Below are positions 1 to 64,000 of a stretch of 64,000 bases of DNA, piece by piece. Source of the stretch: Fragilaria crotonensis. Taxonomy: Eukaryota > Bacillariophyta > Fragilariophyceae > Fragilariales > Fragilariaceae. Each line of letters opens with the position of its first letter. Position 1 is the stretch's first letter. The notes under the pieces are model-generated. The model was not told the DNA's origin and made no database searches. It saw only the letters and a program-made list of their open reading frames with translations. Location of the stretch: the NCBI GenBank assembly GCA_022925895.1, contig JAKSYS010000168.1:1-64000 (forward strand). The letters are read 5' to 3'. The position numbers were made by a program, and so were the translations under genes.

Positions 1-1976
1 TGGTTCTGTGTTCAATGGCTAAATTAGATTCATCATGGACTGAGCTTTTGGATGGTGCTTTGTCACAATGCTAAAAAAATGTTTTTTTTTTACATGCTGC
101 CATGTTGCTCATGATTGGGGGCAGTCAACTCACAAAACAACTAAATGTTATCCACAAATTGATCACATTGAATACACCAACGCCACCACTTGCTTTATTG
201 CAACACTAGGCTATGATCGTGTGTTCAAAGCATCATTTCACACAACCACCAAGACTTCCATGTTCATTGCCAACATCAATAGAATGAAACCATTGGTAAT
301 CATACAAAGCAATCAACTTTTTTTGTAACTAATGTGCAGTTTCTGCAGAGGCTGGAGTTCTCAAATGCAATAATTTCCTTTTGGTGACTGCATGCTTCAT
401 TGCAAACAAACAGTACCTTTGTACTGGCACTGGCAATTTGCTTGACACTGAATTGGGTTACCAGCAGTACCAAATTATGCTAGTCAATGGTACATTGTTC
501 AGTGTTGCAAACACACATCCATCACATTGAAAATAACTTCAAGAACATCTGTGTCCAGCAATGTCCCCAGCGGGATTTCTGGACCAGTATTAGTCCTCAC
601 CATGACATGCTTTTACACCTTGATGTTGAGTGAAATTTGCAAGGACATCATGTTCTTCTTCATTTGGTCAGATAGCATAATATATTAATTACATCACATT
701 TTAGGAAGTGCTCCTAGTAGAAGGTTTTCATGACTGGAAAGTCTATAAAAGGAACAACAAGCTTTCACATAACTGAAATGAGGTGTAGTAGAGTTTATCA
801 ACTCATTGCATGTCATGGCTGTCTATTTGTTGCATATCTACTATTGTGACCAGGCTGTGTTATTTCACAAAAGCTCCTTCTAGCACCCAAAGAGCTAAAT
901 CATGAATTTTTTAGATTTCTTCCAAGAATTTTACATCGATGAATTCATTCAGAAGTAATGTTACAGTGCATAGTGCAGTGTCAGACCGACATGGAGCTTC
1001 CTGATATACTGATCATGAGTACATTGATGCTGATTTCACACAGTAATTCAGTGCTACTATCATGATCAAGCAAATGTGTTGTTTCTGCTGCAAACAACTG
1101 CTCATAATCCCTTAAATCCCACACTTGACTATCAATTTCTGCTGATGGGATTTCATGGTTTCTCTGATGATGATGATATTGCCATGCTGATTGTCATGAA
1201 TATGCACATAACTATTGCATTGGAGTGTTTGTACTAGTAGAGTGCACTCCACATCATTCATTGACTTGGAAGTATTCATTTGAGACGTTCAATCATTCAA
1301 TCATACAATGTATGTAAGTATGTACAAAATCAATCCCATCAATCAGCACATACTAGTCAATGACAAGGTACAGTATGCCAAGAACATCAGTTCAATCCCA
1401 CTTAAATGTTAAGTTCAATAAAAGAATACTTGACCTTGTCATGTTTGTGGCTCAATTGTTCAATTTCCTTTCAGGTTTGAGTGGAATGGTCCAACCGACA
1501 TCATAGGAGTCCTGCTATTCATGGTCAACAGAACAGCTATTGTAGCTCAAACATCACAGCCGCAGCTATTGGATGTCAAGATGATGTCAAGTACACTGAC
1601 TGGATAGCACAGCAACACTCGACAGCGTGTCTCAAGTACGACTAGTATAACACAACTAACAACGTACACGAGTCTCCCTTTATCTTCTTGAAGAGTTGAG
1701 TCTACAGTACTGGAGTACGAGTACCGCCACCGTGACGGACAGTTCCGGTTCGTTGTATTCGAGTACAAGTACTACCGGTAGCTAGTACGTCTGGTACATA
1801 CCTGCTATGGTACTTACGTACTGCGAGTGCTGTATGGTGTATGGCACTGGCAGGAATATCGTGGAGCCAGTACTGGGAAGGTCCACCTGTGCGTTTCGCA
1901 ACGTGAGAAAACAAAGGATGCCGGACAGACCACGAAATTGTATAGACTTTCTTATACTTTTTGTCGAGGCTCCTAC
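1..1976. repeat. Direct repeat copy A1 (left, cut by window edge)
   Basis: This AT-rich stretch of about 2 kb recurs almost unchanged at 2379-4337. The two copies run colinear from TGGTTCT to GAGGCTCCTAC. They differ mainly by single-base gains in short homopolymers, nearly all in the first kilobase of this copy, plus a few substitutions. The last 300 bases are rich in GTAC. No convincing protein is encoded; the short ORFs shared by both copies are overlapping, low-complexity frames. It may continue left of the window. Confidence 0.9.
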
Positions 1977-2378
1977 ATAACCCGGTAAAATATAAGAGAT
2001 TTAGGCTTTTACGAGCTCGGAGGCCACATTGTATAAGAAAACCTTATATTTTGCATGAGTCCCGGAAGTACTGCTCATATCTTTTAGCGGTGGTATTGCG
2101 CGTAATTTCTCAGTCACACGAGTCACGAGCGGTACGCTTGGAAAAGTATAAGACTTCGAGCTCTTTGTCTTATACTTTTCCGGAGGGAGTAGGTACGAAC
2201 GAGTACTCGCGACTCGGCAACTTTAGGCTTTTGCACGGTACTGGAGTACTTGGTCTACTACTACTATCGGTAGTACAAATACCACTACTAGTGTCTACAG
2301 TACGGTCAGGTATGTACTGTAGTATTTTACAGTAGTTGCTCAAGCTACAACCTACTGTAGTAGAGTATTGTAGATCAT
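1977..2378. other. 400 bp spacer between the repeat copies, with hairpin
   Basis: This segment is not repeated after copy A2, so the arrangement is A-B-A. It holds several scattered copies of a TATAAG/CTTATA motif, two versions of TTTAGGCTTTT, and a perfect 15-base inverted repeat at 2140-2181. No gene is visible. Confidence 0.6.
2140..2181. repeat. Perfect 15-bp hairpin
   Basis: The arm GGAAAAGTATAAGAC (2140-2154) is followed by a 12-base loop and its exact reverse complement (2167-2181). A related CTTATACTTTTT string sits at the end of repeat A in both copies. This suggests a palindromic core of a small transposable element or a transcription-stop-like hairpin. The function is unknown. Confidence 0.7.
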
Positions 2379-4337
2379 TGGTTCTATGTTCAATGGCTAA
2401 ATTAGATTCATCATGGACTGAGCTTTTGATGGTGCTTTGTCACAATGCTAAAAATATGTATCTATTTTACATGCTGCCATGTTGCTCATGATTGGGGGCA
2501 GTCAACTCACAAAACAACTAAATGTTATCCACAAATTGATCACATTGAATACACCATCGCCACCACTTGCTTTATTGCAACACTAGGCTATGATCATGTG
2601 TTCAAAGCATCATTTCACACAACCACCAAGACTTCCATGTTCATTGCCACATCAATAGAATGAAACCATTGGTAATCATACAAAGCAATCAACTTTTTGT
2701 AACTATGTGCAGTTTCTGCAAAGGCTGGAGTTCTCAAATGTAATAATTTCCTTTTGTGACTGCATGCTTCATTGCAACAAACAGTACCTTTGTACTGGCA
2801 CTGGCAATTTGCTTGACACTGAATTGGGTTACCAGCAGTACCAAATTATGCTAGTCAATGGTACATTGTTCAGTGTTGCAAAACACACATCCATCACATT
2901 GAAAACAACTTCAAGAACATCTGTGTCCAGCAATGTCCCCAGCAGGATTTCTGGACCAGTATTAGTCCTCACCATGACATGCTTTTACACCTTGATGTTG
3001 AGTGAAATTTGCAAGGACATCATGTTCTTCTTCATTTGGTCAGATAGCATGATAAATTAATTACATCACATAGTAGGAAGTGCTCCTAGTAGAAGGTTTT
3101 CATGACTGGAAAGTCTATAAAAGGGACAAGCTTTCACATAACTGAAATGAGGTGTAGTAGAGTTTAACAACTCATTGCATGTCATGGCTGTCTATTTGTT
3201 GCATATCTACTATTGTGACCAGGCTGTGTTATTTCACAAAAGCTCCTAATAGCACCCAAAGAGCTAATTCATGAATTTTTAGATTTCTTCCAAGAATTTT
3301 ACATTGATGAATTCATTCAGAAGTAATGTTACAGTGCATAGTGCAGTGTCAGACCTACATGGAGCTTCCTGATATACTGATCATGAGTACATTGATGCTG
3401 ATTTCACACAGTAATTCAGTGCTACTATCATGATCAAGCAAATGTTGTTTCTGCTGCAAACAACTGCTCATAATCCCTTAAATCCCACACTTGACTATCA
3501 ATTTCTGCTGATGGGATTTGATGGTTTCTCTGATGATGATGATATTGCCATGCTGATTGTCATGAATATGCACATAACTATTGCATTGGAGTGTTTGTAC
3601 TAGTAGAGTGCACTCCACATCATTCATTGACTTGGAAGTTTTCATTTGAGACGTTCAATCATTCAATCATACAATGTATGTAAGTATGTACAAAATCAAT
3701 CCCATCAATCAGCACATACTAGTCAATGACAAGGTACAGTATGCCAAGAACATCAGTTCAATCCCACTTAAATGTTAAGTTCAATAAAAGAATACTTGAC
3801 CTTGTTATGTTTGTGGCTCAATTGTTCAATTTCAGGTTTGAGTGGAATGGTCCAACCGACATCATAGGAGTCCTGCTATTCATGGTCAACAGAACAGCTA
3901 TTGTAGCTCAAACATCACAGCCGCAGCTATTGGATGTCAAGATGATGTCAAGTACACTGACTGGATAGCACAGCAACACTCGACAGCGTGTCTCAAGTAC
4001 GACTAGTATAACACAACTAACAACGTACACGAGTCTCCCTTTATCTTCTTGAAGAGTTGAGTCTACAGTACTGGAGTACGAGTACCGCCACCGTGACGGA
4101 CAGTTCCGGTTCGTTGTATTCGAGTACAAGTACTACCGGTAGCTAGTACGTCTGGTACATACCTGCTATGGTACTTACGTACTGCGAGTGCTGTATGGTG
4201 TATGGCACTGGCAGGAATATCGTGGAGCCAGTACTGGGAAGGTCCACCTGTGCGTTTCGCAACGTGAGAAAACAAAGGATGCCGGACAGACCACGAAATT
4301 GTATAGACTTTCTTATACTTTTTGTCGAGGCTCCTAC
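2379..4337. repeat. Direct repeat copy A2 (complete)
   Basis: Second copy of the 1.97 kb repeat, 1959 bp long, net 17 bases shorter than A1. It ends at CTCCTAC; beyond that the sequence leads to the MFS pseudogene instead of spacer B. The copies are a few percent different at most, mostly by indels, so the duplication is recent or was homogenised. Confidence 0.9.
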
Positions 4338-4539
4338 GTAATGATCATGCAAGTGACAGCGACATGTGCGGTGACCGGTGACTTCCAATGAGGCCGAGTC
4401 CCTCGTCCACGAGTACACGACTGTGCGACGAACATCAACGTCAAGTAGAACCACATTTCATTCCATCGGTGTGACCGGTGAGCCACAAACGATGATTTCG
4501 GTTTTGACCAAGGATGATGATCACAATGCTCCGCCCCTT

Positions 4540-5848
4540 GGCAAGGTCTCCTACTGTTTCGATCACTCTTTTTTCTCGACGGTTTGGGGGGATCCGCATG
4601 GGGCCGATTCGGCGTCATATTCTTCAATCAAGTCAAACACGTGTCGGCTCAAAACATTGGACTTTTGCAGAGCATTCATCCCATCATTGGTTTCATTGCA
4701 AAGCCGCTCTGGGGATGGTTGGCAGATCGAATACAATCCCGAAAAATTGTCTTTTTAGGCTGCAAGCTAGGATCAACCATTTGCCTCCTTACGTTGGCCC
4801 TGCCCAACGAGTCTTTCCTAGCCGTGGCAGTTTCAGTCGCGGGCATGTCCCTCTTCCCTGCAAGTGGTGTACTTGATGCACACGTAATTGATTTTCTGGG
4901 GGATGCCCATAGAGGCATGTACGGATCAATACGATTGTGGGCAGCCGTGAGTTGGGGATTGGGATCCGTTGTCATGGGATACATGACTGACACCTTTGGG
5001 TTTATGTGGAACTTTGTGATCTTCGGTACCATGATGGTAATTTCTATCCTCTTTTCTGCTATCTTTCTTCCGGCAAGAAGTAAATCAGAGCAAGCCCTGG
5101 CCGACACGGAGGAGCGACCGGCGTGGACCACCCTGGCACGGGCTCTATGTCGTTGGCAAATTTGCGTGTGGCTCCTTGAAGTGACTATCCTAGGCGGTGC
5201 CATGTCCCTTGTGGATAGCTTCTCTTGTATTCCTGCAGAATGATTTACAAGCGAGCACTGCCCTTTGCGGGTACACTGTCGGGATAACTGTCTTGTTGGA
5301 AATTCCAGTCTTTCAGCATTCCAAAATCTGTTGGCGTCGCTAGGACACGATGGACTCATGGTGATTGCTATGGTCGCATACGCCACTCGCGTTATTGGAT
5401 ACACCATGTTGACACCACAAACTGTCCATTGATTCTCCTCCTTGAAGTTTTGCACGGCATTACATTTGCTTGTGCATGGAGCTCGTTTGTGGACTTTGCT
5501 GCACAGGTGGCGCCAGCCGAATGGTCCACTCTAGTCCAATCTACGATGAATACCTTTTGGGGCAGCGTCGGCGGTGGTTTGGGGCCGATCCTGGGTGGCA
5601 TCGTGTACGAAAGGTACGGCGCAAAGTTCATGTTTCGCAATGCCGGAGGCATTGTTCTGGGGACCTTGGTACTGCATGTGATTCTCTGGATTACAGGATG
5701 TTTTGGATACGACCAATTCCTACGAGAAAAGGCATCGTACAAGCTATTGAGTATGACGCCTGAAGTCGAGCTGTCGGCATTAGAATCGTATCGCGACGAA
5801 GAGGAAGACATGCAAAGTGACGAAGAAAGGGATGTACATGACGATTAG
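4540..5848 (+). pseudogene. MFS transporter (MFS_1-like/MFSD6-type), frameshifted
   Basis: An integral membrane transporter of the major facilitator superfamily, substrate unknown. The first recognisable part (from about 4584) has a G-x-x-ADR-type loop between helices 2 and 3 (LWGWLADR) and a conserved YGSIRLWAAVSWGLGS helix. The C-terminal part (5429-5848) has SFVDFAAQVAP, GSVGGGLGPILGG and an acidic tail. The frame changes near 4551, 5225, 5327 and 5432, each by a small indel, while the protein stays conserved in between. A plausible start lies upstream of 4540 but is not clear. It is either a young pseudogene or a gene with assembly errors. Its stop lies 46 bases from the stop of the convergent gene at 5895-6442. 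A 259-residue antisense ORF over this gene is a shadow. Confidence 0.7.
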
Positions 5849-5894
5849 CCAACAAGTACCACATTTCGATTCGTAAATTCACATAAGTAGCGAA

Positions 5895-6442
5895 CTAGTT
5901 CGAATGTTTCTTTTTGCTCAAAGTCCCAAGGTATTGCACGACGTTGGCCAAAAGAAGCAATGCAATTCCTGCACACTTGAATTGCGTCGCCGCGCTAGCT
6001 ATGATGAGATGCACGATCGAAGGTCTCCAGGATCCCGCCACAGCGCATCCGTGAGTGACAGATTCGATGAAGTCAAACCCACCTGTTGCAAGCGAAAGGT
6101 AGCTCAACGGATATTTAGTTAAAGTTGCAGACCCTGACTTGTTGGTTTCCAAAAGCTGAGACCCAAAATAAAGTACATACGACGGTATCATGATGCACAG
6201 ATCAAGTAGCATGAGTTGGAAGTAGATAGACCGACCGTGTTTTCCAATTGCCTCATACCAATCAAGCGCCTGTTGGGGTGTATATCCAGACAAGCCGCAT
6301 CAGGGACCAGGGCATCGCCCACGATCGGTACGCGAATTTCTTTCATCCTCCATCTGTACGCCGCGAATGACAGAATGAAGATGCCCAAACACAATTTTCT
6401 ATAGGGCTTCAAGCGCTGAAAGGTGGATAGAATCATGGCCAT
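5895..6442 (-). CDS. Small membrane protein with about four helices, one frame change
   Basis: Not recognised as a named family. Reading on the minus strand, an N-terminal segment with one hydrophobic helix (LCLGIFILSFAAYRW, near residue 20) is followed, after a frame change near 6290-6310, by SGYTPQQALDWYEAIGKHG and three more hydrophobic stretches (LMLLDLCIMIPSYVLYFGSQ; a central segment; IALLLLANVVQYLG). It ends in a lysine-rich tail. The joined length would be roughly 180 residues. No signal peptide site is obvious. The single frame change could be a short intron, a real mutation or an assembly error. It is convergent with the MFS transporter. Confidence 0.5.
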
Positions 6443-7137
6443 GCAGGATAGAAGTCATGCATCACTTACCACTCATGTGATAAGGATTTTGCATGTCAGA
6501 AAACATCAGGTCCGCCATCAAACACATCCCAGCAAGATCCGAAACCCGAATCCCAGTGGTACTTTTCATCGGGACTCGGGACCGTGAACGGACGCTTTAC
6601 CGTGCTGGTATTTCACGGTATCATCAATACCTGGTACTTGTACCAGTACTTCGAAGTTTCGAATACTCGGGTAGTGGGTACTGTGCTACCGGTTGACACA
6701 TCATAGACAGCTCGTAGTTCGGGCGTACGAGTACTCGAGTACTCAGAGTATTATTTGTTACTTGTGCTAGCTAGTAGCTACCGATAGTGTATGGTGTAGA
6801 GTATGTTATACACGAGTATACGTACTGTAGTGTTTTATATACAATACTTGTACTAACACTATCATAGCGCTGCAGTAGCATGTCTTGGACACTGGACACC
6901 CCGGAGTGAAAGACGTGTTGTGATGTGCCGTGACCAAAATTCGCATACGGATGTCACGATTTTTGAGTTGTGTGACTAAGTTTGGAAGTGTCATCAGCCT
7001 CACCCAGCTCAGCACCAAGGGTGAAGTGGTGCAATTCACATCGCCCGACTTCATACATCGTTTCGTACTGCAACATAATCCATCGCACGTCAGGAATTGT
7101 GCATCATTGCTGGTAAACACAAGACCGGAATCAAGCC
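6443..7137. other. Intergenic region with GTAC island
   Basis: Promoter-side gap between the minus-strand membrane protein and SecA. Between about 6600 and 6850 it is dense in GTAC, AGTACT and CGAGTACTCG palindromes. No ORF of interest and no RNA gene was recognised. Confidence 0.5.
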
Positions 7138-10083
7138 ATGAGAAGGATTGCATTCGTAAGCACGACGTTGCTTATGGCCGCCATGTGTGATGCGTTCGTC
7201 CCCGCAACGTTGTCAAACAAATGCGCGGTATCGTTCCTCGTCAAGCCTCAGCACGAGCTGGCGACTTTCTATCGTAGTCGTCAACTTGGCATGGGTATGT
7301 TCGATGACATGGTCGCATCATCTGACGACAAGAAGAGGGCAAGCCAGAATAAAGCCTACCTTGAGGGTCTCCAGAAGCGAGTCGAAAGAATCAACGCCTT
7401 GGAGGCCACAGTAGAAGATTTGGGCGACGACGAGCTTCAGGCTAAAACAAGCGAATTCAAGGCACGTTTAGCCGCGGGTGAAGATATTAATGGACCGTTA
7501 CTGGAAGAAGCATTCGCTGTGGTTCGCGAAGCTGCTTGGCGAGTTTTAGAATTGCGTCACTACGACGTTCAGCTTTTGGGTGGTTTGGTCCTTCATGATG
7601 GCCGCTTGGCAGAAATGGCAACTGGTGAGGGTAAGACATTGGTGTCCACTTTGCCAGCATATGCCAACGCCTTGTTGGAAGGAAAGTCGTCCTACGTCAT
7701 TACAGTCAACGACTACCTCGCTCGTCGTGATATGGAAAAGATGGGCCAAGTACATCGCTTCTTGGGTCTGACTGTTGGACTGATCCAATCAGACATGAGC
7801 GAGGACCAGCGAAAGATTGCATACGCCTGCGACGTTGTCTACGTGACGAATTCTGAACTCGGCTTTGACTACCTCAGAGATCACTTGGCACTTTCACCCG
7901 GTCAGACAGTATTGCCTGGAGGAGCTGGCGAGTTCGACGGCTTCTGCATAGTTGATGAGGCTGACTCCGTCCTGATTGATGAGGCAAGAACTCCCCTCAT
8001 CATTTCTAAGCAGGTTCCAGCTCCTGCCAATAAGTATGCAACTGCGACTCAACTTGCCAATGCACTGAAGAAGGGTCTGCACTACACGGTCGACGAAAAG
8101 AATAAGAACATTGTCCTCACCGAAATCGGGTACCGAGACGCCGAGAATGCCCTCGGTATTGTTGATCTGTTCTCTATCCAAGGAGATGGCGAAGCATGGG
8201 CTCCTTTTGTGACTAATGCTGTTAAGGCCAAGGAATTGTTCAACAAGGATATAGAATACCAAGTCTTGCTCGACAACGATGGCGCCAAGGCGGGCGTTGG
8301 AATTATTGATGCCTTCACCGGACGTGTCTTAGACGGACGTCGTTGGTCGGATGGCCTTCATCAGAGTATCGAGGCGAAAGAGGGAATCGCTGTCAGTGAG
8401 CAGAGCCAAGTGATTGCCAAGGTCACCTATCAGGCTCTCTTTCGCCAGTTCACGCGTCTTTCTGGAATGACAGGTACTGCCATGGGGGATGCCCCTGAAC
8501 TAGAAATTACGTACGGATTGCAGGTGACCCCAATCCCCACAGCCTTGCCAATCGCTCGACGAGACTATCCAGATGTTTCGTTCAAAACTCGTAAGGCGGC
8601 TAATAAGGCACTCATTAAGGAGGTGGTCAACGTTGGAGGAGGAGAACCCGACGGTCGCCCATGTTTGATTGGAACGACGTCGGTTGCCGAGAGAAGTTGG
8701 TGGCTGCTTTGAAAGAAGGGCATAGAGGCTGAGCTACTGAATGCCTCACCGAAGAATGCTCCTCGAGAATCTGAGATTGTTGCACAAGCTGGACGTGCCG
8801 GTGTCGTGACCGTCGCCACCAACATGGCGGGTCGTGGTACGGACATTTTGCTTGGTGGCTGTCCCAAGACGATGTCCCGCATCAAAGCACGATCCATCCT
8901 AATAGCCGAAGGCGTGATATCTGCAAAAGAAGCCTCTACTCTCCCTCCTACCCCGCCGGAATCCTACTTCCCTTATCCGCTCAATGAAGACATCATGTTC
9001 GCTTTAAGGGATGCCGCCCTTGCGATCAAGAAATCCTTGGGTACTGACATGAGTGCCATAGACCTTGACGAACTCCTGACAGTGGCGAACGACGCGACAG
9101 AGGCCGAGGATGATCCGGACCACATTGTCAAGCTTCGGTTAGCAACAGAATTGGTGAAAGATGCCTACAGCCGTGTATTGTCAGTAGAGAAAGACGCTGT
9201 CAAGGCCCGCGGTGGTCTCTATGTGATGGGTACCAATCGCCACGAGAGTTCTCGCATTGATCGTCAATTGCGCGGACGCGCAGGTCGGCAGGGTGATCCA
9301 GGATCATCGCGCTTCTTTTTGAGTTTCGAAGATGACATGTTTGTCATTTTTGGTGGTGACCAGTTGCCGAAAATGTTGGAGATGTTCCGCGTCAGCGAAG
9401 ACATGCCCGTGGAAGCTCCTCAAGTTACTGAAGCTCTGGGCAAGGTCCAGAAGGTTGTGGAGGACAAATACCGCGAGATTCGTTCTGAAATCTTTCGCTT
9501 CGACGAGACTCTGAACGAACAGCGAAAGGTCATTTATGCTCGCCGTCGCGATATTCTGTTTAGCAGCCCAGAGCAGACGATTGAGTTGGTGAAACAGTAC
9601 AATAAAGAAACGGTGGTCGACATTGTCAAGGCCCAAACAAGTGGAAGCACTGTGAACAGCGCCAAGGTGACGGAGAAGCTGAATCAATTCTTCCCCGGTG
9701 TCGTGGTAGGAGATTTGAGTGGCAAAGATGATACCGCAGTCGTCGCTCAGGCCGCGAATGCCATTAACAAGGCATTTAGTGAAAAAGTAGTGGACATGGA
9801 GGCTGCCGCCAAGGCGGCAGGCCGACCACCGCACCCGCTTGGCCGTTCTGCAAACTACATTACGCTCGTGACCATGGACAATGCTTGGAGTGACCATTTA
9901 CAGAATATGGAGAACTTGAAGGAAGCCGTGATTTTGCGAAAGTACCAAGGCTTGGATATTTTGACGGAATACAAGAACGAGGCATTTGAACTTTTTGTAG
10001 GCCTTGAAGACAAGATGAGGTTCAATGCTGTCTACTCACTGTGGCAAAGTCTAGCACCGCAAGCGGCGCCACAAGCAGCATAG
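7138..10083 (+). CDS. secA: Plastid-targeted SecA preprotein translocase ATPase, one disrupted segment
   Basis: SecA is the motor of the Sec translocase that pushes proteins through SecY; here it should serve the thylakoid. Residues 1-19 form a signal peptide ending CDA|FVP, a bipartite plastid presequence. Walker A is MATGEGKTL, Walker B VDEADSVLIDEARTPL, then the preprotein cross-linking region, SGMTGTA, NMAGRGTDILLGG and GRAGRQGDPGSSRF in the second nucleotide-binding fold, followed by the scaffold/wing region. No C-terminal zinc finger is seen. The span is 981 codons, near the usual plant cpSecA length. At 8688-8712 the frame runs off after GTTSVAE into a TGA, then the same frame resumes as KKGIEAELLNA. 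The simplest reading is two compensating indels (net minus 3). The rest is intact, so it is either a very young lesion or an assembly error. Confidence 0.92.
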
Positions 10084-10671
10084 CCGGGGTGTGGACACGC
10101 TACTTAAAGTAGAGACGGGTCGTCCCTTGGTCGACGCTGATACGAGGCCCAGTCCCTGATCATGCCAGAATGTCAAATCAAACTTGAGTACTTCATTTGT
10201 GAGACAGAAACGTTGAGCACTAGACTACACTCCTTATCTCCTTTTGATTCAGTCCTTGAAGGTTTAATACAGTTTCATGCTCATATTCGTACAACCCGAC
10301 TGATCGTGCTATGCATACAAGTATGTAGATGACATACAGTACTACTAGTACTCGTACGTACCAGTACTTACTGTAACGAATCGGTTTGGTCGTTCGCCGT
10401 CTGTCCGCGCCAAACGTCCTTCAAGTTCACACGTCATTGAATCTACAAAATGAACTCTATGTCATACTGGTACCCAACCTTCATGAGATGCGCGTCGATC
10501 CCATCGGAACTCTGACGAGTAGTGATCATTGTCACAGCACAAGATACGAGTTCACCCGAATCATCATTCATTGGCATCGGTTTCTAAAGTACCTGCTGCA
10601 TTCACTGACCATCGGACTGCGGAAAAACCTACTCGAGTACGACCCCACTTGATCGAAATCGCAGTCAGAAG
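10084..10671. other. Intergenic region between SecA and URC1
   Basis: 3' region of SecA and upstream region of the cyclohydrolase-like gene. A small GTAC cluster lies at about 10330-10380. No other feature is seen. Confidence 0.5.
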
Positions 10672-12096
10672 ATGGTCACAAGAAATCTCCTCGCCCCGTC
10701 GGACACATCTCATCGTCCTCCAAAGAAGCCCCGCAAGGACGAAGATGGCATTCCCTTTCCCGAACTATCTTCCCTCGACTATGTGAATCTCACCTCACAT
10801 TCCGATCAATTCGGAGTCGACCCTGTCCCCATTTCGTGGGCGCACCCCGATCCTGCCGTCCGCGGTCCCGTCATTTGCACTGTGCGCCATTCGGCACAGC
10901 GCAATGCCATTGGAGCGCATTCGGGATCCTACTGCATTTACACCGGACTCGCCGTTGCAGCTGGCACATTGGACCCTGACTATGTCCCAAACCTCAGTCT
11001 CACCTCTCCTGTTTTTGAAATTGGACCCTTCCCGTCCTGGTCAGATCCCAAAAAGATTGCCGCCATGGATCCATTTGGTCATGTCACAACGAGCGCCTTT
11101 GGCGATTGGTTGAAGAAAGGATGGGACATTCGTCCGACGATTGCCGTCACCAAAGCGCACATTGACCTTCCAGAATGCCGAGAGGCCATTACTGCTGGTC
11201 GTCTCAAACCTGATGGGAAGGTCCTCATGCCCTCGGGCCAATCGATTGTCGCCAAGGCCGCCATTGAACCAGTCTGGTACTTGCCGGAAGTGGCTCGTCG
11301 CTTCGAATGCACCGAAACAAATTTGCGACAATCCATCTTTCGCATGACGAATGGCATGTATCCGGAACTCATCACCCGGCCCGATATCAAGATCTTTTTG
11401 CCACCCATTGGCGGATTGACTATTTACATTTGGGGCGACCCGAGCACCATCCCGGATGAAGATATTGAACTCACGTGTCGCGTCCATGACGAGTGCAACG
11501 GATCCGATGTCTTTGGATCTGACATTTGTACCTGCCGTCCCTATCTGACGCATGCCATTGAAGAGTGCATCAAGACGGCCCAACGCGGTGGATGCGGCAT
11601 TGTAGTGTACTTTCGAAAGGAAGGACGGTCGTTGGGAGAAGTTACCAAGTATTTGGTATACAATACCCGTAAACGCCAAGAGGGTGGGGACTCGGCAGAG
11701 CAGTACTTTTCTTGTACCGAACAGGTGGCGGGAGTGCAGGATACGCGCTTTCAGGGGCTCATGCCGGACTGCCTGCACTTTTTGGGAGTTACCAAGATCC
11801 ATAACTTCATCTCCATGAGTGATATGAAGTATAATGCTATTGTCAATACAGGCATCAAGATTGTGAACCGTATCGAGATCCCTAAGGAGTTGGTCCCTGA
11901 CGATGCGCAGGTGGAAATTACGGCCAAGGTCTTTCACGGATACAATGCGGGAGCAACCTATCAGGGTATTGACAAGGAGGAGCTCAAGAAGACCAAGGGC
12001 GTGACTACCACTACGATGCAGCCACCTAAAAACGAAACGTTTCCTGTAATATACAGAGCGAGACTAGTGTATCGCTTTGGTATTCTACTACAGTAG
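10672..12096 (+). CDS. URC1: URC1-type GTP cyclohydrolase II paralogue
   Basis: Related to GTP cyclohydrolase II (RibA) but of the longer type known from fungi as Urc1, a protein of an alternative uracil catabolism pathway. The catalytic core is clear: [20 protein letters not shown] supplies the three zinc-binding cysteines, and [19 protein letters not shown] matches the GTP-binding and catalytic Arg segment of GCHII. The roughly 230-residue N-terminal extension ([25 protein letters not shown]) is typical of the URC1 group and absent from RibA. The length is 474 residues from an ATG at 10672. The last 20 or so residues look non-conserved and may reflect a late frame slip. The stop is 20 bp from the inferred RPS13 stop. 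The role in uracil breakdown is inferred from the family only. Confidence 0.85.
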
Positions 12097-12116
12097 TAGG
12101 CCTACCTGGTAGAGCT

Positions 12117-12574
12117 TTAGGCAACAATGGTGGAAGCCGTAGCCGACTCTCGTACCTCCAGTTCGCGGGAAGCATGCGAGTGGTACGGTAGTAACGAGCC
12201 AGACGGTGGATACGAGATTCGATAAGAATCAAGCGGAACTTGGAGTCCTTGTCCTTTCGGTTTCGCTCCAAATGCTTACGGACGGCGACAGCCTTCTTAA
12301 TAAGCATGTACAAATCTTCAGGGATCTCCGGGGCAAGGCCGTTGGCCTTGAGGATGCGGACAATCTTTTGGCCAGTGACAGACTTTACCTGGGCGATACC
12401 ATTGGAGTCACGGAGAATGACACCAATCTGGGAAGGAGTAAGACCTTTCTTGGCGAGCTTGCAGACTTGGTCCTCAACATCCGCCGAGGTGACCTTGAGC
12501 CAAGACGGTGGGGTGCGCTTGTATGGGCGGGCACTCTTGGAGATACCCTTACCTGGTGCATGCATACGACCCAT
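12117..12574 (-). CDS. RPS13: 40S ribosomal protein S13 (uS15), 2-base slip near the C-terminus
   Basis: A small-subunit ribosomal protein. It starts [12 protein letters not shown] and keeps the family hallmarks [31 protein letters not shown] and [12 protein letters not shown] almost unchanged. The open frame runs past the normal end as RLRLPPLLP, but two bases fewer near 12146-12152 (GAGAG for GAG) would give the family C-terminus [10 protein letters not shown] and a TAA at 12117-12119, for about 151 residues. Ribosomal S13 is essential, so the slip is more likely an assembly error than real. It is divergent from RPS4, sharing about 570 bp of upstream DNA. Confidence 0.93.
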
Positions 12575-13147
12575 GATGAACTATTACTGTAAGTCTGTTT
12601 TGCGTGAGAGAGAGAGAGAGGTTAGCCAACTATGTTCGGCGGAAGGAGGAGAGGATATCTCTATTCCGGAACAGGGAGTGGCTGCCAAGTACACGACGTA
12701 CAGACACCATCTACTTGATGTAGGGGTGTCTGCAACTGAAACCATGAACACTTTCAATGGATTTCGTCAATTGCTCCAAGAGCAATCATTGTGTAGAAGG
12801 CAGCCACTCTCCAGGTTCATATAGACACCATTCTCTTTCGAGGGAGAGCACCGACACAACTCACGTTTAAGAGGAAGGAAAAGGGTGGGTTAGAAAGTAA
12901 TGATCGACTTCGTGGAGAGTCGAGGGTGGAGAGTGTGGACGGACGTAAAGTAAAGTGGGGTGGTTGATTGTTGATTTACCGCATTACTTGACAATCTACG
13001 GAAAACTTATACCAGAAAGTCTGTGGTATATTTTTGCGTTGAATCCACTTGTCGTCTGTCTGGCCCACGTCGCCTCACCATCATCACACCCTCTACTCAT
13101 CTCCTCTTGAGTGATTTATCGCGTATTCCCTGACCAGTTGAACAACC
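12575..13147. promoter_or_regulatory. Shared upstream region of RPS13 and RPS4
   Basis: The two ribosomal protein genes are transcribed away from each other across this 573 bp gap. It therefore probably holds both promoters and could co-regulate them. It contains a short GA microsatellite at about 12606-12620. No specific motif can be assigned. Confidence 0.5.
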
Positions 13148-14225
13148 ATGTACGTTGCAGACTGCGATGTAGTTGCTCAGGAATGTTAATCAGATTGTAG
13201 TTCATCTGAGGATGTTGAGGGGTTTCTGTTGAAGGCGCATCTTGCGGCGTCGGAGTCGTTGATTTCTTTCATTGTCGACATTTTCTTGTCATGCGTGATG
13301 GACCCAGCACCTGTTTGTTCAGGAAATGTTGACTACCTTAATTCTTCTCTTTTCGTATTGTTGGGATTAGTTCATTCCATGGTAAACAAAGCTGACCGCA
13401 TTACGTCTTACTAACTCGGTCCTGCTCCCTCTCCATAACAGGGCTCGCGGACCAAAGAAGCACTTGAAGCGTCTCCATGCTCCTAAGCACTGGAACCTCG
13501 GAAAAATGGGCGGAGTCTGGGCTCCTAGACCCTCCCCTGGTCCTCACAAGTTGCGTGAATGCCTCCCTGTCTCCATTATCCTTCGTGATCGTTTGAAGTA
13601 TGCCCTTACCAACAAGGAGTGCCTGCAAATTTGCATGGAACGTTGCGTCAAGGTGGATGGAAAAGTCAGAACGGACCAGAACTACCCAGCGGGTTTCATG
13701 GATGTCATCGAGCTCGACAAGTCTGGCGACCGCTTTCGTCTCCTTTTCGACACCAAGGGACGTTACGTCCTTCACAGAATCCAAAAAGACGAATCTGCGT
13801 ACAAGCTTTGCCGCATCACCAAGGTGTATGTCTCCGCAAACAAGATCCCAGTTGCTGTCACTCACGATGGACGCACTCTGAGATACCCCGACCCTGATAT
13901 CAAGGTCAACGACACTGTCAAGGTTGATATCGCCACTGGTAAGATGTCGGATATTATCAAGTTCGAACTCGGTGCCATGGTCATGATCACCAAGGGAGGT
14001 AACACCGGACGTGTTGGACAGCTCATGCACGTTGAGAAACACGAGGGCTCCTTCTCGATTGTCACTATCAAGGATGCCAAGGGAAACACCTTCGCTACCA
14101 GATTGCAAAACGTGTTCATTATCGGAGTGGGCAACCACCCGCAAGTTACTCTTCCAAAGGGACGTGGTATCAAGAAGACCATCCTTCAGGAGCGCGCCGA
14201 GGCTGAGGCTCGTGGAGACCTTTAA
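13148..14225 (+). CDS. RPS4: 40S ribosomal protein S4 (eS4), two exons
   Basis: A small-subunit ribosomal protein. The first two bases of the start codon (AT, 13148-13149) form the coding part of exon 1; a 292 bp intron (13150-13441, GTACGT..ACAG with a CTAAC branch-like site) separates them from exon 2, where G GCT CGC completes [15 protein letters not shown]. The 261-residue product carries the S4-type segment ([28 protein letters not shown]) and the KOW region ([16 protein letters not shown]). The length matches eukaryotic eS4 (about 263). An intron inside the ATG is a known arrangement for ribosomal protein genes. The frame is intact. Confidence 0.95.
13150..13441 (+). other. RPS4 intron 1, splitting the start codon
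   Basis: Donor GTACGT directly after AT, acceptor ACAG before GGCTCGC, and TTACTAAC upstream of the acceptor as a likely branch site. Splicing restores ATG GCT CGC, the expected eS4 start. Confidence 0.85.
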
Positions 14226-14523
14226 ACTCAGTAAATTATAAGAAAATAACATAATACTCCTTGTGAATGCATGTTATTGTTACAGTATTGTCAGAATTGG
14301 AAGGAAGCTGCAACGTGGTACCGGTGCAAAGCGTACAAACACTTGGGAAGTGGTTGGTCGAAGCAACATTCTCCAGATGCAAGTCGAATCGTCGCTAAAA
14401 ATGCGATGCCATACGCTAGCAAGTCAACTTGTTGTCGCGTCGAATGTTGTGAAACGAATGTCAACATCAAGTCGAGCTTTATACCCATGCCAAGGGCGCG
14501 AGCATCTCACAACGATCTCTTCA
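14226..14523. other. 3' intergenic region of RPS4 and GcvH-like gene
   Basis: A 298 bp gap between two convergent genes. It carries overlapping meaningless ORFs on both strands and no recognised feature. Confidence 0.4.
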
Positions 14524-14950
14524 TCAAGTTGGCTGCAATTCCTCAGATCGCCGTTCCATCATTTGCAGGTACTGTTCTTCCGTTACCAACGGATGGATTG
14601 CCTCTTGCAATGACTCCGCGTCCGTAGAGATCGTCAACAATACTTGATCTTCCGTATCAATCTCGTCGCCTTCCAGTACGTACGCCACTTTGCCTCGTAC
14701 TGGTGACAGCAATTTGTAGGTTCCTGAAACGACATTCCAAGATGGTTCGTTGATCGTGTGAATGACATTGAAGTCCCAATCGATTGAAAGGACTTCATCG
14801 CCAACGTCCACATGCTGGTGAAGGATCTTCCTGCGTGTTATGCTGGATATCTGCCCCAGTGCAGTCAAACCGTGATCTGTCATTCCAATATCCACCGACC
14901 ATGTTGATGATGTCGAAGATGCTAATGATGATGATCGGATGGGTCGATAC
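14524..14950 (-). pseudogene. Mitochondrial GcvH-like protein, 3' part, split by a copia element
   Basis: Resembles the H protein of the glycine cleavage system, a lipoyl-domain carrier in mitochondria. The segment shows DIGMTDHGLTALGQI (the GcvH ITD-A--LGDI signature), HVDVGDEV and LLSPVRGKV. The lysine that normally carries lipoate, seven residues before SPV, is not there; a lysine sits only three residues before. The open part begins with a GTG at 14895, but the same frame stays open up to the element junction at 14950. The first 18 codons lie beyond the element at 22253-22307. With the element and one 5-bp duplication left out, host sequence reads through as one 158-codon gene. It is disrupted in this haplotype. 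Confidence 0.8.
14946..14950. repeat. Target-site duplication GATAC (left)
   Basis: Five-base direct repeat abutting the 5' LTR and found again at 22253-22257 after the 3' LTR, the size expected for Ty1/copia integration. Confidence 0.9.
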
Positions 14951-15237
14951 AGTTGAAATATATGAGCTTGAGGTGTGTACTGTGCTACAGTTACTATGAT
15001 GGGCTCCTAGCTACTGGTTCGTGGGATGAGGTTCTATTGATGATGTCATCATATTCATTTTGAATCCCGGCCGTTCGCTTGTCGAATCGGCGCCACCTTT
15101 CGAAATAGAATCATAATTCTGGAAACTAGTAAATTCAATTGCTATTGACCATCTTTGCTTCTATTGAGTAGCAACCCTCGAGACTATCATCCCTTGCATC
15201 GGTAAGCTGTCTCTCTCTTCGTTGTATTACAACGAGT
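14951..15237 (+). repeat. 5' LTR of copia element 1
   Basis: 287 bp, from AGTTGAAATATATGAGC to TTACAACGAGT. It matches the 3' LTR base for base by eye and contains a CTCTCTCTTC tract near its end. Confidence 0.93.
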
Positions 15238-15252
15238 GGTTATGAGCCCAAG
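15238..15252 (+). other. Primer-binding site, tRNA-iMet anticodon type
   Basis: GGTTATGAGCCCAAG directly follows the 5' LTR. Its reverse complement, CTTGGGCTCATAACC, is the 5' anticodon stem plus loop (CAU) of initiator tRNA-Met. Priming from an internal half-tRNA instead of the tRNA 3' end is known for Drosophila copia and relatives. Confidence 0.8.
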
Positions 15253-15319
15253 ACGACTGTCTGTTTATCGAAATAGGACAAGCAACTCATCAAGTGATCT
15301 TATTTAGTGACCTTCCATC

Positions 15320-18300
15320 ATGGCTGAAACTGATCCACCGCCAGCACCCGTTCCTCCAAAACGTGGAGGCCTTCATCCTGAGTTTGGAAGGTTCATTGGC
15401 GGAGCCAAGCTCAACGATTCTTATGAGACTGTCGGCAGAGGTGGAGCCAGTTTGTACCGATTCGCAACGCAGCGGCGCCATGCGAAGACTGTCGCTTCCA
15501 TCGAGAAGACGCTTAGAGAGACACGTAACGCTACAAACGGCATCAAGTTCAACGGGACACTCGAGCCAGGAAAGGACAACCCATCAGAGATTGGAAAAGA
15601 ACGTTTCATTGCTCTGTTGAAGCGACGTGTTACAGAACACGGTCAGCAGACCTTCTACCACATCAAGGACACTGATGGCAAAGTTGTTGACTTGTTCGAG
15701 CACGCCCATAGGTTCAAGCTCAACTTCGTGGTTGCTGAACATGAAAGGCGCATGGAAGAGAACGACTTGCACGAATCATATGACCGCATCGAACGCGATG
15801 ATTGTGAGTTGTCTCGCGGGGTCGTGGAATCCTTCTTTTCTGATTCCTTCCAGGAGAAGATTGAAATCCGTTTTAGCCACCGCGAAGATTTTGAAACACT
15901 TCCAGGATCTTGTTTGTTCATGATGGCACTTGAGACTTGTAATGCCTCTGTATTCCATGACGTTGAGGGCGCCAAGAAGAAGCTAGAGGCTTTGGACCTC
16001 AATTCGTACCCTGGCGAAAATGTCACCGATCTCGCTGGCGAGGCTCAACGATTGTTGAAGATTATGTCAGGGGCCTACGCTGTCCCAGTGAATACTGGTT
16101 CGACCTTGTTGATGAAGCTCACGCATACATCTAGTGAGATCTTTAATCGCAAGATCTTTGCCCTGCTCGATGAGGTCATGACCCTTGAGTCAGAGTACGA
16201 GCTCGAGGATCCCCGTCTGTTTGCCAAAGATGAGAAACATCGGAAGTATGGCCCTCTGGCACTTGTCGCTACTATCCAGGCATCTCATGGCTTGCTTTTG
16301 AGTCAGCAACGCTGGCCAGCATTGGCGGCCTCGTTGCCGCAAAGTAACAACTCCTCCGTATCTACCGGTGGGTCCTCCGGAGCTGGAACGGCGCCTCTCA
16401 ACGGCCGTAAGTGTTACCGCTGCCAAGGCGATCACTTAGTGCGCGACTGTCCTGTTCCAGCACCAGCAGACGGCACAGGCTCTGCTGCCAGCCGATCTGT
16501 AAATCAACGTCAGAAGCCGCCCCTCGCCGCTTGGAAATACATCAAACCGACTGATTTGACTGTTCCTCGCGTTGACGCAAATGGCAAGACGTGGAAGTTC
16601 TGTACTAAGTGTAAGTGTCGCGCTACACAAACAATTGGTATCTACCAGCTGAGCCATTGGGACACCGAACATGTGGATAATTATCGCCGTCCAGGATCTA
16701 CGCCGTCAACTACTCCAGCATCCTCGAGTGACACCTCTGAAGCTCCACCAGAAGTGCCGGTGGCAGGTACCGTTACCGCCCCGCAAGGTAATCTTACCTC
16801 CGTTGCCAACCCCAATCCTATTCCGCCTGGTCCTCCTGACGTTACGGTTCGTCCACTGCACTTGACCGACGATGTTCATGATAATGATCAAATTGAGTTT
16901 ACGGGTATGTGGTGTGCCTCCGTGGATGATTCTACTGTCTCGGCCGATGCTGTGTTTCAAGTGCAGCTCTACTGCTCTCTCGTGGATTCTCCAGCGGCGG
17001 CCGATGCCATTATCACCATGACTGGTCCGTCGCCATCCGTCTTCGAGAGGGAGAGTGTTCCTGCCTTGCCCATTGAACCTGTTGCCGAAGACGGGATTCG
17101 CGACGACGTCGACGATGATGACGATATCACTGTTGTGACTATGTTCCCAGACCCTGATTGCATTGATCACAATGACACGGACGCCGTGGATTATCCCTCC
17201 ACCGATGACGATGATGATTCATTCTATGATGATACCAGCGCGACTGACGATGAGGACACTGATGACATTTCTGTTTGCGATGCTGCTGGGCTGGACCCGA
17301 CTGATCCATGGTCTATTCTTTCTGCTGCTGTTCGCTACGACCTCGAGACTCTGCCGTCCGATGAGTTCTATGATGCTATGGAGGTTGAAACTCCCGTTAC
17401 CATCTACAAAGGAATTGAATTCTTCGACCCGATCGAACCTCCGCTCATCTCTCCTATTTGGTTTCGTCCTCGACCGGAACATTGGCTGTCTCGCTGGGTG
17501 AAGCTCGGTTTGTTCTGGGTGTCCACGGTGTTTTGGGACACGATTGCCCATTTCATCTCCCCTCCTCCACCAGTATTGCGTCGTATTCGCCGTCGTCGCC
17601 GCCCTATTACTGTCCCAGCCTATCCCAAGACGTGGATGCTTCTCACGACCTGCTTGATGATTGGTATGGATGCCTTTCAAGGTCATGCTCCACGGTTCCC
17701 GATTCAGAGTCCAATGTTGCTAATCGACCAGGCAGTTACCTGTGGCCGAGCATCATACGAACGTATCGAACGCCTTGAAGAGCTCGTTGTCCTCAATACA
17801 GGGACATTTCTGCAGTATCAGTCTTTGCAGTATCGCCTGATCAGTCAGATGATCGAAGCCAGGAATCCACAGATCGAATCCAAGATCATGGACACTGACT
17901 CGGAGCAGTTCTTCGACTCATATGAACAAGCGCCAAATGAAACGGGCATGTATTTCTTTGATGCTATGGAAGCAGAGGAGCAAGTCACGGCCATTGCATC
18001 ATTTGAGCCTTTTGCTGTGCACGAACTGGTGCATCATGCAATAACGATGGACTGTATAACTCAATCTGTGGAGGCGGAACTCCTACACGATAGCCAACAA
18101 GGACTCAATGGACCGACCGTACTTCATCAAGGGCTCTCAAGCGAAGCATTTCAGATGCTTGCTACTGATCCTTATGCATTTATGAGTATCGGAGGAGGCA
18201 AGCGAAAGCCCGTTATTTTTGACACCGGAGCGTCTCTCGGAATTACTTACGACAAGGAGGATTTCGAGGGAACCCTCACTGTTCCAGAGGGAGATTTGCG

Positions 18301-21300
18301 CCTTGGAGGCATGGCACAAGGATTAAAAATTGAAGGTGTTGGACCAGTCAGTTGGACGTTTCAAAATCCTGATGGTAGCGAGATGAAGATAAGGTCACAA
18401 TGTTATTTTGTTCCCGAAGCGAAGGTCCGTCTGATCAGTCCACAACGGCTATTCAACAAAAGCAAGGGCATCACCGGCAAGTTTGAAGGAGACGAAGACA
18501 CATTCATTTTGCATTTTGATGGCGGACATCGATTGATTGTTGAGTACGACACCCGAAATCATCTTCCAATTGGATACGCCATGGTCGGCACCGATGTACC
18601 ACCCTTGATCAACCCGCAAGCAAATCTCACATTGTTCGATGACACCAATCAGAACGTTACTGCTGGACATCGCCTTCTCATGAACTGGCATGGAAGATTT
18701 GGACATCTGAACTTTCCAGCCGTTCAGCGTATTCTTCGTCAGTTTCCTTTTGTATCAGTCAAATTTGCGGCGGCGTCGAAATGTGACTTGACAGACTTTC
18801 GATGCGAGATTTGTCAATATGCAAAAGCTCATCGTCGTACCACTCATGGGAAGCGAACTCAAGTCAATGAAGAACGTGATGGATCACTTCGCGCTGAACA
18901 TCTGGGACCAGGTACTCGTGTCTCGGTTGATCACTTTGAATCCCGACTTCTTGGTCGCACCCGCGACTCGTTTGGAAAGCCATCATCAGATCAATACAAA
19001 GGAGGCTGCATTTTTGTGGATCATGGGACAGGGTACTTACATGTGGAACATCAGTTGGGGTTCTCCGCCGTCGAGACGATTCGTGCCAAACAAAGCTTTG
19101 AGAATATGGCATTTGAACACGGTGTGGTGACACAGTCATATTTGACTGACAGCGGCGCTTTCAAAGCCAACGCATTCGTTCAACACATTCGAGAGCACGG
19201 CCAGCAGATTCGCTACTGCGGCACCAATGCTCATCACCAGAATGGAATTGCAGAGAGGTCGATCCGCACAGTGTCCAATATGGCTCGAGCCATGCTGCTG
19301 CATTCCGCAGCTCACTGGAAAAACGGTGTTGACAGCTCTTTGTGGCCAATGGCAGTCACATACGCGGTTTACGTCTACAATAACACACCGAATGCACAAA
19401 ATTTGTGTCCTGCCGATTTGTTTACTGGGAGTACAGTCCCACGTCATCGCCTACGGGACCTTCATACATGGGGATGCCCAGTATATGTTTTGGATCCATC
19501 GTTGCAGGCTGGCAAAAAGCTACCACGCTGGGAACCTCGATCTCGTCGAGGTGTCTTCGTCGGTCTCAGTACTATCCATTCAAGTGAAGTTCCGTTGATC
19601 CTAAACATTGCTACTGGAAGTATTACTCCGCAGTATCATGTGGTGTTTGATGATCGCTTTTCAACAGTTACATCTATTGGCAGCGATGACGACCCTCCCT
19701 CCGATTGGGATGATCTATGTTTGGATAACTCCTTTTATGTGCCGGCCGAAACCGCGCCTGACACACCTGTTCACTTACATGATGATTGGCTCACCGACAT
19801 GGAACGTGAAGTCAAGTACCGCGACCTTCAACGTCAGGATCGTGTGCGAAATCTACAACATCCACAACAATCTACGTCACCCGGTCCTGCTCTTTCTACT
19901 CCGCCTTCAAGCAAACCATCTTCAGAGGGAGATATTCCAACCGTCACTTCCATCGCTCCTACTCAGCAGAAATCTCCATCGAAGCCTGTCTCCGTTGCTC
20001 CAGCATCGCTCTCGGGCACCTGTTCTGGTCCTGTAATTGGACCTGATGTCGTTACATCCTCGGAATCAATGAGTGATCCGAGTATTCGTCGTTCTACTCG
20101 CGCTACGAAAGGCACCTTTCAATCAACGAAGTACATTGACGAAGCTTATCTTACGTCTATCGATCGACTTGCCCAATGCGATTCCTACACGAGCCATCTC
20201 GCTTATCTTGCCGAGATCTCTACCTGTTGCGATACTGGGATTGAAAACGTTGTCGACCCCCGAATATACGCTGCCAAGACCCCTGGTTCGGACCCCGATA
20301 TGCCCACTTTTCATCAAGCTGTAAATGGAGAGCATGCCGAAGAATGGATTAAAGCTATGCAGCTGGAAGTCGAGACTTTAGTTCAACAACGCACCTGGCT
20401 AATGGTTCCGCGGACGGCTCAACTCAACGTTTTGAAGAGCACCTGGGCGTTTAAGTTGAAGCGCTTGCCAGATGGAACACCATACCGTTTCAAAGCTCGT
20501 TTCTGCGCTCGCGGGGATTTGCAAAAGGAGGGAGTCGATTTCTTCGACACCTATGCTCCGGTGGTTCAATGGTCAACTATTCGACTTCTGCTCAGCACAG
20601 TCTTGACTGAAGGATGGGCGACGAGGCAGGTGGATTACACGAATGCTTTTGCTCAAGCGAAATTGAATGAAGAAGTGTACTTGGAATTTCCAAAGATGTT
20701 CGCTCCAAAGTCTCGCTCTAACGTTGTGTTGAAACTCGTCAAAAGTCTCTACGGCCTCCGACAGGCACCTCGTACGTTCTTTGAAAAACTCCGCGATGGC
20801 TTACTTGAGCGTGGTTACATTCAATCTCAGAATGACCCGTGTCTGTTCATGAAGGACGGCATTATGTGTGTTGTGTATGTGGATGACACTATATTCGCAG
20901 GAGCAAATCCATCAATCCTGGAAGAAGAAATTCGCGCTCTAGGAGTCAGCGAAACCGAGCAACGTCACTCGTTCCAACTTCGCAACGAAGGCGAGGTTGG
21001 TGCTTTTCTCGGTATTCAAATCACAAAGACTGGAAAGCGTACGTTTTCGCTTCTTCAAACTGGATTGATCTCCAGAGTTCTCACTACGGCAGGTATGTCA
21101 GATTGTAACGGGGTTTCGACTCCGACTGGTAACTCACCTGTCGGAAGTGATCTGGACGGTGTACCTTTTTCCGAAACCTGGCAGTACCGTACTGTCATCG
21201 GTATGTTGATGTATCTGGCAGCAAATACTAGGCCCGATATTGCATTCGCGGTTCATCAGGCGGCTCGCTTCTCTCACGCACCGCGACAGTCCCACGCTAT

Positions 21301-21946
21301 GGCCGTCAAACGTATTCTTCGCTACCTCAAAGAAACTCACGACAAAGGACTCATCATGTCGCCAACGGACGATCGGAAGGTTGATTGTTACGTCGACGCC
21401 GACTTCGCTGGGGCATTCGCTGTCGAAAATCCTCACGATCCCGCTTCCGTCAAATCTCGCACTGGCTATGTGATTATGTACCGCGGCAGTCCGCTACTTT
21501 GGGTTTCCAAGATGCAGACTCAGGTGGCATTGTCGACGATGGAAGCCGAGTATGTCGCACTGTCCCAATCTATGAGAGATTTGATTCCAATTCGTCAGAT
21601 TTTGCAAGAGATCATGACAACTGTATTCAAGGTTGCACCTACTATTATGTACCGTTCTTTCTCGAAGGCCTTCGAAGACATTCAGGACGGTTCTCTTCCA
21701 TCCAATATCGAGCAGTCAACTGTCTATGAGGACAATCATGCTTGTTTGAAGTTTGCTCGTATGGCTCAGCTGAGCCCACGCACCAAACATATCGGCATCC
21801 CGTATCATTGGTTTCGGTCCAAGGTTGAAAGTTTGGACATTCACATCGCGTCCATTCCAACTACCAAGCAGTTAGCTGACCCATTTACTAAGGGCCTTTC
21901 TCAAGTTCCCTTTGAGTTGTCACGCAAGGCTTTGATGGGCTGGTAA
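15320..21946 (+). CDS. Gag-Pol polyprotein of copia element 1
   Basis: A single 2208-residue reading frame starting MAETDPPPAPVPPKRGG. Rough order: gag with a zinc knuckle CYRCQGDHLVRDC near residue 364; a long acidic spacer with a hydrophobic stretch near 770; protease with DTGAS near 966; integrase with an HHCC zinc region and catalytic core near 1120-1360; reverse transcriptase with YVDD near 1855; and RNase H with VDADFAG near 2025. Gag and pol share one frame, as in many copia elements. The large gag-protease spacer is longer than in typical plant copia. Confidence 0.93.
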   Translation: MAETDPPPAPVPPKRGGLHPEFGRFIGGAKLNDSYETVGRGGASLYRFATQRRHAKTVASIEKTLRETRNATNGIKFNGTLEPGKDNPSEIGKERFIALLKRRVTEHGQQTFYHIKDTDGKVVDLFEHAHRFKLNFVVAEHERRMEENDLHESYDRIERDDCELSRGVVESFFSDSFQEKIEIRFSHREDFETLPGSCLFMMALETCNASVFHDVEGAKKKLEALDLNSYPGENVTDLAGEAQRLLKIMSGAYAVPVNTGSTLLMKLTHTSSEIFNRKIFALLDEVMTLESEYELEDPRLFAKDEKHRKYGPLALVATIQASHGLLLSQQRWPALAASLPQSNNSSVSTGGSSGAGTAPLNGRKCYRCQGDHLVRDCPVPAPADGTGSAASRSVNQRQKPPLAAWKYIKPTDLTVPRVDANGKTWKFCTKCKCRATQTIGIYQLSHWDTEHVDNYRRPGSTPSTTPASSSDTSEAPPEVPVAGTVTAPQGNLTSVANPNPIPPGPPDVTVRPLHLTDDVHDNDQIEFTGMWCASVDDSTVSADAVFQVQLYCSLVDSPAAADAIITMTGPSPSVFERESVPALPIEPVAEDGIRDDVDDDDDITVVTMFPDPDCIDHNDTDAVDYPSTDDDDDSFYDDTSATDDEDTDDISVCDAAGLDPTDPWSILSAAVRYDLETLPSDEFYDAMEVETPVTIYKGIEFFDPIEPPLISPIWFRPRPEHWLSRWVKLGLFWVSTVFWDTIAHFISPPPPVLRRIRRRRRPITVPAYPKTWMLLTTCLMIGMDAFQGHAPRFPIQSPMLLIDQAVTCGRASYERIERLEELVVLNTGTFLQYQSLQYRLISQMIEARNPQIESKIMDTDSEQFFDSYEQAPNETGMYFFDAMEAEEQVTAIASFEPFAVHELVHHAITMDCITQSVEAELLHDSQQGLNGPTVLHQGLSSEAFQMLATDPYAFMSIGGGKRKPVIFDTGASLGITYDKEDFEGTLTVPEGDLRLGGMAQGLKIEGVGPVSWTFQNPDGSEMKIRSQCYFVPEAKVRLISPQRLFNKSKGITGKFEGDEDTFILHFDGGHRLIVEYDTRNHLPIGYAMVGTDVPPLINPQANLTLFDDTNQNVTAGHRLLMNWHGRFGHLNFPAVQRILRQFPFVSVKFAAASKCDLTDFRCEICQYAKAHRRTTHGKRTQVNEERDGSLRAEHLGPGTRVSVDHFESRLLGRTRDSFGKPSSDQYKGGCIFVDHGTGYLHVEHQLGFSAVETIRAKQSFENMAFEHGVVTQSYLTDSGAFKANAFVQHIREHGQQIRYCGTNAHHQNGIAERSIRTVSNMARAMLLHSAAHWKNGVDSSLWPMAVTYAVYVYNNTPNAQNLCPADLFTGSTVPRHRLRDLHTWGCPVYVLDPSLQAGKKLPRWEPRSRRGVFVGLSTIHSSEVPLILNIATGSITPQYHVVFDDRFSTVTSIGSDDDPPSDWDDLCLDNSFYVPAETAPDTPVHLHDDWLTDMEREVKYRDLQRQDRVRNLQHPQQSTSPGPALSTPPSSKPSSEGDIPTVTSIAPTQQKSPSKPVSVAPASLSGTCSGPVIGPDVVTSSESMSDPSIRRSTRATKGTFQSTKYIDEAYLTSIDRLAQCDSYTSHLAYLAEISTCCDTGIENVVDPRIYAAKTPGSDPDMPTFHQAVNGEHAEEWIKAMQLEVETLVQQRTWLMVPRTAQLNVLKSTWAFKLKRLPDGTPYRFKARFCARGDLQKEGVDFFDTYAPVVQWSTIRLLLSTVLTEGWATRQVDYTNAFAQAKLNEEVYLEFPKMFAPKSRSNVVLKLVKSLYGLRQAPRTFFEKLRDGLLERGYIQSQNDPCLFMKDGIMCVVYVDDTIFAGANPSILEEEIRALGVSETEQRHSFQLRNEGEVGAFLGIQITKTGKRTFSLLQTGLISRVLTTAGMSDCNGVSTPTGNSPVGSDLDGVPFSETWQYRTVIGMLMYLAANTRPDIAFAVHQAARFSHAPRQSHAMAVKRILRYLKETHDKGLIMSPTDDRKVDCYVDADFAGAFAVENPHDPASVKSRTGYVIMYRGSPLLWVSKMQTQVALSTMEAEYVALSQSMRDLIPIRQILQEIMTTVFKVAPTIMYRSFSKAFEDIQDGSLPSNIEQSTVYEDNHACLKFARMAQLSPRTKHIGIPYHWFRSKVESLDIHIASIPTTKQLADPFTKGLSQVPFELSRKALMGW

Positions 21947-21965
21947 CTCTCGGGTTGAGAGGGAG

Positions 21966-22252
21966 AGTTGAAATATATGAGCTTGAGGTGTGTACTGTGC
22001 TACAGTTACTATGATGGGCTCCTAGCTACTGGTTCGTGGGATGAGGTTCTATTGATGATGTCATCATATTCATTTTGAATCCCGGCCGTTCGCTTGTCGA
22101 ATCGGCGCCACCTTTCGAAATAGAATCATAATTCTGGAAACTAGTAAATTCAATTGCTATTGACCATCTTTGCTTCTATTGAGTAGCAACCCTCGAGACT
22201 ATCATCCCTTGCATCGGTAAGCTGTCTCTCTCTTCGTTGTATTACAACGAGT
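21966..22252 (+). repeat. 3' LTR of copia element 1
   Basis: 287 bp, same sequence as the 5' LTR, preceded by the purine run GAGAGGGAG and followed by the GATAC target duplication at 22253-22257. Confidence 0.93.
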
Positions 22253-22307
22253 GATACCAAAGGTGAAGTGCCGGAACGTAGAGCTGTCGACCCAAACGAG
22301 ATGACAT
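22253..22307 (-). pseudogene. 5' coding fragment of the split GcvH-like gene (presequence)
   Basis: Minus-strand ATG at 22307-22305 begins MSSRLGRQLYVPALHLWY, an Arg- and Leu-rich, acid-free stretch typical of a mitochondrial targeting peptide. It stops at the copia junction inside codon 19. The matching continuation, RPIRSSSLASSTSS..., is at 14950 on the other side of the element, followed by the H-protein domain. The 5-bp target duplication GATAC (14946-14950 and 22253-22257) lies inside the codons for Tyr18 and Arg19. Confidence 0.78.
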
Positions 22308-22627
22308 GGTGTTAATCAGTGTTCCAAGGAAGGATCAGGAGAAAGCCAAGTGCTTGTGCTTCATCATTGGAAGCAAATACGTCTGCAATCCTGCAGCAGG
22401 AGGTGAGTTGATGTTCGAGTTCTGGGCATGATTCACAGCTTGCAAGTTCTGCGCTTCTCTTGCATCTTGGACTTGCACTGTTTCATGCACAGTGATTTGA
22501 ATTGGGCCTGTACACGGTATGACATACGTACTGCATCTCCCCTCCACTTTACACGGTACTGTAGTATGAACATGGATACTGATACAGTGATACGGTACAA
22601 AATGTACAGTACTTCAATGGTCAAATG
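22308..22627. other. Upstream region of the split GcvH-like gene
   Basis: 320 bp between the GcvH-like start codon and the end of the oxygenase gene, both on the minus strand. It therefore holds the GcvH-like promoter and the oxygenase 3' end. GTAC strings cluster at 22525-22612. Confidence 0.5.
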
Positions 22628-23434
22628 CTAAAGATGCTTGTGAAAGAACAGGATCATGGAATAGCGCGTTCCCTCAGCAATGGCTGATACAGCATGGAAG
22701 ACGCTGTCGTTGTGACAGGTGGCATCGCCTTCTTGTCGCTCCAACACTTGGAGTTCACGATTGTGAAGTGCGAGCAATCGCCCACCTACACAGTCGCCGC
22801 TACCGTTAAGCGCGACGTTGACGGTCCATTGATTGCCATCACGGTGGAAGGGCATCCAAGGCCGTGTTCCTCTCTGATACATGCGAATGAAGATACCGAC
22901 ATTATCGAAGGACGTTGCGTCTGGGTCCAAGTTACTGGGAACTTTCCACAGTCGATCTTTGGCATCAACGCCAATTATCTTGCTCAACTTTTTTTCGCTG
23001 ATATTCACTTGCCAATCGGGGCATCCATCCACTTGATCGATGCCATCATTCTTTATCTGCTTTCGAACAAAGTTCCTCAGTTTAGCACATTCTTCGCTTG
23101 TTAATACCGGTCTGGTGATTATGCCATCAGCTCGCTCGAGGGATTCAATAGCGAATTTGCGCTCCGAGGAACTCATGTCTAACCGATCGAGTATTGCATA
23201 TGGATCCACGGTGGCATCCTGGTGTATCAGTGCGCGTTCTACAATCGATGACATCATCCATTGCGCTTGTACAAAAGGCTCGTCCAGGCCATCCAGTATT
23301 GTAACCTTGTCTTCCCAGCTGCTCGAACTGGCTCCGATTTGCGTTCTTGTCGGTCGGTGAGGCAATAGAAAGGCATGAGCCACAACAAGATGCCAGAGAA
23401 GGCTTCCCACCTTCTGGAGGTTCTTCAACTTCAT
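22628..23434 (-). CDS. 2-oxoglutarate/Fe(II)-dependent oxygenase (prolyl 4-hydroxylase-like fold)
   Basis: Probably a hydroxylase using Fe(II), oxygen and 2-oxoglutarate; substrate unknown. The C-terminal half has the facial triad pattern: PFHRDGNQWTVNVALN (His and Asp), then EGDATCHNDSVFHAVSAIAEGTRYSMI (distal His and the Arg that holds 2-oxoglutarate). The N-terminus, MKLKNLQKVGSLLWHLVVAHAFLLPHRP, is a signal-anchor-like helix ending AHA|FLLP, compatible with secretory or plastid import. The length is 268 residues in one exon with no frame problem. It is divergent from the transporter at 24057 across a 620 bp gap. Confidence 0.8.
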   Translation of the reverse strand: MKLKNLQKVGSLLWHLVVAHAFLLPHRPTRTQIGASSSSWEDKVTILDGLDEPFVQAQWMMSSIVERALIHQDATVDPYAILDRLDMSSSERKFAIESLERADGIITRPVLTSEECAKLRNFVRKQIKNDGIDQVDGCPDWQVNISEKKLSKIIGVDAKDRLWKVPSNLDPDATSFDNVGIFIRMYQRGTRPWMPFHRDGNQWTVNVALNGSGDCVGGRLLALHNRELQVLERQEGDATCHNDSVFHAVSAIAEGTRYSMILFFHKHL

Positions 23435-24056
23435 TTGCGGTGTGGTTCAGTGTGGCGGCCATAGGCCATCACGTGTGTTAGTCGTCACTTCGTCACTTCG
23501 TTGACACGTCCAATCTCTTCTGGAATCGAGGGGAATCGTGGTTTCGTGCATCACAAGTACCGGTAGTAGTACTCCAGTATTTGTAGTACTTGACAATTGA
23601 CAGGCGAGCGTACATGAACACTGAACACTGAGTACCGAATATCGAGTAGTACAAGTAGTACAAAGTATCAGTACTTTTACTGAGTACTCCGAGTACTGAG
23701 TACTCGTAGTAGTAGTACTGTAATAGGTAACTGTGGTTACTATACTTTCGAGCTCCTAGATCCAATAAAACAGGCTGGAAATCTGAGCATTGGTTGTTTT
23801 TGTCGCAGTCGTGACCTTGCTTTTGCGACAGTATCATAGAAATAACGCGTTCGTTGGGTTGGGTCATCCATTCGCCTCGGTGAACCATTCCAACAGCTTG
23901 TCAGTAGTCAGAAGACAGCAGTAAGCTGTCAGCTGTCAGTCTCAACTCCAATCGCCATCGCGTGCTATTTCAGTTATTACGCGTCCTGCAGGTGTCGATC
24001 GTCAAGCAGCCATAGCGATAGGCTGATTTGAGTCGTCCTCGCCGAGAAAAGAAACA
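23435..24056. promoter_or_regulatory. Bidirectional upstream region with dense GTAC island
   Basis: Lies between the divergent oxygenase and nucleotide-sugar transporter genes. From 23555 to 23730 it contains more than ten GTAC tetramers, many as AGTACT or GAGTACTC palindromes, plus TAGTAG repeats. No other element is recognised. Confidence 0.5.
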
Positions 24057-25403
24057 ATGGGACCACCAGTGGTTCTAACAGCTGGAGGGGCCGGTAAATC
24101 GGAACGAGCTAGGCAGGCGAAGCCTACTGAAGTATCCACCATACCATCTAAAAAGCTGCAAAATGTTCCGCATGATGAGACGCCTGTCCAAGGAATAGAG
24201 TTCATGCCGTCTATTGTGAGTATTCATCAGCCATCCGCGGAAACTTCCATGCAAAAGAAAGGAAAGAGCGAACAAACCGCGACGATAGACTCTCTCTACA
24301 ACGTTCCAAAAATGCCTGTCGCACTTGATCATCAAGAAAACTCCACTATGTCGCGTAATCTGTGGCTCTTTGCCTGTTTCTTCGGTATTATGGTCTCCTT
24401 TGTTGCCTACGGACTTCTGCTGGAATATGCAACGAGTGGAGGCCGAAAGTTACGAGCTCTCCTTCCTCTTTGTCACGTCCGGCCTCTACACATGACAGCA
24501 GCCGCAGGTCGACATGTCCGTGATGAAACACCTACATCGATACCTCCTGCCCGTTTTGCTGTTTTGGGTTTGACTTCCATGGGATCTACCTTTTGTTCCG
24601 TTCGATCTCTGCGCTACGTCATTTATCCCATTCAAGTGCTTGCCAAATCTTGCAAGCCAGTGCCAGTCATGCTCATGGGAGCAGTCATGGGAAAGACTTA
24701 TCCGATGCGCAAGTACATCAATGTTGCCATGATCGTAGCTGGTGTTGCTCTTTTCATGGGGGGAGGAAGCAAATCGAAAAACAGTTCGGACCAGATGGGA
24801 GATGCGGCCTCCCAGTTGATTGGTTTACTACTTCTCTTCGTCTCGCTTTGCTTCGATGGTGGGACTGGTGCTTACGAGGACAAGCTGATGGCGGTTCACC
24901 ATGTTGGACCATTTGACTTGATGTACAACATTCAGTTGGGAAAAACTATTCTGGCGGGAGTTGGACTCGTTGTCTTGAATCAAGTCCATGAATTTATTCG
25001 CATGTGTCAAGACATGGGCTTTCTACTTGTTGCCTTAGGTCTTAGCGGTGCAATGGGTCAAGTTTTCATCTTTATCACTATCGCCAAGTTCGGTGCGCTC
25101 ACGTGCTCCATTATCGGGCTTGCCCGTAAAGTCACCACCTTAGTGGCATCAATTCTGTTTTTTGGTCATTCCCTCTCAGGGTTGCAATTCGTTGGCCTCC
25201 TCATCTCTGTTGGATCCATGGTAATGAACTTTTGGGGAAAGAAGAACAAGAAAAGTCATGGTCATGATGCAAAGCCAGTCGCTGCACCCGAAGAGGAGGA
25301 AATCCAGAAACTTTTGGACGACGAAATCGGAGAAGATGGCGATGTTGAGCTGCAAAAGTCAAGTCAAGAACCTACCGGTAGTGACCGAGAAAGGATTGCC
25401 TAA
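24057..25403 (+). CDS. Nucleotide-sugar transporter, SLC35B1/HUT1 type
   Basis: A multi-spanning antiporter of the drug/metabolite transporter superfamily, probably moving UDP-sugar (UDP-galactose or UDP-glucose) into the ER or Golgi. Family hallmarks are FVAYGLLLEYATSGG, SLRYVIYPIQVLAKSCKPVPVMLMG, KYINVAMIVAGVALFM, DGGTGAYEDKLM and the C-terminal ALTCSIIGLARKVTTLVAS. The first 90 residues are hydrophilic; the C-terminus is acidic after a Lys-rich stretch. At 24442-24494 about 18 residues read out of frame. The alternative frame there gives ESYELSFLFVTSGLYT, which fits the family, so a +1/-1 pair of indels is likely. It is convergent with the transportin gene, stops 24 bp apart. Confidence 0.85.
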   Translation: MGPPVVLTAGGAGKSERARQAKPTEVSTIPSKKLQNVPHDETPVQGIEFMPSIVSIHQPSAETSMQKKGKSEQTATIDSLYNVPKMPVALDHQENSTMSRNLWLFACFFGIMVSFVAYGLLLEYATSGGRKLRALLPLCHVRPLHMTAAAGRHVRDETPTSIPPARFAVLGLTSMGSTFCSVRSLRYVIYPIQVLAKSCKPVPVMLMGAVMGKTYPMRKYINVAMIVAGVALFMGGGSKSKNSSDQMGDAASQLIGLLLLFVSLCFDGGTGAYEDKLMAVHHVGPFDLMYNIQLGKTILAGVGLVVLNQVHEFIRMCQDMGFLLVALGLSGAMGQVFIFITIAKFGALTCSIIGLARKVTTLVASILFFGHSLSGLQFVGLLISVGSMVMNFWGKKNKKSHGHDAKPVAAPEEEEIQKLLDDEIGEDGDVELQKSSQEPTGSDRERIA

Positions 25404-25427
25404 CTTTAACATTTTATCTGTGTTCTT

Positions 25428-28085
25428 CTACCTGTTGAGCTTGCGGTATCTCTCAGATGCACCCTTGAAAGTGCGAACGGCAGAATCAAAGTCATTTTGG
25501 CTTTGCCGGTCTTGCCGCTGTGTCGCGCTCGTCAAATCGTAACGAAGACGTTCAGGAACGAATTCCAACGCAGACGCCAGCCATTGCTGGAAATCTTGTG
25601 AAGACAACCGATTTAAGTGGTAGAGAATCCCAGAAATGCTTCCCTTGGGTCCATCCAAACAATACACTGGTAGCTCACCCATGAGAGCACGAACTAGCTT
25701 CCGAACAAGTTCGGGACCATTTTGCTGCATGAGTCTCGCTACAGCGCTATTGCTTTGACGTTCTTCCACAGTGTACATCACCAAGTGTTGAAGGAAGTTC
25801 AATGTTCCTCTATTGGCATCCCGATGATCCACCTCTACCGCCACCAGGGCACATTGCACCAAACTGGAGAGTAGGAGCAAATCACCATCGCCACCAGTAC
25901 TACCACCATTATTTGTCAATAGCGCAGGCCAGCCTTTGATTATGCGCCCCATGCAATAGAACAGCTCCTCGACGACATCAGGGTGGTTCGAAAAATCGTC
26001 GAGATTCTTCAGGAACCCAAATGCGGTCTGGCACATTGCGGTCAACATGTTCGACACTGCGGGGTGCTGCGGAAACTCGGAACCTACGACCGAGGCAAGG
26101 TAGAGATACGGGGCTTGATGACTGCTCTGGAAGAACGTCACAATCATGGTCATTAGGTTGGGTAAGAGCGGTTCGTAAAAACCAACCCCACACTTTCGTA
26201 TCGAATGTTTGTGCAACCGACATAGCTTCTCAGCCACAACTGCTTCGTTCGCATATTTCTGGCCAGCAGCTTCCAGTAGAGGCCAACTAGACTGCAGGAC
26301 TTCAAGCAATGTGGTCGGATGCATGCGCATGCATCGAAGAACGACAGTAAGGCGGTCCAATTCGTTAAGCACTTCCTTCGAAGAAGGCGAGTCTTGAAGG
26401 GCTGCCTGGAGCCTCGTTCCAATCGGTTGTATGATTTGCGATAAATAGTTTGGAACTTGATTCTCTTCAATTCCCTTACACAGACCATCCAGAATCTCCA
26501 GTTCGTTCCCAAGTTCAATTTTGCCACAAACTTCATTGTAGAGAACCAGGACGGAATCTCCCAAGGGAATTTTTTCGCAAAGACTTCTGACAGCAACAGC
26601 GGCTGCGTGAGCACATTTTGGAATATAGAGACCATGTGCGAGATAAGGAAGAAGGGGTTGCAATTGGTCCGGATGAGAAGCAAGCCACGCCGCATATTTT
26701 CCGATAAAGAGGCTAACAGTGTATCGCAAAGGTTCAATGTCGGTGGGAAGCTGAAGAAGGAGAGCAAAACAACGTGGCATAAAGACGTTCTCATCGTGTG
26801 GAATGTATCGAGCCAACGGCTGCATCGCGTAGAGGCATGCTTCGACTAATTTCCAATTCGATTGGGCATCGGAAAGTCGCAATCCTATTCGTTCCAAAAT
26901 AATGTTGCCACCCATGAGGCGACAGCAGTCTTCCATAGTTTCAGCCAAATAAAATCGTTCTTTGTGAAAGTCATCAATCATCTCGTCTGAGAGTTCCTCG
27001 TCGTGAGGATATTCCAAATGCACCAGGCACACGTCCAAGAGTTTCAGTAAATGAGGCGTGTAAACATCAACTTGATCTTGTCGCTTCCGATAGTCATCGA
27101 CTTGCTCCAGTTCCATGACAAATCGGTACCAAAAATTGTGGGTCATTCCTGAGATGGACTTGTCGGCAATGGATGTACATTGCGTCACTTTGGTCAGTAT
27201 AGCCTTCCCATCATGCTCGAGCAGAATGGAAAGGTAGGACTCTCCCAGCTCAGTAAAGATTCGACAGAATGCGCGTATCAGATCTTCGTCATCACCTTCA
27301 AGTGCTTGTTCCAAGGGCAGCTGCATGACCAAAGGCAAAATCGTTTCCACCAAAAGTTGATTGCGAGGATTGTGACTCGGGTACAATCGAATCAGCTCCA
27401 CTAAAACATCGACAGCTACTTCGTTCTGCTTCAATGCGGCCAGGCAAGCAGGAATAAGGTTTGCTTCGACAAGGAGTTCGCCTGGTAAGGGGAGGTATCG
27501 AATCCACGAGAACCAGAGTTCAAAGGATGGATAGGCTAGGACTTTTTTTGCGTTTGACAGAAGGGCATCCTCCATCATATAACGCAATGTTTCATCTTCG
27601 AGTATGAGCCTACTTGAAGAGCATTCTTCTGGCAAAACTTGAAAGACAATCAACCCATGAGGGGATGAAGCCAGATCGAGAACGATACTAGTCCAATTCA
27701 TTTGCACTGCCAAGGCTGCAATCGCTAATGCCAGCTGAGTCTTATACGGTCCGTTGTCTGCTTGTTGCAGGTGCTGCATCAGGGAGTCCCTTAGGGAGGT
27801 GAAGGACGAGGTCGGTAGTTGATGAACGTCGCATTGACACTTATTGTGGAGAGTTTGCGCCGCGAAGAAACGGACTTGAGGTGCAGTGTTACTCAACAAT
27901 CGATCGCAGACCATCCACGCTACCGATGTCGTCTGAAAACGAACGAGATAGCGATCTGCCACTCGTCTGCTCCATCCTTTGCTGCTGTTGTGAGGGGAAT
28001 ATATGACTTCCAGAGCTTGAAGGATTCGCCCAAGCTCTTCGTCGACATTGTCTGAGGGTGGTGGCAATTCTTGGTCTTGTATCAT
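25428..28085 (-). CDS. Transportin-3/MTR10-type importin-beta karyopherin
   Basis: An 885-residue all-helical karyopherin that should carry SR-type splicing proteins into the nucleus with Ran-GTP. The N-terminal part matches TNPO3: ALEVIY, FQTTSVAWMVCDRLL, VRFFAAQTLHNKCQ, LRDSLMQHLQQ, TQLALAIAALAVQMNW. The rest is HEAT-like helical pairs with the conserved FWYRFVMELEQV and CCRLMGGNIILERI segments of the middle arch. The length is close to human TNPO3 (about 923). Single exon, intact frame. The copia element at 28319 sits 233 bp upstream of the start. Confidence 0.85.
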   Translation of the reverse strand: MIQDQELPPPSDNVDEELGRILQALEVIYSPHNSSKGWSRRVADRYLVRFQTTSVAWMVCDRLLSNTAPQVRFFAAQTLHNKCQCDVHQLPTSSFTSLRDSLMQHLQQADNGPYKTQLALAIAALAVQMNWTSIVLDLASSPHGLIVFQVLPEECSSSRLILEDETLRYMMEDALLSNAKKVLAYPSFELWFSWIRYLPLPGELLVEANLIPACLAALKQNEVAVDVLVELIRLYPSHNPRNQLLVETILPLVMQLPLEQALEGDDEDLIRAFCRIFTELGESYLSILLEHDGKAILTKVTQCTSIADKSISGMTHNFWYRFVMELEQVDDYRKRQDQVDVYTPHLLKLLDVCLVHLEYPHDEELSDEMIDDFHKERFYLAETMEDCCRLMGGNIILERIGLRLSDAQSNWKLVEACLYAMQPLARYIPHDENVFMPRCFALLLQLPTDIEPLRYTVSLFIGKYAAWLASHPDQLQPLLPYLAHGLYIPKCAHAAAVAVRSLCEKIPLGDSVLVLYNEVCGKIELGNELEILDGLCKGIEENQVPNYLSQIIQPIGTRLQAALQDSPSSKEVLNELDRLTVVLRCMRMHPTTLLEVLQSSWPLLEAAGQKYANEAVVAEKLCRLHKHSIRKCGVGFYEPLLPNLMTMIVTFFQSSHQAPYLYLASVVGSEFPQHPAVSNMLTAMCQTAFGFLKNLDDFSNHPDVVEELFYCMGRIIKGWPALLTNNGGSTGGDGDLLLLSSLVQCALVAVEVDHRDANRGTLNFLQHLVMYTVEERQSNSAVARLMQQNGPELVRKLVRALMGELPVYCLDGPKGSISGILYHLNRLSSQDFQQWLASALEFVPERLRYDLTSATQRQDRQSQNDFDSAVRTFKGASERYRKLNR

Positions 28086-28313
28086 CTTTCCATATCCTTT
28101 GTAAATTGCAATTAAAGCGGACGCAAAGCAATCGATTATTGAATGTAGGGTACTCGGAGATCGTCGCAGACAAGAGTCAAAATGTAAGGATGGCGTATTG
28201 GGCGCTCTGAGTACTTGGTACTCGGATTTACGAGTTGCCTGTAATCCTGGAATGGACTATGTATATCCTATCCGATAACCATCGTTACCGAATGATGCTG
28301 ATGGTTGGGAGTT

Positions 28314-28318
28314 GGGAT
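28314..28318. repeat. Target-site duplication GGGAT (left)
   Basis: GGGAT precedes the 5' LTR and recurs at 33801-33805 after the 3' LTR, defining the ends of the second copia element to within one base. Confidence 0.8.
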
Positions 28319-28447
28319 TGTTGTTAGGGAACCCGGAGGGTCATTGTGATTACGTCACAGGTCGCAACACTATGCCCAAGTCAGGGCCACCCAAATCTAG
28401 CTCATAATTTATGTAGCTCACCGTTTTGAACGACAAGCACTTCAATA
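28319..28447 (+). repeat. 5' LTR of copia element 2
   Basis: 129 bp from TGTTGTTAGGGAACCC to GCACTTCAATA. It matches the 3' LTR without substitutions and differs by two indels. Confidence 0.85.
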
Positions 28448-31400
28448 GAGCTACATAACCTTTTCAACCCTCGGCGTCGAGAACGATCGCCGTATACCTC
28501 CGCCGACGTAGTCATCAATACTACTCGGATAGCGTGTTGTGTGTCGAGACTTTTCTCCACCGACTTTCACCATGTCCTCGTCCGCGAAATTCAATTTCCC
28601 ATTTGACACGTTGACACCCATCACTGGCAAACCAACAAATACCACGTTGCAGCTCCTACAGCGCCAACTATTCACGAATGCACGTTCCGTCCCATCCGCC
28701 CGAGGCGGTGGTCTTCACGGACATTTGGCCATCCTCCTCAGCGACGCCGATTACATCGCTCGCGTCGGGGTTGCCTTTATCATTCCTGTGCATCCTGGTC
28801 CGCCTCCCATTGCCGCCGGCACTGCCGCAGCCATTTCCGTTGCCCTCCGAGCCTACACGGATGCCCTTGACGATGTTGCTCTATACAACAATTTGCGTGC
28901 AGCCTTAACCGCCCAAATTCTGACTGCCGTTAATCCCTCGTTTCTTAGCGCACTCGAAGATCCCGATTTTGGATTTGGCGACATCACACCATTCGCCATG
29001 CTACAACATCTTCGCAACGAGTATGGTACCATGACACCGGAGGAGTTGGAACGCAACCGCGCCGCACTCTCCGAACCATGGAATTTCGATGATCCCATCG
29101 AGGATTTATGGGCGAAAATATCTAACATTCAACGCGTCGCAACACTCGAGCGCTTCCATTCCTGATCTCACGGTCATCACGCTCACTTTGGCAATGATTG
29201 AGAAAACTGGTCTCTTGTCTACTACTACTGACAAGTTCAGATTGCGACCAACCACCGAATGGACGCTCGACCTTTCAAGGCCGAATTCAAGTTGGGGAAT
29301 CAAGAGCGCATTCGCCGCCTAACAGCTAGCGACGCGGGCTTCCATGGCGCACATCATGCAACCATCATCACCCCACCGCCCAATACCGCTGCGGCCGCAA
29401 CTACGCCTTCAACGGCAACCGCCCCACCACCTCCGCCGACGCAACACGTCTCTGTCGAAGGCGGCAAAATGTATTATTGCTGGTCGCACGGTCTTTCGCC
29501 AAATCGGAAGCACACTTCCGCCACGTGTTTGAACAAAGCGGCTGGACATCGCGACGACGCTACCGCATTCCGCATGCACGGCGGCAACAACACTATCGCC
29601 ACTGGTCGTCCTCGTCGGTTTCAACAACTACCACACAAGAGTGACGCCGAGGCCTGCAAGTTGCAATTTAGTACTGTGTTCCCCACCGCCAGATAACGTT
29701 TTAAACGATATTGGTTACACTCATCTATCTTCTACGCCTGTAGGTCCCCCCCACCAGCCTTTCTCCCGAAATGACTGCCATCGCAGACAGTGGCAGCACC
29801 GCTCACTTCTGCACTATTGCCGCCACAGTAATAAACAAACGCATAACCAGCACCCCTATCGGCATTACCAATCCTAACGGTACGGTTATGTATTCAACTC
29901 ACGAAGCCGATCTAGACATCCCTTGTCTCCCCGCCGCCGCTCGCCGCGTTCACATTGTTCCTGCCCTAAAATCCCACTCGTTGCTATCAATGGGCCAATT
30001 GTGCGATGCCGGGTGCGAAGTTGTGTTTTCCGCTGCGGCCGTCCATGTCCATCACAACGACAAGCTCATCATGAGTGGCGACCGGTCACCGCTCACCGGC
30101 CTCTGGCATCTCGACCTCGTCAACGTCACACCAGCGCTGCCACCCACACCGCCCGCCAACAACTTACATCTCAGCTTCGCCGCCATCGCATCCACCACGC
30201 CTGCCGACCTCGTTGCGTTTGCACACGCAACCATGTTTTCTCCGGCACTCTCCACGCTCAAAACTGCGCTGGACCGCGGTTACGTCCCAGATTTCCATGG
30301 CCTCACGACCAAAACCTTGTCCCGCTACCCACCCCTGTCCGTAGCGATGATCAAAGGCCATCTCGATCAATCGCGCAAGAATCTCCGGTCGACTAAAGCC
30401 CACACCACCGACGCACCTGTCGCCCCTAGTCCCGACGACGAAGACGATGATACCAGCTCCCATTTCCCGTTGAGTGAACCGCAAAACACCCGCACACATC
30501 ATTGTTTTGCAGCCATCTTTGAGCCTGCCACCGGCCAGATTCATACCGATCAAACAGGCCGTTTTATCGTCGCATCCAGTACCGGCAACAACTATATCCT
30601 GGTATTATATGATTACGACAGCAACAGCATCCTGGTGGAACCGATGCGAAATCGTACCGGCGCCTGTATTCTCACTGCCTTCAAGGTTCTCCACGCCCGC
30701 CTTGTCGCCGCCGGTCTCCGCCCACGCCTCCAACGCCTCGACAATGAATGCTCTACGGCATTGAAGACATTTCTCACTGCCGAAGACATCGATTATCAAC
30801 TCGTGCCTCCTGGCGTACACCGCCGCAACGCAGCCGAACGTGCCATCCGCACTTTCAAAAACCACTTTATTGCCGGCTTGTGCAGCGTCGACAAACACTT
30901 CCCATTACATCTGTGGGATAGACTCCTGCCCCAGGCCGAAACAACATTAAACTTGTTGCGCGGCTCGCGCATCAACCCGAAACTGTCTGCATATGCACAA
31001 CTCCATGGCGCATTCGACTGCAACCGCACTCCCATGGCACCGCCTGGCATCCGCGTCCTTGTACATGTCAAGCCCCACGATCGCACCACCTGGTCTCCAC
31101 ATGGTGAGGATGGTTGGTATACCGGCCCCGCCCTGGAATCCTACCGTTGTTACACAGTTTGGATATGGGCCTCACGAGCAACGCGCATCTGCGACACGCT
31201 CACATGGTTACCCACCAAGCTACCGATGCCTGTCGCTTCATCCGCGGATCGCATTCTCGCCGGAATTTCCGCCATCTTGCACGCATTGCAGCATCCATCC
31301 CCCGCGTCGCCATTAGCACCGCTCACGACCACCCATCACGACGCCGTCATACGCCTTACTGACCTCCTCAACGCCGTCGTCACCCCACCAACGCCAACGA

Positions 31401-33664
31401 CTCTCGACGCGCCCGCCGCCATTGCACCTACGGCCCTGCTGCCAACGACCGCAACACAATCCGAGTCCGTGCCCGAATCCCACGCCGATGCAGATCCACC
31501 ACTGAGGGTGGCGTTGCCACCCTCGTTCCCGATGCATCTCTGAGGGTGCCCAGCACTAGCCCCCATCCTCTGCCGTCAACGTGCCCAGTCCCGTACGGTC
31601 CCCTTCGCGCCGTTGCCGTCCGATCTCGTCGTCGCCACGTTCGCCAACTCTACCGGACTCCGTGGTAAACAACGACGCAGGGCCACGCGCCGCCGTCTTC
31701 CCCACCGCCCTGCGAGAATACCGCCCAGACTCTCCCTCCCACCAAACGACACACCAACGCGCGGCCTCCGGACCTTCCTTCGTCGCCCCATCGGCTTCCC
31801 GCGCTAAGCCACGACACTCCCGGCACCCGCCTTGCCTCACGTCTACGGCACATATCCGCCGCTGCTCGCGCCGTCATTCTTGCTTCTCGCGCTGCGCACA
31901 CGGCAGCACCGTCTCACTATGCACTACACGGTAACGCATTCAATCCTGACACCGGCAAACTGGCTGAGTATCGCGAACTCAGCCAGTGCAGCGAAGGTGC
32001 TTTATGGCAAAGCTCCAACGCGGATGAAATCGGTCGACTTGCCCAAGGACACGGCGATCAAAAGGCACCAACACTATGTTTTTATCAACGTGTCCGACAT
32101 TCCCAAAGGGCGCAAGGCAACGTATTTGCGCGTCGTTTCCGCCATGCGTCCAGAAAAAGCCCACGGCGCGTGCGTTGGACCGTCGGTGGCGATCGCATCG
32201 ATTATCCCGACGTCAGCACCAAAACCGCCGACCTCACCACCGCCAAACTCCTCATCAACAGCACCATCTCGACGCCCAATGCGCTACATGACTGCTGACC
32301 TCAAGGATTTCTATCTTGGAACCCCATGTCCAGGTACGAATATATGCGCATTCCCATCGACATGTTGCCAGATGCCATCATCGACGAATACAACTTACGT
32401 CCGCTCTTTCACAACGGATACGTTTACGTCGAAATTCGTCGCGGCATGTACGGCCTCCCGCAAGCCGGCCGTCTTGCCAATGACCAACTCATTGCGTTCT
32501 TGGCACCGCACGGATATCGCCCGTCCCGCTCACGCCTGGATTATGGCGCCACGACACCAAAGACATCGTCTTCAGCTTAGTCGTTGACGACTTTGGCGTT
32601 CATTACACTTCACGCACCGACGCCGAACACCTTATCTCTACCCTCGAATCCGCGTATCAAGTCAGCACTGATTGGACGGGTTCGCGATATTGCGGTTTAA
32701 CGTTGCGTTGGGATTACGACGCCCGAACATGCGACATTTCCATGCCCGGTTACATCGAACGCGCATTACTGCGCTTCCAGCATCCATTGCCCACCAAACC
32801 CGAACATTCTCCCCACCCTGGCAAAAGCCCAACTACGGCGCCAAAACCCAATTTGCCATCGTACCTGATGACGCCACCGCTCTCGATGCCACCGACAAGC
32901 GCCGCATTCTCGAAGTTCTCGGTACACTCCTTTTCTACGCTCGCGCCATCGACTCCACACTACTCACCGCCATCGGCGAACTCGCCACGGAACAATCCGA
33001 AGGCACCAAAACAACGATGGAGAAGCTCTCCCAACTTCTGAATTACTGCGCCACGCATCCCAATGCCACTGTCCGCTTCACCGCCAGCGACATGATCCTT
33101 GCGGTCGAAAGTGATGCTTCCTATCTGTCGGTCGTCAAAGCCCGTTCGCGTGCTGCAGGATATTTTTATCTCACCACTGCGCCCGTTACATCCACCGCCG
33201 CGCTCAAACCAAATGGCGCCGTCCACGTCCTCTGCCACATCATGCGCGAGGTTCTCTCCAGTGCCGCTGAAGCCGAACTTGGTGCTCTGTTTCATAACGG
33301 AAAGGAAGCATGCCCCTCCGCATTGCTCTTGAAGAAATGGGCCATCCCCAGCCTGCAACCCCATGGCTACCGACAACAATACTGCCAGCGGCATTGCTAC
33401 TGATACTGTCAGGTCAAAACATGCGATTTTACTGGATCCGCGATCGTGTTCGACAAGGCCAGTTCAAAATCTACTGGAGCAAAGGTCAAACCAACCGTGC
33501 CGATTATTTTTCCAAACATCACTCTTCTTCTCATCATCAGGCAATTCGTTCCACATATTTATATTCACCTACGAATCCTACGCGAAATTACTTCGACTGC
33601 CTGTCCGATGACGTCGCTCCACCGCTTCCTACAGCCAATTCTACAGTGGCCCCTGGTGAGGGTG

Positions 33665-33800
33665 TGTTGTTATCCCCGGGGAACCCGGAGGGTCATTGTG
33701 ATTACGTCACAGGTCGCAACACTATGCCCAAGTCCAGGGCCACCCAAATCTAGCTCATAATTTATGTAGCTCACCGTTTTGAACGACAAGCACTTCAATA
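33665..33800 (+). repeat. 3' LTR of copia element 2
   Basis: 136 bp, preceded by the purine-rich GGTGAGGGTG and followed by the GGGAT duplication at 33801-33805. Confidence 0.85.
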
Positions 33801-33805
33801 GGGAT

Positions 33806-34334
33806 TGCAGTCGCAGGTTGCGCCAGGCACCAGGCACCATCAGGCACCCGGCACCCCACACCAGAAACCACTCACTTTTGAACCTTATATGTATGCATAC
33901 TTATGTAGGAGTAAACCACCAGTAGACAGTAGAGAGTGCCGTACGTCCGCCAACAGGAAGCTGGACAGAGGAACGGCACGTTGGTACAGTAGTTTCAGTC
34001 CGAACATACGTGTATGCATAATTGTTCCGGTATCCGGTACTATAGACTTGTAACACTGCACAGTCGAAGTAGTTGTACGCTGAGTACCACGTATCACTCC
34101 AATTCTGCAACAGAAAGGTTTCAGTGGACGGTATGCATAGGCGTCAAACGATTCAAAAAAAGATAAAAAGCGAAGGAATGCGAAGGTTTCAAGAATTCGA
34201 TGACCCGGGACTTCATTTAATTGTGTTTACTTAGAGCAATTGATAACGCCCACGAAGTATACAAGTACTATGTATGAATATACTTGTACTCCAGAGCTCA
34301 AGAGTAGAAAGTCCCGCGTACCCGAGGCACACAA
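33806..34334. other. Intergenic region after copia element 2
   Basis: Begins with repeats of CAGGCACC (33826-33856), then GTAC-rich sequence to about 34300. No gene is seen. Confidence 0.45.
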
Positions 34335-35892
34335 TTGGGCGCGCAGCGAATTGTTGGCGCGATCCGGCATATGAAGTGGCTACGAACACACTTGAAAAGT
34401 GAAAATTTCAAACTCTGTATCAGATTATGCTGCCGAACGAAGGTTTGGTTCCAAAGCAAGTGTCAAAGCATGCTGTTCCGCACCTTGATTCTCTCGATCA
34501 GCACTGGTGCACTATGTATCTTTCAGCTGTTCAGTATTTGCTTCTGTCCCCAAGCTTGGTTGGATGAACATCCAGATCTGCGTGGAATGCGATCCTTCAT
34601 GGCACCCCAATCACTCCCAACGACGTTAATCCCTCTCAGCGGATGGCACTTTCAATGGGTTCGATATCTTCTTCGTAGATGCTCCACCAAGATCAACAGC
34701 CACTGCGTTGGCGAGAACTTTCAAGAGGACCAATCGTGGCTGTTTCGTTCATGTGAATACACAACTCTGTGTTTTGACCTTGACCGGCGCGACATGGTCG
34801 TTTATCGGCAAACGCCTGTCCCACTGCCTGACTATTATTGGTCGTCCACTCAAATGCATCGGAACAACACTCACGTCGCTGGAGGCTCGCAACCAAAAAC
34901 ATGGTTTCCGATTCTGGCACAAGAGCGATTTGGTATGAAAACTAGAATTGGTCGGTTTCGACCGCGGTCAGGCAAAGTGCCATCAAGCTACTACCGGTTC
35001 AATGCAACCATGCTGCCTTTCTATCGACATCCCACATCCTACAGAAACCCGGGTCATCTTCTGGGACGATTTCATGGCTCTCACACCTTCTTGATATCTT
35101 TGACAGAGTCGACGATCGCCTATTTTGGCGCAAATGAGACGGCCTACCACTGACGAGTTCGAAGAGAGCATCCCACCTTTCGATATTATCAACAGATTCC
35201 TTCCATACATGGGCAATCACCCGTACAATATTGACATTACCCAGGGATACGATTTGAAGCTTGATCATCCCAAATTTCCGACCGACGGAGGCGATCGAGT
35301 TGTTCTGTGCCGACCATGGGCTTACAGGAAGTGGACTGTTTTCAGATCATGGAGATCGTCGTTGGCATGGACAATGGGAAGCTGACCGTGTGCTCCTCAC
35401 AACATTGGTCGCGGTGGTCTCTTTCGGCGATATCGCCGCTTCTGATGAAAAACCTAGGTCAATCACCGGACAGGACCATGCAAGTGCACCCATACAGGGT
35501 GGTTGTGGCGTTAAGCTCTAGTACCAAGCGGGACCGTGCCAATGTAACGTTTGAGGAGCAGATTGAAAGTTTGACTGCTTTGGGTGATCGGGTGGATATC
35601 CACGCTGTCAACATGACTAATTTGACCCTCGAAGAACAAATTGAATTGACATCGACGGCTGCGGTTTACGTATCTGTTGTCGGAGGAGGAACATCTGCAA
35701 TGTTTTTGCCGAAAGGAGCACTTGTTTCTGTTTTACTGCCCCACCAGGTACCTGGATTGGGACTTATGGAACAATTTTCCGCACATCAAGGTACATTGGA
35801 TACCGCTGTGGCGTGACAACGACGGCAACGTAGTTGACAGTGACGATGACAAAACTTTTCTCAAGTTGATCGAAAGAATTGGACATGCTTGA
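34335..35892 (+). pseudogene. GT61-like glycosyltransferase (DUF563 type), multiply frameshifted
   Basis: Resembles secretory-pathway glycosyltransferases of the GT61/DUF563 type. The 5' part has a hydrophobic anchor (LILSISTGALCIFQLFSICF). Later frames give FDLDRRDMVVYRQTPVPL, NPGH followed by an FWDDF-like segment, ISPLLMKN, NMTNLTLEEQIELTSTA, VSVVGGGTSAMFLPKGA, and finally LDWDLWNNFPHIKVHW. Those last blocks match the acceptor-side signature of the family. The segments are colinear but lie in different frames, with about five shifts and at least one in-frame stop. It may be a true pseudogene, or a gene blurred by assembly indels. Confidence 0.6.
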
Positions 35893-38439
35893 TTCGTTTG
35901 GTTGGTGAGATGTTTTGGTCGACATTTTAAGATTGATCAAAGATTTGATGCAGTGCATGATGCATGATACCTGACCGCGCGCCGTTCCGAGTGTGTCGGA
36001 GCTTAATCGCTACCATTGCCGAATGGGAATGGTTCCTTACCACTCGCTGCGAGTTTCGTGGAAGGTTTGGTTCATGATCATTCGGAAAATTCAAGCAAAT
36101 CATCTGATGATATGGTGGCGCTGTTTCTCCCAGTCCATAAAACAACAGGTCCAAAGGTATGCGGACATATGCACCAATATCTTCCTACGAATCGATGCTT
36201 CAATGCTTCCCCCTGCCCCGTAGACTAATGTTGCGACTGCATTCTTATCTAATACTTACACTATTGCACACTACTGTTGTCTGAATCGGGGACGTATCTT
36301 GGTGACATGAAGTCAACCTATTCAGAGGGTACATGCTGATCGGGGATTTGGTCCTCGGTCGTTGCTACCTTCTCCTTTGGAGGAAAGGATTACTCATGGA
36401 TCACCTTGATCTATTGCATCCTCAAGCAGCTTGGAAACGAGGCCAGCTACACTGGACAGGGACATCATTCCTTCGGAACCAGATCTTCTGTTACCCGATG
36501 CCTGCTCGGTGTCAGACCCTTCAAAAGAGTGCTCCTCTGGTGACTGCAACATCTACATCTGGTGGTCGATTCTGGCCTTGTTCTGCCGCTGGTGCTTTCT
36601 TTCTCGAAAACCTTGATTGGTCGCATTCCATAAAGGAAAGCGACTGGTATTACTCTTTCCGTCCGCTTTGAGGCATGTCCCTTGATACTTCTTTTCTTCG
36701 GGAGAGACGTCCAATTTTCTGATCCCTGCGACGAGGCATCCACTGCAGTCAAAATGACCGCGTTGGTGGCTACATTCAACCACGTTCGTTGGCTGGAGGA
36801 GGATGACTTCGGAATTCCCTTGACGGTGTATCAAAGTTCATCGTAAGGTTTCGTTTCGCCAAATTGATTGCGGTGTGCTGGCAAATAGTTTCAATTGCTT
36901 CCGCATGTCTCAGCGAAGCAGGAGAAGAATCAGATGTCTTCGAACCTCTGTTCGCACGGATCTTCGGCTTGGGGGCATGTATATTGCAATAGAACAAGTG
37001 TGACTGAGGGATTTTAGAGTTTCGGGTGTGTCGCAGTCCCTAATTACCAAGTGTGTGGATAAATTCAAGAATAGAGTGAAGTATAAGACTCTCCGAAACC
37101 TACCAAATTGTTCCGGATGCCCGTTCCCAAATAATTAGTATCACTACGAACCTGATCTGGCTGGCTTGCCATGCGAGTGCGACACTTCAAAAATTGGTTT
37201 GCGTCGATTGTGCTGTGGTATGTTTTGGATGAGACACGGCATTACTTGACTCAATGAGTTGCCGAGTCGTTTTCTCATATTTAACTAAGCAACATCTCGT
37301 TGATACTTCCTGGGAGTGAAAGTCCATGACCCGGACAGTCGATAGCCCAAGTCAATTCGTATCGGAACTGACTACAGCAATTTTGATATTCAAATTTCAA
37401 TTTACAGCGGAATCCGAGTTGTGCTTTTGTCACAAACAAGATTTCATCCAATCCCAAATCCCAAGTCTCAGGTTCGTTTTCTATCATACATACTATGCCG
37501 AGGTCCTTTGGCCCTTCCCGAGATTCCTGGGTCCTGGCAATTGACGGTTTCAAGCCTTTTTAGCTAAATTCTTCATCCGCGTTTACCTTTCAGCCTATAC
37601 ACACATACCGTCAGACGCAGCAGTACGATCGTACAGTATCTGGTGATCGGTGATCATAATTCAACCATAGTGTCTGGGGTCTGTGGTCCATCGTCCTGTC
37701 CATCACAATTCAGTTAATAAGCTGACCCACATGTTTGCCAATGCAGGCAATGCTCCCCCATGTTTCCAGGCCTCCATTGGATTCCAAACTTGGCCGAAGT
37801 CAAAAGATTACTGAATAGTTCCATGACCTTAATTGGCAATTGTTGTATGTTGTTTTGTAACCTAGTTTTCAAAGCAAATCTTGAGATGATATTTTCATGC
37901 AATCTTGTGGACCTGGGAATCATCCAGAGGACCAGCATGATATTAAATGTTTACATCTTATTGACATCATTATCATCATCGTGGCTGGGATGCTGAATTC
38001 GCGGGTCACGTAACGTCAATCATGATGATGTACACAGTACAGTACCAGGGCTGTACAAGTAACAAGTACCAGGTACTGTGATGCCTTCAAGTAGTCCCGA
38101 CGGTGATACAGTATACAGTACTCAGAATGACGATAACGTTCGGAGAGCATGGGCCGGACACGCATGCTGACTCCTGACTGCTGACTGCTACGCATATCGC
38201 ATATACGGTTTGATGTCTATCATTGCATTCTAGAAGGCACTGCTGTACCAGGTACTACGGATGTACCTAAAATTCATGAAACAAATAAAGCAACCATGTA
38301 GGGCTTCGTATATTCCCCATAGAAAAACTCCGTGCTGTCGCCGTGCTATAATGGAGGATTCCGGCGTACGACAGTACGTATAAATGGTAAGAAATAGTTT
38401 CGTATCGTACTAGTACAGTAGAAAACATACTACGGCGAG
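35893..38439. other. Gene-poor region with one coding relic and a GTAC island
   Basis: 2.5 kb without an intact gene. A degraded coding stretch lies at 36330-36846 (listed separately). A GTAC-rich island lies at about 38020-38430. The rest holds short random ORFs only. Confidence 0.45.
36330..36846 (+). pseudogene. Relic of an unidentified membrane protein
   Basis: Not recognised. In successive plus-strand frames the stretch reads as one hydrophobic helix (CNIYIWWSILALFCRW), then RFEACPLILLFFGRDVQFSD, TAVKMTALVATFNHV, RWLEEDDFGIPLTVYQSSS and a stop at 36844. The composition looks protein-like, but the frame changes at least twice. It may be the C-terminal end of a larger decayed gene. Confidence 0.3.
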
Positions 38440-40520
38440 CTAAATTCTAAAGTTGGGATTCAGAGTCCCATCCTTCTTATCCCTCTTCAGCCCATTAATG
38501 ATGTTGGTCACTGAAGTCTGACCACCATAGACAGCATAAATCTTGTCTATGGCGGTCTCTGCAGTATCCCCATGCGAATCAATCTTGATACCAAGTCCCA
38601 CACAACCTTGCGTCGGCTGTACCGATGCTTTGAGCGACCTCGCTCAGTGTAGGAGAACAGTCTAGCTGCTTTCCTCCCACCGACTCCATGATGATACTCT
38701 TGCCAGAGGTCGTGAAGACTTCTGGGCGTCGGCATCAGCGTCGCCATCATTGCGAGGTCGTTCGCAGCAGCTCTTTCAGGCACCTCCTCCGCTCCTGCTT
38801 CGCCCTCGCCTCTCTCCCCACCAGCAGTCCGTCGCCTCGCAGGTTGCAATGCAATTCGCCTCACATTTCCATTCAAAATGCCAAAACACCGCTCCAGATT
38901 CAATTGAATTCGATTGACCGCTGTCTTTAACTCCACATTGTCTTGTCGTAGGGACAACAAACCCGACTGCATACCCAACAATTGATTTCGCATTGTCACA
39001 TTCGTCCCAAGCGCAGGCTGTCCAGCTACTCCATCCACATCAATTGCCCCAACCATATCAATGAAGACTGCTCCGTGATCGCCTGACACCGTCACCGCCA
39101 TCTTCTTGATTGGATTCATTTCAGGATCAACATCTGCCCCGAACATGTTCCCATTCCGAAAGAACGTCACGTTTGAAATCACCCGGAACGTACTCATCAG
39201 CAAGCGGAGAGCAAATCAACCACAACAACGCCTTACCAAGTACAAGACACGCCGATTCTGGTCGCTTCCTGATATTTGGAACGACTCGACTCAGAACGAA
39301 TGTGTTCATCATAGTCGCGTCAAGTGTCTGGTCAGGCACATAAAAGCAAGGACCGCCACCACACAACTTCTCAGCAACCTTCGCATCGGGAAATGGAAGC
39401 TCAACATCATCATAGACATCGGATACTCTACCTGTTCCTTTCCATCTACCTCTGATATCTTTCTCGTCTTTAGTGACCCCACATCGTCGGGCAAATGTCG
39501 CAGCATACTTTCGAATGCTGTGACTTCCCAGCATAGACAATTCACCGTCACCATTCTCCTCCCCCTTGAATTCCTGGCGTCTGAACATACGTGTAAATAA
39601 AGATTGTATCATTGCCTTCGTCTTCAGTCCTCCATCTGGAACACGTACGTCATCGCTGATGCAAAAAACATATGGAGAATTCATTGCTGTCGGATTCAAC
39701 TTCAAATTTAATTCAAGCCACAATGCGAGTGAGCACAAAACACAATATACAGGATTCAGGGACCCCAACACAATCTGCCATGGTGCATCTCGTTCATCGT
39801 CCACATTTTTGGACCAGTTCAATCTGGTTTTCAATGCATTTGGAAACGCATCGTGGACTCGAATATGCTCCAGTACAAGTTGAGTTGAGTCATCAACTCG
39901 AGCTATCAAATGGAATTGGAAGTTCACCATCGCCGATATACCATACCTTTTCCAGAATACATCATGTGCACCTTCACCCTCTGGCCTGCAGACAAAACAT
40001 TACGATTCAAAAGGTCATGCATTACAACAAATTCCTGACCAAGCATGGGCCGTCGAGTCTGCGAATCCACCCCTTGTTTCCTTGCCTCTTTCTTCTTGAC
40101 ACGCTTGATCAGACCATTTACGAGCGCACTACGGGTAGGGTTACCTTCAGTTCTTGTCACACTCCACATGTCGCGATTAGGCATGAAATACGAGATTGCT
40201 TTCTTGTCCATTGCCAAGGAGTTTGCTCGTGCTGAAATGGGATTCGCATCTCCCGCAGGTTCTGTTGTCCCAAAAGTCTTCAAATTCATATACCGCAGCA
40301 CATCATTCGGAGTTATAGCAGCTAACACCTCCATTGCATGAACATGATCCCGATGATACTCACCTCCAACAGGACGATTGTGGAGAAAAGACATGAACGA
40401 AGCAAGAATACATTTGTACTTCGTCAGAGTTTTGGTGTCAACCATTCTATCGACAAGTATTACAAATGAGTCAAAGGGTACCTTACGAAACTTGTCGCAT
40501 TCGTTCCATATGTACCACAT
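38440..40520 (-). mobile_element. Crypton-type DNA transposon: tyrosine recombinase with GCR1_C-like tail
   Basis: Reading from 40520 down, three colinear overlapping ORFs (to 39924, 39127 and 38547) and a short last segment to a stop at 38440 make one recombinase. The N-terminal helical part is a core-binding-like domain (TLTKYKCILASFMSFL). The catalytic part shows FHLIARVDD (first Arg), HSIRKYAATFARRCG (HxxR), GRWKGTGRVSDVY (Trp in place of the third His, then the nucleophile Tyr). The tail, SLHDLWQEYHHG, FSYTERGRSKHRYSRRKVVWDLV and TNIINGLKRDKKDG, resembles the GCR1_C DNA-binding domain of fungal and oomycete Cryptons. No reverse transcriptase or LTR is near. The three frame changes may be decay, introns or assembly indels. 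Element ends were not found. Confidence 0.72.
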
Positions 40521-40825
40521 GTAAATTTACTGCAAGTGCAACGAAAGTCGCAGTTCCCAAACTGCTGGTACTATTGTTTGGACTGAGTATGGTCCACATA
40601 AATCTACCGAAAACGTCTTCAAGTACCCCAACTATGGGGCATAGTACCAGTAGTGCAAGATCCGGAATTTCGTGGTCCTATAAGAGAAGTACTACCTCGC
40701 ATTTCCGAGGTAATACTAGAAGTACTGGAAATTGACGACGACGCGGGACACACTCGCCGTCACAACGAGCAGCTAACACCACCAGCCGTTGCCGACGATT
40801 GGTCCATTGCCCTTAGTACCTTCCA

Positions 40826-41449
40826 ATGGAGGTTTCAAGTTTCATCAATGCCTCATCAGAGGCCCGTGATCTTATCAAGCTGTCAACGGCAGCTGATTTA
40901 CTTGCCAATGACTCTGAGAAGAAGCTCTATTGGGATCGTACGCACTACGAGTCGCCAGAGCCCAAATGAAGCGCTCGCCCAGTCCAAAACACTCTACGTG
41001 GGAAATTTGGCTTTCTCCACTCGATCGCACAATATTCTGTCTCACTTTTCTCAGATCGGCCCTGTCCGTAAGATCCACATGGGTTTGGATCGAAATAAAG
41101 ACCCCATGCGGCTTTTGTTTCTGCAGTACTACAACCGCAGTGACGCTTTGCAAGCGGTGGCATTTAACGGAAACCAAACTGGACGGTCGCGTGATTCGTG
41201 TCGAGTTGGATGCTGGTTTCCAACCGGGTCGTCAGTACGGACGTGGATTGAGTGGAGGACAAGTTCGAGATGATCGGCGACATCGACAAGATCCAGCTCG
41301 AACAAGTCAGCGACATAGACCAAAATGGACACCGCCTGTCAGGGATGAAGATTCCAGTTTAAGTCGCTATGGATCTGGAGGAGGGGATAAGCGAACGGGA
41401 TGACGATGACCACATCATGGAGGCTAACAAGCGTTCTCGACACGAATGA
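40826..41449 (+). CDS. NCBP2: Nuclear cap-binding protein subunit 2 (CBP20), frame broken by small indels
   Basis: The RNA-recognition subunit of the nuclear cap-binding complex, which binds m7G caps and escorts transcripts to processing and export. The likely start is the ATG at 40826 ([19 protein letters not shown], then [14 protein letters not shown]). The RRM follows: [12 protein letters not shown] (RNP2), [16 protein letters not shown], a CGFCF RNP1 core, [11 protein letters not shown], then [35 protein letters not shown] and a basic/acidic tail ending ANKRSRHE at 41447. About five one- or two-base slips (near 40967, 41108, 41125, 41161 and 41390) move the frame. Conservation on both sides of every slip argues for assembly errors in an active gene. 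Confidence 0.8.
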
Positions 41450-42685
41450 TATATTTGTCTGCGATGAATAGCTCAGTTTCAGACATCGAAAATACGCATG
41501 TACAATTTTCTGATTAGTCACCTGGTTTTACAGTTTGAGATGATGAAACAGTCGATTTTCTGGGTTGATGCTTGTGCGATTGTTTATGCCAGTCTATCGT
41601 CAGCGAGAACTTCTCGAAATTTGACGGACATGTTTCGACAGGGGCATGTTGTAGGATAGGTGTGATGCCATCAGTGCGGCATGAATCTATATTCATACTT
41701 CATACTGTAGTACTCGAGTACTTGATAGGAGTGCCCTCAGTCTACAGTCTACAGTACTGAATTTTCGCTGTACTGATACTGTCTGATATATGACACTAGT
41801 AGTTAGTACGATACATACCACAGGATACAGGACAGAGGACACGCAGTACCTGGTACCGCCCGAACCCCAAACTGGTCAATACTGCGTCGGAAAAGGCCTA
41901 CTACAGTAACATACATTTTTTGTTCTACAGTATGCAGTACCCTGGTAGCAACGTAAGCTACAACATGACGTACAGTATACAGTACCCCAGTGTTGTGCTC
42001 ATGCCCCCAGCATTGCAGTTCATCGCACGGTATGTTTTACAGTAGCGATTGTGAAGCAACCTGTTTTACAACGAATTCAATTACTATTCCATCCAGTAAC
42101 TTTCTATACGTACGGTAAAAGTACTACAGTAAAGTATGGCACTGTCGTTTCAACATAAATTACTGTCGATTTATGTACTGTAGACCTGTGTACATGTAAT
42201 CCACGTAACAGTGCAACAGTACCCCAGAATGGTCATACTGTCATACTCCGTAACACCACACACACACACGCACAAACCAAATTTAAAGGAGTACAGTAGG
42301 ATATCTATATGCATATAAGGCGAAAGTGGAGGAAACCTCGCTTCAGCCTATCGTTTGCACATACTAGAGCGTACATACGGCGGCGTCGTCTGTCGTCTGT
42401 CCTTCATGGAGTCTCTCTTGTCATGTGCCATCTGCCATCTATGTATGACGGGACACGACAGTGGCACTTCTACCTCTCGTTTCTACTTCAGAGTACATTG
42501 TACATCCCTGCTGGTATGTATGATACTAAAATGACTAATAACTGGTATGCACGCATGTGCAATGTGCACCATGCATAAGCCCATACCGGTAAACAGACTC
42601 GAATTCCTTCCATCAAAATGCAGGCGAACTCTTGGATCTTCGAAACACAAAATAATTGACAACATCGAAACAAGAATCGTGCGAC
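41450..42685. other. Long intergenic region with GTAC island before STI1
   Basis: 1.2 kb. From 41700 to 42240 GTAC, AGTAC and ACAGTAC strings recur every 10-40 bases. A (CA)n run lies at 42254-42268. A GTAC-free stretch of 380 bp leads to the STI1 start. No ORF or RNA gene was recognised. Confidence 0.5.
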
Positions 42686-44448
42686 ATGGCGACTGTGACG
42701 GCTGAACAGGTGAGTAACAACATGCGATTTGTCTATTGTTTCGTCTTTATCTTCACTTATGCTTATTGGCTCTGCTTCAGCTCAAAGCGGAAGGAAACGC
42801 TGCCCTCCAAGCCGGCAACTTCACTCTGGCTATCGAGAAGTATTCCGATGCAATTCGAGCTGATGGAACGAATCATCTCTACTACTCCAACCGATCAGCT
42901 GCATACTTAAGCCAAGGTGATGCCAACAATGCTCTAGAAGACGCCGAGGCCTGTTTGGGGTTGAACCCAGAGTTTGCGAAGGGATACTCGAGAAAGGGAG
43001 CGGCTCTGCATGCCCTGAAACGATACAACGATGCTATTGATGCCTACAATCAGGGTCTGGCCAAGTTTCCTAACGATCCGGGCCTCAATAAGGGTCTTAA
43101 TGAAGCCAAACGTGACAAGGAGGGCCCTCCTCCAATGAGCGGGGGAAGCGGTCTTTTCGGTCCGCAGATGATGGCACAGATGGCCTTGAATCCCAAGATG
43201 CGCCCTTATTTGAACGATCCAGATATTATGGCCAAGATCAAGTTGATACAAGCGAATCCGTCCATGCTTCCAACAATGATGAGCGATCCTAAGATGATGA
43301 TGTTTTTGCAGGAAATGATGGGTGGCCCAGGCGATGATGATGATGACGACACTCCGTCCCCACCACCTGCTGCTCCCTCAAAGGCGAAGGAACCAGAACC
43401 AGAGCCAATGGTCGTCGAAGAGGAAGAGGACCTTTCGGAACTTTCGCCGGAGGAACGCGAGAAGAAAGAGCGTCAGCGTAATTCTGTTATCGCGAAGCAG
43501 CGTGGAAATGACTTTTATAAAGAAAAGAAGTTTGACGAAGCCTTGGCCGCGTATGACGAGGCGATTGCTCTGGATGACACCAACATGACCTTTTTGAACA
43601 ACAAAGCGGCTGTCTACTTTACTCAAAAGAAATACGATGAGTGCATTGAATGCTGTGACAAGGCTATTGAAGTTGGAAAGGCCAACATGGCGCCCTTCGA
43701 GGATCGTGCGAAGGCATTGACCCGAGCGGCCAAGGCGTGGCAAAAGAAGAATGATTTGGGTAAGGCGATCGAACTATGCAAGGCAGCTCAGTTAGAGTCC
43801 TACGATAAAGATACTCAGAGACTTCTGAAGACGCTCGAATTGGAAAAGGAAAAAGCTGATACCGCTGCTTATTTGGATGAGGAGAAGGCGGAAGAAGCCA
43901 AGGCCCGTGGAAATGATTTCTTTCGTGCTAAGAAGTGGGCTGAGGCCGTGAGAGAGTATGAGGATGCCGTGAAGAGGTCGCCAAAGAATGCTGCTATCCG
44001 TAACAATCTCAGTGCTGCGCTGTGCAAAATTATGGATTTTAATGGGGCCAAGCGAGAGGTTGAGATAGCGGTTGAATTGGATCCCTCGTATGTCAAGGCG
44101 TGGTCGCGCAAGGGAGATATAGAGGTGCTCTTAAAGGAGAACCACAAGGCTATTGATTCCTACCGGAAAGGCTTGAGTCTTGATCCTGAGAATGCCGCGT
44201 GTAAAGAAGGTCTTCGAAAAGTCACAGCCACGATGGGATCGAGCATGAGCGAAGAGGAGCAAAAGGAGCGCGCAGCACACGCTATGGCAGATCCGGAGAT
44301 TCAGGCCATCTTGAGTGATCCTGTTATGCGTCAAATTCTAACGGATTTCAATGAAAATCCTGCGGCTGCACAAAAGGCCATGGCAGACCCAACCATCGCT
44401 AGAAAACTTGAAAAGCTGATCGCTTCGGGTGTTGTACAGACCCGTTGA
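42686..44448 (+). CDS. STI1: Stress-induced phosphoprotein 1 (STI1/HOP) co-chaperone
   Basis: An adaptor that hands client proteins from Hsp70 to Hsp90 in the cytosol. Exon 1 (42686-42709) encodes MATVTAEQ; a 71 bp intron (42710-42780, GTGAGT..TTCAG) is followed by LKAEGNAALQAGNF. Domain order is complete: TPR1 (about residues 8-115), DP1 (about 140-195, YLNDPDIMAKIKLIQANP), an acidic Pro-rich linker, TPR2A (about 240-360), TPR2B (about 385-495) and DP2 at the C-terminus (ADPEIQAILSDPVMRQILTDF). The 563 residues compare with 543 in human HOP. The frame is intact. The stop is 62 bp from that of the convergent adenylyl cyclase gene. Confidence 0.95.
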
Positions 44449-44510
44449 GACGCGAAGCAATCGTTGTAGCGCACAGAGAGTAGTGACCGATAACGACTGA
44501 ATCTTAGTAG

Positions 44511-47500
44511 TTAGACGGCGATATCGAGTTCATCGGCTAACTCTTCTAGAGCTTGCAAGACCGGCTTAACTTGCATTTGTGCGGCATACATTTTTTTCTC
44601 GATTGTGAATGCCATAGATTCACGGGCGATTACCAATCCATTCATTACCAGCGTTGCGCGAGTTTCTGCCTTCTCCGCGTCATCAAAGTCGTCATCGAAT
44701 TCCTTGCGCTGCGCGAGGAGGAGGCAGATTTCACTGGCGATGGAGTTGCAATCCCTGCCGCACGCACCAAGGGAGTTGTTAATCACCGTGCCAAATCGGA
44801 GATTCTTCTTCGAGTCCCCAGGCCACAAAATCTTCAAAATTTTCACATTCCTCGCTGTCCTTATTCTCGCATAGATCAAGAAGCATCATGACAGGATCGT
44901 ACACCGGCAGACAGAAGGTGAAAGCCCTTTCCCCAGATACTCGTCAAAAGCCTCGACGACATATTTGACGAAGATTTCAAGCACTTCCATGCAACGTCCC
45001 AGATCTTTCATCACCCAGATAGTTGGGTAAAGCATTATGGCCGAATTGTGAACATTCCGCATTTCCATTTTCGGCATCAGATGATGGAAAATATACTGGC
45101 AAGTTTTTCAGCTGCTTCCATATCACCTTGTTGCATATACCAAAGAGCACTGAGCCCGAAGCACTGAGCACTCCGATCACTACCATAAGCCGCACATACA
45201 GCTGCAGTGAGTTTTCCGCGTCGTAGTTGCGCTTGAGCTCCTCAAAAGCCTCAAAAGCGAGGAAATTCTGCAAGTTCCGTACATTTCAGCTTGCATTGAC
45301 AATGCACGGGTATAGTGCACAGGATCACCATGAAGCTTCGTTTCAGCCACGAAACGACGAACAAGATTTTGTTCGTAACGACGGTCTTCATCTTGTTCGA
45401 TCTGTCCAAACTTAAGAGCAAGGAAAAGTCCGCTAAAATAGGGAAGATGATTGCACGGTCTCTTATGTAGCGTGCTGATGGTGACGCTTGCATGATCTGA
45501 AGTCACATGGGAAAGCACATAAGCATCACAGATTAGTGAACAAAATCCATCTGGCATAGAGGGACTCACCTGGAGTGCGTTCTGGTATGCAACCACACTA
45601 TCCGCTCCTCTATGAACATTGGCAAGTTCCTTCCCGAGCGCGATGTGGACCTTGATCAGATATTCCAGATCTGTGCGAGTGATCGATTGGAGGACCTGTA
45701 TACTGAATCCTGAGAAGAACACACATGAGTTAGAAAACTTACAATCTCGCTTCCTCCAAGCCTTCTTTACATACCGCCGATACTGTCTGCAGCGTCACCG
45801 TCCTGCATTTTCATCAATTCAAGGGTGTCCTCGTATAACTTGATGCTTTGGTCGTGCAACCCGAGCTCCTCAAAGTTCCTGCCGATTTCCAAGGCTAAAT
45901 TCGCTGCTTTTCCAGCCTCGCCTGCTGCTTTCCAGTGATTCCAGAGCTTCATCTGTGATCCATAATCCATGGACGTCGTCCGTGCCTGGGTTTCAAGACT
46001 TGTCGCAATAATATTATGAATTTGCTTTTTCCGGGATTCTAACATGAGGTTCAATATCGAGGTTCTCCAAACATCATGACAGAAAGTGTAGCTCTTGTCT
46101 GGAAACTCAAGTGTATCGATGGAGCCGCTGTCCTCTGGTCCATCAGCCTGATCATCTACAGGATCATCAGACTTCCAATCATTCTGCTCTGCGCCTTCTT
46201 CTTCCACCGTCTCAGGTGCGAGAACCACATTAATTATCTCGTCATCCACGCCGAGGTTAACTTCCAAGAGAATTCCTTCGGCAACCAGAAAATCCAGTGC
46301 GCTTACGATTTTTCGAGAATATCCAGCTTCGACAGATTGATTTGAAAAGCGATGCGTAACGTTGATAATATCACGAAGCTCAAAACTGGATCCAAGGACG
46401 GCACCAAGATTCAATACTACCCGCACAAGCTGGTCGAAATTGTCAAGTCGGTGCACGATCATATCACCTACAGATGCGTGAGTAAGTTCACCCTTTCCTC
46501 GATCAGCTGCTGTCCAGCCCATTCGGTTGTTTCCTTGTCGACCAATACTGTTTCGCCTGCTCGCACTTAGCAGGATCTCGTGAGCAAAGGCTGGCATACC
46601 CCCAGATTGAGTAAAAATATCGCGATGAAATGATTCGTCGATTTCTTGTTCGTCTAGGTTCAGCCTCTTTGCGATCATCGTTCGGATTTCTTCGTTGTTC
46701 AGTCGATATAACTCCATGTAAGCGTACCTCCCGTCGGTTTTGTACTTCCCGTTCAGCTCTTCCCAGAAATCGGGGTCAATTTCTAGCTTGTAGCTGCTTA
46801 TCGGCCGTGATGTACAAACGACGAACAAGTTTCGCGTGGATTCGAGGAGCTTTTGAACAACTTGCCAAGATACAGCATCCATAAAGTGGACATCGTCGAG
46901 TGCCAGCACGGCCAACTGAGCATGACGTACCCATCTCTGAAATAACTTAACAAGGTATGTAACAGACGACGAAATCGTGAAATTCGCGACATGAGCTCGA
47001 TCGCCCTCTCCGTCCTTGTTCGCCAGGCCCAACACGTGACGTGCAAAGAGATCGGCGAATTCGTGCGGAGCGTCAAGGTCGGTGAGAATGCGTACTAGGC
47101 GCGCGACTTTTGCACTGGAAGCGCAAGATTCTTGCTTCGACAATCCTGATCCCCTTGAAATATGAGAGAACTTTGAAATGTTATCCCATTCAACCTCTAG
47201 TGATTCTTGATTCGAGTACGAGCCATTTGACTCCTTAGATTCGTCTGTGCTCGCATCAAAGTCAAGGAGGACGTCTGACAGAATAGATCGAAAGATGCTG
47301 GCAAGGGATGAAAAGTGAGGACGCAAGAAGGAGTACCGCAGACGTGGGGACTCTTGCTGCTTACCTGAATGGAACCTGGACGTCGCTCTCGCGGCAAACA
47401 TGCTTTGCTATTCGCAGGCGTTTTCGACTTCTGCTTAGAAGCTGAGTCAGATTTTCCATAATTTGGACAATAAGCGAGGTTTTGCCTGTTCCGCTGTCTG

Positions 47501-49729
47501 CCGCAATGAAGACGAGTCTCGCCGGGGAATGAGACTGCAGAGTTTCTTTCGCAATCGACATAATCTCATTCACTTCCTTGGTACGTCCCACGAAGTGAGA
47601 AATTTGCTTCCCCCATCCCCTTTTCAAGCTATTCAAGGGTTCGAAGATCGAAACCGGTAGGGTGTAACCTTTTGCTGTAACAGGTGGCAACGCATTGAAG
47701 GCGAACGCCTTTCCAGCTTTCACTCGCACTGCTTCACTCACCAAAATTCCAGGATTTGTGGGTGAGCACATCAAACGCGCGGCTAGGTTAACGCTTGGTC
47801 CCATAACAGCATACTCATGCCGCTTCACGCCACCGACTACGCCACAATAGGCGTTACCAAATGTCGCACCAATTCGATTGAATACGTCCAGTTCACTTTG
47901 CAAAGCGCTATGGATTGCCATGGTTGCTGGTAGTGCCCTTTCTGCAACCATGTTAGGCGATGTTGACCCTCGGAGGCCAAATGTGGCAATGAGAACCAAT
48001 CCTTTGTCGTCAACAATGAATTGTCGTAAATGGCCCCTGAATCTATCAAGTTCTCTCGTTGTCAGGTCCATCACCTTATTCAAAAGTTCAAAGAGCGCTT
48101 TGTCTTTCGCCGAATTTTCACCCACCGTGCAGTCAATGTGTGGCATACTGATGAACAGGACAAATACAGAACGCAGCTCAGCTTCTTCGACTTGGCGTTG
48201 TTTCGCTGTCCCAGTCAATAGCCGTAGGTGATGAGGCGAATTCAATTCGTTATCGACCACAACTGGATGCGCATATGAGCAAATAAGCTGGCGATAATCT
48301 TCGAGCAGGTCAGGATCCCATCCTTCCCATAAATGAGTCACAGAACACCTCCTCTGTTGTTTTGGGTCTTTGGGCATAAATCCCGCCAAGTTTTTACGGG
48401 CAATGAGAACTGGCTTGGTACATCCTTCGACGGCATACGCTTCGTCGAGAAGCTGGCACCCTTCGACATGATTTCTAACGCCTCTGGTGAGGCATGTAAT
48501 TCACCCAATGATGCATGCTCAGCTGCTGTTGCCACCTGTTCCAGCGGTTTTCCAAGAATCAAATACTCCCGTCGCTGCATTGTGCTTCCCACGTGGACTC
48601 CGACAATGATGCCAGCGCCAAGCCCACAGTGCACGTTGAGCGTTGATATCGGTTCTCCGATTCCTTGTTTTCCAGAATCCCCGTTCGCGAAAACAGGGTA
48701 ATCCGAACATTTATGAACAATCTTGGCGCCGCAGGTAGCCGCACTTGCAACACATTCTGATAATGACATCTTTCGTCTTGCGTTCTCGGAGAGAGGTAGG
48801 AAGGGATGCTGAAAGTCATCATTTGAAGATTGCCATTCCGCATAGATCGCATCGCCCGCGAACTTTAGAACATCACCCCCGTGAGAAGTTACCAGGTTCA
48901 CAATGAGTTCGAAGTAGGCATTGATCACTTTCGACAGGCTCTCTGGGTCCAGCGTGGTAGATAGTGTTGTGAAACCAGAAATGTCAACGAACAGTAATGC
49001 AGATTTGTGAGTTGAAGCATAGGGTGCCTGGCAAGCTGAGTCACTCAACGTAGATTGTTTCGATTCCTGAACCGAACCCTTTAAACTGGCATGATTGTCG
49101 AAGGTCGACCCATCGGATGACTCATCCCACCCCTCGAAACTAAGCTCCGACATTTCAGCAAAACTCTGGAAGGAATTACGCCGTCGACTAGCTCCACCTG
49201 CTGTACTTGAACGCCTTCTGTTTTTTCTTGACAGTAGCATAATCTCCTTGTATTCGATTGATCCATCACCGTCTTCTGATAAGGTCGCCATCGGTTCACG
49301 TCCTATTGAGCTTCTCCGATTCAGCACTTCTACCTTGTCGTCGTTGGATTGCCGTCTCGAGCTTTCCCTTTCTTTCCTGATCTCGGCCACCAAGTCTTGA
49401 GTTCTAATCATTGTATCGGAAAAGTTGTCGTCTTGGTCCCCGTCGTCAAAGCTCTCGTCATCAGATATCGTTTCTGACGCACGTGCATTACCAGTGTCAC
49501 AGTCCTCCTCTAAGCTTAAACTCCTCTCCATCTTTATCTCTTCCCCTAACCTGTTCAAGACACAAACAGGTACGTGGTTTGCCAACCATTTGACCGAGGC
49601 TACCAACGCCGCTCGTTCCGCCAAGACTCGTCCGACCTCTGATCCTCGCCGCGAGTGCATCATGTTGGCGATGACCTGCGCTCGTTCCTCATGGGTTTTC
49701 CGTACTTCTGTTATTATTTGAGACGACAT
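44511..49729 (-). CDS. Soluble-type adenylyl cyclase (sAC/ADCY10-like): two cyclase domains plus STAND-type ATPase
   Basis: Probably makes cAMP from ATP. The N-terminal 240 residues are Ser-rich and probably disordered. Cyclase domain 1 has FVDISGFTTL and KFAGDAIYAEW, the two metal-binding Asp sites. Domain 2 is the degenerate partner (GNAYCGVVGGVKRHEYAVMGPSVNLAARLM). A P-loop AADSGTGKTSLI begins a long ATPase region with LAVLALDDVHFMD as Walker B, then TPR-like helices. Three introns are visible: 47298-47364 (67 bp), 45710-45774 (65 bp) and 45497-45569 (73 bp). The frame changes near 48400 and several times below 45300 by small indels, although the peptide stays coherent in alternate frames (LSALWYMQQGDMEAAEKLA; FVKYVVEAFDEYLGKGL). 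Bicarbonate or calcium control is known for ADCY10 and is only inferred here. Confidence 0.8.
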
Positions 49730-50694
49730 TCTTCGTCGCGCTCATGGAATGCGAGAAATGAGTCTGCGTGAAGGTGGTAAGAGGGCGTGAAAGGGAAGGA
49801 ATGGTTGAGGAAGGCGTTAGAGGGCAATGGGGCTTCAGGCTTCGTGGTGGTCATCATGCATGAGGCGGCCACCAAGCGACACACGAAGAGTCGAGTGAGA
49901 CGACTATAGGTATGTACAGTACGAGTACATCATGTTTAGGAGACGTTTCTATGTTTCAGATGACCAGGGACATCGGGAAATAGTGCTATCTACTGGTAGG
50001 AGTTGTTCTCCTGTTGCTTCTACGTCTTTCTCATTACCAGGACGAGGTACACTTTCCGGGATGTCCCCTGACCCATAAAGTATACGATGTACATGTTTGT
50101 ATACAAGCTATATGATATGATCAACGTCAGTCGCTGTTAGTGTGCATGGTACTTGTATTTGTACCTATCACAGCTAGAAGAACTACCATCAGAAGTATTT
50201 CGCCTCAGCGCTGACGTACATACTGATCCCCGACCAACGAACGCCGTTCTAGACACTTCGCAACGCGCACAAGTGTCACCGTCTAAAAATGGAGTCCGGT
50301 CGGACTTTCTATAGGTCTTCCCTTACAATCTTTTTCGAGAAAATCAGCGCAGTTAAAATTTTGTGGGTCTTTCCTGGCACACCAACGCAATAAGTCTGAT
50401 TGGAGACGAAGTACAGTACATATGCATAGTATTCCGAGTACCTATCATATACACTCAGAACTACACTCAGTATTGTGGCAGGTTAAATGAAACTCGATCA
50501 GATCGGCGCGCCTTCTGAGCTTCTGAGTGCGTATGCATCGAGCTATGATGGAGCGAAATCTGTAATCTGCAGGGGTTAAGGGTTTTGTAAGCAGGGATTT
50601 TTTAGGTTAGGGTTTTGGATTACAACTGTACAGTGTGACGGTACAAGATAGTTTCGAGTTTCGACGTCTGCGCAGACTGTTTACTAGTAGACTG
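49730..50694. other. Upstream region of the adenylyl cyclase, GTAC-rich, with telomere-like string
   Basis: Holds GTAC-rich patches at 49910-50200 and 50400-50470, and at 50572-50620 a degenerate TTAGGG-like run (GGGGTTAAGGGTTTT ... GGTTAGGGTTTTGG). No gene is seen. Confidence 0.45.
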
Positions 50695-50704
50695 ACGCAG
50701 ACAT
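50695..50704. repeat. 10-bp target-site duplication ACGCAGACAT (left)
   Basis: A perfect match to 51316-51325 on the other side of the TIR element. Duplications of 8-11 bp are characteristic of Mutator-like elements. Confidence 0.8.
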
Positions 50705-51315
50705 ATCGTTGTGTTTAAAACAAATTCAGATTTTGAATTTGTTTTAAACAGTTTAAAACTGTTTAAAACAACTTTGTTTAAAACAGCAACAGTTCACAGT
50801 AGTAAGTACTACAGTACTCCAAGTAGTCAAGTAGTCGGAGTAGACCACTAATCAATACCAGGTACGGTTCAAAACCTTGAGAACAAGACAACAAGGATAA
50901 CCAAGATAGAAAGGAGTCCTAAGGACTAATCAGCATGAACTTATAATTACACTTATGCCTGACAATACTCTGCCTTTTTGCATGCAGGTTTCCCACCAAC
51001 TGAATGGTATGGATCCCCTAAGTGTCCACTGATAACATCCTTAAGTCGCACCATTCTTGAATCAAAATGTAATGAATTGTCTCACATGCATCACTTAACT
51101 GATGTTATGCATTTTGATGCTTTTTCAACCTACAAACAGTATAGTTATGTGATGAGCAATGAGACTTGTCGATGAAAAAACCGCATCATAACCGTAAAAC
51201 CTTAACCCTAACCTCGATTTCAATGAAACAAATTGTTTTTTTTGAGAAAAAAAGTTGTTTTAAACAGCTGTTTAAAACAGGGTGTTTTAAACAGCAATTA
51301 AACAAACACAACGAT
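50705..51315. mobile_element. 611-bp non-autonomous TIR element, Mutator-like (MULE) candidate
   Basis: The element begins ATCGTTGTGTTTAAAAC and ends, in reverse complement, ATCGTTGTGTTTGTTTAAT, giving a 12-bp perfect terminal inverted repeat that continues imperfectly. It is flanked by a perfect 10-bp duplication. Both subterminal zones (50719-50786 and 51252-51294) are packed with the palindromic motif GTTTAAAC/TGTTTTAAACA, about four to five copies on each side. The core is AT-rich, encodes nothing recognisable and carries CTTAACCCTAACC at 51200-51213. TIR, subterminal repeats and TSD length fit a MULE-derived MITE. Confidence 0.78.
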
Positions 51316-51401
51316 ACGCAGACATCACGAACCGGATGTACGGCTGCTTGCATTCAGAGGAGAATCATAATGACCGATGTAGAGACTTACGGTAGTACGA
51401 C

Positions 51402-52952
51402 CTCCAAGGCGGCGGTTCGAGTGCACACGGTTTTTCACAACAAAAAAATTCCTCGTGAAGTAGCTGCTGGTACAAAATGTACAAATTGTGAAAATCCATT
51501 TCAGTACCTTCTTGCGTTCCGATGATCGCTCCTGCCGCCTGCCACATCCGACCCTCATGGCATGGAGTCCAGATCATTCAGGTGAGCGTATTGTACACAA
51601 ATTCACTTTAGTCTCTATTGCTTGTACGATAAACTTGGTGCAAACCAGGTTTTAGCGGGACAACATACAACGAAAATAGCTGGTATTCCTGCTGTGTCAA
51701 CCACAATAATCACATCGCGTAGGACGAGACAAAGTATGTGTTGCTCTGGTGTGAACCCCTCCCCCCCATTATGCAATGCCAAGCACAATGTACTTTGAAT
51801 AGAGCTCTACTACTGTTCATCACTACCTAGTACTCCAGAAGTCAATTTGCTCACCGAACAGAGCAAAATAGAAAATTGTCCTTTCGTGCTGTCGCAAACA
51901 ACGTGGAAACGACGTTGCGACCAAAGCGCAGCTCACACACAGGATCTGACTGTCATCCGAAATGCCCAAAGCACAGCAAGTCTAGAGGAGCCATATCCTG
52001 AGCCAGATTGATACCAATTTATAAGTTGTTCACCGCCGTCGGTCCACCAGAGTCCGATCTGGACGTCAATGCCAACACACCACATGGCCATAGTATAGTA
52101 ATGGTAACCAAATGTCTCATCTGTCTCAATACCAAGATGGCTTCTCAATAGAATTCCAAGTGTGACCAATGAATATTGATTTGGCAGTAGGTGACTGCCT
52201 TAATTGACCCGCAACCTTCCATCCGATAGGAACCACAATCAATCTTCCCCCAATCATCTCTCATTATAAAGTGAACCATAACATGGCCGCAAAGGAACCT
52301 TCTGACCAATCGTCACATTCAAGCTTTAGTTAAGACCAACCGAACAACGAAATGCATCAGTGCTTCGGCTTCAAACCTGACCCCAGTCTGCAATGACGTG
52401 GATTCGTTGCTTTGTATCATCGGATGACAAGTGGCAGCATTGGATCCTGATCCTCACTAGTTGTTGTGTCTCGGTCACGATGACGTGAGCCTCGCAATGA
52501 AGAACGAGCTCTGTGATGTCGTTACCAGCGTTGTTTTCCGGAGGTTCCTCATCAATTCATCCACGCAAATGTTCCAATGCTGCTGGTTGGTGCTGGTAGT
52601 TCTTGACAACAAGCATGTGGAAAGCGGCAGTTCGGCACGAGTGGAGAATCATCATCATTTGGAAAATGCGGTCTCATCTCTACCGTTACTTCATTTTCTT
52701 GTATTGGCTGCTAGCCATGTATCCAACATGTTAATGCATCACCGGGATGGAAGGTAGAGTTATGGTTCTTGCCGTGCAATGGGCCATGGTCACGCAAGAT
52801 GGAATTACGATGAGCGATGATTTTTGTACTCCGAGCATATTCGAACATCTAACAGTAAGACGTAAAATTACTACTAGGAGCTACGACTGTGTATTCAAAA
52901 AACAGGCACGGATTTTCGTTCACCCGTGTGCACTCGAACCGCCGCATTGGAG
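51402..52952. mobile_element. 1.55-kb unit bounded by a 29-bp inverted repeat
   Basis: The left end, 51402-51430 (CTCCAAGGCGGCGGTTCGAG then TGCACACGG), is repeated in inverse orientation at 52924-52952 with 28 of 29 bases matching. The interior holds no convincing protein. A TAGTAC string occurs just outside both ends, but GTAC is so common here that it is weak evidence for a target duplication. The unit starts 77 bp after the MULE-like element's right TSD, so this is a cluster of small elements. Confidence 0.6.
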
Positions 52953-55900
52953 CTAGTACAAAACATTAGAATTAACCCTGTACTAGACTTTAAGTTATCA
53001 TGCTTTATGCCCCATTGCATCTTCTATCTGCTCACTATTGCAGAAAAAGATCTCTCAAGATCTCCACCATCTTGATGTTGTTAGTATTTCACCAAAAGGT
53101 TTAGATGGGGTGGCTATTAAGGTCATGAGTGGAAATCTTGTGAGGAAATACAGATGCCCTGAAATTTGTAAAATTATGACCGTATCCATAATTGGCTCCA
53201 TCACCAACTCCACCATTCACTCACATTGTCAATGACAAAAATTGTTCAAAGGAGATTGAGGTTGGATTGTGGAGGAGCTCCCTCCTCTGCCAATTAAGCC
53301 AAAAATCACCACAGTAGTACCAAGCAGCTGAACATCAGCTTGCCCTTTGTAGTGTGGCTCTTGTTGAATGGCAACTGGAGTCATCCAAAGTGGCAAACTA
53401 ACACCACTTTTGCTTGATAATTGTCTGCTGAGTTCAGTCTCCCGCCAAAATTCCAAAATCTGCAAAGCTCAGTACGGGTAGCACATTTCCGCATTTGATA
53501 CCTCGTCGATGACGGGTGAAGGCTCCGTCATGCAGCAGATATTGAAGGCCAAGTGTGATCAATGTCGACAAAGCACAAGTTGTCACTCCAACAGACCCAA
53601 CATATTCCCCCGCCTTCAAAGCTTTCCATGGCAATCCACACTTTAGATTGTTTGTTGGTGGCTTCTAACACTCACAACATCCCACCACAAAGTAATGAGA
53701 GTCGCATTGAGATAGGATATCTATCACACCCTTAAACTTGTCGAACTTGGCATCATTGGTGGGTAAGATTTTGACAGCTAGCTATTTCATCAGATAATGC
53801 CTTAGTAAGTCCTGCTTTTTCTTGTACACCAGCCATGCCATAGAATGAGCCTTGTCAGAGCAAATTAACAAGAATGTGAAATCAAAGGAGTGATGTATTT
53901 CGGTGTTTTGTGGTTGACATCAATGGTTGTTGATGCTTCTTCTGCTGACTTTATCGCTGCTGATTCTGTATACAGCAGGCGGGACGAGAGGGCAATTTAC
54001 GGACACACGTGTGATGTGTTTGCCTTGTTGCATGTCATCTTAAGGGTCAAGGCATCAAGGGGTGATGTGATATTTGAGTGGGTGGAAAATTAATTGGGAA
54101 GTAGAATACTCTATACAAAGATCTATATACTAGTATCATACTTAAGTCATTGACTCATCAGGCAACAACCAGCTACTGTAATTTGGGTGCAAGCTACAAT
54201 GTCTGGTTCTTCAGGGTACTCTTTATGTTGACAAAAGACCAAATGTGATGACCCTCATGATAAGTTCAAATGCATATCTGGTTCTTTTGTTGTTGTGAGC
54301 CAGTACATTGCATGCTGAGAGAAAAGTATGTTACTAAACAAGACGGTGAACTGTCTTAAGAATTGCTGAATCAGCACAAGATGCTGCTTAGTCTGAAGGA
54401 CTCCCTCGAATCCAAAGTTGAAGTGGTTACTTTTCCGAAATAATCCTTCCCATTGCAAAACTGAAAGAAGTCTGACTCCACTGTAGACTTTTCTGGAAAC
54501 ATGCAATGATGTGGTGGCAAGAATAACACCACAGCATAACATTGCAACAAGGTTTGGGAAACCATCCTTCCCAACAAAGGCCAAAGCCTCGGTGAAAGAT
54601 GATGTCCTCTGTCAATCAATACTCACCAGCAAAAATGAACAACCTGAGCGGCATAAGAGTATTGATGCTCAATGCCAAGTTGAATGGCGCATAGTTTGCA
54701 AAGGAAATTGTCAGGGGTGTTTTCACCATTGCATGAGGTCAGCGGTCAGACAGGCAGAAGAAGCAGCTCTGTATTGATATGTGCCCCATCATTCTGATTG
54801 AGTGGCACACATGTATTGGGAATGTAATTGCATGTCACACTATACACAGGTTCAATGTCTGTAAGCATCTGTTATTGCACCATTGCTTAGTTTACCACAA
54901 TTTCCCTCTGGAATTTGTTCAACCCAACTGGCCAGATCATCAAATAAATCTGAACTGCCATTTCTAAACAATAGCTGTGCACTATCACATGTTCAGCTGC
55001 GCTACCAAAGCAGGTAGTGAGAATGCCATTCTTGGTAGAAGTACCATCTTTGGTCTCAAAATTGCAGGTTGTGCAGAGGCAATGAGTACTAGTACATGCC
55101 ACCAATTATGATGCCAGTGCTGATGATCTTTCCAATGCAATGACCACTGGCTTCTTCTTGTGAGTAGCAGCAGTTGGGGAGAGTTATTGTATGCAAGGCC
55201 GGCACTATTTGAGAGTTGGCTTTGATGGATGGACACTTGGCATTGTAATTCTTTTGCATGCTCCCTGCCATACAGTGGGTAGTAGATGGTCCGTTTCCTT
55301 TGCAACATGCAAGGAATACAATGTCCTGCCATACATGGGGAGGGGGCTTGTTGTTGTAATGGAATCAAAGTGATGTTGATGAAATTGTAGGAAAATGGCA
55401 AATGCTTGGGGCTGTGAATGAGAGGGCAATAGCAAAAACCAATTTCCAAGTTATCAGCAGGTGTAGCTAATGCTCACCTTGTCTGTAATGCCTCTCCTCT
55501 TATAGTGGGATGACATAATTGTTGGACTCTCAGCAATCCCACCTCTCTAGCTCTCAAGATTGATCACCTGCACCCTGCACAATGACATCCACTTTCTTGT
55601 GTCCACTTGCTCAATGGTTATAGTAGCTTGAATGGAATGTCGTTCTTCTCCAACTAGTATTCTGGTGATGAATGTTTATGACAAAAGCTTGGAAAGGTGG
55701 CCATGTTCTTGCCTGTTGCAAAGGAATCTAGATATGTTTTCAGTGTGCTGCTTGGCTTCTTGATAGTTATGTCCTCGGAAACGCACTAGCTAGCTTCAAC
55801 CTGGCTGCTGCCGCTTGCCGCCCTCTTCAACAATAATCTGGTAGACCTCTTTTTGCAATCAATGATCTTTGTGGGAACGTCTTGGTCAAGTTAGTCACAA

Positions 55901-56362
55901 GTGTCTTACAAAAATTGAATGGCATCATCTGCGGGGTCGTGCAAAGGTGCTCACTGAATTGACCCAACGGTAACCACCTCAGACCATCAGGATTGTGACG
56001 TTGCAGTTCCGATCTAGGAATATCGTCACTGATGACCACTTCCTCAGAAGCTTTTCTCTCATGGTTTGAAAAAGCCTACTGGTAGCCGAACCTCTTAAGG
56101 AAATACTACAGCAGGTCTTGAAACGACGGAGATCTCGAACGATTTTGAACAAAGTGACATTTACGAGCGAGATGGCATCCCATTCTTGGCATTTGGCGAG
56201 ATCTATGTTATTTTAGGTTGACAGGGTTAATGATAAAATTGATCAGTGATACTCCAGTACTCCAGTACGTGATACTAGCTACTAGCTAGTACGTGGTACG
56301 TCTTCCGTATCATAGCTAAACGCAACCCCCAACCGTAGATATAAACTGAATTAAGGCATACG
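52953..56362. other. AT-rich gene-poor region, probably old repeats
   Basis: 3.4 kb with only short ORFs on both strands. Composition resembles repeat A at the left edge and the Harbinger region at the right. Minus-strand frames between about 53230 and 54600 are weakly protein-like (GLQYLLHDGAFTRHRRGIKC) but could not be assigned. A short GTAC patch precedes PCID2 at 56245-56300. Confidence 0.4.
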
Positions 56363-57718
56363 ATGGCGAATGCAAACGCCCTCCGTTCTGCTCTATCCTC
56401 GCAGGAACCCTACCGTATTGCATCAGCTTTAGAACTGACCCCTCTTTCACCATTTGCTGGTGGAGAAACGCCGAAAAGGCACGGCGAAAGATTGAATGTT
56501 GGCAACGCCGACTGGTCATCAGTTTTGAATTCTTACCTGGATGCATGTGATGCTGCCAAGGTTGGGGACGCTGAGCGATGCTATCAAGCTCAGTCATCGC
56601 TCCATGCGGCATTTAATCACATCTTTGGCTCCTCCTCTGGCAATTGGCTTGTCCCAGCTCTTCACACGGTCTGCCGTAACACTCACCAGGCTGCCGATGC
56701 CGCCGATCAGGCTTCAACCAGGGATCATTCAAAATGCAAAACGCAGTCAATCTCCTTCAAGAAAGTTTTTCTCGATGTCTAAACGATCGGAAGGACACCT
56801 CTGGTGCTTCGCTCTCCGAAGAGGGATCCAAAAAGGCTGGCGTACTCTATGTGGTCAACCAACTGTTTGCAATGTATTTCAAGCTCAATACACTGCGCTT
56901 GTGCAAGAATCTGCTGCGTCCCGTGGAATCACGCGGTTTGCACTTGTCGGGGGATATGGGCGATATGGTGACATATCGATTCTATGTAGGCCGTATTCAC
57001 ATGTTTGAAGATCAATATGAATTGGCGGAAACGAATCTGGATTATGCCTTTAAGCATTGTCACAAGAATGCCCTTAAAAACAAGAAATGTATTCTGCGGT
57101 ACCTTGTTCCAGTGAAGATGCTTCGAGGACGATTGCCCACGGCCAGTTGTAAGTGCGGTTGTGAGACTTATAGCATCATTATGTGGCGTTCGATGTCTGA
57201 CGTATTGCTGTGTCTTTGTTTCACTACCGCAGTACTTGAAAAGTATGAATTGCACGAATTCAAGCCTCTCGTCGAGTCAATAAGAACAGGAGACTTGGGA
57301 ACATTCAACGATGGACTGGCAAAGTATCAGGATTTGTTTATTCGGTAAGTTGCTTTCATTGAGGAACGATATTGTCGATATATAATCCAACATTGCCGCC
57401 GTCCCTGATGCATGCCTTGGTGTCGTCCGTAGTCGAGGTATTTACCTACTTCTGGAAAAATGTAAGACTGTGTGCCACCGCAATCTTTTCAAGCGTGTGC
57501 ATATTATTCTCGGGAAGCCGCATCTCTCGTTGCCAGACCTTGCAAAGGCGTTTAAGTGGCTGGGAATGCCCATGGATTATGACGAAATCGAGTGCATCCT
57601 AGCCAATTTGATTTATCGAGGGTATATCAGGGGTTATATATCGCATACCAAGAGGACCTTGGTGTTGTCCAAGAGCAACCCATTTCCCACTTCTGCTGTC
57701 ATTGCATCTTCAAACTAA
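56363..57718 (+). CDS. PCID2: PCI-domain protein PCID2/Thp1 (TREX-2 mRNA export)
   Basis: A scaffold subunit of the TREX-2 complex that links transcription to mRNA export at the nuclear pore. It starts MANANALRSALSSQEPYRIASAL. The central part (VLYVVNQLFAMYFKLNTLRLCKNLLRPV, VTYRFYVGRIHMFEDQYELAE, CHKNALKNKKCILRYLVPVKML) and C-terminal winged helix (RNLFKRVHIILGK, DYDEIECILANLIYRGYIRGYISH) match PCID2 throughout. Introns: 57149-57232 (84 bp), whose removal gives LPTASLLEKYELHEFKP, and 57345-57432 (88 bp), giving FIRRGIYLLLEKCK. A one-base frame change near 56730 joins the first 120 residues to the rest; this may be a short intron, a mutation or an assembly indel. Confidence 0.88.
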
Positions 57719-58547
57719 AGGTGGGAATATGCCTTCGGTAGGAACCCATTCACAATGGGGCAATCGAGTGTATTCTAGTCTACTTTGATGTGTCGTTATT
57801 ATGTCACGTGCAACGTGCAATTCATACCTCTAGCCTTAAGGTGATGACCAAGAGCAAGCCTAGCTATAAACAAGGCTCAGACAAAGCTACATTTCCTATA
57901 GTAGCGACAGTAAAGTGAGACCACTCTAAAGGATATCCCAGCTTTCGTTGGCCACAAATGGGGTCTTGCAAATCATGTCCGACAGCACTATCTCACACTT
58001 GCCAGAGTCCCAAATAGTACTTCTGCTGTGGACTTGCACTTTCCACTTGGGGCGCTCACTCCGTTTTCCTCTCCCAGCACCACTGTGGGCCATAACCTCG
58101 AGTTCCATCTTCTCCATGTCGAAATGCAATGTATAAAAATAGGAAGCATCCTTTGTGCACTTAAACCTTGAAAAGTTCTGTTCGTTTGGTTAATGCCTGC
58201 GTAGCGAAGGCACCTTGAGCTTCTTCAACAGAATGCTGGAGACTTTTTCCTTTTTCTTCAACTGATTTCCCAGTCTGTGGTAGGGCCCAGTCGCCCAGAC
58301 CATACAAGGGGTTATCATTTGGCTAGTCAGGTCCTTACTTCTGGCCGTGGCTGTTTTTGAATAGCCTTCACCGCCGCACACCTCTGTTTATCAAACCCGC
58401 AATGGCGCCCGGAGACGACCCTTGCTGCATTTGCTTCGTAGCATGCCGACACTTAGGAATGGGGCTATAATTGTGAGTGCTTCTCAGTATGTGCTGTGAT
58501 GTATATTATCTACCTGCTGGCCTAAATGCGCGATTGTTCAGAGTAGT
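57719..58547. other. Intergenic region between PCID2 and PTOX
   Basis: The 3' ends of two convergent genes face this 830 bp gap. It holds two short minus-strand ORFs, one listed separately. Nothing else is recognised. Confidence 0.4.
57926..58129 (-). CDS. Hypothetical small protein (67 residues)
   Basis: Not recognised. An ATG ORF beginning MHFDMEKMELEVMAHSGAGR with a mixed, protein-like composition (PKWKVQVHSRSTIWDSG, CEIVLSDMI). It might be the last exon of a small gene starting near 58381, where another in-strand ORF lies, but no splice sites were confirmed. It could equally be chance. Confidence 0.25.
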   Translation of the reverse strand: MHFDMEKMELEVMAHSGAGRGKRSERPKWKVQVHSRSTIWDSGKCEIVLSDMICKTPFVANESWDIL

Positions 58548-59823
58548 TCATGGATTCATCTCGTTTTGGAAACCTTCGTTGATAACTTCGCTCCACTGCT
58601 TCCACAGAGCTCGCTTTCTCTCTTCGTCAGCCTTCCCACTCTGTTTATAATTCAAATGAGGACTCACAACCTTGGTTCCAAAGGAAGCATAATCCTGACA
58701 TGCTTTCATAGTTTTCACGTGTTCTGCTTCATCCATGCAAATGTTTTCAAACACGTCCAACAAGGTATCGCATGGCGGCCTGCGTGTCCCGGGGGAGCGC
58801 GATACTTGGAAGTCGTCGAAGAGGTACAAATCGCCAGTCAAGTAATACGAGCGCGCTACGGTGGGTGCAGGCAGCTCCGACAGACGCTGGCGGTTTACTT
58901 TGACGAAAGTGCCGTACGTGTCGACAGCATGGCTTTCCAAAAGTTCCATGAATTGATACGCGATCCGAGGAGAGCAAAGGTACACCACGATTAGAAACCA
59001 ATAGTAAGCAAGAGCAGCGTGGTAGCCGATGAATCGATCACTCCAGACAGCATTTCCACCAAGAGATTCCATAATGAGCAGATGGTGCAATTCGTTCCAA
59101 TCTTCATGGATGTGTGAGTAACATATCCTTGTCAAGCAGAAGTTCAACGGAGCAACCTACCTTCGGCTGCATGCACTTTCCTGAGCTCGACGGCACGGAA
59201 CCATCCGAAGGACTCGTACAGATGGAGCATGCTGACATAAGAAAAGTATGGGATTCGGGCGATTGTTTCCAAGAACCAGAAGCGTTGAATTGGCCTTTCA
59301 TCGAAGAGTCCATCCAAGAACAGGCAACCCAAATCATACAGGGCCAAACTGACCGGATGGGCGTCGACTCCACCTCCAGCGGCGATCCGTGCGGCCTCCG
59401 CATCTGCAACGGCCTTGTTGGGAAGGGATAATCTCAGACAAGCTGGAGGCCGGAGTGGATCTCTCTCTTTGATTCCGGCTATCTCGAAAACTTCGTCAAT
59501 AATGGTCTTTCCTTGGCGAACGAAATTAGATGCTGCTAAGTTCCACGAAGAATCAGGCTGATTGTCAAGAGAATGTCAGCAAGCAAGTAGGGGGAATCCA
59601 ATATTGATTGAAGCACGGCCAGCAAACAGCAGGCACTTACCTTGGTCCCGTCAAAGAAGCCCTCATATTCAATTTCAAGATACATTTCTTCCGTTTCGTC
59701 CATCTTCGTTTCCGTTTCCATCGAGAATAATTTCGATTGACGAGAAGTCATGGACTTCACTGGGGCGAAGCAAAAGGCTCCATCCAAGAAAGCGAGGACT
59801 ACAACACTAATGATAAGCTTCAT
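58548..59823 (-). CDS. PTOX: Plastid terminal oxidase (PTOX, alternative-oxidase family)
   Basis: A di-iron plastoquinol oxidase that passes electrons from plastoquinol to oxygen in the thylakoid, used in carotenoid synthesis and chlororespiration. Three exons: 59641-59823, 59161-59557 and 58548-59101, with introns of 83 and 59 bp (59558-59640, 59102-59160), give 377 residues in a continuous frame. The N-terminus MKLIISVVVLAFLDGAFCFAPVK is a signal peptide with an ASAFAP-like site, marking plastid import. All ligand motifs are present: LYESFGW, EDWNELHHLLIMESLGGN, ELLESHAVDTY and DEAEH, supplying four Glu and two His. The EDW Glu codon ends exactly at the exon 2/3 junction. No anomalies. Confidence 0.94.
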
Positions 59824-60549
59824 CTTGTCTCTGGTCAGGATGGCCGCGATCTTGTGATCGAGTATTAGTTTCCTTGTGCATGTCGGTCTTGGGATCTGGG
59901 ATCAACCGCTGAAGTACTCGTACTGTCGACACTCGAGCACGACAACAGTAGTATTGTACCTACTGAGTACTTGGTTTTACTGGGCGACATGTACTCCGAG
60001 GCGACACTACACCGAAGAAGTGTCTTCGGTTGGTCATCGCGGAATCCGAACACCAACGATGGGACGAGGTCGCGTGATAAAAAGTCGCGCCTCTTCCTCT
60101 CTCAGTTTCTGTCATGTCCCAGTTGAACGAAGATCGATGATGTCTGTACTGAAAGCACTGCACCACGAAACAGGTTGTGATTTATATTTTATAGAAGTGT
60201 TCGCGAGTGTTCGCGGTATTCAAGAGACAGCGCTTTGAACTTGAAACGAAAATCTTTCGTTCTCTCACGACTCACAACGGAGTGGTATGTTTACAAAGGC
60301 ACGGAAACAAAAGCATTCTCTGTATGTACACATGGTTTGGTGGGTGGGGTGGGGTGGCGGGTACCAAAATCGGACCCCCCATGGTGGTCCAATAATAGAT
60401 TATTACAAACCAGAGTAACAAAGCGGAAGATAAGGAATTCTCTCTCTCCTCTCTCTAGTATACCTCATTTTGCATTCTCTTTGCGATACGGAATTAAATA
60501 TGTGTGTCGCCGATGCACACATATGATCTCTTTAAGTCCTTCTTGTTTC
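59824..60549. promoter_or_regulatory. Upstream region of PTOX, GTAC and pyrimidine tracts
   Basis: The first 150 bp, which should contain the PTOX promoter, have a small GTAC cluster (59912-59990). GGGTGGGGTGGCGGG at 60346-60360 and a CT-rich run at 60439-60458 follow. No gene is seen. Confidence 0.45.
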
Positions 60550-62017
60550 ATACCTTTATAATGGATATTGACAGCCACAACACTGATGATGGCATTGATG
60601 ATGCATGGATGACTAATGAGCTATCACACAGCAATCAATTCTTAACAACAATGGTGTGCTTCTTCATCATCTGCACTGTCTCTATCCTCACAAAAAGCAT
60701 TAATTGAATCATCACCAAGCTGTTGAACAATTACTTTTCTTCTGGAGCACAGACATTCACCAAGGCAAGCAAAACCTGCATTTCAACATAAAGAGGCACT
60801 TGTTTGCATCAAAAGGGACTTTTTGGTGGCATCCCAGGTGATTTGACAATGCCAATTTTCAAAGATCCAATGTATGTTATGATGTTTCACTTACCACAAA
60901 CAAGTTGCTTGTGTGCAGAGAAGCGTTGACGATGTCATGGCTACTACCAAAGGAGAAGTCCATCATTTCTACTATACAATCTCAATGGATACAACTGGCA
61001 TACAGGGGGCATTTTTTGAAGCAAAAATGCTGTTGCCACTGAAAACATTTGCATATGAAGTCCCACCTCATAGCACATTTATTGATTACTTCCATTTGTC
61101 CAAAGCAAGAACGGCTTGCTGCAACCTGCTACAAGATGTTTGCTGCTGTCATGAAATTGATTCATGATGAGGAATATCTACAGATTCCTGACACCCTTGA
61201 CCTGAAGAGGATTATTGAATTGCATACTAGCTAAAGAACATCATGACATGAAAGAAAGGTTGGCTCCTTGGATTGCATGGATACCAGCTACTTGGAAAAA
61301 CTGTCCTGAGGGAGAAATGGTAGGCATCGCTCCTCAAGAGCAAACGGAGACTTGCAGTCCAACCACTATTGTGCTTAAAGTGTTGGTAAGTCATCATCTA
61401 CTATGGTTCTGACATGCATCATTTGGCTATCCTTGAATTGTCTTAACATTCTAAATTGGTCACTGTTGTTGGAGTCATTGGTAGATGGATCAGTCACAGA
61501 ATTTTGGCAAAACAGCAGGCTTGTTTCATTTGAAGTTGCAGGAAGTTTGTGTCATTGTCTATTTGGTCTTGTTGTGATCTATCCTCCATACTCACAGATT
61601 GTCAAAGCCATTCAACTATCATTGACAGAGCCCAAAAAGCACAACACACTGCTCAGCAGGAGGCCACCAGGAAAGACATTGAATGCTCCTTTGGTGTTCT
61701 CCAAAACTGCTTTCAGGCAGGTTATGGCAAGGCCATTTCTAATTAGCAATATAGTCTCGGCGTGTTTGATTATGCGCAATATGTACTTGTCTGACAGAGT
61801 CATGGATGGTGATGTCTATAGTACTTGGTACAGTCCTGCCAACAGTTTGACAATGGACGAGAAAGCAACGATTAAAAATGAGAACCGCGAGGACAACAAT
61901 GCTGGTCTGCCTGCGAGAGGGCATCAACAAATGGGGCTTACAAGTTTTGACGACGCGAATATTGTCCAGAATGTACTACTGCTGGATCAACATATTCATT
62001 TGGCGAGAGGTCAATGA
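60550..62017 (+). mobile_element. PIF/Harbinger transposase ORF, decayed
   Basis: Plus-strand segments in shifting frames match the DDE transposase of PIF/Harbinger elements (Plant_tran/DDE_Tnp_4). These include FEAKMLLPLKTFAYEVPPH, TFIDYFHLSKAR, EEYLQIPDTLDLKRI, a catalytic-region TWKNCPEGEMVG, and TRKDIECSFGVLQNCFQ, which is the conserved R-K-D-x-E-x-x-F-G-V-L-Q block with the last acidic residue. RPFLISNIVSACLIMRNM follows as the C-terminal helix. At least four frame changes are needed. It is a plain DNA transposon relic; its terminal repeats were not found. Confidence 0.75.
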
Positions 62018-62639
62018 TAATCAGGAACACGCAAAGCTCCATCTTGCACAACATGCATGAAAAGGAAGACCTACTGCTTTACCTAATAAAGAATATCTAA
62101 TCATAGTTCTTTCTGTAGAGCTTCAGTAGTATTGTTGTCAACTGCGGCGGTGTCATGCTCTGTTGCCACAATTTGAAAATCATTTGGGATTGTCGGTCCA
62201 TCACCTTCTCTGATAGCACTGCTTTCTTCCTTGCTAATCTCCATGCATGAAGGCAGTGCTGTTCGCTTCAAGATGTTGATCTCCTATTGGGGCGGGCGGT
62301 GTTCCTGAAGACCAAGCACCATGCCTGAGGAGATCTGAGTCTTGCTCCTGCTGCTCTGCAAGAATTTTATCCTTGTTGTCTTGAATCCTTTGCATCATCG
62401 GTGATGCCATTTCTTATTCCGTAAGATACGTACATTTTGCCATTTTATCCATTTGTCACGTGTCCTCATACACTGCTCATCATGCTTTAGTGATGCAATT
62501 GGGGTGAACATGATGACAAGATCATTTGTTTCAGTTGACATTTCTGCTAGGATGCTGCTGCGGTTGGTGATATTGGATCAAAAGGTGAAAAAGAGGACGC
62601 AACAACAATCGACAACAGAGTTCCTGCATTCTTGAGCTT
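62018..62639. other. Spacer between the two Harbinger ORFs
   Basis: AT-rich sequence between the convergent transposase and Myb-like ORFs. No separate feature is recognised. Confidence 0.4.
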
Positions 62640-63250
62640 CTACGTGAACTTGTTTGCCTTCTTCATACCCATTGGTCATTCCATGTTACTCTCTTGCGGA
62701 GGGATGTGATTGTTTTCTTTCTTCTTTGTCCTTGTTGGAATCGCTCTGCTTGCAATTAAATGAACCTCATGTACCTCCTCATTCTGACTTGAAGTATCAT
62801 TGTCATGTGATGTCAGCGGTGCATTAACCATTGAACCAAACTTTGGCACCTTGTGAAGCACTGGAACACACCTAGCAAAGCAGAAAATCTCACCTGTTTC
62901 TACCTTATATAAGTTGCTTGCTCCCTCAACATATTTCTTCTTGTTCCACCCAATTTTGCTCAAACCTTACAATTGTTTGTAATACTTCTTCCAAAGTTGC
63001 ACACTTTTGGAGATCCTCTTTTCCGCCTCTGTTTAAATGAATCCTTTGGATTTCCTTCTGTTGCAACATGAAAAATTCTCATGGACAAGTACCCAAAAGT
63101 TTTCACTCTTCTGTCCAACTCCTTGGATAGGATCAACCCTTGACATGGGTATATGCTTGTACTGTTATAATGTAGTAGTCTTCATCCACTGAGTAATTTG
63201 CCATAGATCATCCTTGTTGCAATCACCGCCTTACACTTTTGAAGATGCCA

Positions 63251-63282
<32 letters not shown>

Positions 63283-63500
63283 GAAGATTTGATGACTGGA
63301 CGTTTCTTGCCTTCAATTTGTTGAGATTTAGATGCCGGTGTCTTCGCAACATTCTTGTGTTGCTTCTTCGTGATTGTCCTTGCTGCACTCTTCCTTCTAA
63401 CATCGTTCCTTACATCTAATTCAATATGGTTTTTCATCTTGTTCGAGGAGATTGTCGAAGTGGGGGGGTTGCTGAGGACTACGTCTTGGCGTGGTGACAC
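62640..63500 (-). mobile_element. PIF/Harbinger second ORF (Myb/SANT-like DNA-binding protein), decayed
   Basis: Minus-strand segments give NYSVDEDYYI (Trp/Tyr-x-x-E-ED Myb start), VSVDPIQGVGQKSENFWV, then GASNLYKVETGEIFCFARCV and VLHKVPKFGSM. This is the pattern of the Myb-like helper protein encoded by PIF/Harbinger elements (SANT repeat, then an LY...F.F..CW..L...PKW segment). An upstream Lys/Asp-rich region contains ten consecutive CAT/ATG triplets at 63251-63280, read as an Asp run. The frame changes at least three times. Together with the transposase to its left, it marks one autonomous-type element now dead. Confidence 0.65.
63251..63280. repeat. (CAT)10 microsatellite
   Basis: Ten perfect CAT triplets, read on the minus strand as a poly-Asp stretch within the Harbinger second ORF. 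Confidence 0.95.
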
Positions 63501-64000
63501 CGCCGAGAAGCAAAGCAGAATTTTGAGGTGCATACCACAAGTTTTCTGCCACGCTAAGTATACCTGGTAGCTCTAGAGTGTACAATGCAACATTCACACT
63601 CAATTACTCAGACTGTAGAACCTTGTAGATGCTGGGTGGAACATGATGATGACTGAGTGTGAAACATCAACCATCAAATATATTACTGGAGTATATATTG
63701 AATTTCATTCTTCTTTATGCCAAGTAAAATTTGAATGTAAAATCTTAAGCATTGAGCACCAAGCACACACTCAACTCTAAGTTTGCTTGTCCATCAATGA
63801 GGACACATCTGTTAAACAACTCAACAATACCGTAGACTCTTAATCCAGTAGTTCTCCTAGACACTACCAAATGCCGTTTTCGAATATTGTGAACTCTAGA
63901 ATTACACTTTCTAGATCTATTCCAATCTTGTTCCTGGACTCCAAAAGCTCCCAAGATTGAACACACATCCCATCCAACAGAACAAGGCAAACACAAGATT
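63501..64000. other. AT-rich window edge, no gene recognised
   Basis: Short ORFs only. It may contain the right end of the Harbinger element or another repeat cut by the window edge; no terminal repeat could be matched. Confidence 0.4.

Follow-up and report, generated by a model that had tools for sequence, protein, structure and literature searches.

The window analysed here is a 64-kb (64,000-nucleotide) stretch of Fragilaria crotonensis DNA. A copia-type LTR retrotransposon occupies positions 14951-22252 of its plus strand and lies within a small open frame of the minus strand, whose two parts flank the element at 22254-22307 and 14524-14949. The element is bounded by a 5' LTR (14951-15238, plus strand) and a 3' LTR (21966-22253, plus strand), which are identical at 288 of 288 bases and lie 7,015 bp apart. 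The sequence GATAC is found at both ends of the element, with the left copy of this target-site duplication at 14946-14950 and the right copy at 22253-22257 (plus strand). The base G at 15238/22253 can be assigned either to the LTR or to the target duplication. Two readings of the element result: 7,302 bp with 287-bp LTRs and a 5-bp GATAC duplication, or, if 22253 is counted as LTR, 7,303 bp with 288-bp LTRs and a 4-bp ATAC duplication. The empty site is the same under both. A repeat of 4 or 5 bases placed exactly at both LTR ends would be expected by chance in roughly 1 in 256 to 1 in 1024 cases. The initial annotation had described a 7302-bp antisense copia element with identical LTRs and a GATAC duplication, and the coordinates, the LTR pair and the flanks all agree with that description. 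A blastn search of the 64-kb window at E 1e-3 revealed no further copy of the LTR, of the element interior or of the host flanks.

The interior of the element holds a single Gag-Pol frame of 2208 amino acids (15320-21946, plus strand) that contains no internal stop codons. It is followed by a polypurine tract, GAGAGGGAG (21957-21965, plus strand), seen in the sequence, which adjoins the 3' LTR. Pfam analysis, run on pieces of the frame, identified RVT_2 (E-value 5e-41), gag_pre-integrs (9e-8), SH3_retrovirus (8e-8) and Pol_BBD (1e-6). The gag_pre-integrs and SH3_retrovirus domains were found in 18497-20001 and precede RVT_2, found in 20000-21943. Thus, the integrase-side domains come before the reverse transcriptase, which is the Pol order of the Ty1/copia type; paired LTRs with a short target duplication are likewise as in Ty1/copia. 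The Gag half produced no Pfam match over the cut-off, and neither the integrase core (rve) nor RNase H was matched by Pfam in the element's frame. Motifs for the integrase core, RNase H and protease were placed by eye only. Against viral_contigs, the reverse transcriptase piece gave nine pattern matches, none of which was confirmed, and a 24-mer of the LTR gave no matches. Judged from its sequence, this is apparently a complete, autonomous-looking Ty1/copia retrotransposon.

The best comparison among diatoms is with the CoDi1-7 elements, which include Blackbeard and Surcouf of Phaeodactylum tricornutum (PMC2806351); the element was likened to them from their published description rather than from CoDi sequences. 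They have the Ty1/copia Pol in common with the present element. CoDi elements are reported to range from 5182 to 8062 bp and their LTRs from 153 to 844 bp, and both the element and its LTRs fall within these ranges. LTR identity is high here, as it is in CoDi (94-100% reported), and the 4-5 bp target duplication resembles the 4-bp TTCC duplication of Blackbeard (PMC2806351). The LTR termini are different. They begin with AGTTGAAAT and end with CAACGAGT(G), giving AG...GT or AG...TG, unlike the TG...CA ends reported for 23 of the 26 CoDi families. Because the remaining 3 of those 26 families are described without such ends (PMC2806351), TG...CA is not obligatory in diatom elements of this type.

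A candidate primer-binding site, GGTTATGAGCCC (15238-15249, plus strand), adjoins the 5' LTR. It is complementary to the anticodon arm of initiator tRNA, with a 12-nt exact match to positions 30-41 of E. coli metZ, which served as a proxy for the alga's own tRNA. The match sits exactly at the border between the LTR and the internal region, so that the initiator-tRNA primer site typical of Ty1/copia is present as judged with the E. coli proxy. Among all 12-mers of metZ, this site was the only match in the 64-kb window, with none on the plus strand and one on the minus strand. A tRNA scan and an Rfam scan at the gathering threshold, both of the 64-kb window, each produced no matches. In Drosophila copia, cleavage of the tRNA follows position 39. 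Cleavage after the same position here would imply 288-bp LTRs and an ATAC duplication. A half-tRNA is reported to serve copia as primer, and in yeast Ty5 the primer's 3' end is produced when the tRNA is cut within its anticodon loop (PMC5371799). As in those two elements, the site here matches the anticodon arm of the initiator tRNA and not its 3' end, with an E. coli tRNA standing in for that of the alga. The likeness suggests half-tRNA priming of the same kind, in which case the element would be a further example alongside Drosophila copia and Ty5.

The LTRs differ at 0 of 287 sites, so their divergence is bounded, at the 95% level, by 0.0104 substitutions per site. The mutation rate reported for P. 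tricornutum is 4.77e-10 per site per generation (PMC6604790). If this rate applies, the bound corresponds to at most about 1.1e7 generations. The insertion had been called very young. It is recent, in that the LTRs are identical, but identity sets only an upper bound, of some 11 million generations.

When the flanks of the element are joined, a single minus-strand frame of 158 amino acids is obtained, MSSRLGRQLYVPALHLWY-RPIRSSSLASSTSS..., and the element interrupts it after codon 18. This bears out the suggestion that one host frame is split across the element. The first 18 codons (MSSRLGRQLYVPALHLWY; 22254-22307, minus strand) encode a candidate mitochondrial presequence. The remainder, P0001 (14524-14949, minus strand), is 141 amino acids long and carries what is left of the presequence, then a remote H-protein-like domain and a stop codon; through the target duplication, its first residue repeats the last residue of the 18-codon part. 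In the joined frame, a stop codon precedes the first ATG by 10 codons.

Several lines of evidence bear on whether the joined frame is a gene. First, codon usage in the six frames of 14524-14949 was positive for the host frame alone (+6.2 bits, with the others at -3.4 to -21.7), and the five other frames hold 3-10 stops. Codon usage did not separate the frame from non-genic open stretches: 373 of 697 controls reached the score of the remainder's first 100 codons, and 2603 of 6001 control stretches reached that of the leading 18 codons. Secondly, the continuity of the frame into an ATG is by itself only modest evidence, because reading upstream from non-genic points often reaches an ATG ahead of any stop (2533 of the 6930 points sampled, and 950 of the 6930 at a length of at least 18 codons). 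The case for the leading 18 codons therefore draws on several features together: the target duplication, the frame, the A at -3 of the host ATG, and the fact that the first AUG downstream lies inside the domain.

The effect of the insertion on this allele follows from the anatomy. Translation from the host ATG at 22307 gives 18 host residues and three encoded by the LTR, and then meets a premature stop in the antisense 3' LTR (22242-22244, minus strand), for a total of 21 amino acids. Since the start codon and presequence are cut off from the domain, with stops between, the normal product has very likely been lost on this allele. A reading in which the insertion is tolerated and the gene still works would require either a shorter transcript, driven by a cryptic promoter or by the LTR in antisense and translated from a downstream AUG, or the splicing out of the element within a long intron. 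In agreement with this, the frame is open over the 19 antisense-LTR codons ahead of the downstream half, and the first in-frame AUG downstream of the insertion (14881-14883, minus strand) would give a product of 119 amino acids. The 19 codons contain no AUG themselves. Starting at 14883 would cost the protein its entire presequence and the beginning of the domain, however, and the normal frame stops after 21 codons, so we regard continued function as quite unlikely. A GTG at 14895 had been put forward as a restart site. It was set aside in favor of the AUG at 14883-14881, as the GTG came from the bacterial start codons used for the open reading frame list and restart in a eukaryotic nuclear gene would be at AUG.

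Mitochondrial targeting of the host protein is only plausible. The first 36 residues of the joined protein contain four Arg and no Asp or Glu. The same composition was found in 31 of 918 ATG-led open stretches, taken from all frames of the window with genes included, and 10 of these had an equal or higher hydrophobic moment.

The identity of the host protein was approached in several ways, since it had been labelled GcvH-like. The protein had no match in Pfam at E<=1, GCV_H included, in NCBIfam at E<=5 or among PDB sequences at E<=10, and BLASTP against E. coli GcvH produced no match. Pattern searches for relatives gave nine matches in viral_contigs and 75 in genome_contigs, none confirmed; neither is a eukaryote collection. 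Two H-protein profiles were then compared with the host protein and 1000 shuffles of it by local HMM score, with 856 and 858 of the 1001 sequences, respectively, given a reported score. The enterobacterial-type profile was built from 59 H-proteins similar to the E. coli one, which remained of 81 after redundant sequences had been removed, and placed the host protein 42nd of 1001. The broader profile was built from 35 H-proteins, of which 30 came from genomes of a single bacterial phylum, four were taken over from the first profile and one was from Thermus; it placed the host protein fourth of 1001, with three shuffles higher, and aligned host VDIGMTDHGLTALG to the H-protein stretch VGITDHAQEALG.

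End-to-end comparison with the 35 H-proteins favored a remote H-protein relative. The score of the host protein was equalled by 2 of 1000 shuffles; in a second shuffle set, aligned with free end gaps under two gap settings, 1 of 1000 equalled it under either setting. It was equalled by none of 684 control windows, comprising 126 from ten ORFs of the region and 558 from bacterial open frames. The bacterial frames were those of at least 100 amino acids in six frames, from which 30 H-protein matches among 296 frames had been removed; the windows overlap, and many of these frames may be non-genic. Similarity to H-proteins is distributed along the domain in the multiple alignment. At the lipoyl-lysine column, K is present in 35 of 35 references and the host protein has N in two alignment modes, so that the lysine of the ESVK-type motif is missing, and an eight-residue insertion follows four columns past that column. 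A single-sequence structure model of the host domain had a mean pLDDT of 36.6 and is uninformative on an H-protein fold.

It is thus a weak likeness to GcvH/GCSH, extending along the domain, that sets the protein beside the 35 H-proteins, while the N, the insertion and the lack of a profile-library match set it apart. The GcvH-like label stands as far as end-to-end similarity beyond nearly all controls, but not as a library match or as a protein with the lipoyl lysine. On its sequence, the host protein is a probable remote H-protein relative and is read as unable to be a standard lipoyl carrier. Two other views of the open frame were weighed against this. In one, it encodes an unrelated, lineage-specific small protein that resembles H-proteins by chance, and the insertion breaks an orphan gene. 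The failure to match any family or PDB sequence agrees with that view, as do the missing lipoyl lysine and the shuffles that score above the host protein (41 and 3 of 1000 by local HMM, 1-2 of 1000 end-to-end). However, neither the region's ORFs nor the bacterial windows equalled the end-to-end score (0 of 126 and 0 of 558), and the similarity is spread along the domain; we regard this view as a distinct possibility, though not a probable one. In the other, the frame was already dispensable or decaying and the insertion was without consequence. Its weak similarity, indistinct codon usage and lack of the lipoyl lysine would fit decay, but the rest of the frame has stayed open for 141 codons where the five other frames of the stretch carry 3-10 stops, and this view is considered unlikely.

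The explanation that we favor, with good though not complete confidence, is that a half-tRNA-primed copia element inserted in antisense and split a small nuclear gene with an H-protein-like domain. Under this explanation, a Ty1/copia element was probably reverse transcribed from a primer consisting of the 5' half of initiator methionine tRNA, cleaved in the anticodon loop. The integrase would then have placed the element antisense at the 18th codon of the gene, with 4-5 bp duplicated. The gene most likely encoded a 158-amino-acid protein in which a basic, plausibly mitochondrial presequence preceded a divergent H-protein-like domain that lacks the lipoyl lysine. On this allele, translation begun at the original start codon yields the 21-residue peptide and stops. 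Rescue would need a transcript starting in or reading out of the antisense LTR together with initiation at AUG 14883, and its product would be untargeted and would lack the start of the domain.

There is a precedent for a eukaryotic H-protein relative in another role, likened here by description only. Simiate (gene FAM206A) is a eukaryotic protein, and about 20% identity is reported between the prokaryotic H protein and protist Simiate (PMC3859600). The Simiate case suggests that such eukaryotic relatives of H-proteins exist. Many transposable element insertions in P. tricornutum are described as confined to a single haplotype while the second seems intact (PMC2806351), and heterozygosity would therefore be unsurprising here. 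It can be proposed tentatively, and with more doubt than confidence, that the interrupted gene belongs to a eukaryotic mitochondrial H-protein-like family without the lipoyl lysine and with an insertion in the lipoyl hairpin, whose members would have the H fold without being standard carriers, and that a presumably haplotype-specific, possibly still mobile copia element has naturally knocked the gene out. Should there be an empty allele, comparing it with this one would amount to a natural knockout experiment on a small protein, possibly mitochondrial, that goes unrecognised by the family libraries searched.

As an insertion, the event is fairly ordinary, and it provides a clean, roughly datable case in which a coding frame is broken by an antisense copia element that is apparently intact. 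Among the titles listed in a literature search on transposable element insertion and mitochondrial targeting in diatoms, none concerned such a case, which does not prove absence. Elsewhere, the window encodes eukaryotic ribosomal proteins, which together with the N-termini described next suggest the nuclear genome of a photosynthetic, stramenopile-like organism. On these features alone a diatom would be likely, although a nuclear SecA gene speaks against a typical one. The N-termini of proteins encoded in the window are, judged by motif, what we take to be plastid-signal-like.

The window contains a second LTR element, probably a degenerate one, at 28319-33801. It is bounded by direct repeats at 28319-28448 (130 bp) and 33665-33801 (137 bp), and the sole differences between these repeats are one 6-bp gap and one 1-bp gap. 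The ORFs located between the repeats appeared copia-like on inspection by eye. Searched against Pfam, they gave a sub-threshold match to SH3_retrovirus (E 0.096), and matches between this stretch and the first copia element (14951..22252) were weak, with a best E of 0.019.

A minus-strand ORF at 38547-40520 has its GCR1_C DNA-binding domain at 38550-39203, with an E of 4e-6. The ORFs adjoining it are tyrosine recombinase-like by eye; a Pfam search of these neighbours returned no matches. In combination with the GCR1_C ORF they resemble a Crypton transposon. In addition, the ORF at 61403-62014 matches the Plant_tran transposase at E 1.2e-4, just over the family cut-off, and thus the window may hold four mobile elements.

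Within the copia element, a long acidic spacer (17000-18499) lies between a zinc-knuckle-like Gag motif and the protease, both of which were placed by eye. The spacer includes two moderately hydrophobic stretches, the better being LGLFWVSTVFWDTIAHFIS at about 17504-17560 (mean hydropathy 1.2).

A nuclear SecA containing SecA_DEAD, SecA_PP_bind, P-loop and SW domains is encoded at 7138-10083. Its coding sequence is divided over two ORFs, and an intron may lie between them. Close to the N-terminus of this SecA is CDAFVP, which resembles the plastid import signals of red-lineage algae. Because secA is among the plastid genes listed for coscinodiscophycean diatoms in PMC10307964, either this SecA is a transferred or second copy or the alga is something other than a typical diatom. 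An ORF of the alternative oxidase family is found at 58551-59147 on the minus strand (E 9e-21).
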